Assembly: GCA_016521575.1 (NCBI GenBank)
Contig: JAEKDP010000011.1
Coordinates: 1 to 64,000, forward strand
DNA length: 64,000 nt
Source of the DNA: Rhodobacteraceae bacterium F11138
GTDB taxonomy: Bacteria; Pseudomonadota; Alphaproteobacteria; Rhodobacterales; Rhodobacteraceae
Direction of reading: 5' to 3'
A program made the translations under genes and the position numbers. Shown here piece by piece: positions 1 through 64,000 of the stretch (position 1 is its first letter; each line of letters begins with the position of its first letter). The notes under the pieces were generated by a model that saw only the letters and a list, made by a program, of their open reading frames with translations, was not told the DNA's origin and did no database searches.

Positions 1-300
1 GAAGCCCGCGCAGAACGCCAGGGCCGAACCGCCGATCTCATCTCCCGCCTCGACTTCCTGATCCTCGATGAACTGGGTTATCTGCCCTTCGCCCAGACCG
101 GCGGACAGCTCCTGTTCCACCTGATCAGCAAACTCTACGAACGCACATCCATCATCGTCACAACCAACCTGGCCTTCGGCGAATGGCCCAGCGTCTTCGG
201 CGATGCCAAAATGACAACCGCGTTGCTCGACCGGCTTACGCACCACTGCGAGATCGTCGAAACCGGAAACGAAAGCTGGCGCTTCAAGAACCGCGCATAG
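1..300 (+). CDS. istB: IstB, IS21 transposition helper ATPase (C-terminal 99 residues)
   Basis: IstB is the AAA+ ATPase that assists the IstA transposase in target selection. The visible part begins mid-protein. It contains the Walker B segment [14 protein letters not shown] (about residues 18-31 of the fragment), the sensor-like stretch [13 protein letters not shown] and the arginine-finger region [15 protein letters not shown], all standard for IstB. It ends with TAG at 300, the usual C-terminus. The reading frame is intact as far as seen, so the helper could be functional; the N-terminus and Walker A are outside the window. Confidence 0.93.
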
Positions 301-429
301 CGCTAACCCGAAACCCCGCAGGCCCGCCGCCGCTGCGCTATGTGAGGGCTACGCAGCGCCGGGCCTGCTCAGCACAAGGGGGTCAATATTGGACGCCGAT
401 AGGGGGTCAAACTTCAATGCCGATTGACA
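1..429 (+). mobile_element. IS21-family insertion sequence, right end (left part outside window)
   Basis: The element is represented by the tail of istB and about 130 bp of non-coding end. Two copies of GGGGGTCAA (378-386 and 402-410), each followed by a short A/T-rich spacer, precede GATTGACA (422-429). Repeated internal copies near a terminus and an end reading TGTCAATC inward are typical of the IS21 family. Position 429 is taken as the element boundary because LysR coding sequence resumes directly after it. The left end and istA lie outside the window. Confidence 0.8.
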
Positions 430-875
430 TCATGCCGCGGCTGATCGCGGAACTCAACCGCCGCAGCGTTGCCGCGCGTTACCGGATCGCGGAACTTGAT
501 TCGGAGGCGCTGGTGGATGCGGTGCGCGCCGGCGCGCATCTCGTGGGCCTGGGCTTTAATGATTTCCTGCATCCATCCCTGACCTTTGTCAGCCTGTTCC
601 GCGCGCAACCCCATATAGCTTTGCCGAGACATCACCACCTGGCGAAATCTCGTTCACTGTCCCTCCATCAAATGATCGAGGAACCTTACATTTTCCTCAA
701 TTTCCCAGGCGCACGAGCCTACTACGGCGGCCTGTTCGATCATCATCGAATTGCTCCGAACATAAGGTTTGTGGTCGATTCAACCGAGATGGCACGCAGA
801 TTGGTGGAAGGTGGTTTCGGATATGCAGGCCGGGTCGTGCAGGTGTCGGGCCAGGATGTCATTGCCGAGCAGTGA
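430..875 (+). pseudogene. LysR-type regulator, C-terminal substrate-binding part, cut by IS21
   Basis: From MPRLIAELNRR onward the frame reads as the effector-binding (periplasmic-binding-like) domain of a LysR-family transcriptional regulator: GLGFNDFLHPSL, then ALPRHHHLAKS, which is the usual 'P..HPLA' segment, then SLHQMIEEPYIFL and a final segment STEMARRLVEGGFGYA. The N-terminal helix-turn-helix and the first half of the effector domain are missing, replaced by the IS21 end at 429. The last residues after GFGYA do not resemble a normal LysR C-terminus, so a second lesion is possible. The gene cannot bind DNA and is best called a pseudogene. Confidence 0.75.
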
Positions 876-1007
876 GCCAGTGAAGGCGTCACTGGTTCAA
901 GCCCACTGGCAAACGCCGCTTCACGGGTGATTTTCCATCCGGCGCTGAAGTCGTCTGCGTGGGTTGTAAAAACCCCAGCCATCAGCCGTTATTGACATCA
1001 GAGCCGC

Positions 1008-1637
1008 CTATTCATCTGTTCGCGGGGCGGTGCGTGCCGGAAACTCTTTCAGAATGGTCTGCGCCGCTTGCGCCAATCGCTGCGCGGATGCCCCGGCAAG
1101 CTCGGCATCATTCAGTCGCTTTTTCGCCTGAGCATGCCAGATCGGGCGTTTGATACGGGTATCAAAGACATCCACCGAGAAAGTCCCTTCTGTGACCGAA
1201 ACGGGTTCCGGTTGGGTCATGGGCGGCCCGAACGCGGTATAGGGCACACGATAGCCCGGACCATAGTATCGTCCGCCCCATGCCCACGCGTCATAGGTGC
1301 TCACATAGGGGGCCGGATACTGGCGCAATTCGATCTTGTCGCGGGCACCCATTGTGAATGACACCGCGAAATCAGCCGCGCCGGTGGGCACAAACCGATA
1401 TCCTTTGCGTTGAAACTCCGCTTTCAGCGCATCGGCCATGTTGGCGGCCGTCAACGCAGAGATCGGGTGATCCCCGGTCTTGATCAGGGGCGGGTTCTTG
1501 GCCCAGGTAAAGGTGCGCAGCCGCGCAAAATCCTCATCAGGATCCGAGTCCGTATATACCGCAGGCGCACAAGCCACGAGCGCGAAGCCGAAAAATACCA
1601 GAACCGCGAGGTTCAATGCTGCTCTTACAGGTTTCAT
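1008..1637 (-). CDS. DUF4136-type outer-membrane lipoprotein
   Basis: A 209-residue protein with an N-terminal signal and lipobox: MKPVRAALNLAVLVFFGFAL is followed by VAC, so Cys23 or thereabouts would be the lipidated residue. The mature part has the DUF4136 layout: DPDEDFARLRTFTWA near the N-terminus, a helix ALKAEFQRKGYRF, a beta strand DFAVSFTMG, a Tyr/Gly/Pro-rich middle and the strand TFSVDVFDTRIKRPIWHAQA. Function of the family is unknown; it is an envelope protein. The start at 1637 is chosen over an upstream ATG (1664) because AAAGGA lies about 10 nt before it and the signal peptide begins there. No operon partner is evident. Confidence 0.8.
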   Translation of the reverse strand: MKPVRAALNLAVLVFFGFALVACAPAVYTDSDPDEDFARLRTFTWAKNPPLIKTGDHPISALTAANMADALKAEFQRKGYRFVPTGAADFAVSFTMGARDKIELRQYPAPYVSTYDAWAWGGRYYGPGYRVPYTAFGPPMTQPEPVSVTEGTFSVDVFDTRIKRPIWHAQAKKRLNDAELAGASAQRLAQAAQTILKEFPARTAPRTDE

Positions 1638-1830
1638 ATTTCGGTAGTCCTTTTCATTGTCCAAACGGTCTGATCCGGGCGTTGATCATTTCTGGCAGCG
1701 CCATCTTGGGCATCGTTTCGGCCCGGCTTTCAGCCCGCATGGCTGTCGCAGGATTATGGGGCATGTGTTTGCTGCCGCCCGCGCCCGCAAAAACAGATAT
1801 CCTGGGTTCTGGTATTCAGGGCGCAACGTG

Positions 1831-2883
1831 TCAGTCCCGCGTCCAGTACCCCGCAATATAGGCGTTCTGTGGCTTGCCGCCACGTTGTTTGTAACCATGC
1901 CGAACCTGCTGTGCTGCCGCTTTTTCGGCGGCAAACCAGAAATAGTGATCGGGCATTTCGGCATGGGTGGAAAGCGCGAGTTTCGCCAGCGCCGCCGCAT
2001 CCGGCTGTGCCATCCAGGTCAATTCAACCCCGTCTGGCACCGAAATCGGATATCCGCAGCCTGCTGCATCCGCCGCCATCATCAGAATTTTCCCCGATGC
2101 GTTGGCGGGCAGGGCTTCTGCGATCCGCGCGATTGCCGGAAACGCGGTTTCATCCGCAAAGGCCAGGATCTGTTCGGTTCGCGGGATGCCGCCCCCACCG
2201 GGCCCCATGAAGGCGACGGTATCGCCGGTGCTGACCGAGCCGGCCCATTGGGTCACGCGGCCTCCGTCATGCAGAAAGACGTCGAAATCCATCAAACCCG
2301 CGTCATGATCGACCCAGCGTGTGGTATACACGGGACGATGCAGCGCCTTGTCGCCCTGTGGCCAGGCGGTTGCGCCATTTGCCTTGACGCTTGGCCACTG
2401 GATGTCGCGCAGCCCCGCAGGCGGCAGAACGAGACGAAAATGGATCGCATCGTCCTGAAATCCGCCCAGATCGTCGGCTTTGATTCGCACGCGCAGGAAT
2501 GCGCTGCCCAGCGGGTGCACGGATTGCACTGTCGCGAAATAAAGATTGGGCGGCAGCGTTTCGGTGTCGTTCAGGTCATTCCATCGTAGGGTTTCGGTGA
2601 TGTCTGGCATCGCGTTGGCAAGAATGTCGATCAACCCGTCGCGCAGCGTTTGCAGCCGCTCGGGCCGGTCGGCGAACAGGTTGATCTGCAATCCCTCCCG
2701 ATGATCGGAGAAATGGACCAGTCCGCTTCTGGCGCGCATCAGAAGATGGGTTTCGCTGCTCTCGACCATTTCGATCGCGGGGCTGCTGTTTGCGCGATGT
2801 TGCAATATCTTGCTGAACGCGGCGTATTCAACGCCGGGCAGGCGGGTTTCGGTCGTATGTGGAAATTTGGCGGCAATGGTCAC
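1831..2883 (-). CDS. Siderophore-interacting FAD/NAD(P)H reductase with N-terminal DUF2218 domain
   Basis: Ferric-siderophore reductase family (ViuB/SIP): cytoplasmic FAD enzymes that release iron by reducing imported Fe(III)-siderophore. About 85 N-terminal residues match DUF2218, a small domain often fused to SIPs (SGLVHFSDHREGLQINLFA). The FAD-binding part shows RPVYTTRWVDHDAGLMDFDV (FAD contacts RxYTxR) and the C-terminal SIP domain shows AFADETAFPAIARIAE and the closing YIAGYWTRD. The GTG at 2883 is preferred, with AGGA 8 nt upstream; ATGs at 2910/2916 lack a ribosome site. No siderophore receptor is adjacent, though a haem/iron block lies at 32-40 kb. Confidence 0.88.
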   Translation of the reverse strand: MTIAAKFPHTTETRLPGVEYAAFSKILQHRANSSPAIEMVESSETHLLMRARSGLVHFSDHREGLQINLFADRPERLQTLRDGLIDILANAMPDITETLRWNDLNDTETLPPNLYFATVQSVHPLGSAFLRVRIKADDLGGFQDDAIHFRLVLPPAGLRDIQWPSVKANGATAWPQGDKALHRPVYTTRWVDHDAGLMDFDVFLHDGGRVTQWAGSVSTGDTVAFMGPGGGGIPRTEQILAFADETAFPAIARIAEALPANASGKILMMAADAAGCGYPISVPDGVELTWMAQPDAAALAKLALSTHAEMPDHYFWFAAEKAAAQQVRHGYKQRGGKPQNAYIAGYWTRD

Positions 2884-3086
2884 GGTGCGGTTCCTGTCAG
2901 CTCTTGGCATTGGCAACGGGCTGGCTGGAAACTCCGCATGTAGCTTTGCGGCTGGCTATCCGAATCGGCGCCAGATTAAGCTTCCGCACCGCGAGGTCAA
3001 GCGAGGCTCAACTGGGGTGATACTTTGGCGGAACCGTCTTCATTCCGTATCAAACAAGGCAAGGCATGATCCAAGCCCGCATCCGG

Positions 3087-3701
3087 TCAGTTGTCGTCCA
3101 GGGTAGGGGCGCAATAGAAGCGTGATGCGATCTCGCGCAGCTTTCCCGAACGGAAGAGTTCGGGCATGGTCCATTCCGGTTCGTCCCCCGCGAAGAGGTC
3201 GAGAAACGCGATCGCCAGCGACGGATCCTGTTCCACATTCTCGCGGAAGCTCCACCAGGTGCGTGTTTCGTCCACGGTGGGGCTGTTGTGCTGCGCGTGG
3301 TGAAAGTCGCTTTCAAGCACGGTACCGCGCACATTCAGGCAAAAGGCGACGTATAGATACCCCTCGGGCCAGAAATAGGCCGGGTTCGACTGGTCCGCGC
3401 CCTTGGGGCGTGACTGTAACCTAGCGGGCTTGTGCGTGATCAGAGTTCGAAGCATCAGCCCCGCAGCGAAGCCGACATAGGCCCGCTTGTCATCGGCCGA
3501 GACCGGTTTTTGCGCCTCGAAGGCGTGCAGCCATTCGGCGAAGACAGCCGCAAGCGCGGCACTGTCCAGCGTAAAACGATTGTTGGTCTCGGTCTGGGTT
3601 TTCTCAAGCTGCGTTTCGAAGGCGCGCACAAACCAGCGTAGGCGCTGAGCGGCTTTGTGCACCTGCTCTTGGGCGGGGGCGGTCGTCTCGGGAAGGCTCA
3701 T
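3087..3701 (-). CDS. Uncharacterised protein, module A second gene (paralogue of the N-terminal half at 16702)
   Basis: A 204-residue soluble protein of no family I recognise. It is clearly homologous to residues 15-190 of the protein encoded at 16702-17919: both have RLRWF..AF near residue 21, an AFE..KP....DKR block, a GLML segment, then WPEGY..V.FCLNVR..VL..DF (here residues 111-133) and FAG.EP.W..PE.F near the end. The start has GGAG 6 nt upstream. It lies 9 bp downstream of its partner gene (3711-4406), matching the gene order of the second copy, so the two probably act together. There is no HAD-like domain here, unlike the other copy. Function cannot be inferred from sequence. Confidence 0.75.
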   Translation of the reverse strand: MSLPETTAPAQEQVHKAAQRLRWFVRAFETQLEKTQTETNNRFTLDSAALAAVFAEWLHAFEAQKPVSADDKRAYVGFAAGLMLRTLITHKPARLQSRPKGADQSNPAYFWPEGYLYVAFCLNVRGTVLESDFHHAQHNSPTVDETRTWWSFRENVEQDPSLAIAFLDLFAGDEPEWTMPELFRSGKLREIASRFYCAPTLDDN

Positions 3702-3710
3702 TGTTCGCTC

Positions 3711-4406
3711 CTAGAGATGATCCGACATCCGGTCGAGATAGGCCGAGAGCGTTGTTTCGTCCCGCATGGCATCAAGCGCATCGTCGCGGGTGGCCAAGAC
3801 CAGCGCCATGGCAAGATCGACCAGACGGTCTTCGTCGTGAAGGCTGTCGCCGCGTTCGGACAGCAGCCAAACGACAATGGCCAGCAGCGTCAGTGTGATT
3901 TCGGCCTTTTCATCAGCCTCGAGATGGATGAACAGCCGTGGCGTGGTGCCGATGACGCAGCCGTCAAGTGCGCGCCGGACCAGCTGCGCTGCGTGAACTG
4001 TAGGCGTGACCGCGCCCTTGGGCAGTTGGACAAGTTGCGCCGCCAGAAGCGTTTCGCTCAGCAGTTGGTGGCGTGCGCCGGCATCGTCGGCATGGCCGAG
4101 GTGATGCCAGGCGTGGCCGATTACGACAGCGCAGGTCGCGGCGGCCGCTCGGTCTTGCTCAATACCCTTTGCAACACGTCCAGCCAGCGCAATCTGTTCC
4201 TGACTGATCGGTGCCGCCACCAGCCGGCTGCCTGTCGAACGTATCGACTGGAAGACGGCCGAAAGTTCGGCCCGCAGTGACTTTGGCAGCATGTCCGCCG
4301 CCGGTTCAAGCGCCTGATGGGCACCATCCGCAATACTAGCTGCTCCGCGCAGCACGTCCCGCAGCGGCATTTTCAGGTCGGGGAGGAATGGCGTCTGTTT
4401 CATCAT
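3711..4406 (-). CDS. Uncharacterised helical protein, module A first gene (paralogue of 16016-16690)
   Basis: A 231-residue protein without recognised domains, predicted mostly alpha-helical. The opening PLRDVLRGAAS matches PLKDLLRGLRS of the protein at 16016, and a central LLSETLLAAQLVQ matches LVSETLAAQTFQS, so the two are paralogues. The start at 4406 is chosen because AAGGA precedes the ATGATG; the longer frame to 4433 lacks a ribosome site. The gene starts inside the 3' end of the PfkB kinase gene (71 bp overlap), so it should be translationally coupled to the sugar operon. The same gene pair reappears beyond the other end of the sugar cluster. Confidence 0.72.
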   Translation of the reverse strand: MMKQTPFLPDLKMPLRDVLRGAASIADGAHQALEPAADMLPKSLRAELSAVFQSIRSTGSRLVAAPISQEQIALAGRVAKGIEQDRAAAATCAVVIGHAWHHLGHADDAGARHQLLSETLLAAQLVQLPKGAVTPTVHAAQLVRRALDGCVIGTTPRLFIHLEADEKAEITLTLLAIVVWLLSERGDSLHDEDRLVDLAMALVLATRDDALDAMRDETTLSAYLDRMSDHL

Positions 4407-5376
4407 GGCGTCCTTGGGTGATGCCGTCAGCATAGACCTGGAGGGGGGTGTTTTCCATGAATTTTAATGTCTCTTCGAGCGTGGTGACCCCGGCCTGCGA
4501 TCCCAGGCCCGTGGCGTTCTGCGCGGATGAGGCCTGTGCGATACGGATGCAATCGGTCAACTCCCAGCCGAGATGCAGCCCGGTTGCGAAGCCGGCGTTG
4601 AAGCAGTCACCACATCCACACGAACAGACCATTTCGATGGCATAGGCGGGTACATCTATGCGGGTGCCATCCTGGCCGCGATACATGGCACCGTTCGGCC
4701 CCAGCGTCAGGATAACCGCTCCGGTGCCTTGGTCGAGCAGAAAGCTGGCAATGTCTTCCAGATCCGTCAGACCCGAAAGGGCCGCTGCTTCTTCCTCGGA
4801 CGGGATGAAATAATCCGTGTGGGCCAGCAGCGGTTGGACGCGCGCGAAATCCTCTGGCGTGGATGCGAATACGTCAAGCGTGGTCGTGATGCCGCGCTTG
4901 GCGGCTTCGGCCATGATCTCGGCATTGCGGCCGCGATCCATGGCATCCATCAGCCCGACGCCGCCAAGATGCAGAATGCGGGTATCGAGCACACGGTCGA
5001 TCTGTGCATCATCCACATAGAACGCCCCGGTGGCGCCAAGCTTGTGCAGCGCGGGGCGCTGGCCGTCCGGACGGGTCGTGACAATGCTGGACGAGGTCGC
5101 AACGTCCTTGCAGCGCTGCATCAGCACCGTGTCGACGTCAAAATCGGCAAAGCGGCGCAGCACCCAGTCGCCCATGAGATCGTTGCCGACCCCGCCCACC
5201 GCCTGAACGGAAAGCCCGTGCTTGGCGGCGACCACCGCCGCCGACCCGGCGGCCCCCGAAATTGCAAGGGCGAAATCCTCGACGAAGGTTGTACCGCCCG
5301 CGGGCGGGATGGCGCTAACCGGACGGCAGAGTGCATCGAATGTGTGAAACCCGAGGGCCGTGTAGTCGAATGTCAT
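4336..5376 (-). CDS. PfkB/ribokinase-family carbohydrate kinase
   Basis: Transfers phosphate from ATP to a sugar, sugar alcohol or ketose in the cytoplasm; the substrate is presumably imported by the adjacent ABC system. The 346-residue protein has the PfkB layout: an N-terminal GG-type signature (ISGAAGSAAVVAAKHGL then GGVGNDLMGDWVLRRF, residues 40-76) and the C-terminal anion-hole/catalytic motif at 250-262, here CSCGCGDCFNAG instead of the common DTTGAGDAFNAG, with the catalytic Asp257 kept. The Cys-rich form of this motif is unusual. The start has AGGAGGAG about 7 nt upstream. Last gene but two of the minus-strand operon; its 3' end overlaps the next gene by 71 bp. Confidence 0.88.
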   Translation of the reverse strand: MTFDYTALGFHTFDALCRPVSAIPPAGGTTFVEDFALAISGAAGSAAVVAAKHGLSVQAVGGVGNDLMGDWVLRRFADFDVDTVLMQRCKDVATSSSIVTTRPDGQRPALHKLGATGAFYVDDAQIDRVLDTRILHLGGVGLMDAMDRGRNAEIMAEAAKRGITTTLDVFASTPEDFARVQPLLAHTDYFIPSEEEAAALSGLTDLEDIASFLLDQGTGAVILTLGPNGAMYRGQDGTRIDVPAYAIEMVCSCGCGDCFNAGFATGLHLGWELTDCIRIAQASSAQNATGLGSQAGVTTLEETLKFMENTPLQVYADGITQGRHDETDAIPPRPENAAAGRAARSS

Positions 5377-5433
5377 GATGTCTCCTCCTGCGTGCTGCCG
5401 GTCAGGACCGCCTCTGTACGGGGGCCATTTGGA

Positions 5434-6483
5434 TCAGCTTAGCCTCTGTCCGGTGGTTGTGTCGAAAAGATAGAGTCGAGACAGATCGAAAGTGACCGTC
5501 TCAGGCTTGTTCATCGACGCGCGGTATTCCCGGCTGGCTTTGACCTCGATAAGCTTCTCACCCGCCTTGACCGTCAGGTAGGTCAAGTCGCCGGTGGGCT
5601 CCACACCGTAAACAGTGCCGGACAGGTGGGGCGATCCGCCTGCGACGGTACAGTCCTCGGGGCGTATCCCAAGTGTAACTGCACCGCTGTGGCGGGTGGG
5701 CAGGTTTGCAACTTCGATCCCCGGCGCGCGGAAGGCCCCGTTCTCAAGCTTGCCTTCGATCAGGTTCATGGGCGGTGACCCGATGAAGCTTGCCACGAAA
5801 GTGTTGGCCGGATCGTTGTAGATCTGATCCGGGGTTCCGATCTGCTGGATTGCACCATTTTCCATGATCACGATACGGTCGGCCAGCGTCATCGCTTCGA
5901 TCTGATCATGCGTCACATACACGGTGGTGATCTTCAATTCGCGCTGGATGTGCTTGATCTGAACCCGCATGGCTTGCCGCAATTTCGCGTCAAGGTTCGA
6001 CAGTGGCTCGTCCATCAGGAACACCTGCGGCTGTCGCACGATCGCGCGTGCCAGCGCCGCACGCTGCCGCTGACCGCCCGAAAGCGCCCCCGGCTTGCGG
6101 TCAAGGTAGTCGGTCAGTTCCACGAATTCGGCCGCACGTCGTACCTTGGCATCGTGCTGATCACGCGGCACGCCACGCATGCGCAACGGGAAGCGGATGT
6201 TTTCGTAGATGGTCATGTTCGGGTACAGTGCGTATCCTTGGAACACCATTGCGACGTCGCGGTCGCGTGCGTCGATGTCGTTCATCACCTCGCCATCCAT
6301 GACGATACGCCCCTCGGAAGGATCTTCGAGACCGGCGATCATGCGCATGGTGGTCGTCTTGCCGCAGCCGGACGGCCCCAGGAAAACGATGAACTCCTCG
6401 TCGGCGATGTCGATATTGACATCGCGAACCCCCTGTACGGCGCCCCAGCTTTTCTGGATTTCGGTCAGTTCGATACGTGCCAT
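5434..6483 (-). CDS. Sugar ABC transporter ATP-binding protein (MalK/UgpC type)
   Basis: ATPase subunit of a carbohydrate importer. Walker A GPSGCGKT at residues 36-43, Q-loop FQGYALYP at 81-88, signature LSGGQRQR at 134-141, Walker B VFLMDEP at 154-160, followed by SNLDAKLR and H-loop VYVTHDQIEAMTLADRI. The C-terminal regulatory OB-fold (about 230-349) includes GSPPMNLIEG and LGIRPEDC, typical of the MalK/UgpC subfamily. It lies 5 bp after the permease gene with AAGGG upstream. It would couple ATP hydrolysis to the permeases encoded at 6489 and 7338. Confidence 0.95.
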   Translation of the reverse strand: MARIELTEIQKSWGAVQGVRDVNIDIADEEFIVFLGPSGCGKTTTMRMIAGLEDPSEGRIVMDGEVMNDIDARDRDVAMVFQGYALYPNMTIYENIRFPLRMRGVPRDQHDAKVRRAAEFVELTDYLDRKPGALSGGQRQRAALARAIVRQPQVFLMDEPLSNLDAKLRQAMRVQIKHIQRELKITTVYVTHDQIEAMTLADRIVIMENGAIQQIGTPDQIYNDPANTFVASFIGSPPMNLIEGKLENGAFRAPGIEVANLPTRHSGAVTLGIRPEDCTVAGGSPHLSGTVYGVEPTGDLTYLTVKAGEKLIEVKASREYRASMNKPETVTFDLSRLYLFDTTTGQRLS

Positions 6484-6488
6484 TGACG

Positions 6489-7334
6489 TTACCCTTTCAA
6501 GGCGCCCATTGTCAGCCCGCGCGACAGATGCTTCTGGATGGCGACAACCACCAGGAAGACCGGCACGAAGGCCAAAAAGGCGACAAGTGCGATTGCGTTG
6601 TAGATGACCCCGTCAGACCCGCCGGTGAAATTCGAAAGGGCGACGGACATGGTATAGGCGTCCGGGGTCGAGGCGATGAGAAGTGTGAACAGGAACTCGT
6701 TGATCGCAAAGATCATGGCGATCACCGAGGCCGTGATGATACCGGGCAGGACCGCGGGGATGATGATCTCCCACAGGATGCGGATCTCGCCCGCTCCGTC
6801 GGTTTTGGCGGCGTCTTCAAGCTCCTTGGGGATGTCCAGCATGTAGCTGCGGATAATCCAGGTTACGAAACTCAGGTTGATCGCCGCATAGATCAGCATC
6901 AGCGCCCAGATCGTGTCGAGCAACCCGAAATTGCGGAACAGAAAGAAGATCGGCACTGCGACGATGGCCGGGGCCATCATGCGCGTGGACAGGATGTAAA
7001 AACCGATATCATCGCGACCCTTGTAGCTGAAGCGCGACAGCGAATAGGCCGCCGGAATCGCCAGCACGAGGTCGATGATTACCGATCCGATGATCGCCGC
7101 GATTGAATTGCGAAGGTAGGCTGCCATCGGCCAGTCTTCCCAGATCATGTGCCACGCATCGAGCGAGAAGCTGGGGAAGTAGATCGGCTGCGCAGTGATG
7201 ATTTCGGTTCGCGGGCGCAATCCGATGGACAGGAACCACAGCACGGGTGCAAGGCAGAACAACGCCCACCCCCCGAGGATGAGGTACCGAAGGGTCAGGC
7301 TTTCGCCTTTTGCTTTTTTGCGTTGGGATGTCAT
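6489..7334 (-). CDS. Sugar ABC transporter permease (MalG/UgpE type)
   Basis: Inner-membrane subunit of 281 residues with six predicted membrane segments, the first at about 17-37 (LRYLILGGWALFCLAPVLWF). The cytoplasmic EAA loop that docks on the ATPase is present (ELEDAAKTDGAGEIRILWEI, about residues 165-184). It ends with the short GLTMGALKG tail common in MalG-type permeases. The start has GAGGAGC 7 nt upstream, and the gene begins 3 bp after the stop of the partner permease, so the two are co-translated. Confidence 0.93.
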   Translation of the reverse strand: MTSQRKKAKGESLTLRYLILGGWALFCLAPVLWFLSIGLRPRTEIITAQPIYFPSFSLDAWHMIWEDWPMAAYLRNSIAAIIGSVIIDLVLAIPAAYSLSRFSYKGRDDIGFYILSTRMMAPAIVAVPIFFLFRNFGLLDTIWALMLIYAAINLSFVTWIIRSYMLDIPKELEDAAKTDGAGEIRILWEIIIPAVLPGIITASVIAMIFAINEFLFTLLIASTPDAYTMSVALSNFTGGSDGVIYNAIALVAFLAFVPVFLVVVAIQKHLSRGLTMGALKG

Positions 7335-7337
7335 TGG

Positions 7338-8282
7338 TCAGCTCCTCGGCGGCAAGAAGGCGCGCTTCACGACAAGCTGCGCGACGAGTATGGTGATGAT
7401 CAGCATGACCACCGACGCGGCCGATGCGTAGCCGAAATTGAAGAACTTGAAGCCGGTGCGGTAGATGAAATAGCTGATCGTCTCGGTTCCGAAGGCAGGG
7501 CCGCCTTTGGTGATGATGAAGACGTTGGTGAACATCGTGGTAATGTCGATCGCCCGCAGGATCAGTGCCACGGCGATAATGGGCTTCATCATCGGCAGCG
7601 AGATGTTCCAGAAGATCGCGTACCAAGATGCGCCATCCAGCCGGGCGGCTTCTTCCACCTCTTCATCCTGCCCCTGAAGGCCTGCGACGAAAATGATGAA
7701 CAGGAACGGCGTCCATTGCCACACGTCGGCAAGGATCAGGATGCCCCGGCTCATCCAGGTGGAGGATTGAAAGGCGATATTGCCATCCACCAGGCCCAGT
7801 TTCATCAGAAGGTCGGCGAACACCCGGCCATCAAGAAAGAACAGCTTGTAGATGAAGGCCACCGCCGAGGGCATGAAAAGCATGGGGACAAGGAAAATGA
7901 TCCGCCAGCCTTTCACCCACGGATCCCGGTAGGCGTAGAAGGCCAGGGCCAGGGCGAGAACGCATTGCACCACCAGGCTGATCGAACCGATCACAAGCGT
8001 GTTCCAGAGGGCTCCCCAGAACTGGTAGTCGGTGAGCAGCTTCTCGTAATTGCCAAAGCCGATCGGCCGCCATGGCCCGAACTTCACCTCGTGAAAGCTC
8101 TGGATGATCGCATAAACGCCCGGATAGAGCGTGATCAGCATCAGGTAGAGAACTGCAGGCGCCACCAGCAGATATGGCAAGGCGGCCTTGAAACGCTTGC
8201 TGCGACGCTTGAGAACTGGTCGTGCCGGAATGTCCGGAGCAGCTTTTGCTGCCCCGGACGCCGACAGGGAGGAGTTGCTCAT
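7338..8282 (-). CDS. Sugar ABC transporter permease (MalF/UgpA type)
   Basis: Inner-membrane subunit of 314 residues. A hydrophilic N-terminus of about 35 residues is followed by a first membrane helix (LPYLLVAPAVLYLMLITLYP), a periplasmic loop and five further helices. The EAA loop reads EEVEEAARLDGASWYAIFWN. It forms a heterodimer with the permease encoded at 6489. AAAGGAG precedes the start, 44 nt after the stop of the binding-protein gene. Confidence 0.93.
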   Translation of the reverse strand: MSNSSLSASGAAKAAPDIPARPVLKRRSKRFKAALPYLLVAPAVLYLMLITLYPGVYAIIQSFHEVKFGPWRPIGFGNYEKLLTDYQFWGALWNTLVIGSISLVVQCVLALALAFYAYRDPWVKGWRIIFLVPMLFMPSAVAFIYKLFFLDGRVFADLLMKLGLVDGNIAFQSSTWMSRGILILADVWQWTPFLFIIFVAGLQGQDEEVEEAARLDGASWYAIFWNISLPMMKPIIAVALILRAIDITTMFTNVFIITKGGPAFGTETISYFIYRTGFKFFNFGYASAASVVMLIITILVAQLVVKRAFLPPRS

Positions 8283-8326
8283 GACGAGCTCCTTTGCTCT
8301 GCCCTTGGTCTTTGGATGATCTGTCC

Positions 8327-9880
8327 TCAGAAGGGCAGTTCGCGCCCTTCGCCGACATAGAGGCCGGGCAATACCGAGTCATATTCCACCGGGTCCGCGC
8401 CCTGATAGAACCCGTTCGAAGCCATTATCTCGCGCACCGCGACCGCGGCGTTGTCGAGCGCTTCCTTGCCCGAGATCTGGCCGACCACGGCGCGGTTGAT
8501 CTCGTTGCCGATGGCTTGCTCGATGGGGAAGGCCCCGGGAATGCGCGGGGCGCACCAGGCGTGCTCAAGGCTTTCGCCCCAGACCTTGGCGGGTTGCGAT
8601 ACGGCCTGCAGGTTCGGATTCCGAAGCACTGACTTGTAGCCCGGGCCGACGCCGTTGGCATTGGCCTCGTTCATCGCCATGATCGATGCGGTGGTCAGGA
8701 ATGCCAGCATCAGGAATGCCCCCTCGGGGTTCTGCGCCGACGCCGCCACGCAGGATGTCGAACCCGCAACATTGGGCGGCGCAAACCGGCCACCCGAGAT
8801 CCGCGGCTCATAGATGGTGACGAAATCATCGACAATCTGGCTCTGGTCCGGGCGCATGGCCTGTGTGCCGCTGTCCTGCCAGCTGATGTTGGTCGCGACC
8901 TGTCCGCCAAGCCAACCGGCGCGGTTTTCCGGCCAGCCGGATCCGGCAAAGCCTTCGTTGGCGTTGCTGGACAGCGACATGATGATGTCCATGCCCTTCT
9001 GGCCGGCATCGCCGTTGAAGATGGGCTCCCAGTTTTCGTCGAAGAGCATCATGCCGGCCTGCGCAGAGATGTGTTCCCAGGTGTAGGTCGACCACATGCC
9101 CGGCGCGCACATCAGGCCAACGCCCGACACGCCCGGTTCGATCTTGTTCAGCTCGCCCGAAAGGCGGATCAGCTCGTCATAGGTTGGAACCGATTGCGCC
9201 AGGTCGATCGGCCCGCCCAGAACTTGCTCTACATAGCCCTTTCGCAGGTGGACCATCTGTACGTCGCAATCGAAGGGAATGCCGTACATTTCGCCGTTGA
9301 AATAGCCGTAGTTGAGTCGGTAGGTGTCGTAGAAATCATCCAGCGGCAGGCTCCATTTGTCGGCAAATTCCTGAAGCGGATGCAAAAAGCCCGGCGCCGC
9401 GAAATCGCCGATCCACGGCGAAAAGAACTGCAGCGCGTCGAAGGACGCGTTCCCCGAGATGAATTCGGCCAGAGCCTTGTCATAAAAGCTGTCGTCGGGA
9501 ATCGGGACCAGTTCGACCTTGATGCCCGAAAGCTGTTCGAACGGGACAAGACCGTCGGCAGCCGATTCCGCATCTGCCGCGCCAACGGCAAAGCGCACCG
9601 TCGTACCTGCCAGCTGTGCGCGGACCTCTTCCCAGTCGACGGTGCGAATCCAGTCCTTGGAGCTGTCCCAGATCGGCTTGTCGTCGGACATGCCATACAG
9701 ATCCTGATAATCCTGGCGCACATATTTTGCGATCGAAATGTTGTTCAGAACGCTTTGCGGGTCCGGCAGCCCCCCCTGAGCGAAGCTGCGCCCCGGCCAG
9801 CCCGAGCTTGCGGCAATGATGCCGCAGGCGGATGTGCCCTTCATGAACGAGCGCCTTGATAGCTTTCCGCTGATACTCAT
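8327..9880 (-). CDS. Sugar ABC transporter substrate-binding protein, Tat-exported
   Basis: Periplasmic extracellular solute-binding protein (family 1 type) of 517 residues, first gene of the minus-strand import operon. The N-terminus MSISGKLSRRSFMKG has a twin-arginine motif (RR at 9-10) and ends in GRSFAQG, a likely cleavage region, so export is probably by Tat. The mature domain begins with the typical VRFAVGAADAES..DGLVPFEQLSGIKVELVPIPDDS pattern (FEqlsGIkVe). The start at 9880 is set by GGGAGGAAACTCG immediately upstream; a longer frame to 9961 lacks this. The length (over 500 residues) is large for the family, resembling polyol or glycerol-type binding proteins. The ligand is unknown. 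Confidence 0.9.
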   Translation of the reverse strand: MSISGKLSRRSFMKGTSACGIIAASSGWPGRSFAQGGLPDPQSVLNNISIAKYVRQDYQDLYGMSDDKPIWDSSKDWIRTVDWEEVRAQLAGTTVRFAVGAADAESAADGLVPFEQLSGIKVELVPIPDDSFYDKALAEFISGNASFDALQFFSPWIGDFAAPGFLHPLQEFADKWSLPLDDFYDTYRLNYGYFNGEMYGIPFDCDVQMVHLRKGYVEQVLGGPIDLAQSVPTYDELIRLSGELNKIEPGVSGVGLMCAPGMWSTYTWEHISAQAGMMLFDENWEPIFNGDAGQKGMDIIMSLSSNANEGFAGSGWPENRAGWLGGQVATNISWQDSGTQAMRPDQSQIVDDFVTIYEPRISGGRFAPPNVAGSTSCVAASAQNPEGAFLMLAFLTTASIMAMNEANANGVGPGYKSVLRNPNLQAVSQPAKVWGESLEHAWCAPRIPGAFPIEQAIGNEINRAVVGQISGKEALDNAAVAVREIMASNGFYQGADPVEYDSVLPGLYVGEGRELPF

Positions 9881-9979
9881 CGAGTTTCCTCCCTTGATGA
9901 TTGCATATGGGCCACTTCTTTCGTGCCCTTCCCGGGCCGATCTCTGCGACCGCAAGAACAAATATATTTGACAGCTTCA

Positions 9980-10008
9980 TAATGTTCTGTACAGAGGCAT
10001 CGGTCAAC
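9980..10008 (-). promoter_or_regulatory. Candidate promoter and operator of the sugar import operon
   Basis: On the minus strand TTGACC (10003-10008) and CATTAT (9980-9985) are separated by 17 bp, a plausible sigma-70 promoter 100 bp before the binding-protein start. Inside the spacer sits the perfect 10-bp palindrome TCTGTACAGA (9987-9996), well placed for a repressor. The obvious candidate to bind it is the SorC-type regulator encoded at 14834. This is pattern matching only. Confidence 0.4.
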
Positions 10009-10131
10009 AAAAATAATTCAGCTATCTATGACTCGTTTTCGCCGCCCGGCGATCATCGCGCAGAACAAATTAATTGACATAGTAGCAAAAGTTCAGCCAC
10101 ATTGGCCGCAAGCGAGATGCAGAGGGAAGGT

Positions 10132-11469
10132 ATGAACATGGCTTCAAATGTCGCGTTGACCGGGTTGGCCAAGGACTTGGCGGCCCGTACCGCAGCCGGA
10201 AAGCCGGTCCGAATAGGGCTTGTCGGGTCCGGAGAGATGGGGACCGACATCGTTACCCGCGCCGCCATGATGGATGGTGTGGACGTGGCTGCGATCTCGG
10301 AACTGCGCACACCCAATGCACACAAGGCGGTCGAAATCGCCTACGGCGAGCAGGGGCACAGCCGCGATGCTGGCACGACCGACGAAATCAATGCCGCGAT
10401 CGAAGGCGGCAGGGTGGCAATCACCGAAAATGCCGACGCGATCCTTGAGTCGGGGCTGATCGATGTGGTGATCGATGCCACCGGAATCCCCGCCGTTGGT
10501 GCGGAAATAGGATTGCGCGCCATGGAGCATGGCAAGCACTTGGTAATGATGAACGTTGAGGCGGATATTACCATCGGTGCCTACCTGCGCAGCGAAGCCG
10601 AGCGGCTCGGCGTCGTTTACAGTCTTGGCGCGGGCGACGAACCGTCTTCGTGCATGGAGCTGATCGAGTTTGTCACCGCCATGGGGCACAAGGTCGTTTG
10701 CGCGGGCAAGGGCAAGAACAACCCGCTCAACATCGAAGCCACCCCGGACGGCTACATGGACGAGGCCACGCGCCGGAACATGAACGCCCGCCTGCTGGTG
10801 GAATTCGTTGACGGGTCCAAGACCGCAGTGGAAATGGCCGCGATCGGCAATGCCACCGGCCTCATCCCCGACGTAGATGGCATGCACGGCCCCGCCGCCG
10901 GTCCCAAGGAACTTGCCAAGGTCCTTATCCCGGAAGCGGATGGCGGGCTGCTTTCGGGCATCGGGCGGGTCGATTTTTCGATCGGCAAAGGTGTGAGCCC
11001 CGGTGTTTTCTGCATTGTCGAGGCAGAACACCCCCGCGTGCACGAGCGGATGAAGGATCTCAAGATGGGGGACGGGCCTTACTACGAGTTCATCCGCCCC
11101 TACCACCTGACCTCGCTGGAGGTTCCGCTGACCTGCGCACGCGCCGTGCTTTACGGCAAAGCGGACATGGTGCCGCTGAGCAAGCCTGTGGTCGAGGTCT
11201 GCGCACTGGCGAAGAAGGATCTCGCGCCCGGAGACACGCTGGACCAGATCGGTGAATACACCTATCGCGCCTGGGCAATGGAAGTGGGGCGCGCACAGAA
11301 CGCACAGGCGCTGCCAGCGGGCATGCTGACCGGCGCAATCGTGACGGCGCCGATCCGCAAGGGCGAACTTATCACCGCGCAAAACGCACGTCTGCCAAAT
11401 TCCCGGCTGCTCGAACTGCGCAGGCGTCAGGACGAAATGATCTATGGCAAGGACCTTCTCGATGCCTGA
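10132..11469 (+). CDS. NAD(P)-dependent oxidoreductase with C-terminal SAF domain
   Basis: Cytoplasmic dehydrogenase-like protein of 445 residues, homoserine-dehydrogenase-like at the N-terminus: VRIGLVGSGEMGTDIVTRA carries the GxGxxG dinucleotide site, and VVIDATGIPAVGAEIGLRAM and VMMNVEADITIG follow. The C-terminal segment PAGMLTGAIVTAPIRKGELI is a SAF domain, as in sugar-acid dehydratases and FlgA-type proteins. Members of this family are found in sugar and polyol catabolic loci, but the reaction is not known to me. GAGG lies 6 nt before the ATG at 10132; ATG 10138 is an equally possible start. First gene of the plus-strand operon; it overlaps acoA by 8 bp. Confidence 0.82.
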   Translation: MNMASNVALTGLAKDLAARTAAGKPVRIGLVGSGEMGTDIVTRAAMMDGVDVAAISELRTPNAHKAVEIAYGEQGHSRDAGTTDEINAAIEGGRVAITENADAILESGLIDVVIDATGIPAVGAEIGLRAMEHGKHLVMMNVEADITIGAYLRSEAERLGVVYSLGAGDEPSSCMELIEFVTAMGHKVVCAGKGKNNPLNIEATPDGYMDEATRRNMNARLLVEFVDGSKTAVEMAAIGNATGLIPDVDGMHGPAAGPKELAKVLIPEADGGLLSGIGRVDFSIGKGVSPGVFCIVEAEHPRVHERMKDLKMGDGPYYEFIRPYHLTSLEVPLTCARAVLYGKADMVPLSKPVVEVCALAKKDLAPGDTLDQIGEYTYRAWAMEVGRAQNAQALPAGMLTGAIVTAPIRKGELITAQNARLPNSRLLELRRRQDEMIYGKDLLDA

Positions 11470-12478
11470 GAGTACCCAAGATACCAACCTTCCTTACGCG
11501 ATCCGGGCTTACAGCGCCGAACGCCTGCGGGATGCGCTCAAGAAGATGTATCTCGTGCGCAAGTTTGAAGAGGGCGCCGAAGACAGCTATATGCGGGGGC
11601 TGATCCACGGGACCATGCACCTGAGTATCGGGCAAGAGGCTTCGGCCATTGGTTCGACCATGGGGCTGACCGATGAAGACAAGATCACGTCGACCCACCG
11701 TGGTCACGGCCATTGTGTCGGCAAGGGCGCGGATCTTGGCAAGATGTTCGCCGAGTTCTTCGGCAAGGAAACCGGCTATTGCAAGGGGCGCGGCGGGTCG
11801 ATGCACATCGCTGACCCGTCCAAGGGCAATCTCGGGGCCAACGGCATTGTTGGCGGCGGGCTCCCGATCGCCGTTGGGGCCGCGCTTTCAGCCAAACGGC
11901 TGGGCACCGGCGCGGTCACGGTCTGTTTCTTTGGGGATGGCGCCAACAATGAAGGCGCTTTCCACGAGGCTTTGAACATGGCCGCGGTCTGGAAATTGCC
12001 CGTGGTTTTCGTCTGCGAGAACAACAAGTACGGTATGTCGACCTCGACCGAACGCTCGACCGCAGTGAAGAACATCGCCGAACGCGCAGCGGCCTATGCG
12101 ATGCCCGGTGTCACTGTCGATGGCAATGATTTCTCGGCGGTCACGGAAGCGGTGGATGCCGCCGTCGCGCGCGCCCGGGCAGGTGACGGGCCAAGCCTGG
12201 TCGAGAACGTCACCTACCGCTGGCGCGGGCATTCCAAATCTGACCGCAATCGCTATCGGACCAAGGATGAGATCAACGAATGGATGGGCCGCGATCCCAT
12301 CCCCGCAATGGCCAAGCTGTTGATGGACCATCACATCGTTACCGAAGATGACGTCGCTGCCATCGAGGCAGAAGCAGAGGGCATCATCAAGGACGCCATC
12401 GAGTTCGCCACCAGCGGTCCTGACCCAAAGGTTGAAGAGGTCATCCGCGATGTCTACACCCCGGAGGCCACGGCATGA
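11462..12478 (+). CDS. acoA: Thiamine-diphosphate dehydrogenase E1 alpha (acetoin dehydrogenase-like)
   Basis: E1 alpha subunit of a 2-oxo acid/acetoin dehydrogenase complex, 338 residues. The ThDP-binding motif [20 protein letters not shown] is complete, preceded by [13 protein letters not shown] and [20 protein letters not shown], as in AcoA. It should act with the E1 beta encoded next. The start at 11462 lies inside the end of the oxidoreductase gene and has AAGGA 8 nt upstream. The gene name reflects family resemblance; association with a sugar kinase and sugar importer rather than with acoR/acoX or butanediol genes means the true substrate may not be acetoin. Confidence 0.85.
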
Positions 12479-13485
12479 ATGCACAGAACAAGCCCGAGCT
12501 GCGTGAACTATCCTATGCCGAAGCGATCCGCGAAGCGATGGACATCGCGCTTGAAGACGACCCGTCGGTGCTGCTCATGGGTGAAGACATTGGTGTCTAC
12601 GGCGGCGCCTTTCAGGTGACCGGGGATCTTGTCGACAAATACGGCACCGACCGGGTGTTGGACACGCCGATTTCCGAACTTGGCGGTGCCGGTGTGGCCG
12701 TGGGTGCCGCTTTGACCGGCCTGAAGCCGATCTTTGAATTCCAGTTCTCGGATTTTGCCGCGCTTGCAATGGAGCAGATCGTCAACCAGGCCGCCAAGGT
12801 GCGTTTCATGCTGGGCGGGTCCGTATCGGTGCCGCTGGTCATGCGCTTTCCGGCAGGGTCCGGCACCGGCGCGGCGGCGCAGCATTCGCAAAGCATCGAG
12901 GCGTGGCTTGGTCATGTGCCCGGCCTGAAGGTGGTGCAGCCAAGCACGCCCGAAGATGCCAAGGGGTTGTTGCTGGCTGCGGTCGCAGATCCCGATCCGG
13001 TGATGATTTTCGAACACAAGATCCTCTACAAGATGAAGGGTCATGTGCCGGAAGGGTACTACACCACCCCCATCGGCAAGGCCGCTGTCCGGCGCGCCGG
13101 CAAGGATGTGACCATCGTCGCCACCTCGATCATGGTGCACAAGGCAATGGAGACGGCAGAGAAGCTGAGCGCAGACGGCATCGACGCCGAGGTCATCGAC
13201 CTGCGCACCGTGCGGCCCATGGACCGGGACACGGTTCTGGACTCGGTGCGCAAGACCGGTCGGTTGGTCTGTGTCTATGAGGGGGTGAAAACCCTTGGCG
13301 TGGGGGCCGAGATTTCGGCCATGGTCGCAGAAAGCGATGCGTTCGACTTTCTGGATGCGCCCATCGTGCGACTGGGCGGCGCGGAATGTCCGATACCTTA
13401 TAATCCCGAACTGGAAAAAGCGGTTGTTCCGCAAGTGCCGGACATCAGTGCGGCGGTGCGCGATGTCGTTCAGGGGCGTGTCTGA
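12475..13485 (+). CDS. acoB: Thiamine-diphosphate dehydrogenase E1 beta (acetoin dehydrogenase-like)
   Basis: E1 beta subunit, 336 residues, forming an alpha2beta2 tetramer with the preceding product. It has the transketolase pyrimidine-binding region ([19 protein letters not shown], then [20 protein letters not shown]) with the ThDP-activating Glu in the GED segment, and the C-terminal transketolase domain (ITIVATS-like stretch [20 protein letters not shown] and [19 protein letters not shown]). The start codon overlaps the previous stop as ATGA, so the two subunits are made in equal amounts. Confidence 0.9.
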
Positions 13486-14798
13486 TGCCCGTCGAAGTTA
13501 TTATGCCCAAGGTCGACATGGACATGGCGAGCGGCAAGATCATGTGTTGGCATGTTGCCGTGGGCGACACGGTGGAAAAGGGTGACCCGCTCTTTGATAT
13601 CGAAACCGACAAAGCTGCAATGGAGGTCGAGGCCCCCGCCAGCGGCATCCTGCAGCACGCCGCCCCCGAGGGTTCGGAGATTCCCATCGGCAAGGCGATC
13701 GCGTGGCTGTATGCCGAAGGCGAGGAGGTAGGCGAGCAGCCTGACTCTTTTGCGTCGGTCGATGACAACAAGATGCCCGAGCAACAGCCGAAGGCGGCGA
13801 CCGAGCCAGCGTTCGGCGATACGAACCTTCCGCCGGAACCCGCACCCGAGCGCGAAACCGCCCTTGCCGGTGACGCGGGCGAAGGCGTCCGTGCCACGCC
13901 CGCCGCCCGCCGGCTGGCCCGGGATGGGGGCGTGACCCTTGCAGAACTGCGCGGCACAGGCCCGCGCGGACGGGTGCAGGCCTCTGACGTGCGCCAGTAC
14001 CTCAAGGATCTGGACACAGTATCGGCACGCGCGACGTTTTTGCCTGAAACCGGCGCGCTGAACGTCACCTACAGCAAGCGCGGCGAGGGCACGCCGATCG
14101 TGATGATCCACGGGTTTGCGAACGACGCCACATCCTGGGCCCCGCTGGAGCCGTCGCTGCGGCACCGGCCACTCATCCGCATCGAACTGCCAGGCCATGG
14201 CAAGTCGCCAAGACTGCGTATCCGTGACTTTGCCATGTTGGTGCGGGAGGTCCGCCAGACTTTTGACGCGCTTCAGCTCGACCAGGCGCATCTTCTGGGC
14301 CACAGCCTTGGAGCCGCGTTGTGCATCGCGCTGGCCGACACGCGCGAGCCGCGGCTGGCTTCGCTCAACCTGATTGCGCCCGCAGGGCTGGGTCCGCAGA
14401 TCAACGGGGAGGCTCTGAACGGGATATGCAAGGCGACGCGGGCAGAAAGCCTAGGGCCGTGGTTGCGCCACCTCGTCGCCGATGAAGACCGGATCACCGA
14501 CGGCTATGTGCGGCTGGCCATGCAGGCCCGCGGTGATGCCAACTTGCGCGCGGCACAGTTTGCCATGGCGGACGTGTTGTTTCCGGACGGGGTACAGGCG
14601 TTTGATCTGCGCGCCGCGCTTCAGCGGATCGAGACACCGACCCGCATCCTGTGGGGCAAGGCCGACGCGATCATTCCCTGGGAACATGCCCTGCAGGCAC
14701 CCGGGCGCGTGGCGCTTCATCTGTTTGACAGGATCGGCCACATGCCACAGCTCGAAGCGGCGGAGGAGGTTGGAAAGATCCTTCGGTCTCATGTATGA
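13485..14798 (+). CDS. acoC: E2 component: lipoyl domain, E3-binding domain and alpha/beta hydrolase (AcoC-like)
   Basis: A 437-residue E2. Residues 1-78 are a biotinyl-lipoyl domain with lipoylated Lys43 in DIETDKAAMEV. A flexible Pro/Glu linker is followed by a peripheral subunit-binding domain at about 126-166 (ATPAARRLARDGGV, GTGPRGRVQASDV). Residues from about 180 form an alpha/beta hydrolase (IVMIHGFANDATSW, nucleophile elbow GHSLGAA) in place of the usual 2-oxo acid acyltransferase domain with its HxxxDG motif. This is the arrangement of acetoin dehydrogenase E2. No E3 gene is nearby, so the general lipoamide dehydrogenase must serve. The start overlaps the previous stop as TGATG. Confidence 0.88.
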   Translation: MPVEVIMPKVDMDMASGKIMCWHVAVGDTVEKGDPLFDIETDKAAMEVEAPASGILQHAAPEGSEIPIGKAIAWLYAEGEEVGEQPDSFASVDDNKMPEQQPKAATEPAFGDTNLPPEPAPERETALAGDAGEGVRATPAARRLARDGGVTLAELRGTGPRGRVQASDVRQYLKDLDTVSARATFLPETGALNVTYSKRGEGTPIVMIHGFANDATSWAPLEPSLRHRPLIRIELPGHGKSPRLRIRDFAMLVREVRQTFDALQLDQAHLLGHSLGAALCIALADTREPRLASLNLIAPAGLGPQINGEALNGICKATRAESLGPWLRHLVADEDRITDGYVRLAMQARGDANLRAAQFAMADVLFPDGVQAFDLRAALQRIETPTRILWGKADAIIPWEHALQAPGRVALHLFDRIGHMPQLEAAEEVGKILRSHV

Positions 14799-14833
14799 CT
14801 CAGGCTGTATGAGATGCGGAACAAGGCGGCACG

Positions 14834-15826
14834 ATGCCCGACACAACCTTACCGAACGAACCCGGCAACCGTGACAAGGTGACCGATCCGAACAGCCAGA
14901 TCCGGATACGGGCCGCGTGGCTCTATTACATTGAAGGCATGACGCAGTCGGACGTGGCCAAAAGACTGGGCGTCAACCGCATCACGATCACCCGCATGCT
15001 GTCAGAGGCCAAGCGCCGCGGCGAGGTGGTGATCCGCATTCAATCCGATCTCGCCCCGATAACCGCGATGCAAAAGCAGCTTGAAGACAGGTTCGGGCTG
15101 AGCCACGCCATCGTTGCGCCCTTTGCCGAACCAGAAGGCGACCCGACCCGCGTCATTGCTTATGCCGCCGGGGGCTATGTGTCCGAAATCATGCGCTCGA
15201 ACCTAACCGTGGGCGTGGGTTGGGGGCGGACGCTGCATGCCATGCTGCCCTTTATAGAAGGCCGCTCGCTCGAGGGCGTGCGGGTGGTGTCGCTGCTTGG
15301 CGGGATCGCCCAGGCACGACGTTTCAATCCTGCGGAATTCGCCTGGCAGTTCGCCGAACTTTTTGATGCCGAAGGCTATCTGATATCGGCCCCTGCCATC
15401 GTGGATTGTGCCCAGACCAGACACGCGTTGCTGGAACATTGCGGGCTGGATCAGATCCTGGAGATGGCGGAAAACTGTGATGTGGCGCTGATTTCCTGCG
15501 GGGGCATATCTTCGCTGACCACATCATACCGGCTTGGCCATGTGTCCGAGGCCGAGCGTCAATCCATGGTCGATGTGGGCGCGATCGGGGACGTGCTCTA
15601 TAATTTCATCGACACAAACGGCGAGCCGGTCGAGCATCCGGTGAATGATCGCGCCATTTCGATGTCGATGGCACGTCTCAAGCGAGTGCGCGAAACGGTC
15701 CTGATATCGGGCGGGCCGGAAAAGGTCGATATCATGCTGGCAACGCTGAAATCCCTGAAGCCGTCGGTTTTGATCACCGACGAGGTGACCGCCACCAGCC
15801 TGTTGGAGGCCGTCAGCGATCAGTAA
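14834..15826 (+). CDS. SorC-family sugar-responsive transcriptional regulator
   Basis: A 330-residue regulator with an N-terminal winged helix-turn-helix (AAWLYYIEGMTQSDVAKRLG then NRITITRMLSEAKRRGEV, residues 27-70) and a C-terminal sugar-phosphate-binding SorC/DeoR-C domain (VGVGWGRTLHAMLPFIEG, VVSLLGGIAQARRFNPAEFA, CDVALISCGGISS). It is the last gene of the plus-strand operon, 35 nt after acoC, and probably controls the divergent promoters between 9880 and 10132, sensing a phosphorylated intermediate such as the product of the PfkB kinase. That role is inferred from position. Confidence 0.88.
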   Translation: MPDTTLPNEPGNRDKVTDPNSQIRIRAAWLYYIEGMTQSDVAKRLGVNRITITRMLSEAKRRGEVVIRIQSDLAPITAMQKQLEDRFGLSHAIVAPFAEPEGDPTRVIAYAAGGYVSEIMRSNLTVGVGWGRTLHAMLPFIEGRSLEGVRVVSLLGGIAQARRFNPAEFAWQFAELFDAEGYLISAPAIVDCAQTRHALLEHCGLDQILEMAENCDVALISCGGISSLTTSYRLGHVSEAERQSMVDVGAIGDVLYNFIDTNGEPVEHPVNDRAISMSMARLKRVRETVLISGGPEKVDIMLATLKSLKPSVLITDEVTATSLLEAVSDQ

Positions 15827-16015
15827 GGGCGGGGCCGTCCGCGCGCTTGGCATGTGGCTTCGATGAGATTGGCGATTTGGTCGCGTAGGCCTTCGGTACC
15901 TCACGGCTGCAAACCCGGCGCAAAGCTTGACCGAAGTCTCGATTTGGAACATTAGTATATTGGAGAAACGATTGTTTATCGACTTCTGGAAATACAGGTA
16001 CAAAAGAGTTCGGTG

Positions 16016-16690
16016 ATGTCGGGAATGTTGCCTCTCAAGGACCTTCTGCGCGGCTTGCGTTCTGGCATGACGGCCGGGCGGGTTGCCATCGACCCTCTGA
16101 GCCGAGAGTTCCGCGGCCCCCTGCGCGATGTGGTGGATGGTCTTGATGTGATCGCCACCCGGCTTGAGGCAACGACATCCCGTTTGGCACACAGTATTTT
16201 CGACGAGAGTGAAGCCTTGCACGAGGGTCATTCCTGGACCCTTCATGCCTTGGCAGCCCATCCGAACGGGCCGTCGGTTTTTGCGCAGCTGGCCTATGGC
16301 GTCCTTGGTGCGGCTTACATGCGATTTTCCGAACAGCCCATATTGGTCAGTGAAACGCTTGCCGCGCAGACCTTTCAATCGGCAATGCAAGCGACCCGGC
16401 TGAACCGAACGGAATTTCCGGCCGAGCTATTGCTTCAACTCAACAGCGCGAACGTCATTCGCTACGCACCCTTTGCCCTGCCTTCCGGTCAAACAGACCA
16501 ATCCGCTACTTTGGCCTACACCGCATTCGTGATCTTGCTGTGCGTGGACCGCGATCCCGATAGCCAGGACACTGATCTTCTGGATCTGTGTTGCGATACC
16601 GCTCCGCTGATCGCGCGCAAATTCCGTTTCCATCCCGACGACCGTATCGCCTTGCGCACCGCCATCGCGGATTGCGCCCGGTTGATTTGA
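16016..16690 (+). CDS. Uncharacterised helical protein, module B first gene (paralogue of 3711-4406)
   Basis: A 224-residue protein with no recognised domain. PLKDLLRGLRSGM at the start and LVSETLAAQTFQSAM in the centre match the protein at 3711. Both also have a C-terminal helical region with acidic residues and a final LTR/RTAIADC-type helix. ATG 16016 is chosen, with AAGAG 7 nt upstream; GTG 16013 and ATG 16025 are alternatives. It lies 190 bp after the SorC gene and 11 bp before its partner (16702), the same gene order as in module A but on the opposite strand. Confidence 0.72.
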   Translation: MSGMLPLKDLLRGLRSGMTAGRVAIDPLSREFRGPLRDVVDGLDVIATRLEATTSRLAHSIFDESEALHEGHSWTLHALAAHPNGPSVFAQLAYGVLGAAYMRFSEQPILVSETLAAQTFQSAMQATRLNRTEFPAELLLQLNSANVIRYAPFALPSGQTDQSATLAYTAFVILLCVDRDPDSQDTDLLDLCCDTAPLIARKFRFHPDDRIALRTAIADCARLI

Positions 16691-16701
16691 GAGGTTTGCC
16701 C

Positions 16702-17919
16702 ATGACACTTCCTGCACCCGAACTTCTTCGTGCACCAAATACGCAAGTCAGACGCGCGGTGCGGCGTTTGCGGTGGTTCCGCCGGGCATTCCTGGAACAG
16801 ATCGCTGTTGTTTCCGAGAACAGTGGTATCGCCTTTGATGTAGACACGATCCGTCTGGCGGATGCGTTCGTCGAATGGAGCGCCGCATTCGAGAGCAGAA
16901 AGCCGACCGCACCGCGGGACAAGCGCCGCTTTGTCGATTATGTCTCGGGGCTGATGCTGGATCGATTGTTGCGCAAATCGCCACTCTCTACCCGGGGGCA
17001 CGAAGCCCCCCAAGATCCTGAAAGCGCTGTCCAGTACTGGCCGGAGGGCTACGCTTGTGTGGTTTTTTGTTTGAATGTACGCGCGGCGGTACTTGCTCAG
17101 GATTTCGGTGAAACGGTCGAAAGCGCGCCTCGGATGGAAAGCCTCTGCGATTGGACGCGTTTTCGCGCCAGCGTGGCCGAAAGGCCCGAAAGCGCGATCA
17201 GCTTCCTTCAGCACTTTGCAGGTCTTGAACCGGACTGGCGTTTCCCCGAGGTTTTTCAAACCTCGCCGCGACAGTCCCGGCCACAACTTACCCTGGTAAC
17301 GTCGTCAAAACGGCATACCGGGCCAACCCCACGGCGAACGTTGCCTGCGGATCTTGCAATGGTCGTTTTCGATCTGGATACGATTTCCAACAGCCGCGAA
17401 CTGGTGGCCGAGGCACTGACACGCGTTCTTGGTCTGTACGGGTATGCACCAACGGATGAACTGCTTGACCAGCCGCTTGCCGCGTCGATGACATATGTGG
17501 CCCTGCAAAGCGGACAGCTATGCCCCGCTCGCTTCACTGACCATTTCCGCAAGGCTGTCTCAACCATTTTTGCGGATCAGCTACAACTTGCCCCTTCCGC
17601 ACGCGCAACTATTGCAAGGCTCGCCCGGAACGGGGTGAAGGTCCGGATTGCAATCAACGATGACAAGGCATCCCTGCCTGATCTGGGGAAACTGCTTGAT
17701 CTCGATGGTTTGGCAGAGTTGTGCGACGTGACGACGGCAGAACAAGAACGCAAGCCCGGCGTGGCATCGGTATGGGTCAGCATGGATCGTGCCCGACTGC
17801 GATCAGCGAACCGCTGTGGATTTCACGTTCTGGGCATAAAGGGTCAAGACGGACACATGTTCGAATATTCTGGCGAATTTATCGCGTCCTTGGCTGACTT
17901 TCCCTTCCCGTTCCATTGA
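16702..17919 (+). CDS. Module B second gene: module-A-like domain fused to a degenerate HAD-like domain
   Basis: A 405-residue protein in two parts. Residues 15-190 are homologous to the whole protein at 3087-3701 (shared WPEGY at 113-117, FCLNVR at 122-127, FAG.EP.W..PE.F at 172-185). After a Pro/Arg/Ser linker, residues 217-400 look like a haloacid-dehalogenase fold: VVFDLDT holds Asp224 and Asp226 (motif I), a cap-like helical insert follows, VKVRIAIND occupies motif II but with Asn319 in place of Thr/Ser, KPG at 351-353 fits motif III, and the motif IV region VWVSMDRARLRSANRCGFHV lacks the usual GD. The domain may be a weak phosphatase or a non-catalytic sensor. GAGG lies upstream of the ATG. 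Confidence 0.7.
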   Translation: MTLPAPELLRAPNTQVRRAVRRLRWFRRAFLEQIAVVSENSGIAFDVDTIRLADAFVEWSAAFESRKPTAPRDKRRFVDYVSGLMLDRLLRKSPLSTRGHEAPQDPESAVQYWPEGYACVVFCLNVRAAVLAQDFGETVESAPRMESLCDWTRFRASVAERPESAISFLQHFAGLEPDWRFPEVFQTSPRQSRPQLTLVTSSKRHTGPTPRRTLPADLAMVVFDLDTISNSRELVAEALTRVLGLYGYAPTDELLDQPLAASMTYVALQSGQLCPARFTDHFRKAVSTIFADQLQLAPSARATIARLARNGVKVRIAINDDKASLPDLGKLLDLDGLAELCDVTTAEQERKPGVASVWVSMDRARLRSANRCGFHVLGIKGQDGHMFEYSGEFIASLADFPFPFH

Positions 17920-18000
17920 TATTCTACTTTCCGCCGGCTCCATCCGGTCATTCCTGCGTGCTCAGCGGTCAGGCGTTGGTCGCGCGGGTGTCGCAATGAC

Positions 18001-18016
18001 CGCGCGGCTTCGCGCG
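18001..18016 (+). terminator. GC hairpin after module B, possible terminator
   Basis: CGCGCG (18001-18006) pairs with CGCGCG (18011-18016) across a GCTT loop, 80 bp after the module B stop. There is no run of T after it, so intrinsic termination is uncertain. Confidence 0.3.
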
Positions 18017-18044
18017 TGATCATTTGTAATGTTCAAATTACTTA

Positions 18045-18055
18045 AGTACAGTACT
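18045..18055. promoter_or_regulatory. AGTACAGTACT palindrome upstream of the Na/Pi transporter gene
   Basis: A perfect 11-bp palindrome (AGTAC-A-GTACT) lies in an A/T-rich stretch 84 bp before the transporter start. Position and symmetry fit a regulator site, but no cognate protein is known. Confidence 0.25.
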
Positions 18056-18138
18056 GAAGATGTATCGAAAGGCCTTGGCGCTGTTTCGATTCCCCCTATG
18101 GACGATCAAACTACCGCTGGCGCGGTCGAAGGCAACCG

Positions 18139-19818
18139 ATGACAAGTTCGATATTCATTCTACACATGGCAGGCGCGATCACCATGCTTCTTTGGGCGAC
18201 GCGGTTGGTGCGAACCGGCATCGAGCGCGCCTATGGGCGTCAGTTGCGTCGCAATTTGCGCAAGCGGGTCAACCATCCATTCACTGCAATGCTGTTCGGT
18301 GTGGTCATGGCCATCGGTTTGCAAAGCTCAACCGCCGTTACCCTCTTGATCAGCTCATTCACCGGCATGGGGCTGGTATCCGGAACGGCCGGGGTGATCA
18401 TTGTTCGGGGCGGTGAACTGGGTTCGGCAATCGTTGCAAAGCTTCTGAGCTATGACATGACATTGCTGATTCCGATACTCATCCTGATCGGAGCAGGAAT
18501 GTACCTGAGGACGGACCGGCGCCCATGGCATGAACTGGGTCGCAGCCTGATCGGCATTGCGATGATACTGCTGTCACTTGAATTGCTCAGCACTGCCGCC
18601 GGACCTTTGCGCGAAAGCCAGACTCTACCGCTGATCCTGAATTTTCTGGAGGGCGATCTGATCTCGTCTTTCCTGATTGCGGCGGTCTTCACCTATCTTC
18701 TGCACTCAAGCGTTGCTGCAATTCTGCTCTTGGCTGCGCTCGCATCTCAAGGATTGTTGCCCGGTGAACTGGGTGTCGTCATGGTGCTGGGGGTGAACCT
18801 GGGGTCATCGCTTATCGCGCCCATTCTGACCCGCTCGGCAGAGCCGTCCTATCGCGCGGTGCCGCTGGCGAACCTGCTGATGCGGGGACTGGGCTCTGTC
18901 TTGCTGCTGATCGCCATGGGAATGATGCAGCCTGACGTTGGGTTCCTGGGGATGTCGCCAGAGCAACAGATCATCAACGGGCATATCGCCTTCAATCTGC
19001 TCATATTGATCGTGGGCCTGCCGCTGTCGGGCCTTACATGGCGCATCTCGCGCGGATGGGCGGACCTTAGTGCGCGCCCGCAGGCAGCCAGCATTCCGGA
19101 AGAACTCAGCGCGCTCGACCCAGAAGCCCTGGATCGCCCCGAACAGGCGCTTGCGAATGCCACGCGCGAAGCCGTGCGGATGTGCGAGACGATTGAGATC
19201 ATGCTCAGCCGGATCATGGATATCTATGAAGAGCCCACGCCCGAGGCCGTGGAAGAGCTGATCCAGCAGGATGACTGGGTCGACAAGCGTCAGAATGCAA
19301 TCAAGCTCTATCTGGCGCAAATCACCGAAAAAGCGATGACCGTCGAACAGGCGCGGCACTGTCAGAACCTCTTGGAGGTGTGCATCAAGCTGGAACAGGC
19401 CGGCGATGTGATCGTGCGAAACCTGGTGCCGCATGTCCAAAAGAAGATGGAACGACAGGTCGAGTTTACCCCGGAAGGCTGGAGAGAGCTGCTCGACTTT
19501 CACAACGCGGTGATGCGCAACGCACGCCTGTCTTTCAATCTTCTGGTCAACGGTGACCCCGAGACCGCGCATCGCGTTATTGCCGCCAAGGATCGGCTGC
19601 GCGCGCGCGAACGCGAAACACGCCAGCGCCACTTCAATCGACTGCGCCAAGGCACGGAAGAGAGCATCGAAACCAGTTCGATCCATCTGGACACGGTGCG
19701 CGATCTCAAGCAGATCAACGGTCTGCTTGCCGCCATCGCCTATCCGGTTCTGGAAGAAGAAGGGCTGTTGCGGGGAAGCCGCCTTATCAAGCCCGGCAAG
19801 AAATCGAAGTCTGCCTGA
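18139..19818 (+). CDS. Na/Pi-cotransporter II-type membrane protein with PhoU-like tail
   Basis: A 559-residue inner-membrane protein of the Na+/phosphate symporter (NptA/PNaS) family. The two inverted-repeat signatures are present: GLQSSTAVTLLISSF (about residues 55-69) and LLHSSVAAILLLAALASQG (about 190-208), each inside a hydrophobic hairpin. The membrane domain ends near residue 310. Residues 325-540 are helical and PhoU-like (EAVRMCETIEIMLSRIMD, QNLLEVCIKLEQAGDVIVRN). Such proteins import phosphate or, in bacteria, help balance it. GAAGG precedes the ATG. It converges on surE. Confidence 0.87.
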   Translation: MTSSIFILHMAGAITMLLWATRLVRTGIERAYGRQLRRNLRKRVNHPFTAMLFGVVMAIGLQSSTAVTLLISSFTGMGLVSGTAGVIIVRGGELGSAIVAKLLSYDMTLLIPILILIGAGMYLRTDRRPWHELGRSLIGIAMILLSLELLSTAAGPLRESQTLPLILNFLEGDLISSFLIAAVFTYLLHSSVAAILLLAALASQGLLPGELGVVMVLGVNLGSSLIAPILTRSAEPSYRAVPLANLLMRGLGSVLLLIAMGMMQPDVGFLGMSPEQQIINGHIAFNLLILIVGLPLSGLTWRISRGWADLSARPQAASIPEELSALDPEALDRPEQALANATREAVRMCETIEIMLSRIMDIYEEPTPEAVEELIQQDDWVDKRQNAIKLYLAQITEKAMTVEQARHCQNLLEVCIKLEQAGDVIVRNLVPHVQKKMERQVEFTPEGWRELLDFHNAVMRNARLSFNLLVNGDPETAHRVIAAKDRLRARERETRQRHFNRLRQGTEESIETSSIHLDTVRDLKQINGLLAAIAYPVLEEEGLLRGSRLIKPGKKSKSA

Positions 19819-19829
19819 CAACGGCAACA

Positions 19830-19853
19830 GACGTGAGGCACTCGCCTCACGTC
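19830..19853. terminator. Perfect 10-bp hairpin between convergent genes
   Basis: GACGTGAGGC (19830-19839) and GCCTCACGTC (19844-19853) are perfectly complementary around an ACTC loop, between the convergent Na/Pi transporter and surE stops. No T-run follows on either strand, but position favours a bidirectional terminator. Confidence 0.5.
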
Positions 19854-19877
19854 AAGGGTATGCGCGGTTGGGCGCCC

Positions 19878-20630
19878 CTATTGTGACAAGGACGCCAGCT
19901 TTTCAAGAAACTTTGCCGGCAGCGGGGACTCTCCGGCCCATTTGAGGCGGTTGATGGCTGCGTATCCATCGGCCATCACAGCATTCTCGTCACCTGCTGT
20001 GGAACTGTCCTGCCGGCCGCGCGGCACCATGATTTCAGTGACATTGCCGTCTTCTTTCAGGACTTCGCTGAAGACCCCGACTTTGTCGCGCCCGATGCTT
20101 GCGGTGCGCAGGGCGGCTGGCAGACGGGATGGCAGATTTATCGACAGCCATTGACCTTCGGCCACCCAATCAGCCCGACGTGTCCAAAGCGCCTTGATCA
20201 TCGCGGCCAGATGGTCGGCATCGCTTTCTGCGATCTCGGGCTTTTTCACCCGTGAAAAGCCAATCGCGGGAATGCCCCAGAACGTGGCCTCGCGCGCCAC
20301 ACCGAGCGTGCCCGAATAGGCGATATCCTCGCCCACGTTGCGTCCGTCATTGACGCCCGAGAGCACCAAATCCGGGGGCGTGTCATCCTTGAACAACCAG
20401 GTCATTGCCGTAAGCACGCAATCGGCGGGCGTTCCCGAACAGGAATACCGCCGCTCGGATACACGAGTCATCGTAAGAGGCCGTGCAATCGTCAACGAGT
20501 TGCCAGCCGCTGTGCGTTTGGCAGAGGGCGCGACGACCCAGATATTGTCGCTTAAGCTGCGCGCGGCCTTTTCAAGAAGCGCCAGGCCAGGCGCATCGAT
20601 ACCGTCGTCATTCGCAATCAAGATTTTCAT
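19878..20630 (-). CDS. surE: SurE 5'/3'-nucleotidase
   Basis: A divalent-metal-dependent phosphatase acting on nucleoside monophosphates, 250 residues. The metal-binding start MKILIANDDGIDAPGL (Asp8, Asp9), the segment APSAKRTAAGNSLT, SGTPADCVL and LVLSGVNDGRNVGEDIAYSG (metal-ligand Asn and structural core) are all intact. The start at 20630 is fixed by homology; the longer frame to 20837 is antisense noise in the next gene. Most roseobacters carry surE elsewhere, near serS and pcm, so this copy, last in an ABC-transport operon, is probably a specialised paralogue that dephosphorylates an imported compound. Confidence 0.9.
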   Translation of the reverse strand: MKILIANDDGIDAPGLALLEKAARSLSDNIWVVAPSAKRTAAGNSLTIARPLTMTRVSERRYSCSGTPADCVLTAMTWLFKDDTPPDLVLSGVNDGRNVGEDIAYSGTLGVAREATFWGIPAIGFSRVKKPEIAESDADHLAAMIKALWTRRADWVAEGQWLSINLPSRLPAALRTASIGRDKVGVFSEVLKEDGNVTEIMVPRGRQDSSTAGDENAVMADGYAAINRLKWAGESPLPAKFLEKLASLSQ

Positions 20631-20641
20631 GGTGGTTCCAA

Positions 20642-21793
20642 TCAAATATCTGTGCTGCCGCCAGTGACGGCCGTGGTGTTCAAGGTAGGCAAAGTGCCGT
20701 GCATCGCTTGCAGGGCCTTTGTTTCGCAGGAATGACCCATCAGGCGCGGTCGGCCAGCGTTTTCCCAAAGCAGCTTGTTTTGTGGCAAGGTCGGATGGGT
20801 TGGCAGGCGAAGCCAATCGGCGCTGCCTTGCTGGCACATCCGTTGGCCCGGAGAGCCCTCGGGAAGGTGGCCGGTAAGCAGCACGGGATGCCCGCTTTGC
20901 TCGGCCATATCCATTGCCAGAACCGCCGGACCAGCTGACCCCATCCCGTCATGCACTAGTAGCGGGCAATCGGGCAAGGCGCTTCCGGCGCTCCACCTGA
21001 GCGCCGTGTCAAGCCGTGCAAGGATACGTTGCGCGACACCCGGCTTAAGCAATCCTGGATCGGATATCTGTGCCTTGAGCGGTTCATACATCAGATCGGC
21101 AATCGCCAACTGGCCCGGCAGGATCGCCAAGAGTTCAAGCGAGCGTCCCGACAGCGGGGTGGGCAGAACGCTGCCACCGGGCCGCGCCGCGACCCACTCG
21201 ACAATTCGTTCTGCTCTCTCGGATGACGCGGTGCGATCATCTCCGTAGGAGCAATCGAGAAGCATCATGTCGCATTCGGGCATTGCGGTCATCGGGAAAA
21301 CCGCGCTATCCGGCACCACGTCGCCGCAATAGACTGTCCGCTTGCCGCCGCTTTGCACGGCAAACCAAACGCCGCCAGCGACGTGCCCGGTATGACCGGT
21401 TGTGACCTTCTGACCGGAAACCGAAAACGCATCGCCCGGTTCGAACAGCTCTATCGAGGCTTTTGAGCCCGGATGTGCGGCGAGATCGACAGCATCGGCG
21501 TATTGCTCAAGCGTCGCGTCCATCTCGGAACGCGTTTTCGGAGTCATGAAGACCGGACCGTCAAAACCATTGCCGATCAGCCAGCACAGCGCTCCGATAT
21601 GGTCTTCATGGGCATGGGTCACAAGCAGCCCGTCGATCTCGCTCGCAGGGCGGGCGAGCCGGGGGTGATAGTCCTCTGGGCCAGCTCCAACCTTGATTCC
21701 GGCATCGAGCATCAAGCGACTGTCGCCATCATCGATCAGCACACTGGTGCGGCCCTTTTCACCAAAACCTCCTTGCAAGTGTAGTCTTTGCAT
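20642..21793 (-). CDS. Metallo-beta-lactamase-fold hydrolase, beta-CASP-like
   Basis: A 383-residue hydrolase with the zinc motif THAHEDHIG (ligands His60, His62, Asp64, His65), a further His in TGHTGHVAGG and an Asp in YCGDVVPDS. The C-terminal part (VLLTGHLPEGSPG and the final RLMGHSCETKA) resembles the beta-CASP and closing His motifs of CPSF-type MBL proteins, which act on nucleic acids. The start overlaps the stop of the ATPase gene as TGATG and SurE follows 11 bp on, so it is embedded in the transport operon. A role in breaking a phosphodiester or ester of the imported substrate is an inference. Confidence 0.78.
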   Translation of the reverse strand: MQRLHLQGGFGEKGRTSVLIDDGDSRLMLDAGIKVGAGPEDYHPRLARPASEIDGLLVTHAHEDHIGALCWLIGNGFDGPVFMTPKTRSEMDATLEQYADAVDLAAHPGSKASIELFEPGDAFSVSGQKVTTGHTGHVAGGVWFAVQSGGKRTVYCGDVVPDSAVFPMTAMPECDMMLLDCSYGDDRTASSERAERIVEWVAARPGGSVLPTPLSGRSLELLAILPGQLAIADLMYEPLKAQISDPGLLKPGVAQRILARLDTALRWSAGSALPDCPLLVHDGMGSAGPAVLAMDMAEQSGHPVLLTGHLPEGSPGQRMCQQGSADWLRLPTHPTLPQNKLLWENAGRPRLMGHSCETKALQAMHGTLPTLNTTAVTGGSTDI

Positions 21794-22872
21794 CAGTCTG
21801 CACTTTGCGCAGGGATCAACCAGCCGCCGGTCAGCTGAATGCGAGCCCGGTTTCCGATTGTGAAGGGCTGTGGATCGGGCTGATCAAACAGAATCGATGT
21901 TTCAGGATCGGCATCCGGCACGAATTCGATCCGGGCGGTCCCACCCTGGTAGACAACCCGCTTGATGTGACCGTCAATCCCGTCGCTGTCAGCTTGTGCA
22001 ATGCGCACATGCTCTGCCCGACAGCAGATCTTTGCGCCGTCGCGCGGACCATCCCCCGGTGTACAGTTCAATCGGATCGGTTGGCCCAGCAGCATTGCGT
22101 CGCAGTACCCGTCGGATTCGGCACCGGTCACGGTGACGGGCATCACCATGCCTTGCGAAATGAACGAGGCGACCATCTCGTTTGCCGGACGGTGATAGAT
22201 CGTTTGCGGCGTGTCGAGCTGCATCAGCTTGCCGTGATCCATGACGGCAATGCGATCGGCAAGTGCCATGGCTTCGGCCTGATCGTGAGTGATATAGACT
22301 ATTGTGGTCCCGGTGCGTTCGTGGAAGGCGGCGAACTCGTCTTCCATGGAGGCGCGCAAATGCACATCTAGGTTGGCCAGCGGCTCATCGAACAGAACAA
22401 GCTTGGGTTCTGCAACCAGGCAGCGTGCCAGCGCGACCCGTTGACGTTGCCCGCCCGACAGATTGGCCGGCGAACGGTCACCCATGCCATCCAGATTCAC
22501 CAAGGCCAGCGCATCATCGACCCGGCGTTTGATTTCCGGTGCCTCGACCTTGGCGACCCGAAGCGAATATCCGATGTTCTCGGCCACCGTCATATGAGGC
22601 CAGAGCGCGTAGTTCTGGAACACGATCCCGATGCGGCGTTCGTTTGGCGGCACTTGTTTGCCCGGCTGAGAGACGACTTGACCGGCGATGTCGATTTCCC
22701 CGCTTGTCACGTGCTCAAAGCCCGCAATCATCCGCAAGAGCGTGGTCTTGCCGCAGCCCGAAGGCCCAAGAACGGCCAGGAACTCTCCGGGGTTGACTGT
22801 AATCGACACGTCTTTCAAGGCATCGAACTCGCCAAAGGTCTTGGACAAGTTTCGAATGGTTAGTCCCGCCAT
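21793..22872 (-). CDS. ABC transporter ATP-binding protein (FbpC/PotA type)
   Basis: ATPase of 359 residues with Walker A GPSGCGKT (36-43), Q-loop FQNYALWP (85-92), signature LSGGQRQR (138-145), Walker B LVLFDEP (about 158-164) and H-loop VYITHDQAEAMALADRI. The C-terminal TOBE domain includes GQPIRLNC and RAEHVRIAQ. This subclass serves iron(III), spermidine, thiamine, 2-aminoethylphosphonate and sugar-phosphate importers. Its start overlaps the permease gene by 13 bp. Confidence 0.93.
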   Translation of the reverse strand: MAGLTIRNLSKTFGEFDALKDVSITVNPGEFLAVLGPSGCGKTTLLRMIAGFEHVTSGEIDIAGQVVSQPGKQVPPNERRIGIVFQNYALWPHMTVAENIGYSLRVAKVEAPEIKRRVDDALALVNLDGMGDRSPANLSGGQRQRVALARCLVAEPKLVLFDEPLANLDVHLRASMEDEFAAFHERTGTTIVYITHDQAEAMALADRIAVMDHGKLMQLDTPQTIYHRPANEMVASFISQGMVMPVTVTGAESDGYCDAMLLGQPIRLNCTPGDGPRDGAKICCRAEHVRIAQADSDGIDGHIKRVVYQGGTARIEFVPDADPETSILFDQPDPQPFTIGNRARIQLTGGWLIPAQSAD

Positions 22873-24563
22873 GGCAGCACTCCGTCTGGAAGTTTATCTG
22901 AGAAGCTGTTCACACCCAGCATGATGAGGAAGGTGACAGCGACGATCACAGCAGAGAGCGCCGAGGCGTATTTTGAATCCCCTCCCTGCTCGAACGAAAA
23001 GATCACGACACCGATGGTTTCAGAGCCCGACGACCACAGGAGTGCAGAGACTGTAAGCTCGCTCAGCGCCGTCATGAAGATCAGCAAACCACCGGCCATC
23101 GCCGCCGGGGCGACCAATGGAAAGATGATGGTCCGCAATCGCATGAACAGGCTGGCTCCGGCGATTTCCGCCGCTTCTTCCAGCGTGCGATCAAGTTGCG
23201 TGTACCCACTCACGGTGGGACGGATTGCAAGCACCAGAAACCGCGCCAGATATGCGAACAGGATGATCCAAACGGTGTTGTAGATCTGTATGCCAAGCAC
23301 CGGGATCGGCTTCAGGAAAAGCAAGAGCGATGCGATAGCCAGCACCACGCCGGGCAAGGCATAGGGCAGTTCGATCGCGAAGTTCAGCCACCGTATCCAG
23401 CGTTGCTTGCCCCAGGTGATCAGATAGCCAATAGGCACGGCCACGAAAACCGCAAAGACCGCTGCTGTGATTGACAACATGAGACTGTTCACGAATGCGC
23501 GTCTGGCGGCGCTGTGTTCGAACAGGATGAAGCTATAATTTTCAAGCGTTACCGTGTCCGCGTTCAGTGCGACACCGTAGCCGCGCACCAGCGACGTAAG
23601 CACCAGACCGCACATCGGCAGAACCAGGATCACGGCAATCAGCATCCACATTGCCGCTTCCATCGGAAGCCGCCAGATGCCGAGATTGTAGCGGTCGATT
23701 GGCAGCGAGGTTGTCGTGATACGAAAATCCCGACGCCGGCTGATATAGTCCTGAAGCACGATCCCGGCCATGGCCAGAACGCCGATGAGCGCCGAAAGAT
23801 AGGCCACTTCGGACAGTACAGCAGGTCCGCCACCGGCAAGCCGTTGGAAGATAAGCGTCGGCAGGACCAAATAATTGGCCGGGATGCCGAGGAAGGCGGG
23901 AATACCGAAATTGCCAACACAGGACACGAACGTCAGCGCAGCCGCACCCACGATTGACGGGGTCATCAGCGGAAGAACGATGGTGCCGATGACGCGAAAG
24001 GGGCCTGCTCCTCCGGCCTGCGATGCCTCGACCAGTTCTCGTGGCAGCTTTCGCAGACCTGCGCGCAGTATCAGAAAAACCAGCGGCGCATACTGAATTC
24101 CAAGAAGCGCTATTATGCCTCCGGCAGAATAGAGCGGGTTCGGCGTTCCCAGTGGCGGTGCCAGGCCAAGAGCGTTGAGAAAGGCGCTGGACGGGCCGAA
24201 AAGTTGTAGCCAGGCGAGCGCTGTAACCTGCGGAGCAATCATCAGCGGCGTGACGAAGAACAGGATCAGCGTCTGGGTCATCCGAATGTTGGTGAGTGTG
24301 ACGATGATCGAAACAACCACGCCCATAGCGACCGCCACGACGGTGCCGCCGAGGCCCACCACGATGGTATTCCACGTCGCGCGCCAGACAACCGGATCAC
24401 CCAAACCCGAGCGGATCGCTTCAACAGAGAAGGTTCCACCGGGCAGGATGACTTCCTGCAGCAGACGGATCATCGGAAGGAGGGAAAAAAGAACGATGAT
24501 GGCAAAGATCATCGTTGTCAGGGCCATTGACTGGCCCTGACCACCCCTTGCAATCAGCTGCAT
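22860..24563 (-). CDS. ABC transporter double permease (FbpB/AfuB type)
   Basis: A 567-residue inner-membrane protein made of two fused permease halves of about six helices each, typical of the FbpB group. Each half keeps an EAA-type loop: RELVEASQAGGAGPFRVIGT in the first and DRTLEEAAEIAGASLFMRLR in the second. Single-chain permeases of this size serve ferric iron, thiamine, phosphonate and hexose-phosphate importers. It follows the binding-protein gene by 9 bp with AAGG upstream. Confidence 0.92.
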   Translation of the reverse strand: MQLIARGGQGQSMALTTMIFAIIVLFSLLPMIRLLQEVILPGGTFSVEAIRSGLGDPVVWRATWNTIVVGLGGTVVAVAMGVVVSIIVTLTNIRMTQTLILFFVTPLMIAPQVTALAWLQLFGPSSAFLNALGLAPPLGTPNPLYSAGGIIALLGIQYAPLVFLILRAGLRKLPRELVEASQAGGAGPFRVIGTIVLPLMTPSIVGAAALTFVSCVGNFGIPAFLGIPANYLVLPTLIFQRLAGGGPAVLSEVAYLSALIGVLAMAGIVLQDYISRRRDFRITTTSLPIDRYNLGIWRLPMEAAMWMLIAVILVLPMCGLVLTSLVRGYGVALNADTVTLENYSFILFEHSAARRAFVNSLMLSITAAVFAVFVAVPIGYLITWGKQRWIRWLNFAIELPYALPGVVLAIASLLLFLKPIPVLGIQIYNTVWIILFAYLARFLVLAIRPTVSGYTQLDRTLEEAAEIAGASLFMRLRTIIFPLVAPAAMAGGLLIFMTALSELTVSALLWSSGSETIGVVIFSFEQGGDSKYASALSAVIVAVTFLIMLGVNSFSDKLPDGVLPWRD

Positions 24564-24572
24564 TTGAGTACC

Positions 24573-25565
24573 TTATCCGCCGAAGAGCGTTGAGAAACGC
24601 TTCTTGTTTTCGTCAACCTTGGTGACGATCTGGCCGACATCGGCATCCATCACCTTCACGTCGACACCTTCAGGCAACCAGTCCGGCGCCCCAACGCTGG
24701 CCTTGGCAGGCAGATACCCCTGGCTCAGCGCCAGCTTCTGGCCCTCGTCGGAAAGAATGAAATCGACGAAACTCTTGGCCCCTTCGACGTTGGAGGCGGT
24801 CGACATGATAGCCACCGGCTCGGTCACGGCGGTCACACCCTCTTCTGGAAAGACGAACTTGATCGGAGAGCCGTCCTTGATTGCGTTCATCGCAAGAAAG
24901 TCCACAAGGATGCCATAGGCGTTCTCGCCGGTTGCCACGGATTTCAGCACCGACCCGTTGCCGCGCACCGCCGAAAGCCCGTTTGCCTGCATATCCTCGA
25001 AATACTGCCAGCCCAGATCTTCGCGCTCGGCGAATGTCGAAAGCAGAAAGGCAGCCGCGCCGGAATAAAGCGGGCTCGGCATGACGACGAGGTTCTTGTA
25101 GGCTTCGCCGGTGAGGTCCGACCAATGTTCGGGCGCTTCGCTTGCGCCGGTGTTGTAGGCGATCCCGGTGGTGATCAGCTTGCTGCCAAAGTAATATTTG
25201 TCAGGGTCGATTGCATTCGGGTCGAAGCCCTCAGTGTTTGCGTCCGGGTACGCCATCAGGCGGTCGTCTGCTTTCAGCCCTTCCATGCTGACTGCATCGG
25301 CAATCAACAGCACGTCCGGTTGCGGGCTGTCCGCCGCGAATTCGGCTGCCAGTTTGCTGAGCAGATCGCTCGTGCCCGAGCGGAATACTTCGACCTCTGT
25401 GCCGGGGTTCTGTTCCTCGAACGCGGCCACCGTCGCCGCGGCATCCGCATCGGGCTGCGAGGTATAGAGAACCAGTTTTTCGGCTGAAGCCCCGCTTGCA
25501 AAGGCCATCGTAGCCGCGATTGTGCTTGCCAGAAGTACGCGTTTCATTTTCAAATCTTCGGTCAT
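24573..25565 (-). CDS. Periplasmic binding protein (FbpA/AfuA/PhnS-like)
   Basis: A 330-residue type 2 periplasmic binding protein with signal peptide MTEDLKMKRVLLASTIAATM ending near ASGASA. The mature start EKLVLYTSQPDADA and EVEVFRSGTSDLLSKLAAEF are characteristic of the FbpA-like group, which includes iron binders but also AfuA (hexose phosphates), PgtC and PhnS. The paired C-terminal tyrosines usual in true ferric binders are not evident: the stretch is DKYYFGSKLITTG followed later by VMPSPLYSGAAAF, leaving the ligand open. GGGAGGA precedes the ATG at 25565. First gene of the five-gene operon, divergent from a SorC regulator. Confidence 0.85.
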   Translation of the reverse strand: MTEDLKMKRVLLASTIAATMAFASGASAEKLVLYTSQPDADAAATVAAFEEQNPGTEVEVFRSGTSDLLSKLAAEFAADSPQPDVLLIADAVSMEGLKADDRLMAYPDANTEGFDPNAIDPDKYYFGSKLITTGIAYNTGASEAPEHWSDLTGEAYKNLVVMPSPLYSGAAAFLLSTFAEREDLGWQYFEDMQANGLSAVRGNGSVLKSVATGENAYGILVDFLAMNAIKDGSPIKFVFPEEGVTAVTEPVAIMSTASNVEGAKSFVDFILSDEGQKLALSQGYLPAKASVGAPDWLPEGVDVKVMDADVGQIVTKVDENKKRFSTLFGG

Positions 25566-25654
25566 TCGGTAGATCCTCCCACTGTCGACGGCAGTCCATT
25601 GCCACCATTTTCGTCCCATCGATTCAGGCAGGGACACCCAATTTGAAACATGAA

Positions 25655-25680
25655 CATTTGATAATAGTCAATTGCAAATG
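25655..25680. promoter_or_regulatory. CATTTG-N14-CAAATG dyad in the divergent transporter/SorC promoter region
   Basis: CATTTG (25655-25660) and CAAATG (25675-25680) form an inverted repeat in an A/T-rich island between the binding-protein gene and the SorC regulator. Minus-strand TTGACT overlaps the dyad and could serve as a -35. A SorC operator is the natural guess. Confidence 0.35.
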
Positions 25681-25780
25681 ATCATCTCGCCCGAAAAACG
25701 GACAACTTTGCTAAGAAGTCTGTAGAATCGGTGCTGCGCGCTCTAAGACGATTGTGGACAGGACAAAGGGGAGGGGCGCA

Positions 25781-26752
25781 ATGGCAGCAAGACAAAAGGG
25801 AACAGGCGGCCCACTGGTATCTTCCGACATCGATGTGAAAATCGCGTGGCTTTACCATGTTGAGGGCATGACGCAGGAAGCGATCGCTGGCGAGCTACAG
25901 GTCAGTCGCATAAAAGTTGTTCGGTCACTGGCCGCAAGCATCGAGCGCAATGTCGTGGTCACGACGATCAATGCCGCCTCATCCGAACAAATCGCTCTTG
26001 AACGTGAACTGGAAAGCCGATGGCACCTTGAAAGCGCCATCGTCGTCCCCACACCGCATGATCCGCGTCACACTGAACGCTATATCGGCCATGCTGTAGC
26101 GAACTTCCTGAATACGGCCATGACAGATGGTATGACCCTTGCTGTTGGAGGCGGGGCTACGCTTCATTCGAGCCTTGGTTTCATGCACCGACGCGAACTC
26201 AGGGATGCAACTGTCGTCGGGCTGGTCGGATCCCTGCCTCATTCGCAATGGATCAACCCGTCGATCGTTGCGTCCAGCATGGCCACGCGGCTTGGGGTCG
26301 ACAGCTATCAGATCACGGCGCCGGTGCTGGTCGACAGTGCAGCGCTCTGCCAACAGCTTTGGGACCAACCTTTTCTTAGCGATGTACGCGCGCGCGCGCA
26401 AAAAGCTGATCTGGCTCTGCTGACCGTCGGCGAGATTGCCCCAAGTGCTACCGTCTTCAACTACGGAATCGTCCCGGAGAAAACCGCAGACGAACTCCGT
26501 GCCAAGAAGGCTATCGCCAACATATTGTGCTATTTCATAGATGCGGATGGCAATCTGGCGGATCATGAAATCAATTCACGCGTCATGGCGCTGACACCCA
26601 GCGAAGTCGCGGCGATCCCTCGGGTCGTACTGGCCGCGGGCGGGTTGCACAAAGTCGAAGCCATACACGCCGCGCTAAAGGCCGTAACGACCGAAATCCT
26701 TGTAACCGACGCCGAAACTGCAAAAGCCTTGTTGCAGGAAACCGGCCTGTAA
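25781..26752 (+). CDS. SorC-family transcriptional regulator of the 20-25 kb transport operon
   Basis: A 323-residue regulator with N-terminal helix-turn-helix (IAWLYHVEGMTQEAIAGELQ, then SRIKVVRSLAASIERNVVV) and a SorC effector domain (LAVGGGATLHSSLGFM, TVVGLVGSLPHSQWINPSIV, ADLALLTVGEIA). Family members bind phosphorylated sugars. The ATG at 25781 has GGGGAGG upstream; the GTG at 25754 is rejected. Divergence from the FbpA/AfuA-type operon implies control of that operon, and the family's ligand type supports a phosphorylated substrate. Confidence 0.87.
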   Translation: MAARQKGTGGPLVSSDIDVKIAWLYHVEGMTQEAIAGELQVSRIKVVRSLAASIERNVVVTTINAASSEQIALERELESRWHLESAIVVPTPHDPRHTERYIGHAVANFLNTAMTDGMTLAVGGGATLHSSLGFMHRRELRDATVVGLVGSLPHSQWINPSIVASSMATRLGVDSYQITAPVLVDSAALCQQLWDQPFLSDVRARAQKADLALLTVGEIAPSATVFNYGIVPEKTADELRAKKAIANILCYFIDADGNLADHEINSRVMALTPSEVAAIPRVVLAAGGLHKVEAIHAALKAVTTEILVTDAETAKALLQETGL

Positions 26753-26754
26753 AA

Positions 26755-26778
26755 GGGCGGCCATGTTTCTGGCCGCCC
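26755..26778 (-). terminator. Rho-independent terminator between convergent regulator and MFS operon
   Basis: GGGCGGCCA (26755-26763) and TGGCCGCCC (26770-26778) form a perfect 9-bp stem with a six-base loop. Read on the minus strand the stem is followed by TTTT, so it should end the 31-27 kb operon; it begins right after the stop codon of the SorC gene and may act in both directions. Confidence 0.7.
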
Positions 26779-26796
26779 CAAGGTTTCAGGGCCCGC

Positions 26797-28059
26797 TTAA
26801 GGGGTCGCACGCATTGGCGCCACCTGCCGTAGGGTCAGCGCGATCAGGATGACCAGGAACACCATCTCGCCCACGGCGAAAAAGAGGAAGGCCGAGGAGA
26901 AATCGCCCGTCCCGCGGATGATATGGCCCATGGCCGCCGGGGCAAGGAAGGCCGACAAGATGCCGAATACTTCGGCATAACCGATGGCGGCCGGCCCCAG
27001 CCGGGCGGGATAGGCCTCGCTCACCAGCGAGAAGATGGCGCCGCCGCACAGCACGGCCAAGCCACTGAGCGCGGCCATGACGACCAAGATGGCAAAGGGC
27101 AGCGGTTGTACCGTCGCGTACCAGAACATCAGCGCCACCGCGATGGCAAGGCAGGTGGACAGGCGGATCAGCTTCAGCTTGTCGCCCCGGTCGGCCATGC
27201 GCCCGCCGAGAACCAGGAACACCACCTGTGACAGGCCCATCAAGGTTCCGATCAGCGCCGCTGAACTTTCCGGCATGTCCTGCACCGTGATGAACGCGGG
27301 CACGACCCATGTGGCCGTTCCGGCAATCGCGAACGTGCAGGCCGCGATGCCGAACCCGCCGATATAGACCCACCGCGAACGGAATATGGACAGAAGCGTG
27401 CTATCGCCTGCGACAACAGGCGCTTCCGGCCAGCGGAAACCCGGCAGACCGATCGCCGCCGGGCCGGGCCGGGCCGCGATCAGGACCAGCAGACCGGCGA
27501 TGATCGTGCCCCCCGCGAGGGCTGCAAAGAACACCCGCCAGCCAAAGGCCAGCGTCAGCGGAATCCCCAGCGAGAAGTCCAGCGTAATGGCGAGGCTATA
27601 GGCGGCAAGAATCAACCCCACGATCATCCCGCGCCGTGCGGGTGGATACCAGGCCAGCAGCAGTTTCATCACCCCTATGAAGACGCCGGCATCAAAGAAA
27701 CCGATTGCCAGACGCAGAATCAGAAGCTGTTCGTAGTTTTGCACGAAGACCTGCAGAACCATGCCGATCCCGGTGCCGAACAGGCCCACCATCAGCATCT
27801 TGCGCGCGCTCCAGTCGCGGCTGAGCGCGGACCAGACCACCATGCCCAGCCCATAGGTCAATGCGAAACTGCCCTGCGCCATCCCGGCCTGGGCCGAATC
27901 CAGCCCAAGGTCGGCCGAGATGAAGGGCAGGGCGGCGGCTACCGCGTACCAATCGGCGGCCAGAAACATTTCACACAGCAACCCGAGCATCAGCATGCCA
28001 CGCTGCCATTTCACAACTGAGGCGCGCTGCGGCGCCGTCAGGGTATCCATCATAGTCAT
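26797..28059 (-). CDS. MFS transporter
   Basis: A 420-residue, twelve-helix major facilitator. The loop 2-3 motif appears as WSALSRDWSARKMLMVGLFG, and the second-half equivalent as LGGRMADRGDKLKLIRLS. The charged residue in the first helix (MFLAADWYAVAAALPFI) fits an organic anion or aromatic acid transporter, but the substrate is not identifiable. It is the last gene of the flavin-monooxygenase cluster and would import the compound degraded there or export a product. GGGA lies upstream of the ATG. Confidence 0.85.
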   Translation of the reverse strand: MTMMDTLTAPQRASVVKWQRGMLMLGLLCEMFLAADWYAVAAALPFISADLGLDSAQAGMAQGSFALTYGLGMVVWSALSRDWSARKMLMVGLFGTGIGMVLQVFVQNYEQLLILRLAIGFFDAGVFIGVMKLLLAWYPPARRGMIVGLILAAYSLAITLDFSLGIPLTLAFGWRVFFAALAGGTIIAGLLVLIAARPGPAAIGLPGFRWPEAPVVAGDSTLLSIFRSRWVYIGGFGIAACTFAIAGTATWVVPAFITVQDMPESSAALIGTLMGLSQVVFLVLGGRMADRGDKLKLIRLSTCLAIAVALMFWYATVQPLPFAILVVMAALSGLAVLCGGAIFSLVSEAYPARLGPAAIGYAEVFGILSAFLAPAAMGHIIRGTGDFSSAFLFFAVGEMVFLVILIALTLRQVAPMRATP

Positions 28060-28140
28060 GTCACTTGTCCCTGTTGTATTATTCTTGAGATTCGGAAGAC
28101 CGGGCGGTCCTGCGGTCAGTGCCCGCCCGGACTGGGGCGG

Positions 28141-29385
28141 TTACTTTGTTTCGGGGGGCGGAAGGAAATGCACGTTGTGCAGCCCCGCAAGCCGGACCAC
28201 CTCATCGGGGTCGGGCACCTTGTCGATCGCGGCGAAAAGCGAACGCAGCGCCCGGGTCGGCGCAACCCAGAAGAGGCTTGTGGCGTCGTCGTCGGACTCG
28301 TTGAAGATCCCGTGCGGCACACCGCGCGGCATGACCACCAGATCGCCTGTACGAGCCTTGCGTTCTTCCCCGTCAAGACGGATCGTGTATTCCCCGCTCA
28401 GCACATAGACGAATTCATCCTGATCCGGGTGGATATGGGGCGGCACGAAGGTTCCGGGAGGGAAGGTGGCGTGCCAGGCCATGCTGTCCTGCCCATCCTG
28501 TTTCAGGCGGTAGGTCTGTCCCAGGATCTGCCATTCGGTCGCCTCCCAGGTTTCTTCCGCGGTGATGACGCCGCCGGGCATGTCCCCGGCCATCTCGTCC
28601 AGGAACCGGGACACCAGCGCAGCGCTCGACGGCGATTCCTCCAGGATGAGATGACCGGTGTCCGGCACCTGTTCCAGCCGTGCCTCGGGCAGGGCGGACA
28701 GCCAATCCTGCGCTTGCGCGGCGGGGCGCAACCGGTCCTGCGCACCCCAGATCAGAAGCGTAGGCATGCCAAGCCGTGGCAAGCGGCGTGCAAGATCGGG
28801 ATTGCCTTGCGGGTGCGCTTCGAGCAGCCGCGCGAACGCGGTCACTTCGCGGCCCAGGGCGGCGTCAAACTTGGGATCGGGCGCGGCGGGAAACAACGGC
28901 AGGATGCGGGCCGGATCATGGGCAAGATAGCCCGGAAGCTCATCGGGTGCGATCGAGAAGAGATCGGGCGCGGGCGCGCTGTCGCTTACCAGCCCGGCCG
29001 GGGCCAACAGGATCAGCTGCGACACCCGTTGGGGCTGACGCAGGGCAAATTCCGCTGCGATCCAGCCCCCCAGGGAAAATCCGGCCAGCGCGACGCGGTC
29101 AAGTTTCATGGCGTCAAAAAGCGCCATGTAGTGAAATACATGATCTTCGATATTGTGAATGTTCGGCGCTTCCCCGCTCAGCCCGAAGCCGGGGTGAAAG
29201 GGGATGATCACACGGTGGGTTTTTGCCCAGACTCGCGCGGCGTCAAACCCGGTAAAGGTGCCGGTGCCATGCAGGAACACCAGATCAGGTCCCTGTCCCA
29301 TGGTCAGCACCACGGTGTCGACCCCGTCGATCACATGGTCTTGGCGGTCGAACCCGTCGTAACACTCGGGCAATAGGTCTTTCAT
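28141..29385 (-). CDS. Alpha/beta hydrolase fused to a cupin domain
   Basis: A 414-residue two-domain protein. Residues 1-270 are an alpha/beta hydrolase: VFLHGTGTFTGFDAARVW (oxyanion region), nucleophile elbow GFSLGGW, and the catalytic His near DTGHLILEESP. Residues 290-400 are a cupin: FVPPHIHPDQDEFVYVLSGE carries the HxH...E metal-binding set and GDLVVMPRGVPHGIFN carries the second motif with its His. The fusion suggests that a ring-opened or oxygenated product is hydrolysed and then handled by the cupin, or that the cupin stabilises the enzyme. Located between the FMN reductase and MFS genes. Confidence 0.85.
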   Translation of the reverse strand: MKDLLPECYDGFDRQDHVIDGVDTVVLTMGQGPDLVFLHGTGTFTGFDAARVWAKTHRVIIPFHPGFGLSGEAPNIHNIEDHVFHYMALFDAMKLDRVALAGFSLGGWIAAEFALRQPQRVSQLILLAPAGLVSDSAPAPDLFSIAPDELPGYLAHDPARILPLFPAAPDPKFDAALGREVTAFARLLEAHPQGNPDLARRLPRLGMPTLLIWGAQDRLRPAAQAQDWLSALPEARLEQVPDTGHLILEESPSSAALVSRFLDEMAGDMPGGVITAEETWEATEWQILGQTYRLKQDGQDSMAWHATFPPGTFVPPHIHPDQDEFVYVLSGEYTIRLDGEERKARTGDLVVMPRGVPHGIFNESDDDATSLFWVAPTRALRSLFAAIDKVPDPDEVVRLAGLHNVHFLPPPETK

Positions 29386-29419
29386 TTTGTTTCCTTCCGT
29401 TGTGGGATTGTTGCGCGGG

Positions 29420-29977
29420 TCAGGCCGCGCTGCGGCGCTCTCTCAGCAGGGCCGCGAACTGTGCCACGGCAACGTCAAGACGCTGCTCCAGAGAGGGGGC
29501 CAGCGTCTTTCCCTCCAGTTCAGTGGCACAGGCATAGACGGCGGTCGGTACGGTCATGGCTTCGAAATAGCCAAACAGCGGACGCAGGTGGTGTTCCACG
29601 ATCAGCGCGTGGCGCAACCCGCCGCCGCAGGCCGTAAGCAACACCGGCACGTCCCGCAGGGCCCCTTCGGGGATCTGATCGAACACATGCTTGAACAGGC
29701 CCGGATACCCGCCTTGGAATACCGGACACCCGATGATCAAGGCCGAGGCGCTTTCGATCCGCTCCAGCAGGGCGCGGGCGGGGCGGTCCATCTCTTCGCG
29801 GCGGAAGGCTGCGATCCCCGGCCCGGCATCTACGAGATCAAACAGATCCGCGTCGACCCCATGCGCGGCGCGCAGGTTCTGCACTGCGGCCTCGACCAGA
29901 CGCCGGGGCCGCGCCGGACGCCAGCTTGACCCGCAGAACGCCAGCACATGACCTTTGCGCAGGGCAGGTTCCGCCAT
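29420..29977 (-). CDS. NAD(P)H-dependent FMN reductase
   Basis: A 185-residue flavodoxin-fold reductase. It has the phosphate-binding loop region VLAFCGSSWRPARPRRLVEA, the segment ASALIIGCPVFQGGYPGLFKHVFD (typical P.Y.G..pg.lK) and LLTACGGGLRHALIVEHHL. It should supply reduced FMN to the flavin monooxygenase encoded one base upstream (29979), forming a two-component oxygenase. The pairing is inferred from adjacency and from how group D monooxygenases work. Confidence 0.88.
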   Translation of the reverse strand: MAEPALRKGHVLAFCGSSWRPARPRRLVEAAVQNLRAAHGVDADLFDLVDAGPGIAAFRREEMDRPARALLERIESASALIIGCPVFQGGYPGLFKHVFDQIPEGALRDVPVLLTACGGGLRHALIVEHHLRPLFGYFEAMTVPTAVYACATELEGKTLAPSLEQRLDVAVAQFAALLRERRSAA

Positions 29978-29978
29978 C

Positions 29979-31199
29979 TCAGGATGCCTTGTCCTTGATG
30001 CCGAACACGGTCCAGGACGCGTCGGGGTCGGCCACGCCCAACAGACCGCGTCCGCATTCCTCGAAAATCTGGTCGGCCATCAGGATATGCTGCGTGCCAG
30101 AATGAATGTCGCGATAGCACCGTTGCATCACCGTGTTGTGCAGCGATGCGCCGCGCGCCTGTCGATGTGCAAAGGTGGCGGTTTCTGACACCACGTCGTG
30201 AATATGACGCAAGGCCAGCTTGATCATCGTCATCTGGTGCTGCGCCAGCGGCTTGTCCGCGCTCAGCGTGTCCGATGCTTCGCGCCAGGTTTCATGCACC
30301 AGAGCACGGGCCGCGCGGTACTTTGCTTCGGCCTGCGCGAATTGGAAACGAAAGCTGGGGCTGTCTGCCGAGGGTCCGAAGGCATCACGGCGTGGCACGA
30401 TCACCTTGACCAGTTCGTCCAGCATCCGCCGGCCGACACCCATTGCCCACATGGAATGGACCCAGGCTGAGAAGCCGGCCAGCCCGATGCTACCCTGCCG
30501 CGATCCACGCAACGGCTGCTCGATGTCGAAATCATAGCATCGTTCTGACGGAACGAAGATTTCTTCGCCTTCGGCCACGCCGTAGTCAAAGCTGCCGGTG
30601 GCACGCAGGCCCAGCACATCCCAGTTTCCTTTCAGGACGATCGTGTCGCGGGGGTGATGGCAGATGATCACCTTGGGTCCGCTTTCGCCCATGATCATCT
30701 CGCCCTTGTCATCGACCAGGAAGCAGCCGGTGTGAATCCATTCGGCGTGCTGAATGCTGCTGCCATAGGCCCAGTTGCCCCAGATCCGATAACCGCCGTC
30801 GACCTCGCGCGCGAAACCGCGGGGCACGCCGTTGCCAGCGACGGTCACATCCACCCCATTGGAGAATATTTCGTCCACACCGGCCTGGGCGATATTGATG
30901 GCCATGGTGGTGCCTTCCATGTTGTTGACACCGACACACCAGCCGACCGAGCCATGCGCGTGGGCCAGTTTTTCGCCGATGCACATTGCTTCATAATGGG
31001 TGATCTCGGGTCCGCCGACCTCGGTCGGGAACAGCATCGTATACAGCCCCGTACTGCGCAGTTCCGCCACGACGTCATCGGTCAGATGGCCGAGCGCCTC
31101 GGCCTCGGCGGCACGCTCCTCGATGAGGGGCAGCAGAGCTTCGGCCCGGGCCATGAGATCCTGAGCGGCGGAGGGCTTGTTTTGAAGTGATAGGTTCAT
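29979..31199 (-). CDS. Acyl-CoA-dehydrogenase-fold flavin-dependent monooxygenase (group D)
   Basis: A 406-residue oxygenase component related to HsaA, HpaB-like and DszC-type enzymes. The N-terminal helical domain (LYTMLFPTEVGGPEITHYEAM), the middle beta domain (DVLGLRATGSFDYGVAEGEEIFVP) and the C-terminal helical domain (RAARALVHETWREA, SGTQHILMADQIFEECGRGL) follow the acyl-CoA dehydrogenase fold, but the catalytic Glu context of true dehydrogenases is not visible. It would hydroxylate an aromatic or cyclic substrate with reduced flavin from the adjacent reductase. The start at 31199 has AAGGA upstream; the 132-bp longer frame is rejected. Confidence 0.84.
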   Translation of the reverse strand: MNLSLQNKPSAAQDLMARAEALLPLIEERAAEAEALGHLTDDVVAELRSTGLYTMLFPTEVGGPEITHYEAMCIGEKLAHAHGSVGWCVGVNNMEGTTMAINIAQAGVDEIFSNGVDVTVAGNGVPRGFAREVDGGYRIWGNWAYGSSIQHAEWIHTGCFLVDDKGEMIMGESGPKVIICHHPRDTIVLKGNWDVLGLRATGSFDYGVAEGEEIFVPSERCYDFDIEQPLRGSRQGSIGLAGFSAWVHSMWAMGVGRRMLDELVKVIVPRRDAFGPSADSPSFRFQFAQAEAKYRAARALVHETWREASDTLSADKPLAQHQMTMIKLALRHIHDVVSETATFAHRQARGASLHNTVMQRCYRDIHSGTQHILMADQIFEECGRGLLGVADPDASWTVFGIKDKAS

Positions 31200-31301
31200 T
31201 CTTTGTCCTTCTTTCTGTAGGTCTGCGGCGTGAGCGCACGGGGGACGAAACCCGGCGCTGATCTGTCTGATATGCTCCTGCGCCGGGCCGGTTCCTCTCA
31301 A

Positions 31302-31319
31302 CCCCCCCGGTTGGGGGGG
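31302..31319. promoter_or_regulatory. C7-GGTT-G7 hairpin in the divergent monooxygenase/LuxR region
   Basis: Seven C (31302-31308), the loop GGTT, and seven G (31313-31319) form a perfect stem about 100 bp before the monooxygenase start and 120 bp before the LuxR start. It may be an operator or a structured 5' leader. Confidence 0.35.
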
Positions 31320-31438
31320 CGTAAACTTCAAGCCTGAAATATCTTGTCAAAGAGCCGGATGCCGCTGTAGGCTTCGTCGGTCAGGCGCTTGGGGAGGGGT
31401 CTGATATTCATCGGCATGTAGCGGTGGGAGGGAGCTTC

Positions 31439-32170
31439 ATGTATGACCAACGACATTTCGACAGTCCCAGGCTGACCGGCCTGTTGGCGCAGGATCTGGT
31501 TGAGATCCTGGATTGCGAGACGCTTCCTGAACTGGGTACGGTCTGTCAGAACGTGCTGTATCGGCTGACAGGTTCAGACGCGATCGGCATCTATCTGACC
31601 CGGAAAACCGGCCCACATCTGCTGTTCAGCAATGCCGTTCCGGATGGGTTTCTGGAAGAATACAGCAGTCTTTTCGGCCCGACCGATCCTTTGATCCGCA
31701 ACCTGGGCAATCATTCGCCGGTGACTGATGCCACCAGTAGCTTTGGTGCCGACAAGTTGAAGACGGCGCCACAATACGAACTGTTGCGGTCCTGGGGTTT
31801 CGGTGAATGCATGTGCGGTCTCATGCGCAGCGGTAGCGCACGGCTGGGGGTGATCTATACCGCCACCCGCGACACGCGACACCGCTATTCTTCCGAAACA
31901 AAGCAGCAGATGTATTATCTGTGTCAGGGCGCTTCGAGCGCGCTGCGCGCGATTCTGCGGGAGGATGCAGAAACCCACCCGCTGCCGCCGCAACTGGGTC
32001 GTGTCGCGAAACTGATCTGCGATGGCAGATCAAACAAGGAAATCGCGCGGCAGTGCGACCTGTCGGAACACACGGTCAAGGAATACGTGCAGACGTTGTT
32101 TGCCCGCTTTGGCGTGGACAACCGGACTGCTTTGGCCGTGCGCCTTGTCCGGTCTAGAGCCCTGAACTGA
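31439..32170 (+). CDS. LuxR-family transcriptional regulator with GAF-like sensor
   Basis: A 243-residue regulator. The N-terminal 165 residues form a ligand-sensing domain of GAF/autoinducer-binding type (GSDAIGIYLTRKTGPHLLF, LRSWGFGECMCGLM). The C-terminal helix-turn-helix is complete (AKLICDGRSNKEIARQCDLS then EHTVKEYVQTLFARFGVDNR). GGGAGGG precedes the ATG at 31439. No luxI is nearby, so it probably senses the cluster's substrate rather than a homoserine lactone, and is placed to activate the divergent monooxygenase operon. Confidence 0.85.
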   Translation: MYDQRHFDSPRLTGLLAQDLVEILDCETLPELGTVCQNVLYRLTGSDAIGIYLTRKTGPHLLFSNAVPDGFLEEYSSLFGPTDPLIRNLGNHSPVTDATSSFGADKLKTAPQYELLRSWGFGECMCGLMRSGSARLGVIYTATRDTRHRYSSETKQQMYYLCQGASSALRAILREDAETHPLPPQLGRVAKLICDGRSNKEIARQCDLSEHTVKEYVQTLFARFGVDNRTALAVRLVRSRALN

Positions 32171-32575
32171 CCACCGAGCAATGCCGGTTGACCCCATCCG
32201 ACACCCGTCCGATGCGTTCATGTTCCGCGTTGTCATTGTTTGCGCACCATCCGCGAAACGCCGCCGCCCGACCTGACCGCGTCACGCGGCGACACCATGT
32301 CGTAGGGATCAGGGCTGGCGCGCGATCGTTTCTATTGCCATCTGACCATGCCATGTGTCCAAACGCCGGAATACCCGAGGTTGGTCATAGGGTTGGACGC
32401 GAACCGCAACGCGGATCGAATTGCGGCCCAGCAGGACGGCGGGGTTGTCGAGACGGGACGCAACCAGAGCCGATCTTGCATACGAAGCAGTTTTCGCTTC
32501 CATCTGCATCCCCCGGACCCACAGGTCGGGGGATGCAGCCGCAATGGCGATGTTCAAGATGACCAAGCAGCCCGG
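32171..32575. other. 405-bp gap without a gene, with a 12-bp inverted repeat
   Basis: No supported coding sequence. CTGCATCCCCCG (32504-32515) and CGGGGGATGCAG (32527-32538) are perfect inverted repeats around an 11-base loop, just beyond the stop of the minus-strand ChaN-like gene. The stem could terminate the haem operon although no T-run follows. Confidence 0.55.
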
Positions 32576-33391
32576 TCAGGCGCTTTCCTCATCCGGGTTG
32601 CCCGCCATGATGCAGACGGCTTCGGCGACGTTCTTGGCAATCGGAGCCGATGCATCCTGAGGGAGCAAGACAGTCGTTTCGGATACGTCGAGATCGGCCA
32701 GCTGATATGGCGTGCCATGCCCGAATTCCAGATGCCCGCGTCCGATGATGCCCAGGACCAGCGGTGCGGCGGGTTGCTGGACCACCTGCGCGATGCGACA
32801 GGCAAAGGCGCGATCCCAGGTTTGTTGTGCACGCACAAAGCGATCGAATGCCGGATCATCAGCCGATTGTGCCGCTCTGTCCGGACGCTGGCCGCCGGTG
32901 ATATCGAACAGATATTGCCGGTATTCGGGTGTTGCGGGCACGGCCGGGGTGATCCCTTCGCGCTGCGCTTCGGGAATGGCGTCCCACCCGTCTTTCCCCA
33001 CCTCACTGACCAATCCGCGATGGCAATTCAGCCCGATCATCGGGATTGAGTGATCCCGGCAAAAGCGAAAGATCGGCATGTACAGTTCGGGGTCAAAACG
33101 CCACACATCGTTCCATTCGCTACGTTCGATGAACGTGGCTTCGGAAAGTTCGCCTTTGCTCCATTCCTGCAGAACAGGTGTCAATCGGGCCGGGAACATT
33201 TCGAAACCCATGACAATATCTGTGCGATGCGCGAGCAATCCCGCCGCAACATGCATCTGCCAACGATGATTGTCGGCGCGGTCGTGCTGTTCGCCCAACA
33301 GAACAACCCGGGATTTGCTGGCCGCAAAGATCACGTCGGAATGAGACAGCGCATTGCCGTCTCGCGGGGATATCCATGTGCCCGCCTTCAT
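32576..33391 (-). CDS. ChaN-family haem/iron-associated protein
   Basis: A 271-residue protein of the ChaN/Tiki superfamily, a group that includes haem-binding lipoproteins linked to iron uptake. Signatures are SRVVLLGEQHDRADNHRWQ with the GE.H..H pattern near residue 33, DIVMGFEMFPARLTPVLQEW, PMIGLNCHRGLVSEVG and the C-terminal LGIIGRGHLEFGHGTPYQL. No lipobox or signal peptide is apparent, unlike ChaN itself, so it is likely cytoplasmic. The start overlaps the stop of the HmuS-like gene as ATGA. The last gene of the haem operon. Confidence 0.8.
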   Translation of the reverse strand: MKAGTWISPRDGNALSHSDVIFAASKSRVVLLGEQHDRADNHRWQMHVAAGLLAHRTDIVMGFEMFPARLTPVLQEWSKGELSEATFIERSEWNDVWRFDPELYMPIFRFCRDHSIPMIGLNCHRGLVSEVGKDGWDAIPEAQREGITPAVPATPEYRQYLFDITGGQRPDRAAQSADDPAFDRFVRAQQTWDRAFACRIAQVVQQPAAPLVLGIIGRGHLEFGHGTPYQLADLDVSETTVLLPQDASAPIAKNVAEAVCIMAGNPDEESA

Positions 33392-34089
33392 GCCTGCTCT
33401 CCCAGGCGGCGAACCGACAGCCCGATACGATTTCCTGCGGCATCCAGGGCAAACGAGATGTCACCATCGGCCTGCCAATCGGACACGGTTCCACCCTTCA
33501 GATGCAGATGAAAATCCTTGGTCATCACATTGCTGAAGCCCATTGCCGGTTTCACGTCTTCGATACGCCCGTGCCAGGCCTGTCTGAAACCCGGTCGGGT
33601 CACCGCGATTTCGACCCCCGCGCCCACCAGCGTCTGCAGGAAAACGTGTCCTTCATCCGTTTCGAGATCCGGTTGTTCGTCATCTTCGGGTGTGCTGGAA
33701 GAATTGCGCGGGCCTGTTGCGCTGCGTGTCAGCGGGGCAAGCGGGTCTGTGAACGGATCCAGGCCGTCCATTCCGACAATGGAAAAGACCGCTGCGTCAT
33801 CCTGTCCGACAAATTCAAGCCGGGGATAGGTCTTTACCCGCATTTCAGACGACGTATCCAGCACAACGCCGCTTAGTGCGGAGATGTCGATCTCTGCGTC
33901 GTGCGCTTCCCCCTTCAACGCCAGGGACCCGTCATTTTCACTGACGCTGTCCACGATCCCGATCCGTTCATGGGTGGCGCCGTTCTCACGGAAGATGACC
34001 ATGAGCTTTCCCATTTCGGGAAGTTTCACAAGCACCTCTGATGGTGTTGCGCCTTCCAGGCGCCAGCGGTTTTCTTCAAGTTGTGTCAA
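33388..34089 (-). CDS. Short HmuS/ChuS-like haem-utilisation protein
   Basis: A 233-residue protein that I relate to the HmuS/ChuS haem-handling family. LPEMGKLMVIFRENGATHER resembles the first repeat (LP.lG.vma.tRN..avHE) and DFHLHLKGGTVSDW resembles the FNLHLre..i...W segment near the HmuS C-terminus. It is about 100 residues shorter than HmuS and the middle is replaced by an acidic Ser/Glu/Asp linker. I place the start at TTG 34089, which overlaps the ABC gene's TGA stop as TTGA and has AGGA 8 nt upstream. Likely cytoplasmic haem carrier or degrader; the family match is moderate. Confidence 0.62.
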   Translation of the reverse strand: MTQLEENRWRLEGATPSEVLVKLPEMGKLMVIFRENGATHERIGIVDSVSENDGSLALKGEAHDAEIDISALSGVVLDTSSEMRVKTYPRLEFVGQDDAAVFSIVGMDGLDPFTDPLAPLTRSATGPRNSSSTPEDDEQPDLETDEGHVFLQTLVGAGVEIAVTRPGFRQAWHGRIEDVKPAMGFSNVMTKDFHLHLKGGTVSDWQADGDISFALDAAGNRIGLSVRRLGEQA

Positions 34090-35807
34090 GCTGATTTCCT
34101 TTCTATTCGATCCCTGTGCCCGATTGCCCAGGTGCGATAGGGGGCGAGCGCCTTGGGGGGCCGATGCGCGACACACAGCAGCGTCGTGTTCGGCAGTTCC
34201 TTTTTCAACAAGGCAAACAATTCGGTTTCCGCCTGCAGGTCGAGCGCGCTGGTGGCTTCGTCCAGCAGGGCAAAAGAGGGCTTGTGGATCAGCAGCCGCG
34301 CGATGGCGAGGCGTTGGCGTTCGCCCATCGAAAGCCCCTGGACGGCTTCACTGCCCTCAAGGCCAAGTCGATCCCGACAATGGGGCAGGCCCACAAGGTT
34401 CAGAACCTCGTGCAGGCGCGCGTCGGATACCTCCGCCGGATCACTTGGGTAACAGATCGCGGCGGCAAGGCTTTCATTGAAGACCCGTGGCACCTGCGGA
34501 AGCGCAACCAAACCGTCCCGAGGTCCGTCTATCGAACCTTCGCCATATGGCCACAGCCCTGTCAGCGCCGACAGAAGCGTCGTCTTGCCAGCGCCGGAAG
34601 GACCGGAAACCCAGATACGTTCGCCCGCTTCAATCCTGATGTCAGGGACCGGCGTCAATGCTGTTCCGTCGGGTGTGTGCAGTCTCAGGCCCGCGACGCT
34701 CATCCCGGCGTCTGTTGATTGCTTTCGCCGTATCGCGCGCGGGACACCGGGCATCGGTTCCGGATCCGCGGTATTGGCAAAGAGATCGTCAAGACGCTGG
34801 GCAACCGCGGCAATTTCCGCGAGATCCCGATAATTGAAGATAAACCAGCTGAGCGTTGTCGCCACCGAAGAGAAGGCGGATGCCAGTTGCATCAAGCCAC
34901 CGAAAGTCACCGCCTTGGCGAAATAGGCCGGCAGTGCAAAAAAGAGCGGAATCCGCAGGATCGAGCGGTAATACGGCTTGGTGAAAAGGCCGAGAATGAA
35001 TTCACGCCCGATCAGCCGGTTCCAGTTGTTCTTGATCGCCACAAACCGACGATCCAGCCGCTTGCGCTCGGCGTTTTCACCCCGCGATTGGGCTATTTCG
35101 GTTGCATTGTCCCGAACCTGAACAAGCGCATGTCGAAAATCTGCTTCGCGGCGCTCTTGTCGAAAGACCAGCCCCTTGAGCGGCTTGCCCAGAAGGTGTG
35201 TGATCAAGGTCGATCCAGCGACATAAAGGAATGCAAGCCAGACCATGTAGCGAGGGATCGTGACATCCCAACCAAGCAATTCGAATTCCAGCGCAAACCC
35301 TGACAGGTTCCACAGGATCGCCACATAGGACACCAGCGCGACGACGTTCGTGATCACATCGATTGAGACCACAAGCAGAAGTCGAATGAAGTTGCGACAA
35401 TCTTCGGCGATGCGTTGATCCGGATTGTCCACGGCGGCGGGCGAAAGCCCCGGGCGCAGGTGCCAGTATGCCGCCTTGCCCAGCCAGGACCGCAATGCGG
35501 CATCGGTGAGACGTTCGCGCCAGAACAGCAACAACTTGTCGCGAATCCATTGCCCGAACAGGGCCGCCGCAGCCCAGAGCCCAACCAGACCGGCAAAGAC
35601 CGAAAGCTGGGCAATGGCCTCTGAAACGTCGAACTGTTCCAAGGCGTCGTAAAACACCTTGGTCCAGGAAATCATCTGTACCGAGATCCAGACGCCTAGA
35701 AACTCAAGACCCAGCACAGCTGCGTAAAGACCGAAACCGATCCAGCTGCGCGGCCCCAGGGCCGCGCGTCTGAACAACCTGTAGATGCTGCCAAAGAAAT
35801 TCAGCAT
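34086..35807 (-). CDS. YddA/SbmA-type ABC transporter, fused membrane and ATPase domains
   Basis: A 573-residue half-transporter. The N-terminal membrane domain (about 1-310) has the ABC_membrane_2 hallmarks WRERLTDAALRSWL, DNPDQRIAEDCRNF and FRHALVQVRDNATEIA, as in YddA, BacA/SbmA and ABCD proteins. The C-terminal ATPase has Walker A WVSGPSGAGKTTLLSALTGL, signature LSMGERQRLAIARLL and Walker B FALLDEATSALD. In YddA-like proteins the direction of transport is uncertain. Its position between a TonB haem-type receptor and a HmuS-like protein suggests a role in moving haem or a siderophore across the inner membrane. The ATG lies 5 bp beyond the receptor gene stop. Confidence 0.87.
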   Translation of the reverse strand: MLNFFGSIYRLFRRAALGPRSWIGFGLYAAVLGLEFLGVWISVQMISWTKVFYDALEQFDVSEAIAQLSVFAGLVGLWAAAALFGQWIRDKLLLFWRERLTDAALRSWLGKAAYWHLRPGLSPAAVDNPDQRIAEDCRNFIRLLLVVSIDVITNVVALVSYVAILWNLSGFALEFELLGWDVTIPRYMVWLAFLYVAGSTLITHLLGKPLKGLVFRQERREADFRHALVQVRDNATEIAQSRGENAERKRLDRRFVAIKNNWNRLIGREFILGLFTKPYYRSILRIPLFFALPAYFAKAVTFGGLMQLASAFSSVATTLSWFIFNYRDLAEIAAVAQRLDDLFANTADPEPMPGVPRAIRRKQSTDAGMSVAGLRLHTPDGTALTPVPDIRIEAGERIWVSGPSGAGKTTLLSALTGLWPYGEGSIDGPRDGLVALPQVPRVFNESLAAAICYPSDPAEVSDARLHEVLNLVGLPHCRDRLGLEGSEAVQGLSMGERQRLAIARLLIHKPSFALLDEATSALDLQAETELFALLKKELPNTTLLCVAHRPPKALAPYRTWAIGHRDRIERKSA

Positions 35808-35812
35808 CGCAA

Positions 35813-38071
35813 TCAGAACGTCATATCAAACGAGATGGTAAAGGTACGTCCCGCCCCGGTCTGCAATTCGATCGGATTGGAACGTGCGACGGCGGCTGAC
35901 GCGCTTTGCGAATAGGTCGCGGCGTTCGCGGTGAAATACCGTTTGTCGAATACATTCTGAACCCCGAAGTTCAGCGTTCCGTTGGGGACGACCTGCCAAC
36001 TGGCATACAGATCCAGCAACCCGTATCCGGCGGGTTTGTAATCATCCGCACTATCGGTTTCCGTGACAGCAGATGCGAGCGTGCCCACCGCTTCCAGTGT
36101 GAGATCGTATTGTGGCAAATCCTGTCGCAGGCTGATCACGGCCGTCAGCGGCGGCAAGGTATGCGGTGTTTCGCCGGCATCCCAGGAAACCTGCTGCGTC
36201 CCTTTTTGCCAGGATGCCGAGAACGTTCCGCTCAGCAGATCCGAGAAAGCCCAGGCTGCAGAGGCTTCGACACCCCAGACATCCACACTTGACAGATTCC
36301 GGTATGTATACTGTGCGGTACCAGGGATGTTGTAGAAGCTTTGAATGAAGTTGTCGTATTTTGCCTTGAAGCCGTTTACCGCAAAATAGCCGTTTCCATA
36401 CTCACCGCGCAGGCCGATTTCATAGCTTTCGACCTCTTCCGGTTCCAGATTCGGGGCGGGTATCAAGTCAAAGAAACTGCCGGGCACCGATGTGAAAAGT
36501 TGCTGAGCCGTCGGCATCTTGAAGCCTTCGCCGTATTTGGCCCATACGGAATAGGTATCGTCGAAACGGTAGATTGCCCCCAGACTTTTGAGCAGCTTGC
36601 TGTCGTCACGCACCCGTGGCTCAAGACCGGCGACCGGCTTGTAATCGGCATTGACGCGCGGCGTGATTTTGTAGGTTGCATAGCGCAGACCCGGCGTCAG
36701 TCCGAACCGGCCGTTGCCGAAAACGATGCGATCCTGAACGAACAGATCCGCCCGGCGGGTATCGGAATTCGCAAAGTTGAAACCCCCCGCCGGTCTTGTC
36801 GAAACCGCGCCGGTCGTCAGGTTGGTTTCAACGTCAAGTCGTGAATAGTCGGATTTGGTCAGATCACCGTCAAATCCGAATATCAGATTGTGTTCGGTCT
36901 GGCCCGTCATGAAAACCGAATAGGCCTGAACGTCAAGTTCAAGGAACTCTTCGCTATAGCTCATGTAGTCTTGCGTTCTGATGCTGTCACCTGCGGCGGA
37001 TTGCGACAGTTCGGTGCCGGACCGCTCGTATCCGTTTGGCGAAAAGGACAACATCGATCGGACGTTGTCGATAAACCCTACGTCCGGTGTCCAGGTGTGT
37101 TCGATCGCATAGCGATCGCGTTTGAGATCCAGCTTGCGGTTCTTGTTGTAAATGATTTCGCCGGTCGGCAATCCGGTGAACGAAGAATATTGCGGCCCCA
37201 GAAGATAATTCTGCTGAACACTGGTATCGCGTCTCAGGATGTCTGCGGTGAATTCCAGACGGTGCCGGGTGCTTGGGGTCCAGACCAGCTTGGCAAGCAG
37301 ATGATCAGAACTGCTTTTGGTCGGGTCGAATGCGTTACAGGGCGTCGCGCCCCAGTCCAGATTGCGTGGACAGCCGTAGATCCCGCCATCGGCGCGGGCA
37401 TTTGACAGTTGGGGTTCACTGCCATCGGAACGCGCATACCCCAGAAGAACCTGCACCGTCGGGGATAGCTGCTGCGCGAAATTGAGCGAAGCCGTGGTTC
37501 CCTTGTCGAATGAATCATAGGCGAGCCTGGCTTCCAGGCCCTGATCTTTGCCGTCCAGGATGTCCTCGGGATCAATCGTCTCAAATGCGACAACACCGCC
37601 AAGCGCATCTGAACCCCACAGAACGGAAGATGGTCCGCGAAAGACCTCGACCTGCTTGATAAAGCTGAAATCCACATAGTCCCGCGTGCCGTCGATGATG
37701 CGCTCGGCCACGCGCGACCCATCGACCTGCAATTGCACCCGGTTGCCCCCGACACCCCGGATATTGATGCCGCCAAAGGTGCTGAACGGGTCGGTCGCTG
37801 TGGTCTGGCGCCCGGTTGTGACCCCGGGAATCGTGCGGGTCAGTTCGCCAAAGTCCGTGATGTTGCGGTCCTTGATCTCTTGGCCGTCGATGATCGTGAT
37901 GTTCGAGGGCACATCGAGAACCGTGCTCTCTTCGCGATTGGCTTGCACGACGATCGGTGCGAGCGTGAATGTTTCATTCTCGTCATCCTGTGCATATGCA
38001 GAATATGGTATGTGAATTAGAGCGGTGGTTGCGCACAGGAACAGACGGCGCGCCGTGGGCGATGTCGACAT
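35813..38071 (-). CDS. TonB-dependent outer-membrane receptor, haem/haemoglobin type
   Basis: A 752-residue receptor with a signal peptide (ARRLFLCATTALIHIPYSAY), a likely TonB box around ETFTLAPIVVQA, a plug domain (NITIIDGQEIKDRNITDFGE, GGINIRGVGGNRVQLQVDGS) and a 22-strand barrel ending in FTISFDMTF with the terminal Phe needed for insertion. The plug wording VQLQVDGSR and barrel motifs such as GYGLLDLYASWQVVPNGTLN match the haemoglobin/transferrin/lactoferrin receptor family. It heads an operon with an ABC protein, an HmuS-like protein and a ChaN-like protein. AAGAGAG lies before the ATG. Confidence 0.9.
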   Translation of the reverse strand: MSTSPTARRLFLCATTALIHIPYSAYAQDDENETFTLAPIVVQANREESTVLDVPSNITIIDGQEIKDRNITDFGELTRTIPGVTTGRQTTATDPFSTFGGINIRGVGGNRVQLQVDGSRVAERIIDGTRDYVDFSFIKQVEVFRGPSSVLWGSDALGGVVAFETIDPEDILDGKDQGLEARLAYDSFDKGTTASLNFAQQLSPTVQVLLGYARSDGSEPQLSNARADGGIYGCPRNLDWGATPCNAFDPTKSSSDHLLAKLVWTPSTRHRLEFTADILRRDTSVQQNYLLGPQYSSFTGLPTGEIIYNKNRKLDLKRDRYAIEHTWTPDVGFIDNVRSMLSFSPNGYERSGTELSQSAAGDSIRTQDYMSYSEEFLELDVQAYSVFMTGQTEHNLIFGFDGDLTKSDYSRLDVETNLTTGAVSTRPAGGFNFANSDTRRADLFVQDRIVFGNGRFGLTPGLRYATYKITPRVNADYKPVAGLEPRVRDDSKLLKSLGAIYRFDDTYSVWAKYGEGFKMPTAQQLFTSVPGSFFDLIPAPNLEPEEVESYEIGLRGEYGNGYFAVNGFKAKYDNFIQSFYNIPGTAQYTYRNLSSVDVWGVEASAAWAFSDLLSGTFSASWQKGTQQVSWDAGETPHTLPPLTAVISLRQDLPQYDLTLEAVGTLASAVTETDSADDYKPAGYGLLDLYASWQVVPNGTLNFGVQNVFDKRYFTANAATYSQSASAAVARSNPIELQTGAGRTFTISFDMTF

Positions 38072-38161
38072 ATGACTCTCTTGAGGCTAAATTTTGGAAA
38101 ATCTGGCTGGCGCTCAAGAGGCTCGCGACGGATTGAACGCCACGCGACGTTCAGGGCGCAA

Positions 38162-38189
38162 ATGCTAACTATTTTAGTCAGGTTTGCAA
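38162..38189 (-). promoter_or_regulatory. Candidate iron-regulated promoter of the TonB receptor operon
   Basis: On the minus strand TTGCAA (38184-38189) and TAGCAT (38162-38167) are spaced by 16 bp. The spacer is filled by the near-dyad TAACTA-TTT-TAGTCA (38166-38180), an A/T-rich site in the position expected for a Fur-, Irr- or RirA-type iron repressor. Confidence 0.4.
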
Positions 38190-38623
38190 GAGGCTGTTAA
38201 CCTTTTACAGTGCCGTGCAGAATGAAAACTGGGCGACCTGTCATCCTGAAAGAAGCCTGATACCGCATAGCGGGTGTCGCGGCGAGATATTCGCGCGTGT
38301 TTTCCGCGCCGGGACGGTCATGCCACTGTCGACGACGACCGTCCGCGAGGCTGCCGAATATTCTTCCAGAGCGGTACCATTGAAGCCGTCGATGAAGATG
38401 GTCTGCATTGGCTTGCCGCGCGCGCGGTAGTGTCGGCCAATCCGGGTCTCCTGGCGCCATCTGAAGGCCGCCTCTTTCAGCTTGGTCTTGCCGGGTGCAA
38501 AGCGCGGTCTGGTCCACTTTCCGGAATGCGAACGCTGGCCGGAAGATGCCGATAGGGGGAAATCACGGTCGATCGCGAAAGAAGGGGCGATACAAGATGC
38601 ACCGCCCCTTGGTCGTGTTGTAT
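38190..38623. other. Gap of about 430 bp without a supported gene
   Basis: No reading frame here has a start codon with a ribosome site and a recognisable product. A roughly 110-codon open stretch on the minus strand (about 38560 to 38230) reads protein-like in one frame, including MQTIFIDGFNGTALEEYSA, but lacks a start near its beginning and matches nothing I know. Confidence 0.5.
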
Positions 38624-40210
38624 CTATTTAAGTCCAACCTGATCGAAGATGTGGCCGCCCAGCGGATGCACCACATAGCCTTCGACTTCGGGGCGCATGG
38701 TCATGTAGACAACCGAATGCGCGATTGTGGCCCAAGGCGCCTGATCCTTGAAAATCACCTGCGCCTCTCTATACAGTTTTGCCCGCGCATCCTGATCGAA
38801 CAAGGCTTTGGCCTTTTGCAGTTTGGCGTCAAATTCTTCGTTGCACCATTGCGCGCGGTTGCCGGCCCCGATGCCATCACAACCCAGGTTCACGCCCAGG
38901 AAATTGTCCGGATCGCCGTTGTCGCTTGTCCAGCCCAGCAGGACGGCGCCATCCCGATTGGGGTCTTTGGAACGTTCAAGATATTCGCCCCACTCGTATG
39001 AAATGATTTCGACGTTCACACCGATCTCGGCCATGTCGGCTTGGATGAGTTCGGCCATGCGACGTGCATTGGGGTTGTACGGGCGCTGTACAGGCATTGC
39101 CCAGATATTCAGGTTCAGATTCTCGACGCCTTCTTCGGCCAGCATGGCTTTGGCGGCCTCAGGATCATAGGGGTCATCTTTGATGTCGTCGTTGTAAGAC
39201 CACATCGACGGAGGAAGCGGGTTCTTGGCAATCTGGCCGGAGCCCTGGAAAACCACGTCGATGATCGTCTGCTTGTCGATCGCCATATTCAGTGCTTTGC
39301 GGACCTTGGCGTTGTCGAATGGCGCAACGTTGGTGTTGTAGGCAAGGTAGCCCACGTTCAGGCCCTCTTGTTCCATGACTACGACATCTTCGGCGTCTTT
39401 CATTTCCTGCACATCGGCCGGGTTGGGATAGGCCATGATGTGGCATTCACCCGCCTTGACCTTCAGGTAACGCACTGAAGCATCCGGCGTGATCGCAAAG
39501 ACCAGGCTTTCGACTTTCGCCTTGTCGCCATAGTATTCGTCGTTGCGCAAGTACCGGATAAAGGCGTCTTTCTGATAGGCCTGGAAGCTGAACGGCCCGG
39601 TGCCAATGGGCGCCTGGTTCAGCATCTCGGGGGTGCCGGCCTGGATCATCGCGTCAGCGTATTCCTTCGACATGATCGATCCGAAATCCATCGCCATATT
39701 GGCAAGAAAAGGAGCTTCGGGGCGAGTCAGATTAAAGACAACCGTATGATCATCCACTTTCTCGATGCTCTCGATCAAGTCCGCCATCGACATACTGATA
39801 AAGTTGTCGAATGTCCCTCCGGCCACCGAGTTGTACGGATTCTCAGTGTTGCCTTGACGATCAAACGTGAAAATCACGTCGTCTGCGTTGAAGTCGCGCG
39901 TTGGTGTGAATTGATCGTTGGAATGAAACTTGACACCTTCGCGAAGTTTGAAGGTGATCGTCAGGCCATCGTCGCTGACCTCCCAGCTTTCCGCAAGGCC
40001 GGGCGTCACTTCGGTTGTGCCTACCTTGAATTCGGTCAGACGATCGTAAAGAGGATGACTGGACGCATCAAATGTCGTGCCGGACGCATAGAGCGCCGGA
40101 TCAAATCCTTCGGGTGATCCTTCAGAGCAATACACAAGCGACTGCGCCGATGCTGAAACGCCAATCGCGCTCATCAGCAAGCTGGCGGCTATGCAAGATT
40201 TCAAAGACAA
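38624..40210 (-). CDS. DppA-type periplasmic binding protein (dipeptide/haem class)
   Basis: A 528-residue family 5 extracellular solute-binding protein. A signal peptide runs to SASAQS, and the mature start LVYCSEGSPEGFDPALYASG is diagnostic of the DppA/HbpA subgroup. Other landmarks are DDGLTITFKLREGVKFHS, PIGTGPFSFQAYQKD and NKQ-type AYNTNVAPFDNAKVRKALNM. I place the start at TTG 40210 behind GGGAGGG because the upstream frame to 40270 lacks a ribosome site. E. coli DppA and Haemophilus HbpA bind haem or glutathione as well as peptides. No permease genes accompany it here; the haem receptor operon is 550 bp downstream on the same strand. Confidence 0.88.
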   Translation of the reverse strand: MSLKSCIAASLLMSAIGVSASAQSLVYCSEGSPEGFDPALYASGTTFDASSHPLYDRLTEFKVGTTEVTPGLAESWEVSDDGLTITFKLREGVKFHSNDQFTPTRDFNADDVIFTFDRQGNTENPYNSVAGGTFDNFISMSMADLIESIEKVDDHTVVFNLTRPEAPFLANMAMDFGSIMSKEYADAMIQAGTPEMLNQAPIGTGPFSFQAYQKDAFIRYLRNDEYYGDKAKVESLVFAITPDASVRYLKVKAGECHIMAYPNPADVQEMKDAEDVVVMEQEGLNVGYLAYNTNVAPFDNAKVRKALNMAIDKQTIIDVVFQGSGQIAKNPLPPSMWSYNDDIKDDPYDPEAAKAMLAEEGVENLNLNIWAMPVQRPYNPNARRMAELIQADMAEIGVNVEIISYEWGEYLERSKDPNRDGAVLLGWTSDNGDPDNFLGVNLGCDGIGAGNRAQWCNEEFDAKLQKAKALFDQDARAKLYREAQVIFKDQAPWATIAHSVVYMTMRPEVEGYVVHPLGGHIFDQVGLK

Positions 40211-40467
40211 TTTTCCCTCCCAAGATAATATATCGCGGCGCAGTCCGACGGATGTCCCTTTGATTGTCAAGGCTGAACCCGGAAATACAGGGCACGCATA
40301 ACGTAACTGGATACCGCCGGAACAAAATCTGTTGGCTGCGGCCGGCGGTTGTACTGAATCCGGCGCGCATCCGCCCGGACGCGATATGCACCGGGTGCGG
40401 TAACGGCGTCCTCACGGGCCGGCCCACAAGTATTTTCAGCCATCTTGTAGCATGCTAGTTCTGGGGT

Positions 40468-41016
40468 ATGCATAATCTGGATGCCTTTCCCCCTAGGAAT
40501 ACCCGTACGCATGAGGTCTGCGGCGCGGGTGCGTATGTGTTCGCTTTTGCGCTTGCGGTGCGCTTGGCTGGTCCCACGATATGGGTGCGTGAGCATTGGG
40601 AACCCCAATTGATCAACCCAACGGGGTTTGCCGGATTCGTCTCTCCTGCCGAGCTCGCAATTTGCAACACTGAAAAGCAGACAGAGACACTTGCCGTGGC
40701 CGAAGAGGCCCTGCGGTCAGGCGCGGTTTCCTTGGTTGTGATGCAAGTGAACAAGCCCATAGAGTTGACCGAAGGTCGGCGCTTGCAGCTTGCGGCGCGG
40801 GATGGGAAATCGACCGGACTGGCAATCATTTCAGAAGGGATGGGCAGTAATGCCGCCGAAACCCGGTGGCGTTGTACGCCTGGATTTGACCCCAAGGACT
40901 CGACTCTGCAGCAGTGGGAGCTTATTAAGAACAAATCAGGAACATTGGGTGTTTGGCATGTCAGATGGGACACGGCGTCGCGTCGTTTCTTTGTGGTTTC
41001 CCCGACTGGCAAGTGA
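40468..41016 (+). CDS. imuA: ImuA, translesion mutagenesis accessory protein
   Basis: First gene of the imuA-imuB-dnaE2 cassette. The 182-residue product is the short RecA-like ImuA of alphaproteobacteria: RTHEVCGAGAYVFAFALAVR (residual ATPase-fold start), LRSGAVSLVVMQVNKPIELT, EGRRLQLAARDGKSTGLAII and a C-terminal WHVRWDTASRRF. It is needed with ImuB for DnaE2-dependent bypass of DNA damage. The start at 40468 is the only ATG before the conserved region after an in-frame stop; the ribosome site is poor. It overlaps imuB by 59 bp. Confidence 0.83.
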   Translation: MHNLDAFPPRNTRTHEVCGAGAYVFAFALAVRLAGPTIWVREHWEPQLINPTGFAGFVSPAELAICNTEKQTETLAVAEEALRSGAVSLVVMQVNKPIELTEGRRLQLAARDGKSTGLAIISEGMGSNAAETRWRCTPGFDPKDSTLQQWELIKNKSGTLGVWHVRWDTASRRFFVVSPTGK

Positions 41017-42433
41017 CCGGATTTTACGCCGGCACCTGATAGACGGGCCGTTTGTTCTGACGCTCAAACAAAAGAACGCCAATCGGATTTATTGTCTGAA
41101 CGCTGACGCCTCCCGACAGGGTCTGCACGCGGGTATGTCCTATGCTGATGCGCGCGCATTCTGCCCCAAATTGCAAAGCCGTATGGCCGAGCCTGAACAA
41201 GACAAGCGGTTTCTGCATATCCTGCGCCGCTGGGCCATGCGCTATTGTCCCTGGGTTGGTCTGGAGGGGGATGATGGGCTGGTTTTGGACATCACCGGCT
41301 CGGCGCATCTGTATGGCAGCGAACACGCCATGCTGAGCGATATGCGTGTTCGTCTGATGCGTGCAGGACTGTCTGTGCAGATTGGCTGTGCGGATACACG
41401 CGGGGCAGCATGGGCCTTGGCGCATCATGGTGAGGGGGTGGCAAGTGGCGACATGTTGGCAGCTTTGAAAACCCTGCCCGTTGCCGCTTTGCGAATAGAA
41501 GACAGCGTATCCGTTGCCTTGCAGCGTCTGGGCCTGCGTCATATTGGCGATCTGGCCCAAGCCCCGCGTGCACCGCTTTCCCGTCGTTTCGGTCCCGATC
41601 TTTTATTGCGGCTGGATCAGGCGTTAGGACAGCAGCCCGAAGCGATCACACCACAGACCGAGCCGCCCCATTACGCGGTGCGGATGACTTTGCCTGAACC
41701 CATCGGTCTTTTGGCGGACGTCATGGCAGGTACAGAGCGGCTTCTTGTTCAACTTTGCAAGAAGCTGAAAGCACAGGACGTCGGTGCACGCACGCTGTGC
41801 ATGACTTTGCGCCGCGTCGATCAAGGCGATCAACAGGCAGAGTTACGTCTGGCGCGCGCCTTGCGGGATCCTCAGCGCATTTTACCCCTGTTCGAGCGCG
41901 GGCTGGCCGAGGTAGAGGCCGGGTTTGGTATTGACCAGCTAAGGCTGGAGGCCACGCAGGTCGAAAGCGTACCCGTCCAGCAGATCAGCCATGTTTCGGA
42001 CGGCGGAAAAGACAAGCTGGATGATCTGATCTCACGCCTTGGAACCCGGATCGGGCTGGAAAACATCCAGCGGTTTCTGCCCGCTGACAGCCATATTCCC
42101 GAACGCAGCTTCATTGTGGCACCTGCGGCCTATTCAGACCCGGCCGGTGGTTGGGTCAATACGCAGCCGCGCCCGATCTGTCTGTTTCCACCAGAGCCTA
42201 TTGCCGCAATGGGGGCGCGGCCCCCTGCACGGTTCCGCTGGCGGCGCATGTCGCTGACCACCGGCCGTGCCACAGGGCCAGAGCGCATTATCCCGGAATG
42301 GTGGCTTGAGGATGACAACTGGCGATCGGGCCTGCGCGATTACTGGCGGATTGAAACCATGCAGGGACGGCGTTTGTGGTTGTTTTACACGCCACAGAAT
42401 CCGGGCTGGTTCGTGCAGGGGGAGTTTGCATGA
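40958..42433 (+). CDS. imuB: ImuB, inactive Y-family polymerase-like clamp adaptor
   Basis: A 491-residue Y-family-like protein that bridges DnaE2 to the beta clamp during error-prone repair. The start RRVVSLWFPRLASDRILRR lacks the metal-binding Asp of active Y-polymerases, as is normal for ImuB. GLVLDITGSAHLYGSEHAML, VAALRIEDSVSVALQRLGL and GDLAQAPRAPLSRRFGPDLL follow the family. The C-terminal region has FQ-type end sequence [23 protein letters not shown] 40958 is chosen by alignment to the family start; it lies inside imuA. The stop overlaps dnaE2 as ATGA. Confidence 0.9.
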   Translation: MSDGTRRRVVSLWFPRLASDRILRRHLIDGPFVLTLKQKNANRIYCLNADASRQGLHAGMSYADARAFCPKLQSRMAEPEQDKRFLHILRRWAMRYCPWVGLEGDDGLVLDITGSAHLYGSEHAMLSDMRVRLMRAGLSVQIGCADTRGAAWALAHHGEGVASGDMLAALKTLPVAALRIEDSVSVALQRLGLRHIGDLAQAPRAPLSRRFGPDLLLRLDQALGQQPEAITPQTEPPHYAVRMTLPEPIGLLADVMAGTERLLVQLCKKLKAQDVGARTLCMTLRRVDQGDQQAELRLARALRDPQRILPLFERGLAEVEAGFGIDQLRLEATQVESVPVQQISHVSDGGKDKLDDLISRLGTRIGLENIQRFLPADSHIPERSFIVAPAAYSDPAGGWVNTQPRPICLFPPEPIAAMGARPPARFRWRRMSLTTGRATGPERIIPEWWLEDDNWRSGLRDYWRIETMQGRRLWLFYTPQNPGWFVQGEFA

Positions 42434-45400
42434 TCGGAAGCAATCGCACCCATCGCCCGGTTGAGAAATCGCAGCAAGACAGACCGAAAACCCGTCTGCA
42501 GACACAGGATTATGCCGAGCTTTGCGTCACCACCAACTTTACCTTTCTGACCGGGGCGTCTCATCCCGAAGAATTGGTGCTGCGTGCCGCAGAACTGGGT
42601 CTGCCTGCCATTGCCATTACCGACCGCAATTCACTGGCGGGTGTGGTGCGGGCGTGGTCTGCGTTGAAAGAGCTGAAACGTGAAACGCAGGACAGCGTGA
42701 AAATACGGTCCCAGCAGCGCATGGACAGCTCGTCCCGGCAGGTCAGTGATCAGGGTGTCCCCCTCACCAAGGCTGGTATGATCATTTTGCCCAAACTGAT
42801 CGTGGGTTGCCGGTTGGTGTTGCAAGACAGCTCAGTTGATTGGATTGCCCTGCCGCGTGACCGGGCAGCTTATAAGCGCCTGGCACGGCTTTTGACGTTG
42901 GGCAAACGGCGGGCTGACAAGGGGGAGTGTACCCTTTACATCCAGGATATGATCCCGGCGTGCAAGGGAATGATCCTGATCGCCTTGCCGCAAGGAAGCC
43001 TGAACGAGGCTATGGAAAATCTTCGTCATCTGGGGCGGACTTTCCCGGGCCATGTTTTTCTGGGCGCTGCCCCACGGTATGACGGAAGCGACCAAGCCTA
43101 TCTGAATGCCTGCGCACAGGCGGCACAAAAAGCCTCTACCCCGATGGTTGCTGTCGGAGACGTGCTGATGCATCGCGCCGGCCGAAAGCAGCTTGCGGAT
43201 GTGCTGACCTGCCTGCGCGAGCATATTACGATAGATCAGATCGGCACCCGTGCTTTGCCCAATGGCGAACGCCGCCTGAAGGCCGGGGCGGACATGGCAC
43301 GCGTATTTCACAATCATCCGGCGGCGCTGCGCCGGACATTGGAAATCGCCGATAGGTGCAGCTTTGATCTGGGTGAGCTGTCTTATGAATACCCGCATGA
43401 GGAAACAGTTGGGGAAACCCCGCAGGCGCGTTTGGAACGTCTTGCGAAAGAAGGCCTGAAACGCCGCTATCCCGGCGGGTCTTCGGACAGGGCAATGCAG
43501 CTCATGCAAAAAGAACTTGCCGTGGTGAACGAGCTAGACTTCGCGGCCTATTTCCTGACCGTGCATGACATTGTGAAATTCGCCAGATCGCAGGGCATTC
43601 TCTGTCAGGGGCGCGGGTCTGCGGCGAATTCCATCCTCTGTTATCTTCTGGGCATCACCGATGTCAGCCCCGATATGATCGCAATGGTGTTCGAGCGATT
43701 TGTCTCGAAACACCGGGGCGAGCCGCCGGACATTGATGTGGATTTCGAACATGAACGCCGCGAAGAGGTGATCCAGTGGATCTATGAGAAATACGGTCGG
43801 CACCGCGCCGGGCTTTGCTCAACGGTCATTCACTTTCGCACCCGCGCGGCCATCCGTGAAGTGGGCAAGGTCATGGGGCTTAGCCAGGACGTGACGGCCG
43901 GGCTGTCCGGCCAGATCTGGGGCATGACCAATGGCGGCGTTGATCTGGACCGCATCCGCGAACTTGGCCTTGATCCAGATGACCGCCGTCTGATGCAGAC
44001 CATCCGCTTGATCGGAGAGATCATCGGTTTTCCGCGCCACCTGTCACAGCATGTGGGGGGATTTGTCATCACCGCCGGACGGCTTGATGAGCTTGCGCCC
44101 ATCGAGAACGCGGCAATGGAAGATCGCACCGTCATTTGCTGGGACAAGGATGATATTGATGCTCTTGGTATTCTGAAGGTGGATATTCTGGGGTTGGGGA
44201 TGCTCAGTTGCATCCGCAAGTCTTTTGAATTGATGCAACGTTATGAAAACCTGACCCATAGCATTGCCTCGATCCCCCAGGACGATACGCCCACCTATGA
44301 CATGCTCTGCCGCGCCGATGCGATTGGTGTGTTTCAGGTCGAAAGCCGGGCGCAGATGAATTTCCTACCCCGGATGCGGCCACGAGAATTCTATGATCTG
44401 GTGATCGAGGTTGCCATTGTCCGCCCCGGCCCCATTCAGGGCGACATGGTGCAGCCCTATATCCGGCGTCGCAACGGTCAGGAAAAGGCGGAACCCTTTG
44501 GCCCTGCGCTGGAAGAGGTCACTGCGCGCACGCTGGGTGTGCCGCTTTTCCAGGAACAGGCCTTGCAAATCGCCGTTGTCGGCGCAGGTTTTACCGCTGA
44601 AGAGGCCGACCACCTGCGCCGATCCCTCGCATCCTTTCGGCGCATGGGCACCATCGGCACCTACCGGGACAAGTTCATCACCGGCATGCTGAAAAACGGC
44701 TATGACCCAGACGTGGCCGAACGCTGTTTTGGCCAGATCGAGGGTTTTGCCGATTACGGGTTCCCCGAAAGCCACGCCGCCGCTTTTGCCATGCTGGCCT
44801 ATGTCTCGGCCTGGTTGAAATGCCACCACCCGGCGATCTTTGCCTGTGCGCTTTTGAATTCGCAGCCAATGGGGTTTTATGCCCCGGCCCAGATCGTGCG
44901 TGATGTGCGCGAACATGGCGTCGAAATCCGGCCCATTTGCGTGAATCACTCTGAGTGGGACAACACGTTGGAGCGCCGCCCGGACGGGGCATTGGCGCTG
45001 CGGCTGGGGTTTCGTCAGATCAAAGGGTTCAAAGAAGAAGACGCGGGCTGGATCGTCGCGGCCCGTGGCAATGGTTATCCCGATCCCCAATCTTTATGGC
45101 TGCGCGCAGGGCTGCGCCCGGATGTGCTGTCCCGGCTTGCCGAAGCGGATGCCTTTGCCGATACGGGCCTGTCCCGTCGCGATGCGCTGTGGCAGGTCAA
45201 AGCCATCCGCAGCAATCAGCCCTTGCCGCTTTTCAACGATCCGATTGATGGGGAAAACATCCAGGAACCGCAGATGGATTTGCCCGTGATGCAATTGGGC
45301 GAACAGGTGGTCGAGGATTATGTTTCTACCCGCCTGTCGCTGCGCGCCCACCCGATGGAACTGTTGCGCCCATCGCTTCCGGGGCTTGTGACACATGCGT

Positions 45401-45813
45401 CTTTGCCGGAAATCCCGCTGGGCCGTTACAGTGTCTGTGGCCTTGTCATCACCCGGCAACGCCCCGGCACCGCGTCGGGGGTAATTTTTCTGACCCTTGA
45501 GGATGAAACCGGCGTCAGCAATGTCGTGGTCTGGCCCAAGATCTATGAGCAGTACCGGCGTATTGTCATGGGTGGGCGGCTTTTGCGTGTCACCGGGCAT
45601 CTGCAACGCGAAGGCATCGTGGTACATTTGATCGCGCAGCAGGTTCAGGACCTGTCCCACACGCTTTCCGAATTGGGACATCCCCAATCCGACGCCTTGA
45701 CAACCGAAGGTCCGCGGGCCGACGACACCCCGAAACATTCGCGCTATCCCGCCCGCGCCATGCACCCGCGCGATCAGGCCAAACGGTTGTTCCCAAGCCG
45801 GGATTTTCACTGA
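42430..45813 (+). CDS. dnaE2: DnaE2, error-prone DNA polymerase III alpha-type subunit
   Basis: A C-family DNA polymerase of 1127 residues for damage-induced translesion synthesis. The N-terminal PHP domain begins [20 protein letters not shown]. The polymerase core has [19 protein letters not shown] and the catalytic aspartates in [55 protein letters not shown] and [20 protein letters not shown] are family signatures. The C-terminal OB-fold follows ([20 protein letters not shown]). It is slightly longer at the N-terminus than usual because ATG 42430 adds about 28 residues. Co-translated with imuB through ATGA. Confidence 0.95.
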
Positions 45814-45877
45814 AACGGACCTTCCCGCATTCCGCAGCATTCGACAAGGGGTGTATCCTCTTGCATTATTTGCCGGG

Positions 45878-45936
45878 TTTCCGTAGAGCCGTCCGTGGGA
45901 CACCCCTCCCCAACGAGGGGCGCATATCTGAAAGGG
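45878..45936 (+). ncRNA. serC-type leader RNA (two-hairpin cis element) upstream of serC
   Basis: Just before serC two adjacent hairpins occur: GTCC-GTG-GGAC (45891-45901) and CCCCTC-CCCAAC-GAGGGG (45903-45920), followed by CATATCTGAAAGGG leading into the start codon. This agrees with what I remember of the alphaproteobacterial serC RNA motif, a presumed regulator of serine synthesis. The boundaries are approximate and a covariance-model search would settle it. Confidence 0.55.
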
Positions 45937-45944
45937 TAGCATTG

Positions 45945-47126
45945 ATGGCTATATCACAACCGGCGTTGCGCGATTGCGCACGCGAACCCGAAACGCGTCC
46001 GGTCAACCCGCGTTTTTCCTCTGGCCCCTGCGCCAAACCTCCTGTTTTCGATGTCGCAAAATTGTCTGACGCGCCTTTGGGCCGCAGTCACCGCGCCGCC
46101 GTGGGCAAGGCCCGGCTGAAGGCCGCGATCGAAGAGACCCGGGACATTCTGGGCATCCCTGCCGATTACAAAATCGGCATCGTGCCGGCGTCGGACACGG
46201 GCGCATTCGAGATGGCGATGTGGAACCTGCTGGGCGCGCGCCCGGTCGAGATGTTGGCCTGGGAAAGCTTTGGGGCCGGCTGGGTCACCGATGCCGTCAA
46301 ACAGCTCAAACTGGATGCTACGGTCAAGACGGCCGAATATGGCGAGATTGTCGATCTGACAACCGTCGATTTCGACAAGGATGTGTGCTTCACTTGGAAC
46401 GGCACCACCTCGGGTGTCCGGGTTGCTTCGGGCGATGTGATCCCGGCCGATCGTGGCGGGCTGACCCTGTGCGACGCCACCAGCGCGGCCTTTGCGATGG
46501 ATCTGCCATGGGACAAACTGGATGTGACCACGTTCAGCTGGCAGAAGGTGCTGGGTGGCGAGGCGGCGCATGGCATGCTGATCCTGAGCCCGCGCGCGGT
46601 GGAACGGCTGGAAAGCTATACCCCGGCATGGCCGCTGCCCAAGATCTTTCGCCTGACCAAGGGCGGCAAGCTGATCGACGGCATTTTTACCGGCGCGACC
46701 ATCAACACGCCTTCGATGCTGTGCGTCGAAGATTACCTGTTGGCGCTGGACTGGGCGCGGTCGGTCGGTGGCTTGCAAGGTTTGATCGCGCGCGCGGATG
46801 CCAATGCCAGGGTCGTTTGGGATTTTTGCGACACTCATGATTGGCTGGCCAATCTGGCCAAGGACGACGCAACCCGTTCGACCACCAGTGTCTGCCTGAA
46901 AATCGTCGATGCGCGCATCACCGATGGCGCGGGTTTTGCCAAGGCAGTGGCGAAACGGCTGGAAGACGCCGGGGTCGCACTGGATGTGGGGGCCTATCGT
47001 GACGCCCCTGCCGGTCTGCGCATCTGGTGCGGCAGCACGGTGGAAACCTCTGATCTGCAGGCCCTGATGCCATGGCTGGAATGGGCGTTCGAAACGGAGA
47101 TCCAGGCGCTGTCGCAAGCGGCCTGA
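45945..47126 (+). CDS. serC: Phosphoserine aminotransferase
   Basis: PLP-dependent transfer of an amino group from glutamate to 3-phosphohydroxypyruvate, the second step of serine synthesis (also used in vitamin B6 synthesis). The 393-residue protein starts with [20 protein letters not shown], has [20 protein letters not shown], the PLP lysine in [16 protein letters not shown], and the substrate-binding [20 protein letters not shown]. It is the long alphaproteobacterial/archaeal subtype. The ATG at 45945 has AAAGGG upstream. It is followed by serA, giving two of three serine-pathway steps in one unit. Confidence 0.95.
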
Positions 47127-47150
47127 CCCGGACAACCGGCACCACATCAC

Positions 47151-47170
47151 GGGCAAGCCACGGCTTGCCC
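47151..47170 (+). promoter_or_regulatory. Strong hairpin between serC and serA
   Basis: GGGCAAGCC (47151-47159) and GGCTTGCCC (47162-47170) form a near-perfect palindromic stem in the 79-bp spacer, followed by TGCTTTCCCG. It could slow RNA decay or partly stop transcription, so that serC and serA are made in different amounts. Confidence 0.5.
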
Positions 47171-47205
47171 TGCTTTCCCGATATTTTCACGCAAGGACCA
47201 GAAAC

Positions 47206-48801
47206 ATGGCTCCCAAAGTACTCGTATCCGATAAACTGTCCCCCACCGCCGTCCAGATCTTTCGGGATCGCGGCATCGAGGTCGATTTCGAACCCGACCT
47301 GGGAAAAGACAAGGAAAAACTGGCCGAAGTGATCGGCAAATATGACGGGCTGGCGATCCGCAGCGCCACCAGGGTGACGGAAACCATCCTGCGCCACGCC
47401 AGCAACCTCAAGGTCGTGGGCCGGGCCGGGATCGGCACCGACAACGTCGACAAAGAGGCCGCGTCCAAGAAGGGCGTGATCGTGATGAACACGCCATTCG
47501 GCAACATGATCACGACCGCCGAACATGCCATCGCGATGATGTTCGCCGTTGCGCGCCAGATCCCCGAGGCCAGCGCCAGCACACATGCCGGCAAATGGGA
47601 AAAGTCCAAATTCATGGGCGTCGAGCTGACCGGCAAGACCCTGGGCGTGATCGGCGCGGGCAATATCGGCGGTATCGTCTGCGACCGGGCGCTGGGGCTG
47701 AAGATGAAGGTGATCGCCTTTGACCCGTTCCTGGGCGAAGAGAAAGCGGCCAAGATGGGCGTTGAAAAGGTCGAACTGGACACGTTGCTGGAACGGGCCG
47801 ATTTCATCACCCTGCATGTGCCGCTGACCGACAGCACCCGCAATATCCTGTCCGCCGAGAACCTGAACAAGACCAGGAAGGGTGTGCGTATCATCAACTG
47901 CGCGCGTGGTGGTCTGGTGGACGAAACCGCGCTGGCCGAACTGTTGAAATCCGGGCATGTCGCCGGTGCCGCCTTTGACGTGTTTGCCGAGGAACCGGCC
48001 AGGGAAAACCCGTTGTTCAACCTGCCCAACGTGGTTTGCACACCGCATCTGGGCGCGGCCACCACCGAGGCGCAGGAAAATGTCGCCCTGCAAGTGGCCG
48101 AGCAGATGTCGAACTATCTGCTGACGGGTGCGGTGGAAAACGCGCTGAACATGCCCAGTGTCACCGCCGAAGAAGCCAAGGTCATGGGGCCTTGGGTTCA
48201 GCTGGCCGGGCATCTGGGGGCCTTCATCGGGCAGATGACCGACGAGCCGATCAAGGCCATCAACATTCTGTATGATGGAACGGTGTCCAACATGAACCTG
48301 GAGGCGCTGAATTGCGCGTCGATTGCGGGTATCATGAAAAAGGCCAACCCGGATGTGAACATGGTCAGCGCGCCGGTCATCGCCCAGGAACGCGGGATCA
48401 AGCTGAGCACCACCAATCAGGACAAATCGGGCGCGTTTGACGGGTATATCAAACTGACCGTCGTGACCGAAAAACGCGAGCGTTCGATTGCCGGAACGGT
48501 GTTTTCCGATGGCAAGCCGCGTTTTATCCAGATCAAGGGTATCAACATCGATGCCGAAATCGGCGCGCATATGCTGTATACCACCAACGAAGACGAGCCG
48601 GGCATCATCGGTGCCCTGGGGCAGACCATGGGCGAGAATGGCGTCAACATCGCCAATTTCACCCTGGGCCGGGCGGACAAGGGCGGAGAAGCCATCGCGC
48701 TGCTTTATGTTGACGAAGAGGTGCCCGCCCCGGTGCGCCAGAAACTGGCCGACACAGGCATGTTCCGGCAGATCAAGCCGTTGGAATTTGACGTCGCCTG
48801 A
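47206..48801 (+). CDS. serA: D-3-phosphoglycerate dehydrogenase
   Basis: NAD-dependent oxidation of 3-phosphoglycerate, the first step of serine synthesis. The 531-residue long-form enzyme has the NAD-binding GVIGAGNIGGIVCDRALGL, substrate loop GRAGIGTDNVDKEAASKKG, catalytic residues within INCARGGLVDETAL and CTPHLGAATTEAQENVA, an intervening domain, and a C-terminal ACT domain (DEPGIIGALGQTMGENGVNI) that usually gives serine feedback. AGGA lies upstream of the ATG. Confidence 0.96.
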   Translation: MAPKVLVSDKLSPTAVQIFRDRGIEVDFEPDLGKDKEKLAEVIGKYDGLAIRSATRVTETILRHASNLKVVGRAGIGTDNVDKEAASKKGVIVMNTPFGNMITTAEHAIAMMFAVARQIPEASASTHAGKWEKSKFMGVELTGKTLGVIGAGNIGGIVCDRALGLKMKVIAFDPFLGEEKAAKMGVEKVELDTLLERADFITLHVPLTDSTRNILSAENLNKTRKGVRIINCARGGLVDETALAELLKSGHVAGAAFDVFAEEPARENPLFNLPNVVCTPHLGAATTEAQENVALQVAEQMSNYLLTGAVENALNMPSVTAEEAKVMGPWVQLAGHLGAFIGQMTDEPIKAINILYDGTVSNMNLEALNCASIAGIMKKANPDVNMVSAPVIAQERGIKLSTTNQDKSGAFDGYIKLTVVTEKRERSIAGTVFSDGKPRFIQIKGINIDAEIGAHMLYTTNEDEPGIIGALGQTMGENGVNIANFTLGRADKGGEAIALLYVDEEVPAPVRQKLADTGMFRQIKPLEFDVA

Positions 48802-48813
48802 TCCATGATGCGG

Positions 48814-48844
48814 CAGCCCCCGGGTATCGGGGGCTGTCTCTTTT
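48814..48844 (+). terminator. Rho-independent terminator after serA
   Basis: CAGCCCCCG (48814-48822) pairs with CGGGGGCTG (48828-48836) around GGTAT, followed by TCTCTTTT. It is a classical intrinsic terminator 12 bp after the serA stop. Confidence 0.88.
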
Positions 48845-48896
48845 CTGAAGGATCGACAATGAAACGCCGAATTGACACCCACGCCGGGACGCGGAT

Positions 48897-49625
48897 ATGA
48901 GCGACACACCGATCTATGCGGTTGGGGACATTCATGGCCAGCTTGAGCAACTGGAACAGGCGCTCGCGCTGATAGCGGCGGATGGCGGTGATGAAGCCGA
49001 GATCGTTTTCCTGGGCGATCTGGTGGATCGCGGCGCCAACAGCCGCGCGGTGATCCAATGTTTGCTGGACGGTCAGCTTGAAGGGCGCAACTGGCATGTG
49101 CTCAAGGGCAACCATGACCGGATGTTCGCGCGTTTCGTGGCCGATGGCGTGGTCGAAGACGCGCGGATTCTGTCCAAACTGGACTGGTTGCATCCGCGCC
49201 TGGGCGGGCCTGCAACGTTGGCGTCCTATGGAATCAAGACCGATGGCGCACCCCGTGCCGATCTTCACGCGGCGGCGCAGGCTGCGGTCCCCGAGCTGCA
49301 TCTGGAATACGTTCAGGGGCTGGATCTGTATTTTGAGCGCGGCGAGTTGTTGTTCGTGCACGCTGGAATCGTCCCCGGTGTGCCACTGTCCGATCAGATC
49401 GAAGATGACCTTGTCTGGATCCGCGACCCGTTCCTGAAACATCCCGACCCGCATCCCTGGCTGGTGGTGCATGGCCACACGGCGCTGGACATGCCGCATC
49501 ATTTCGGCAACCGGGTCGATCTGGACGGCGGGGCCGGGTATGGGCGTCCGCTGCTGCCGGCCGTGTTCGAAGGGCGCGATTGCTGGCTTCTGACCGAAGG
49601 CGGGCGGATTCCGCTGGTGCCTTGA
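48897..49625 (+). CDS. PPP-family metallophosphatase (serine/threonine phosphatase-like)
   Basis: A 242-residue cytoplasmic metallophosphoesterase. The three metal motifs are intact: YAVGDIHGQLEQLEQAL, VFLGDLVDRGANSRAV and LKGNHDRMF, with later His ligands in LLFVHAGIVPG and LVVHGHTALDMP. Bacterial proteins of this size act as Ser/Thr phosphatases or on diadenosine tetraphosphate. Roseobacters commonly have it next to serA, but no functional link to serine synthesis is proved. The gene is monocistronic, between a terminator and the convergent tdh. Confidence 0.88.
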   Translation: MSDTPIYAVGDIHGQLEQLEQALALIAADGGDEAEIVFLGDLVDRGANSRAVIQCLLDGQLEGRNWHVLKGNHDRMFARFVADGVVEDARILSKLDWLHPRLGGPATLASYGIKTDGAPRADLHAAAQAAVPELHLEYVQGLDLYFERGELLFVHAGIVPGVPLSDQIEDDLVWIRDPFLKHPDPHPWLVVHGHTALDMPHHFGNRVDLDGGAGYGRPLLPAVFEGRDCWLLTEGGRIPLVP

Positions 49626-49656
49626 TCCTGCGGACCGGTTGACGGCGGACTTGCGA

Positions 49657-50694
49657 TCAGGTCCAGTCCAACACGACCTTTCCGCTTTGCCCGGATTTCA
49701 TAGCCGCGAATCCGTCGGCAAAATCGTCGACCGGGAAGCGATGGGTAATCACCTTGCTCACGTCCAGCCCGTTCTGCAGCATGGCGATCATCTTGTACCA
49801 GGTTTCGAATATCTCGCGGCCATAGACGCCCTTGATGGTGATCGCCTTGAAAACGATGCGCGACCAGTCGACCGGTGACTTTCCGGGTGGAATGCCCAGC
49901 ATGGCGATGCGCCCGCCCATGGTCATGGCTTCGACCATCTGATCGAGCGCGCGCTGGTTCCCGGACATTTCCATGCCGACGTCGAACCCCTGTTTCATCT
50001 TGAGCCGGTCAATCACCGGGGCCAGTTCTTCGTGGGCGACATTCACCGGAACCACGTCGGCGACCTGTGCGGCCAGATCCAGACGGGCCTGGTTGATGTC
50101 GGTCACGACCACATGGCGTGCGCCGACATGCCGCGCGACCGCAGCCGACATGATGCCGATGGGCCCCGCGCCGGTGATCAGCACGTCTTCCCCCACCATG
50201 TCAAAGCTCAGCGCCGTGTGTACCGCATTGCCCAGCGGATCCAGAATTGCCCCGATATCATCGCTGATTTCATCCGGCAGCGGCACCACGTTGAACGCGG
50301 GCAGGCGCAGGTATTGCGCAAACGCGCCCGGTTCGTTGACGCCGATGCCGCGGGTTTCGGGGTCCAGGTGAAACTTGCCCGCGCGCGCCTGCCGCGAATG
50401 ATGGCCGATCAGATGGCCTTCACCGCTGCAACGCTGGCCGATCTTCAGATCCTCTACATCACGCCCGATTTCAACGATTTCGCCTGCGAATTCGTGGCCG
50501 GTGATCAGGGGCACCGGCACGGTTTTGCGGGCCCAGTCGTCCCAGTTCCAGATGTGAATGTCGGTGCCGCAGATGCCGGTCTTGTTGATCTTGATCAGCA
50601 CATCGTCCGGACCGATTTCCGGCACCGGCGCGTCGATCATCCACAGCCCTTCGGCGGGTCGGGATTTTTGCAGCGCCTTCATCGTGTTCTTCAT
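49657..50694 (-). CDS. tdh: L-threonine 3-dehydrogenase
   Basis: Zinc-dependent medium-chain dehydrogenase oxidising threonine to 2-amino-3-ketobutyrate with NAD. The 345-residue protein has the catalytic zinc site [29 protein letters not shown], the NAD-binding [20 protein letters not shown] and the end segment [20 protein letters not shown]. It works with Kbl, encoded directly upstream; the stop of kbl and the start of tdh overlap (50691-50694), so the unstable intermediate is produced and used by co-expressed enzymes. Confidence 0.95.
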
Positions 50695-51878
50695 GTCAGA
50701 ATCCCCGTTGCCTTGCCCGCGCTTTCAAAGGCGGCCAGCGCCCGGTCCAGTTCGTTGCGTGTCAACGCCGCGTTCATCTGGGTCCGGATACGGGCCTTTC
50801 CGCGTGGCACCACCGGGAAAAAGAACCCGGAAACATAGACCCCTTCGTCGAACAACCGCGCCGCCATATCCTGCGCCAGTCGGGCCTCGCCCAGCATCAC
50901 CGGGATGATCGGATGCTCGCCGGGCAGCAGATCAAAGCCCAGTCTTTCCAGTCCTGCGCGCCAATAGGCGGTATTTTCGAACAATCGCGCGCGCAAGTCA
51001 TCGCCCTGTTCAACAAGGTCGATCGCAGCCAGCCCCGCCGCCACGATGGCGGGCGGCAACGAGTTCGAGAACAGATAGGGCCGCGCCCGTTGCCGCAGCA
51101 GGTCGATCACCGGTTGCGGCCCGGCGATATAGCCGCCGATCGCGCCGCCCAGAGCCTTGCCCAGAGTGCCGGTCAGGATATCAGCCCGGACCCCGAAATG
51201 TTCCGGGGTTCCGGCCCCCCGGGCGCCCATGAACCCGGTCGCATGACAATCGTCGACCATCAGCATGGCGTCATACTTGTCCGCCAGCGCACGGATCTGT
51301 GGCAGGTCGGCCAGGTAGCCATCCATGCTGAACACGCCATCTGTGGCGATCATGATATGCCGCGCGCCATCGTTGCGGGCCTGTTTCAACCAGGCCTCCA
51401 GATCGTTCATGTCATTGTTCAGATAGCGATAGCGTTTTGCCTTGCACAGTCTGATGCCGTCGATGATCGAGGCATGGTTCAGGCTGTCCGATATCACCGC
51501 GTCTTCAGGACCCAGCAACGGTTCGAACAATCCGCCATTGGCGTCGAAACAGGCAGCAAACAGGATTGCGTCGTCCATGCCCAGAAATCCGGCAAGACGC
51601 TGCTCCAGTTGGCGGTGCAGATCCTGGGTGCCACAGATGAACCTGACGCTGGCCATGCCGAACCCCTTGGGATCCATCGCATTTTTGGCCGCAGCGATCA
51701 GGTCGGGATGATCGGCCAGACCCAGATAGTTGTTGGCACACAGATTGATCACACGTCGCCCGCCAACGGTGATTTCGCCACCCTGCGGCGACGTGATCAG
51801 GCGCTCGGTCTTGGTCATCCCCTCGGCCTCGATCTGGGCGAGTGTTTCGGTGATGTGGGACAGAAATGCAGTGGACAT
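50691..51878 (-). CDS. kbl: 2-amino-3-ketobutyrate CoA ligase (glycine C-acetyltransferase)
   Basis: PLP enzyme splitting 2-amino-3-ketobutyrate with CoA into glycine and acetyl-CoA. The 395-residue protein has the family start [53 protein letters not shown], the PLP lysine in [14 protein letters not shown] and [20 protein letters not shown]. The start at 51878 has GGAG 8 nt upstream. A candidate operator (51957-51972) lies in the leader and the XRE-cupin regulator gene is directly upstream on the same strand. Confidence 0.95.
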
Positions 51879-51956
51879 GGTGTGGCTCCTTCGAGTCACC
51901 TTCTACCATAGCGGAGAAAAATCCGAAATAGGGGATTTCCTGTTTTTCGAACAAAA

Positions 51957-51972
51957 TTCCGTAATGACGGAA
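51957..51972. promoter_or_regulatory. TTCCGT-AATG-ACGGAA inverted repeat upstream of kbl
   Basis: A perfect 6-bp inverted repeat with a 4-base centre, 79 bp before the kbl start. A near-copy (14 of 17 bases over the ATTCCGT... core) overlaps the start codon of the adjacent XRE-cupin regulator around 52545-52560, so the site is probably that regulator's operator at both promoters. Confidence 0.5.
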
Positions 51973-51985
51973 ATGCAGCCGCCGT

Positions 51986-52552
51986 TCAGGCGTCGCGCAC
52001 CACCAGAAAGGCCCGTGCCGCCGTGTCCCCGGCGGTGATGCTGTGGGAAACATCCGCCGCGTAGCGCGCCGTATCGCCGGATGAGACGGTTTGTGTCGCC
52101 GTGCCGGACATCACGGTCACGCAGCCCTCGATCACCGAAAGCTGTTCGCGCGCGCCCCGCGTATGGGGCTTGCTGGCCAGGGTTCCGCCGGGTTCAAAAA
52201 GCAGTTCATAGGTTTCGTGCTGGCCTGCTTCTTCGGGGGCGGACAGGATGCGGATCTGCATGCCCTGGCCCAGCTTGTCGATGCGCGGGATGTCATCGGC
52301 GCGGATGACCTCGATCCGGTCGCTGGTCGGTTCGCCATCCAGAAGCCCGGCAAAATCCACCTGCAGCGCGCGGGTCAGATTCCAGAGCGTGGCAATGGTC
52401 GGGCTGCTTTCGCCGCGTTCGATCTGGCTGACCATCGAACGGGAAACGCCCGACAGATTGGCCACTGCTTCCAGTGACAGGCCCTGCGTGCGCCGCGCCT
52501 CTTTCAGGCGGGCGGGCAGCAATGTCAGGATATCGTCGGAATTGTCCATCAT
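51986..52552 (-). CDS. XRE-family regulator with C-terminal cupin domain
   Basis: A 188-residue repressor-type regulator. The N-terminal helix-turn-helix reads LKEARRTQGLSLEAVANLSG then SRSMVSQIERGESSPTIATL. The C-terminal cupin (EEAGQHETYELLFEPGGTLA, GAREQLSVIEGCVTVMSG) binds a small effector. Proteins of this kind control amino-acid catabolism (PuuR-, SutR-like), so regulation of the adjacent kbl-tdh by threonine or glycine is likely but inferred. The ATG at 52552 (or 52549) is chosen; the longer open frame across trpA is antisense noise. Confidence 0.87.
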   Translation of the reverse strand: MMDNSDDILTLLPARLKEARRTQGLSLEAVANLSGVSRSMVSQIERGESSPTIATLWNLTRALQVDFAGLLDGEPTSDRIEVIRADDIPRIDKLGQGMQIRILSAPEEAGQHETYELLFEPGGTLASKPHTRGAREQLSVIEGCVTVMSGTATQTVSSGDTARYAADVSHSITAGDTAARAFLVVRDA

Positions 52553-52717
52553 GACGGAATCTTGACGCCGGATGCGCCTGCTTGTCAATGGCATGTCGGT
52601 GCCATGCCGGGGCCATGTCGGGGCCGCGTCGGTCTGTGGCGTGTGCACAGACGCAGAACTGCATTGATTTCTGCCAAGGCATTTGGCATGGCAGCCTGAG
52701 CCAGAAGGAAAACGCCC

Positions 52718-53509
52718 ATGACCCGTATCGACGCCAAGTTCGCAGATCTGAAAGCGCAAGGTAAAAAGGCGTTTGTCGCCTATGTCATGGCGGGTGATCC
52801 GGAATATGATACCTCTTTGCAGGTGGTAAAGGGCCTGCCGGGGGCGGGCGTGGACATCATCGAACTGGGCTTGCCGTTCACCGACCCGATGGCCGATGGC
52901 CCGACCATTCAACTGGCCGGGCAGCGGGCGCTTGAGGCGGGCATGACGTTGCGCAAGACGCTGGATCTGGCCACCGAGTTCCGCAAGACCGACGACACCA
53001 CGCCGATCGTTTTGATGGGATATTACAACCCGATCTACAGCTGCGGAGTCGACAATTTTCTTGAACAGGCCAAGGCGGCGGGGATCGATGGGTTGATCGT
53101 GGTCGATCTGCCGCCCGAAGAAGACAGCGAACTGTGCATTCCGGCGCAACGGGCGGGTTTAAACTTTATCCGGCTGGCGACGCCGACCACCGACGATACG
53201 CGTCTGCCACGGGTTTTGCAGAATACCTCGGGGTTTGTGTATTACGTTTCGATCACCGGGATCACGGGTGCCGCCGAGGCCAGCGCAACGGACGTCGGCC
53301 CCGAAGTGGCGCGGATCAAGGCGGCGACCGATCTGCCGGTGATCGTCGGTTTCGGTATCAACACGCCCGAGAAATCCCGCGCCATCGCCGGTGTTGCCGA
53401 TGGGGCCGTGGTGGGGTCGGCCATCGTCAGCCAGATCGCTTCGGGCAAGCCGGTGGACGACGTCCTGGCCTTTGTCAAATCGCTCTCGGACGGTGCCCAC
53501 AGCGCGTGA
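52718..53509 (+). CDS. trpA: Tryptophan synthase alpha subunit
   Basis: Cleaves indole-3-glycerol phosphate to indole and glyceraldehyde 3-phosphate, passing indole to TrpB. The 263-residue TIM barrel has the catalytic Glu in [20 protein letters not shown] and the catalytic Asp in DPMADGP, plus [33 protein letters not shown] and [30 protein letters not shown] precedes the start. It is separated from trpB, which lies outside the window, as often in Rhodobacterales. Confidence 0.96.
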
Positions 53510-53581
53510 ACATGCCTTGCATTGAGTTTCCGTCGCGCCGCCGCTAACCATAGGCGAGCCACAGCCAGGGGACGGGTTCCA

Positions 53582-54745
53582 ATGCCAATCATCACAAACA
53601 TCGACGACCTGAAGCGTATCCATGAGCGGCGGGTGCCCCGGATGTTTTTCGACTATTGCGAATCCGGCAGCTGGACCGAACAGACCTTTCGCGACAACTG
53701 CAGTGATTTTGCCGATATCCGGCTGCGACAGCGCGTTGCCGTGGACATGACGGGGCGCAGCACGGCCAGCCAGATGATCGGACAGGACGTGGCGATGCCG
53801 GTCGCTCTCGCGCCCGTGGGATTGACCGGGATGCAATGCGCCGATGGCGAGATCAAGGCCGCCCGCGCCGCCGCCGCGTTTGGCGTCCCCTTCACCCTGT
53901 CGACGCTGTCGATCTGTTCCATCGAGGACGTCGCCGAACATTCGCCGGCACCGTTCTGGTTTCAGGTCTATACGCTCAAGGATGACGACTTTATGCGGCG
54001 TCTGTTCGAGCGGGCGCGGGCCGCCAAATGTTCAGCGATCGTCATCACGCTGGACCTGCAGATCGGCGGGCAACGGCACAAGGACATCAAGAATGGCCTG
54101 TCCGCGCCGCCCAAGCTGACGGCCAAATCAGTTGCCAACATGATGACCAAATGGCGCTGGGGCATGGGCATGCTGGGCACCAAGCGGCGCTTTTTCGGAA
54201 ACGTGATCGGCCATGCCAAGGGGGTTTCGGATCCCGGCTCGTTGACCAGCTGGACTCAGGAGGCGTTTGATCATGCGCTGGACTGGGATCGGGTACGCCA
54301 GTTGATCGAGATGTGGGGCGGCAAAGTGATCCTGAAAGGGATCCTGGATGCCGAAGATGCCAAGATGGCGGCCAAGGTCGGGGCCGATGCCATCGTTGTG
54401 TCCAACCATGGCGGCCGACAATTGGACGGTGCGCTCAGTTCGATCCGCGTGTTGCCCGAAATCCTGGACGCGGTGGGCGACAAGATCGAGGTGCATGTGG
54501 ACGGCGGGATCCGGTCAGGTCAGGACGTGCTCAAGGCATTGGCGCTGGGGGCCAAGGGTACGATGATCGGGCGGGCCTTTGTGTATGGGCTGGGTGCGAT
54601 GGGACAACAGGGTGTGACAACGGCGCTGGAGGTGATCCAAAAGGAGCTGGATACGACCATGGCGCTGTGTGGCGAAAAGCATGTCGCCGATCTGGGGCGG
54701 CACAATTTGCTTGTCCCGAAGGATTTCGGCGGCGCGTGGATCTGA
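53582..54745 (+). CDS. lldD: FMN-dependent alpha-hydroxy-acid dehydrogenase (L-lactate dehydrogenase type)
   Basis: Quinone-linked oxidation of L-lactate or a related 2-hydroxy acid at the membrane. The 387-residue protein has the family start DLKRIHERRVPRMFFDYCES, the FMN site PVALAPVGLTGMQCADGEI, LTSWTQEAFDHALDWD, KVILKGILDAEDAKMAAKVG and the catalytic His in IVVSNHGGRQLDGALSS. The start at 53582 is set by homology. No lactate permease is adjacent; specificity among 2-hydroxy acids is not certain. Confidence 0.9.
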   Translation: MPIITNIDDLKRIHERRVPRMFFDYCESGSWTEQTFRDNCSDFADIRLRQRVAVDMTGRSTASQMIGQDVAMPVALAPVGLTGMQCADGEIKAARAAAAFGVPFTLSTLSICSIEDVAEHSPAPFWFQVYTLKDDDFMRRLFERARAAKCSAIVITLDLQIGGQRHKDIKNGLSAPPKLTAKSVANMMTKWRWGMGMLGTKRRFFGNVIGHAKGVSDPGSLTSWTQEAFDHALDWDRVRQLIEMWGGKVILKGILDAEDAKMAAKVGADAIVVSNHGGRQLDGALSSIRVLPEILDAVGDKIEVHVDGGIRSGQDVLKALALGAKGTMIGRAFVYGLGAMGQQGVTTALEVIQKELDTTMALCGEKHVADLGRHNLLVPKDFGGAWI

Positions 54746-54986
54746 AGGGACAGACGGGTCGTGCGGGGGCGATATTCGCCCCGCGTTGCCATACGGGTTC
54801 GCAACTGTGGCCTTGTCGCGAGGTCGGGACTGCACTAGATGCGGCCATGCGCCAGGTGTTGGCGGTCGAACAGGGTTTGCAGCGTTTGTCGAGAAACATG
54901 TAACAAGTGTGATCCGGTTTACAGGTTTCATTCGCCTCTGCGCATATTATATAAGTGTCAATGGTTTTAAGAGTATCTGACGTTCC

Positions 54987-55844
54987 ATGTCGCAGTCGTC
55001 ATTCTACCTGGGCTACTATGGCCTGAACGAAAGACCGTTCACCCTGGTGCCCGATCCGGAGTTCCTGTTCTGGTCTCCACAGCACAAGCGTGCCTTCTCG
55101 GTGCTTGAGTTCGGCGTTCTGTCACGGGCGCCCATCACGCTGTTGACCGGCGAAATCGGATCCGGGAAAACCACGCTTTTACAGAATCTTCTGGGACAGA
55201 TCGAAGAAGATGTCACCATCGGGCTGGTGTCCAATGCGCAGGGCAACCGGGGGGAACTGTTGCAATGGGTTTTGAACGCACTGGACCTGCCGATCGATTC
55301 GGAGGCGACGTATGTGCAGAATTTTCAGAAGTTGCAGGATTTCCTGGTCGGGGAATACGCCCATGGGCGCAGGGTCGTTCTGATCTTTGACGAGGCCCAG
55401 AATGTTTCGCAGGAAGGGTTGGAAGAACTGCGCATGCTGACAAACATCAACGCGAACAAGGATGAATTGGTGCAATTGATCCTGGTCGGTCAGCCCGAAT
55501 TGCGGGACATGGTCCGCCATCCCGCGATGAGCCAGCTCGCGCAGCGCGTCTCGGCCAGCTTCCATTTGAACCGGATGAGCCCGGAAATCACACAGGGTTA
55601 CATCAGTCACCGGCTGAAGACGGCAGGCGGGGAGGGCGATGAATTCACCCCGGCGGCCAGCCTGCTGGTGCATGACGTGACAGGCGGCGTGCCCCGGCTG
55701 GTGAACCAGCTCTGCGATTTTGCCCTGTTGTACGGATGGTCCGAGGAAACGGGAAGAACCGTGTCTTGCAAGATGGTTCAGTCGGTGATTGACGATGGTG
55801 TGTTCTTTTGCCAACAGAGCGTCGAAAGGGAGGCGCAGGCATGA
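54987..55844 (+). CDS. ExeA/GspA-like AAA ATPase of an exopolysaccharide locus
   Basis: A 285-residue ATPase with Walker A LLTGEIGSGKTTLLQNLL (about residues 48-65), Walker B VVLIFDEAQNVSQEGLEELR and sensor VQLILVGQPELRDMV. The opening YYGLNERPFTLVPDPEFLFW is diagnostic of the ExeA-like group. Versions located beside Wzz-like and tyrosine-kinase genes, as here, belong to exopolysaccharide assembly (the XrtA-associated type). It overlaps the next gene as ATGA. Confidence 0.88.
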   Translation: MSQSSFYLGYYGLNERPFTLVPDPEFLFWSPQHKRAFSVLEFGVLSRAPITLLTGEIGSGKTTLLQNLLGQIEEDVTIGLVSNAQGNRGELLQWVLNALDLPIDSEATYVQNFQKLQDFLVGEYAHGRRVVLIFDEAQNVSQEGLEELRMLTNINANKDELVQLILVGQPELRDMVRHPAMSQLAQRVSASFHLNRMSPEITQGYISHRLKTAGGEGDEFTPAASLLVHDVTGGVPRLVNQLCDFALLYGWSEETGRTVSCKMVQSVIDDGVFFCQQSVEREAQA

Positions 55845-57385
55845 TGTCCGAGATTCGCTTCTACTTGTCGTTCTTTCTGCGCAGACTGCCGGCGTTCCTG
55901 CTGGTGGCGGCCAGTGTGGCGACCGTGTCCATTGTCGTGGCCTTCACATTGCCGCCAGCCTATGAATCCAGAATGGTCCTGATCGTCGAGGCCCCCCAGA
56001 TCCCGGATGCGTTGGCACCCAGTACGGTCAAGACCCCCGGATCGGAGCGGTTGCAGGTCATCGAGCAGCGATTGATGACACGCGCGAACCTTCTGGATAT
56101 CGCCCGCCGTCTGAATGTGCTGAAAAATCAGCGCGATATGAACCCGGATCAAATCCTGCAGGCGATGCGGGCCCGGACCGGGGTATACAGGTCCGGCGGC
56201 CGGGGCGGGGCCAATATCATGACCGTGACGTTCGAAGCACGCTCTCCACGGTTGGCCGCCGGTGTTCTGAATGAGTATCTGACACTGATTCAGGCGAACG
56301 ATGCCTCGTTCCGCAAGGAACGCGCTGGCCAGACTCTGGATTTCTTTGAACAGGAAGTGTCCCGTCTGAGTATCGCTCTTGAACAGAAGGCGGCAGAAAT
56401 ACTCGAATTCAAGAATGCCAATGCCGGGGAATTGCCTGACAGTCTGCCATTCCGCCAGGATCAACTGGCCACCCGTCAACAGCGATTGGAAGAAGTCGGG
56501 CGCGAGATTTTTTCGCTGAAGACACAACGCCAGCAACTGATCGATCTGTACAGCCAGACCGGACAGGTCAGCTCTGCCGGCCTGGGGCAGGGCAGCCCGG
56601 CCGAGCAGCGCCTGGCCGAAGCGCAAAGCGAACTGGACAACGCGCTGCTGATCTATTCCGAGACCAACCCCCGGGTCAAACTGCTCAGGGCCCGTCTCGA
56701 ACAGTTGCAAAAACAGGTTGAAGCCGAGCGAGGCGTCATAACCGAACAGCCGGAAGAGTCCTCTGGGAACACTACCCTGGATTTCCAGTTGGCCAGCCTG
56801 GACACGCGGGTCGAGATCCTGGAGCGTCAGGAGAAATCCTTGCAGGAACAAGTTGCCCGGTTGGAAGAGTCGATCAGCAAGACCCCCAACAACGCGGTCA
56901 TTCTGGAAGACCTGGAACGCGACTACGACAATATCCTGAGTCAGTATAACCCGGCGATTCAACGGCTGGCCGACGCCGATACCGGCGAGCGGATCGAATT
57001 GCTGTCTCGCGGTGAACGGATTTCCGTCATCGAACAGCCTGCGGTTCCCAGTGAGCCGACGAAACCGAACCGGATGAAAATCGCCGGTGGCGGCACGATC
57101 ATGGGGGTAGGGCTGGGTGGCGCCCTGATCGCGATGATGCTGTTTTTCAACGCCGCCCCTCGACGCCCGGAAGACCTGATCAAAAAGCTCGAGGTCTGGC
57201 CGATTGCAACCTTGCCCTACATCCGCACACGGCGCGAGCTTTTCGTTCAGCGGGGTTTGAAATTACTCGCCATTCTGGTGATCCTGGTTGGCGTTCCGTT
57301 GATCGTTCTGGCGATCCACATCTATTATCAGCCACTGGATCTTCTTGCAGATCGGGTCATGAACAAATTGGGTGTAAGATGGTAG
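55841..57385 (+). CDS. Wzz/GumC-like polysaccharide chain-length determinant
   Basis: A 514-residue inner-membrane protein. One helix near the N-terminus (LPAFLLVAASVATVSIVVAF, about 17-36), a long periplasmic coiled-coil region (about 160-400; many Glu/Gln/Leu heptads such as ARLEESISKTPNNAVILEDL), and two C-terminal helices (GGTIMGVGLGGALIAMMLFF and LAILVILVGVPLIVLAIHIY). This polysaccharide co-polymerase layout sets sugar-chain length together with the kinase encoded next. The second C-terminal helix pair extends the usual Wzz topology. Confidence 0.87.
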   Translation: MMSEIRFYLSFFLRRLPAFLLVAASVATVSIVVAFTLPPAYESRMVLIVEAPQIPDALAPSTVKTPGSERLQVIEQRLMTRANLLDIARRLNVLKNQRDMNPDQILQAMRARTGVYRSGGRGGANIMTVTFEARSPRLAAGVLNEYLTLIQANDASFRKERAGQTLDFFEQEVSRLSIALEQKAAEILEFKNANAGELPDSLPFRQDQLATRQQRLEEVGREIFSLKTQRQQLIDLYSQTGQVSSAGLGQGSPAEQRLAEAQSELDNALLIYSETNPRVKLLRARLEQLQKQVEAERGVITEQPEESSGNTTLDFQLASLDTRVEILERQEKSLQEQVARLEESISKTPNNAVILEDLERDYDNILSQYNPAIQRLADADTGERIELLSRGERISVIEQPAVPSEPTKPNRMKIAGGGTIMGVGLGGALIAMMLFFNAAPRRPEDLIKKLEVWPIATLPYIRTRRELFVQRGLKLLAILVILVGVPLIVLAIHIYYQPLDLLADRVMNKLGVRW

Positions 57386-57422
57386 ACGGGTACGGGTGCA
57401 AGGCAGCAAAGGCGGACCTATC

Positions 57423-58262
57423 GTGAGTGATCGGCTTCAACAGGCAATCAAAAAGGCCCGATCCGAACGCGAACGCCGCGTGACGGGGGCCAAACCAAGG
57501 CCGGTGCCAACCCCACAGGCCGACGTACAGACGCCGCGCACCCCGGTGCAGGATGCCTGGGACAATCTCAAGCCGCTGATCGTGGACAAGACCGCCGTTA
57601 CCAATAATCGGTTGGTGGCGCATACCAGTGGAGAGTTGGCAATCCCCTTTGACATGTTGCGCACCAAGGTGTTGCAACAGGCCAAGAAGAACAACTGGCG
57701 CCGTGTCGCACTGGTGTCTCCGCACAGCGCGTGCGGCAAGTCGACCATCGCGGCGAATCTGGGGTACAGTTTCAGCCGAATGCATGAGTTGCGCACGATC
57801 GTCATGGATTTCGATTTGCGCCGGATGGGATTGGGGCGGGTGCTTGAACAGTCCCCAGAGCGCGGCATGCCGGATGTCTTGCTGCGCCAGGCCGAATTTG
57901 CGGATGTGGCGCTGTGTCTGGATGGCAACGTGGCTTTCGGGCTCAACGCCAAGTCGGGCCGAAATCCATCGGAAATTCTGCAAAGCCGTCAAACAGGCGA
58001 TATTCTGGACGAGATCGAACGCAGTTACCAGCCTGACATCATGCTGTTCGATATGCCACCGCTGATGGCAAATGACGACAGTCACGGTTTCTTGCGCTCG
58101 GTGGATTGTGCCTTGCTGATCGTCGTTGCCGAGAAAACGCCGATGGAGCAAATCGATGTTGCCGAACGCCAACTGGGTGAGTTGACCAACGTTATGGGGA
58201 TCGTGCTGAACCGGTGTCGGTATACAACCGGCGCGCATGGGTACGAGAACGAATATTATTGA
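57423..58262 (+). CDS. CpsD-like protein-tyrosine autokinase
   Basis: A 279-residue cytoplasmic bacterial tyrosine kinase domain. Walker A reads LVSPHSACGKSTIAANLGYS, Walker A' TIVMDFDLRRMGLG and Walker B IMLFDMPPLMAND. The C-terminus RYTTGAHGYENEYY has four tyrosines, the expected autophosphorylation cluster, although shorter than in Wzc. It would partner the Wzz-like protein to control polymer export. GTG 57423 with AAAGG upstream is chosen; an in-frame GTG at 57396 is possible. No glycosyltransferase or polymerase gene follows. Confidence 0.85.
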   Translation: MSDRLQQAIKKARSERERRVTGAKPRPVPTPQADVQTPRTPVQDAWDNLKPLIVDKTAVTNNRLVAHTSGELAIPFDMLRTKVLQQAKKNNWRRVALVSPHSACGKSTIAANLGYSFSRMHELRTIVMDFDLRRMGLGRVLEQSPERGMPDVLLRQAEFADVALCLDGNVAFGLNAKSGRNPSEILQSRQTGDILDEIERSYQPDIMLFDMPPLMANDDSHGFLRSVDCALLIVVAEKTPMEQIDVAERQLGELTNVMGIVLNRCRYTTGAHGYENEYY

Positions 58263-59042
58263 AAGCCGCAGCCCTGACCGATGGCACGTTCTAAACTGGA
58301 TTGCGGAAAACTCTCTATCTTGCGGAACAGAAATGTGAACGGGTATTGCCCATCCAAAGCTCGCCTTGTGTGAGGGAAGTGCTTTCTCGCGCAAGTATTT
58401 ACCGGAATTCAGCTAGAAAACCCAGCATGATAGATGCAGGCTGCGAGCAATTGAGCCCTGCGAAGCACAAGACAGGAATCGGGCTTTGATGACATGGCAT
58501 CGAAAACTTGTGTGACGCCACCGCAACAGGCAAATGCAACCGGCCCGGCCTGTTCAGTGAGACGGCGATCCGAACCCGTGTGACCCTGAATGATGTTCGG
58601 TATGCTGGTCGGGCGCTCATGCCATCATACGTCCGTGCAAGAACGCCAAGCCGCGCGATCCCATGAGCGCAGGCGTCATCTCTGGAAAAGAGACGGCGAA
58701 TGCTTCTCGCCGCCTGGGCGGTGAACGGCTGGGTTCGTCACGACCTTGGCATCCATGGTAAGCCTCGCGCCGCCCCGCGACGATCCACGCTCGGCGGGGC
58801 CGCTCGATTTCGACCCAGATTTCGTCCACTGTCCGGCAATCGTTTGCTTGCAACCGATGATAAAGAACAAAGACAACGTGGTTTGGCCCGGCCGAAACCG
58901 CAGGCAAACGATGGACAAGCCGCCATCGCGTTGTTTTCTTCCCCCTGCGCGACGTCGTTCGGTCGGGACCGCCGTCTGTCCGGTTTTCCGGATCGCGAGG
59001 TTCCAATGCGTCCCGGCCATGGGCGACAGCTTCAAACGCGCC
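58263..59042. other. 780-bp region without a supported gene
   Basis: Open stretches here have no start with a ribosome site, no recognisable product and compete in several frames. The region sits between the exopolysaccharide genes and an IS3 remnant, and may be decayed coding DNA or old insertion debris. Confidence 0.5.
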
Positions 59043-60041
59043 TGATCAGCCCCACCCACGTGGTCAAGTCTGAATATTGGTGCATTATTGGCCAGGGCTC
59101 CATCGGGACGATGGTTTCCGGGGCCGGTGGGCGGTAGCCCAAAGCACGGGGTGGTCGTTTCGTGTTGTCGTGTGTCCTCCATTTTTCGATCAGGATTTGT
59201 GCCTCCCTCAGCGAGTAGAAGACCTCGCCGTTCAGCAGGTCATCCCGAAGCCTTGCACTGTAGCTTTCGCAGTATCCGTTTTCCCAAGGTGATCCCGGTT
59301 CGATGATGCACGAAGTCATACGACCAAACGTGGTTGCGATACTCAGGCCGCAACCGGACACCTGAGCCGTCGTGCAGCCAAAGCCGCCCCTTCTTGGGTT
59401 GCTTCGTTGGAACCTTTGGCACCTCACGCCGCCATAGGCGTTCAACACGCTAGTCGTTCACCCGCCAACCCGCATCTTTCGGCGAAGCCGCGATCCGGCG
59501 ATAACCGTAGCGGCCATATTGCCGAGCCAGTTCAATCATATCGGCAACCAGCCGGTCTTTATCGGCACGGCCCCCCCAAGCCTTGCGCTGCGTCGAACGA
59601 TTCTGACGCAACAACCGGCAGGCCCGCCGCTCTGAGATGTGCAGGGGACTTCGCGCATGGTCAATGCACGCCGGGCGACGCGAGGGCCTCAGTCGTTTCC
59701 CCGTGCAGCCTCAGATAGGATCAGCTTGTCCAGCGTCAGGTCCGACACGGCCCGGCGCAAGCGATTGTTCTCGTTCTGGAGCCGTTTGAGTTTTTTCAGT
59801 TGGTCGGTTCCCATATCGCACTCGACCATTGTTCTCGGACCACTGGCGGACCAGGTCTCGTTGCTTCCGCCAGCGATAGAACGTCTGTTCTGTTATCTGC
59901 ACCTGCCGGATGGCATCTACGCGCGGCATTCCTTGCCCACACAGCGCCTCAACCCGCCGTAACTTCATGACAATCTCTTCCGGCTTGTGTCGTTTGATTC
60001 CCATATTTGATCCTCCGTTTCCCAACTATACGGGCGGATCA
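59043..60041 (-). mobile_element. IS3-family element, internally deleted and frameshifted remnant
   Basis: The ends reading inward are TGATCAGCCCC (from 59043) and TGATCCGCCCG (rc of 60031-60041), a fair inverted-repeat pair for the IS3 family. Inside, on the minus strand, an orfA starts MGIKRHKPEEIVMKLRRVEA near 60003 and then frameshifts. OrfB pieces are RLWLHDGSGVRLRPEYRNH with WSYDFV (first catalytic Asp) and then, in another frame, EPGSPWENGYCESYSARLRD and RPPRALGYRPPAPE. The segment between the first Asp and the last Glu, which holds the second Asp, is missing, so the element is about 1.0 kb and dead. Confidence 0.8.
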
Positions 60042-60589
60042 CTTCAGTGGGGGAGGAGCACGAAGCTGTCGCACGTCCGCTAAACCGGTCATCATCCATC
60101 CCTGAAACCGCGCCCGGAGCGCCTATGGGAAGTCCGCGCTTCCGGTTTCGGGCCGAATGTTCCAAGCCAACAAAGCGCAGACGTGCCATGGCTCCATTTC
60201 CCGAACTGTGAATCACGCAGTATACAGAAAACCTGTGTACCGTGACCATGGGAACTATCGGGTCTCAGTACTCATCCCTTGGTTCCGGCATGAGTGAATT
60301 CGGAAACTGATGCCCGGCGCGAGGCTGGCAATGAACAAGACAATCCATCACAAATGCAGCGGCTTCCAGACCATGGCTTTGCTACTTAGCTGCACGCCGG
60401 AATATCTTCGTCGTATAACTCAATCGGAACCCGATTGTAGCCAAATCGCGTCAGATCGTCGTCAATCGAGGGAATAATCAGCCAGTAGATTGGTGATCCG
60501 TTCTCGGAATTCCATTGAATCAATTTGCAGTCGTCAGGCTATACCTCTTGACGGTAGTAGTCCCATGAAATATGGACGGAAATCGACGA
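60042..60589. other. 548-bp gap without a gene upstream of tRNA-Gly
   Basis: No coding sequence or known RNA could be supported. The tRNA promoter would lie in its right end; A/T-rich tracts occur around 60440-60560. Confidence 0.45.
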
Positions 60590-60663
60590 GCGGGCGTTGT
60601 GTAATGGTAAGACCCTTGCCTTCCAAGCAAGAGATGCGGGTTCGATTCCCGCCGCCCGCTCCA
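60590..60663 (+). tRNA. tRNA-Gly (anticodon TCC)
   Basis: Cloverleaf features are all visible: acceptor GCGGGCG (60590-60596) pairs with CGCCCGC (60653-60659), discriminator T and encoded CCA follow. The anticodon arm CTTGC-CTTCCAA-GCAAG gives anticodon TCC, and the T arm GCGGG-TTCGATT-CCCGC is perfect. It reads glycine GGA/GGG codons. tRNA genes such as this are frequent integration sites. Confidence 0.95.
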
Positions 60664-60739
60664 AAGACAATGGCTGATCCTCTTTTTACTACTTCCTGCC
60701 GCGCTTCGCGCTTGAGAGAGTGGGATCTCTACTGAAGCT

Positions 60740-61852
60740 TGGACCTGTCGCGGTTTGATGCGGCTCCTTTGATAGCATTTACTGCAGTAAAGGAGACGAA
60801 CTATGGGGACAGGAAGAACGGATGAATTTCGCAAAGACGCGGTGTGCATTGCATTAACCAGCGGGCTGGCACGGCGGCAGGTTGCCGACGATCTTGGTGT
60901 TGGGCTTTCGACCCTAAACACTTTCGACCCCAAACAAATGGGTGACGGTGCATCGGGACACGGATGTGATGTCGTCCGAGGATCGCGAGCCTGCACGGGA
61001 GAACGAACGACTTCGGCGCGAGAACCGTATCCTCGAGGCGGAGAGGAATATCCGAAAAAAGCCACCTACTATCCGGCAGGCGATTACGCAGTAATCTGCC
61101 GAGAGGGCAGTTCTTCGCGCGCCAAAAGCCATGAGGTTTCGGTTCATTGAAGAATGAGCCATGCCGCGCCATTGTTCCGAGTGACAATGGCGAATGCGGC
61201 GCCTTCCCAATCCAACGGCTGTGCGAGGTCTTGAATGTCAGCTCGCGTGGCTTGCGGGCTTGCGGGAACCGTCCTGTCAGTCGCAGGCAGCGCACGGGTA
61301 TGGTCGTTCTGGCGCATATCCACCGCCCGGCAGGGCATTGCGCAGCAATGTCCCGACAGGGGAGGAACAGTCGCGTCTGAGCTTAGGCAGCTAAGGCAGG
61401 CCACGAATGACCGAAGAACTGAATAAGGTCGGTGTCGATGCCGGGCACCGGCGCGTCGGGCGCCCCCTCTCGGCAGATTTGGCTTTGTCAAATCGCCTGC
61501 CGGGCAATGGATGCGTGAGAACGGGATCACCGTTGAAAGAACGCGCAAGTTCAAGGCGACCACAGACAGCGATCATACGTTCAACATTGCCCCGAACCTG
61601 CTGGATCGGGACTTCAGTGCGACCGGGCCGAACCGGAAATGGGCGAGTGACATCAGCTACATCTGGACCCGGGAGGGATGGCTATATCTGGCAGTCATCC
61701 TGGATCTGCATTCCCGACGGGTCATTGGCTGGGCTGTCAGCCGTCGGATGAAGCGGGACTTGGCGATCAGGGCGTTAAAGATGGCAACTGCATTCCGGGC
61801 ACGGTCGAAAGGCTGCGTTCATCACACGGATCGTGGGTCGCAATACTGCTCT
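60740..61852 (+). mobile_element. IS3-family element, frameshifted and truncated at its right end
   Basis: A left terminus TGGACCTGTCGCGG begins at 60740. OrfA starts at 60803 (MGTGRTDEFRKDAVCIALTS) and after a frameshift continues as RDTDVMSSEDRE and ENERLRRENRILEAERN. OrfB is broken several times but is readable as RTRKFKATTDSDHTFNIAPN, then DFSATGPNRKWASDISYIWT (first Asp) and VHHTDRGSQY (second Asp) where it stops at the left end of the next element. The catalytic Glu and right terminus are gone, so the element is inactive. Confidence 0.8.
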
Positions 61853-61971
61853 TGACCTGCCCCCCGAAACTTCCTTCGTTTTAACGTAGAGTTTGCTCAA
61901 CCTTTTGAAGGAGCAAACAGATGCGAAAGAGCCGTTTCACCGAGGCGCAGATAATCGGGATGATCAAGGAC
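61853..61971 (+). mobile_element. IS407-like IS3-family left-end fragment
   Basis: TGACCTGCCCCCC at 61853 is a typical terminus of the IS407 group. After about 68 bp, with GAAGGAG as ribosome site, an orfA begins at 61921: MRKSRFTEAQIIGMIKDC. It is cut after about 18 codons by the left end of the next element. The remainder is not found on the far side of that element. Confidence 0.75.
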
Positions 61972-62055
61972 TGTCTGACGTCAGCGCTCGTGGGACAGAA
62001 TTGAGGTTTGGCTAACGGAGGATTTCTGGTTCATCGTAACCGTCAAGGAGTGAAG

Positions 62056-62403
62056 ATGAACAAGAAATCTGGAACCAGCAAAGCTTCGGCCGACAAACTG
62101 GTCAAAACCATCCGTCGCAAGACGCGGCAAACTTATTCGTCTGAAGAGAAGATCCGCATTGTTCTGGCGGGCCTTCGCGGCGAGGAAACCATATCGGTGC
62201 TATGCCGCCGCGAGGGCATTTCCGAGAGCTTGTATTACAGCTGGTCAAAGGAATTTCTCGAGGCTGGGAAACGCCGTTTGTCCGGCGATACGGCGCGGCA
62301 AGCGACGTCGCCTGAGGTGAAGGAGCTTCGATCCGAGACGACGGCATTGAAGGAATGCGTCGCTGATCTCACCCTGGAAAACCGTCTGCTCAAAAAAGCA
62401 TGA
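62056..62403 (+). CDS. IS3-family OrfA (transposase DNA-binding subunit)
   Basis: A 115-residue helix-turn-helix protein: TYSSEEKIRIVLAGLRGEET, VLCRREGISESLYYSWSKEF and a C-terminal leucine-zipper-like segment TALKECVADLTLENRLLKKA. AGGAG precedes the ATG. The stop follows an A6G run that looks like a frameshift signal, but orfB is in the +1 frame relative to orfA, so a standard -1 slip would not fuse them; orfB has its own start. Confidence 0.88.
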   Translation: MNKKSGTSKASADKLVKTIRRKTRQTYSSEEKIRIVLAGLRGEETISVLCRREGISESLYYSWSKEFLEAGKRRLSGDTARQATSPEVKELRSETTALKECVADLTLENRLLKKA

Positions 62404-62425
62404 CAGGGGCTGGGGAGTTCGAGGA

Positions 62426-63406
62426 ATGAGGTATCCTGCGTCTGAGAAACCGGAGATCATCCGCACCGTTGAGGGGTCTCATCTGCCCGCGAAGCAAACC
62501 CTGGACATGCTGGGCATTCCCCGCACCACATTCTATCGCTGGTATGACCGTTATGTCGAAGGCGGCTTTGATGCCCTGGCAGATCGCTCACCCCGCCCAA
62601 AATCAGTCTGGAACCGTATTCCGCAAGCGAGGCGGGATGATCTGATCGAGTTCGCGCTGGAACATGAGGCACTGACGACCCGCGAACTGGCGGTCAAATA
62701 CACCGATGAGAAGCGGTATTTTATCTCTGAATCATCGGCTTACCGGTTCTTGAAGGAAGCCGACTTGATCACCGCGCCAGACTATGTGGTGATAAAAGCG
62801 GCCGACAAGTTCACGAACAAAACCACCGCCATAAACGAGATGTGGCAGACCGACTTCACCTACTTCAAGATCATTGGATGGGGCTGGTTTTATCTCAGCA
62901 CGATCCTGGATGATTACAGCCGCTACATCATTGGCTGGAAGCTCTGCACAAACATGCGGGCCGAGGACGTGACGGCCACAATTGAATTGGCACTGGCGGC
63001 GTCAGGGTGCGACCATGCCGTCGTTCGGCACATGCCGCGCTTGCTGAGCGACAATGGGTCCTGCTACATCTCGGGTGACCTGGCCGAATGGCTGGAGGAT
63101 CACAAGATGGATCACGTTCGCGGAGCACCGCTCCATCCGCAGACCCAGGGCAAGATCGAACGCTGGCATCAGACGATGAAGAACAGGGTTTTGCTGGAAA
63201 ACTACTATCTACCCGGCGACCTCGAGCGCCAGATCGGCGCTTTCGTCGAGTACTACAACAACGAGCGATACCACGAGAGTTTGAACAACGTCACACCAGC
63301 CGACGTCTACTTCGGACGCGACAAAGCCATCATCAGGGAAAGGGAGAAAATCAAGAAACTGACAATCCAACAACGCCGCTTGCAACATCAAAAACAAGCC
63401 GCATAA
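62426..63406 (+). CDS. IS3-family OrfB (DDE transposase)
   Basis: A 326-residue transposase. The N-terminal part has a helix-turn-helix (AKQTLDMLGIPRTTFYRWYD). The rve-type catalytic core holds Asp143 (WQTDFTYF), Asp209 (LLSDNGSCY) and Glu245 (TQGKIERWHQ), i.e. DD(35)E, followed by FVEYYNNERYHESLNNVTPA. The frame is uninterrupted. GGGGAG about 8 nt before the ATG could allow independent initiation 22 bp after orfA. Confidence 0.93.
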   Translation: MRYPASEKPEIIRTVEGSHLPAKQTLDMLGIPRTTFYRWYDRYVEGGFDALADRSPRPKSVWNRIPQARRDDLIEFALEHEALTTRELAVKYTDEKRYFISESSAYRFLKEADLITAPDYVVIKAADKFTNKTTAINEMWQTDFTYFKIIGWGWFYLSTILDDYSRYIIGWKLCTNMRAEDVTATIELALAASGCDHAVVRHMPRLLSDNGSCYISGDLAEWLEDHKMDHVRGAPLHPQTQGKIERWHQTMKNRVLLENYYLPGDLERQIGAFVEYYNNERYHESLNNVTPADVYFGRDKAIIREREKIKKLTIQQRRLQHQKQAA

Positions 63407-63495
63407 TCCATCACACAAACAAACCAGAGCCTCCAAAGCTCAAGCCGCTCTGATGATCCAGTTTATATGACGACGGACACTTGTGCGACATCGTT

Positions 63496-64000
63496 CTATC
63501 GTACCACGAATTCCGCATGCAAAGCCCCGGCGGCCTTGAGGCTTTTGAGGATATCGATCATGTCCCGGGGAGATACGCCCAGTGCGTTCAGGCCCGCTAC
63601 GACTTCTGCCAGAGACGTCCCTTCGGGTACCTCTGCCAGCGATATTCCGTCTTCGTCATCGATTGCGGCTCCGGTGCGTGGAACGACGACGCTGCGGCCG
63701 TTAGCAAACGGGTTTGGCTGGACTACTGCTGGCGTTTCTTCGATCCTCAGGGTCAGGTTGCCTTGTGAAACCGCAACGCGGGAAAGACGTACATCGTCAC
63801 CCATGACGATTGTTCCGGAACGTTGATCCACAACGACACGCGCTTTCAGTTGCGGTTCAACAAAAATATTCTCGATTCTGCCGATAGCATGCGCTGTTGA
63901 GGCGGATCGTGTTGCTGTGACGTCTAGATCAATCGTACCTGAATCGCGCATTACGGCCACCGCCCGGCCAAATTCCGAATTGATGGCCCGTTCGATGCGT
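63496..64000 (-). CDS. flgI: FlgI, flagellar P-ring protein (C-terminal part)
   Basis: The C-terminal 167 residues of the periplasmic P-ring protein that forms the rod bushing in the peptidoglycan layer. The visible sequence includes IENIFVEPQLKARVVVDQRS, TIVMGDDVRLSRVAVSQGNL, PNPFANGRSVVVPRTGA and the closing ALGVSPRDMIDILKSLKAAG. The N-terminus runs off the window. The intact IS3 element ends 16 bp beyond the stop codon, so flgI itself is spared but anything once downstream has been separated. Confidence 0.95.
   Translation of the reverse strand, partial: RIERAINSEFGRAVAVMRDSGTIDLDVTATRSASTAHAIGRIENIFVEPQLKARVVVDQRSGTIVMGDDVRLSRVAVSQGNLTLRIEETPAVVQPNPFANGRSVVVPRTGAAIDDEDGISLAEVPEGTSLAEVVAGLNALGVSPRDMIDILKSLKAAGALHAEFVVR

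What the first reader, a model, noticed from the sequence alone, without database searches (positions are those of the whole stretch)
32576..40210. Haem-uptake locus without HmuTUV, using a YddA-type ABC protein
A haem-type TonB receptor is followed by a YddA/SbmA-like fused ABC protein, a shortened HmuS-like protein and a ChaN-like protein, while the usual periplasmic HmuT, permease HmuU and ATPase HmuV are absent. A lone DppA-type binding protein, a class known to bind haem, lies next door. This may be a different way of moving haem or a haem-like siderophore over the inner membrane.
Basis: inference. Interest (0 to 1): 0.6.

Follow-up and report, generated by a model that had tools for sequence, protein, structure and literature searches.

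The report
Second haem-type uptake operon, different pump
A compact set of four neighbouring genes, kept together in scattered alphaproteobacteria, looks like an extra route for bringing in haem or a haem-like molecule through an unusual inner-membrane pump, beside the standard haem system that this bacterium also has.

Summary
The genes are real. On the minus strand, 38071 to 32576, lie a haem-type TonB receptor (closest solved relative PhuR), a YddA/BclA-type ABC protein (closest solved relative Rv1819c, a cobalamin transporter), a shortened HmuS and a ChaN without evident signal peptide; the last three overlap by 4 nt. Sixteen distinct loci in Rhodobacterales and Hyphomicrobiales, five on plasmids, carry all four genes (two with broken or truncated frames), with no binding-protein gene among them. 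In an ABC-first survey of 390 genomes of the order, 7 of 7 strong hits had the set.

'Without HmuTUV' is true of the locus only: the genome has hmuTUV, full-length HmuS and a receptor on another contig. The operon is additional. The DppA-like neighbour is not beside the other operons and is a 77% paralogue of a dpp-operon binding protein: a bystander.

All 15 aligned short HmuS lack the segment with the known haem-ligand histidine and share FHLHL; all 15 receptors lack PhuR's plug histidine. Most likely: an iron-regulated accessory importer of haem or a haem-like cargo, without a periplasmic binding protein. Cargo, direction and regulation are unproven; siderophore-reductase genes adjoin two operons, so a non-haem cargo stays open.

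The parts
35813..38071 (-). TonB-dependent receptor, 752 aa, PhuR type; lacks PhuR's plug-loop histidine
   Evidence: TIGR01786 over cut-off; PhuR 8the, 223 bits
34086..35807 (-). YddA/BclA-type fused ABC transporter (SbmA/BacA-like membrane part + ATPase), 573 aa; proposed inner-membrane importer; the only SbmA_BacA match in the genome
   Evidence: Rv1819c 6tqe, 257 bits; operon clade 100/100
33388..34089 (-). short HmuS-like protein, about 233 aa; probable TTG start at 34089 overlapping the ABC stop codon by 4 nt (the GTG start at 34176 in the ORF list gives a longer protein than most homologues)
   Evidence: (HemS/PhuS/ChuS fold, Z 18.2-18.8)
32576..33391 (-). ChaN-family protein, 271 aa; no signal peptide or lipobox seen by eye, hence probably cytoplasmic
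   Evidence: (C. jejuni ChaN 2g5g, Z 25.7 over 243 residues)
38166..38180 (-). palindrome TGACTAAAATAGTTA, RirA/Iron-Rhodo-box-like, starting 109 bp before the receptor gene; similar sites before most orthologous operons examined
38171..38200 (-). sigma-70-like promoter match (TTAACA-18-TAAAAT, 10 of 12) overlapped by the palindrome
   Evidence: consensus match only; 5 found against 3.9 in shuffles
38624..40270 (-). DppA-type solute-binding protein; neighbour, judged NOT part of the unit

Best explanation
A four-gene, probably iron-repressed, accessory uptake operon for haem or a closely haem-like metal tetrapyrrole. The PhuR-type TonB receptor brings the cargo over the outer membrane (inferred from family). 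The YddA/BclA-type ABC protein, with the exporter-type fold of Rv1819c, takes it from the periplasm into the cytoplasm without a dedicated periplasmic binding protein (inferred from co-conservation and from Rv1819c). The short HmuS receives it in the cytoplasm, using other ligands than the classical HmuS histidine, and the probably cytoplasmic ChaN protein binds or processes it (inferred). It works beside, not instead of, HmuTUV. Shown here: gene content, operon packing, conservation, predicted folds of short HmuS and ChaN, hmuTUV elsewhere. Not shown: direction of transport, cargo, regulation.
For: All four genes together in 16 of 16 distinct loci, L053 and L089 with truncated or broken frames, reached from two starting points: by short HmuS and, for 4 new ones plus L089, by the ABC protein. 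ABC-first survey: 7 of 7 strong hits among 390 genomes of the order (own genome and Puniceibacterium included) have receptor, short HmuS and ChaN beside them; 0 of 2 weak hits do. Of the 11 loci measured, ABC>HmuS overlap by 4 nt in 8 and HmuS>ChaN in 6; in L018 the order differs but all four are kept. The 11 operon ABCs then at hand form one clade, 100/100, on a branch of 0.87. Pairwise distances of the four proteins correlate (rho 0.42-0.81, Mantel p 0.001-0.02), which shared descent alone could give. Receptor is nearest to PhuR, short HmuS to HemS/PhuS/ChuS, ChaN to haem-binding ChaN. ABC is nearest to Rv1819c, then plant ABCD1 and ABCD4. YddA-type ABCs adjoin TonB receptors in 4 of 6 other plasmid loci read (PLSDB gene tables are incomplete) and in E. 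coli yddA-yddB-pqqL. Palindrome before the operon scores at least 12 of 15 in 10 of 14 loci.
Against: The receptor lacks PhuR's plug-loop histidine in 15 of 15 sequences and the tyrosine position is F in 8 of 15 (ligand identities recalled); short HmuS lacks the segment with the classical ligand histidine: the cargo may not be haem. In both Neomegalonema loci (L017, L019) a siderophore-interacting FAD protein gene follows ChaN within 50 bp, and in L019 a siderophore-type binding protein, fused FecCD permease and another such FAD protein lie just upstream; in L051 iron ABC transporter genes lie about 3-7 kb downstream of ChaN. E. coli YddA is reported as a multidrug exporter (PMC9728188 abstract). 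In 8 of 11 operon-bearing genomes a full-length HmuS lies beside a FecCD permease, so haem import here would be redundant. NCBI's annotation calls the plasmid ChaN proteins lipoproteins; I ran no signal-peptide predictor. The palindrome consensus was drawn from these same sequences; 4 of 14 score 10-11, and the genome's own hmu intergenic region scores only 11.
Confidence: 0.54

Rival explanations
1. Same machinery, but the cargo is not free haem: another metal tetrapyrrole, a siderophore, or haem still joined to peptide. HmuTUV handles haem; this operon handles what HmuTUV cannot.
For: HmuTUV/HmuS coexist in most operon-bearing genomes; haem ligands missing in receptor and short HmuS, with a conserved FHLHL; siderophore-interacting FAD protein genes beside 2 of 16 operons; nearest solved ABC relatives include Rv1819c, a cobalamin transporter, and ABCD4; BclA, in the same family, is a peptide transporter (PMC13316013 passages).
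Against: HmuS and ChaN families are known mainly from haem; the receptor passes NCBI's haemoglobin/transferrin/lactoferrin model; no receptor feature found points to a named other cargo.
Confidence: 0.28
2. The receptor and short HmuS serve haem uptake, but haem crosses the inner membrane through the genome's HmuTUV, and the ABC protein does something else.
For: HmuTUV is present in this genome, and a FecCD permease beside HmuS or HutX in 9 of 11 operon-bearing genomes.
Against: The ABC gene is present in 16 of 16 loci and its distances track the receptor's best of all pairs (rho 0.81). One operon-bearing genome (G560) gives no HemS match and only HmuTUV-like genes of 24-40% identity in the two stretches read, of several FecCD places.
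Confidence: 0.1
3. The ABC protein is an exporter that protects the cell from excess haem or other toxic compounds, coupled to a haem receptor.
For: Exporter-type fold by homology; E. coli YddA reported as a multidrug exporter (PMC9728188 abstract).
Against: SbmA/BacA take up peptides, BclA is similar in function, and Rv1819c is called a cobalamin transporter (PMC13316013 passages); FusD is proposed to import the product of a TonB receptor (PMC5095587 and PMC6793856 passages); the palindrome, if an iron-repressor site, fits uptake better than detoxification.
Confidence: 0.07
4. The DppA-like neighbour is the periplasmic binding protein of the system, working with the genome's Dpp permease as in E. 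coli haem uptake.
For: Adjacent on the same strand; E. coli DppA binds haem (recalled).
Against: No close relative beside the 15 other operons; 77% identical to the binding protein of a dpp operon at C12:284059; 552-bp gap with an inverted repeat after its stop codon.
Confidence: 0.03

Closest known systems
Canonical haem uptake HmuRSTUV (Roseobacter hmu cluster, PMC5225302 passages)
   Same: Haem-type TonB receptor and a HemS-family cytoplasmic protein
   Different: No HmuT, HmuU, HmuV in the operon; YddA-type ABC instead; short HmuS without the ligand segment; adds ChaN
Fus ferredoxin system / yddA-yddB-pqqL (PMC5095587, PMC6793856 passages)
   Same: TonB receptor plus fused YddA/FusD-type ABC protein
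   Different: No M16 protease; receptor and accessory genes are of haem families; ABC only 32% (E. coli YddA) to 37% (Pantoea) identical
Rv1819c of M. tuberculosis (6tqe)
   Same: Nearest solved homologue of the ABC protein; SbmA-like membrane part fused to an ATPase; import without a binding protein is recalled
   Different: Not linked to a TonB receptor (recalled); cargo cobalamin and hydrophilic compounds (PMC13316013 passages and reference list)
HemS / ChuS / PhuS
   Same: Two-domain fold of the short HmuS, Z 18.2-18.8 over 211-220 residues
   Different: Segment with the alpha-7 ligand histidine is missing; FHLHL where the genome's full HmuS has FNLHL
ChaN of Campylobacter jejuni (2g5g)
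   Same: Same fold, Z 25.7 over 243 residues
   Different: No signal peptide or lipobox seen by eye in the 11 operon N-termini read, so probably cytoplasmic

Membership tests
HmuRSTUV haem transporter | Haem-type TonB receptor | tested here: met
   TIGR01786 325.2 bits over 323.75; TIGR01785 304.6, under 316.85; PhuR E 6.9e-65
HmuRSTUV haem transporter | Periplasmic HmuT and HmuUV permease/ATPase in the unit | tested here: not met
   No HmuT or HmuU in the window; none within the operon in 15 other loci, though L019 has siderophore-type FecCD and binding-protein genes just upstream
HmuRSTUV haem transporter | Known haem ligands of the receptor (PhuR plug His, FRAP-loop Tyr; identities recalled) | tested here: not met
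   Plug His 0 of 15; Tyr position Y in 7 of 15, F in 8 of 15, F in the window
HemS/HmuS family | Duplicated HemS fold, cytoplasmic | tested here: met
   Model pLDDT 88.7; HemS/PhuS/ChuS Z 18.2-18.8 over 211-220 residues; no signal peptide seen by eye
HemS/HmuS family | Axial histidine on helix alpha-7 (HemS H196, ChuS H193, PhuS H209; PMC6018153 passages) | tested here: not met
   Segment absent in 15 of 15
ChaN family | Cofac_haem_bdg domain and ChaN fold | tested here: met
   PF04187 193.5 bits; 2g5g Z 25.7
ChaN family | Haem binding | not testable with these tools
   Needs protein
YddA/BclA/Rv1819c ABC family | SbmA_BacA/ABC_membrane_2 domain fused to an ABC ATPase | tested here: met
YddA/BclA/Rv1819c ABC family | Import direction without binding protein | not testable with these tools
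   Inferred only; E. coli YddA reported as exporter
Fus/YddAB-PqqL system | Periplasmic M16 protease in the operon | tested here: not met
   The operon has four genes and none is of this family
RirA / Iron-Rhodo-box regulon | 19-bp palindrome before the operon | tested here: inconclusive
   15-bp palindrome, at least 12 of 15 in 10 of 14 loci, 10-11 in 4; published matrix not at hand

The most novel reading that the evidence does not exclude
The operon takes up haem that is still covalently attached to peptide (haem c fragments from dead cells' cytochromes) or another tetrapyrrole that HmuTUV cannot move: a PhuR-like receptor with altered ligands admits it, a peptide-transporter-like (BclA/SbmA-type) ABC brings it in whole, the short HmuS binds it through FHLHL, and the ChaN protein, whose fold is shared with erythromycin esterase EreC, trims it in the cytoplasm.
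Probability: 0.08. Interest if true: 0.82.

Novelty: new variant of a known kind. Interest (0 to 1): 0.55.

Why it matters
If right, haem or a relative crosses the inner membrane of some Alphaproteobacteria through an exporter-fold ABC protein without a dedicated periplasmic binding protein. It would give a cargo to part of the YddA family, described in 2026 as ABC transporters of unknown function (PMC13316013 passages), and suggest that YddA-type proteins are general partners of TonB receptors for large cofactors. Its coexistence with HmuTUV makes the question 'what can HmuTUV not carry?' directly testable.

Tried and rejected
Rejected: that HmuTUV is missing from the genome. Rejected: that the DppA-like protein belongs to the system. 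Rejected as a link to PQQ: I first connected YddB with PQQ uptake from memory; the review names PqqU as YncD.

Led nowhere: the class-wide search with the short-HmuS profile (at most 7 candidates scored per genome) gave 35 of 385 genomes. Only the window's own genome gave a strong match. The others are weak (E 1.7e-10 or worse), in frames of 243-533 aa, and many look like parts of full-length HmuS; of these only G401 was read, and no receptor, ABC or ChaN match was found in the 12 kb fetched. G607 and G716 carry ABC proteins 31-34% identical and no other operon gene in the stretches fetched. The frame between the DppA gene and the receptor was translated but not identified. NCBIfam has no match for the ChaN proteins. 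The HmuT query missed a siderophore-type binding protein that Pfam sees in L019, so one search excludes only close relatives of HmuT, HmuU and the window's SBP5; I tested just 10 flanking ORFs of five loci with Pfam. Literature: listings of searches showed no description of this four-gene unit; the library holds only open-licence papers. Rodionov 2006 and the PhuR ligand paper are not held, so PhuR H124/Y519, the TGA-N9-TCA form of the RirA box and haem binding by E. coli DppA are recalled.

L089 (G742) has ABC and receptor matches in broken frames in a 480-contig draft; it counts for gene content only. L053 has a truncated receptor and short HmuS as annotated. The palindrome was not scored for L053 and L089. 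In one search the rows L085-L088 are translated match stretches, not checked gene starts. The L017 ChaN row begins inside its frame.

Full report
WHAT IS THERE. On the minus strand of the window lie four packed genes: TonB receptor 35813-38071, fused ABC transporter 34086-35807, HmuS-like 33388-34089 and ChaN-like 32576-33391. Pfam and NCBIfam give: receptor TIGR01786 325.2 bits (cut-off 323.75); ABC protein ABC_membrane_2, SbmA_BacA and ABC_tran; HmuS-like PF05171 32.7 bits for its N-terminal half only; ChaN PF04187 193.5 bits. The gaps are 5, -4 and -4 nt. The TTG start of the short HmuS at 34089 rests on the 4-nt overlap and on homologue length. Upstream, after 552 bp, lies a DppA-type binding protein.

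THE GENOME HAS HMUTUV. A search of the assembly (4.48 Mb, 28 contigs, 99.99% complete) found a FecCD permease at C12:319153 and two HemS halves at C12:321100-322026. The fetched stretch shows, in one run, an ATPase over the cut-off of NCBI's haem model (NF010068, 289.9 against 261), a FecCD permease, a Peripla_BP_2 protein and a 350-aa HmuS, with a divergent 700-aa TonB receptor. That receptor is under the cut-off of TIGR01786 (234.1 bits), so the operon's receptor fits the haem model better. 'Without HmuTUV' holds for the locus only.

CONSERVATION. A named-genome scan with the short HmuS found four relatives: Puniceibacterium sediminis, two Neomegalonema and a Rhizobiales MAG. A congener, G004, came from the relatives search (2 of 61 genomes positive, own included). 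All five have receptor, ABC and ChaN genes beside it; the Rhizobiales MAG has the order receptor-HmuS-ChaN-ABC. Plasmid records add Paracoccus aminophilus pAMI4, Devosia neptuniae, two Pannonibacter phragmitetus and a Rhizobium (5 records; 5 of 5 read, all with the four genes). To avoid choosing loci by short HmuS, I searched 390 genomes of the order with the ABC alignment (at most 3 candidates scored per genome): 9 passed E 1e-100. The seven strong ones (own genome, Puniceibacterium again, G644, G560, G558, G708, G742) have matches to the other three genes beside them, G742 in broken frames. The two weak ones (G607, G716) have none. In all, 16 of 16 distinct loci carry the four genes. The set is rare (7 of 390 in that sample) and scattered.

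NEIGHBOURHOODS. Queries with the genome's HmuT and HmuU and the window's SBP5 found nothing in 13 of the 15 other loci. L050 has an SBP5 match about 6.5 kb downstream. L019 has HmuU-like matches about 1.3 kb before the receptor: a siderophore-type binding protein, a fused FecCD permease and a siderophore-interacting FAD protein lie there in the operon's direction, and in both L017 and L019 another siderophore-interacting FAD protein follows ChaN within 50 bp. L051 has iron ABC transporter genes downstream on the other strand. L018 has a divergent tonB gene before the receptor. So two of 16 operons lean towards a siderophore context; no gene of this kind lies among the four.

TREES. The 11 operon ABCs then at hand form one clade (100/100, branch 0.87) apart from E. 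coli YddA (32% identity to the window protein), a Fus-type Pantoea protein (37%), and Agrobacterium, Klebsiella, Burkholderia, Bradyrhizobium and Azospirillum relatives (33-38%). Pairwise distances correlate for all six pairs of genes (rho 0.42-0.81; Mantel p 0.001-0.02), best for receptor and ABC; shared descent contributes.

PARTS. Receptor: best solved relative PhuR. PhuR's plug loop carries a histidine (H124 by recall) that falls in a gap of the window receptor; all 15 operon receptors aligned have the short loop without histidine, and the tyrosine (Y519 by recall) is F in 8 of 15, including the window. ABC: best solved relative Rv1819c 6tqe (257 bits), then plant ABCD1 and ABCD4. Short HmuS: profile matches ChuS and HemS; the model (pLDDT 88.7, six rows) aligns with HemS, PhuS and ChuS at Z 18.2-18.8 over 211-220 residues, and one half with HutX/ChuX at Z 8.8-9.9. 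The segment that holds the axial histidine (HemS H196, ChuS H193, PhuS H209; PMC6018153, passages) is missing in 15 of 15; H194 and H196 in FHLHL are invariant (15 of 15), where the genome's full HmuS has N and H; H40 is kept in 13 of 15. ChaN: model Z 25.7 over 243 residues with C. jejuni ChaN; next come a Bacillus protein (15.1-15.3), the effector HopBA1 (14.7) and EreC (14.4-14.7), so the wider fold says little about function. No signal peptide is evident by eye in 11 N-termini, against NCBI's family label 'lipoprotein'. HmuS and ChaN would thus both be in the cytoplasm, on the delivery side of an importer.

REGULATION. A palindrome TGACTAAAATAGTTA starts 109 bp before the receptor gene and overlaps a weak promoter match. 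Sites of at least 12 of 15 occur in 10 of 14 upstream regions; for the six of these that were shuffled, at most 1.2% of 500 mononucleotide shuffles reached the score. The other four regions score 10-11 (shuffle fractions 0.036-0.694). The consensus was drawn from these same sequences. The Iron-Rhodo box is described as a 19-bp palindrome similar to the RirA box (PMC4618611, passages); I could not test the published matrix.

CO-OCCURRENCE. Of 11 operon-bearing genomes tested, 8 have full-length HmuS beside a FecCD permease (G000, G004, G421, G422, G424, G644, G708, G742); G423 has HmuTUV-type genes and a ChuX/HutX protein. G558 has HmuTUV-like genes (HmuU 51% identity) but no second HmuS; G560 has no HemS match and, in the two stretches read, only HmuTUV-like genes of 24-40% identity. 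The operon therefore usually adds to HmuTUV.

NEIGHBOUR. The DppA-like protein has a 77% identical paralogue at C12:284059 (one of 27 matches listed, the query's own place included), followed, after a masked stretch and a peptidase-like gene, by dppB-, C-, D- and F-like genes read by eye.

PRECEDENT. FusA-FusB-FusC-FusD and yddA-yddB-pqqL pair a TonB receptor with a YddA-type ABC (PMC5095587, passages; E. coli K-12 map); FusD is proposed, not shown, to import an iron-sulphur cluster (PMC6793856, passages). On plasmids, 4 of 6 other YddA-type ABCs read also adjoin a TonB receptor; 2 of 6 do not. PMC13316013 (passages) calls the YddA family of unknown function, places the peptide-transporting BclA inside it, and names Rv1819c as the nearest structure. 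Against import stands the report of E. coli YddA as a multidrug exporter (PMC9728188, abstract).

VERDICT. A real, conserved, apparently unnamed four-gene operon; best read as an accessory importer of haem or a haem-like cargo with an ABC protein that needs no dedicated binding protein. The loss of known haem ligands in two of its proteins, HmuTUV elsewhere in the genome, and siderophore genes beside two of the operons leave room for a different cargo. Works like a haem uptake system: likely. Member of HmuRSTUV: no, defining parts are absent. The listings of searches showed no description of it.

Noticed in passing
window 38232-38576 (-): A reading frame of about 110 codons without obvious start between the DppA-like gene and the receptor; it may be a gene remnant. 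Translated, not identified.
   Followed up: partly
window 38582-38610 (-): Perfect 8-bp inverted repeat AAGGGGCG/CGCCCCTT just after the DppA-like stop codon, possibly ending its transcript; seen by eye, not reported by the terminator scan.
   Followed up: no
L055 (G423:C3:580000-597000): A hmuTUV-type locus with a PhuR-like receptor and a ChuX/HutX protein, no HmuS; its receptor also lacks a plug-loop histidine.
   Followed up: partly
L017 9527-10567, L019 36-3777 and 9547-10575: Siderophore-interacting FAD proteins directly after ChaN in both Neomegalonema operons, and a siderophore-type ABC set just before the operon in L019.
   Followed up: partly
L061 (Burkholderia glumae plasmid p48s2p): TonB receptor-tonB-exbB-exbD-YddA-type ABC-thioredoxin cluster: a TonB-to-inner-membrane unit with no annotated binding protein.
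   Followed up: no
L059, L060 (Agrobacterium sp. T29 and Klebsiella variicola plasmids): Sigma factor-FecR-TonB receptor-YddA-type ABC clusters with nearly the same layout in an alpha- and a gammaproteobacterium, both on plasmids typed as conjugative.
   Followed up: no
window 28141-31331 (-): FMN reductase, HsaA-type monooxygenase-like and alpha/beta-hydrolase-cupin fusion genes in one run beside a LuxR-type regulator (31424-32170): looks like a small catabolic cluster.
   Followed up: no
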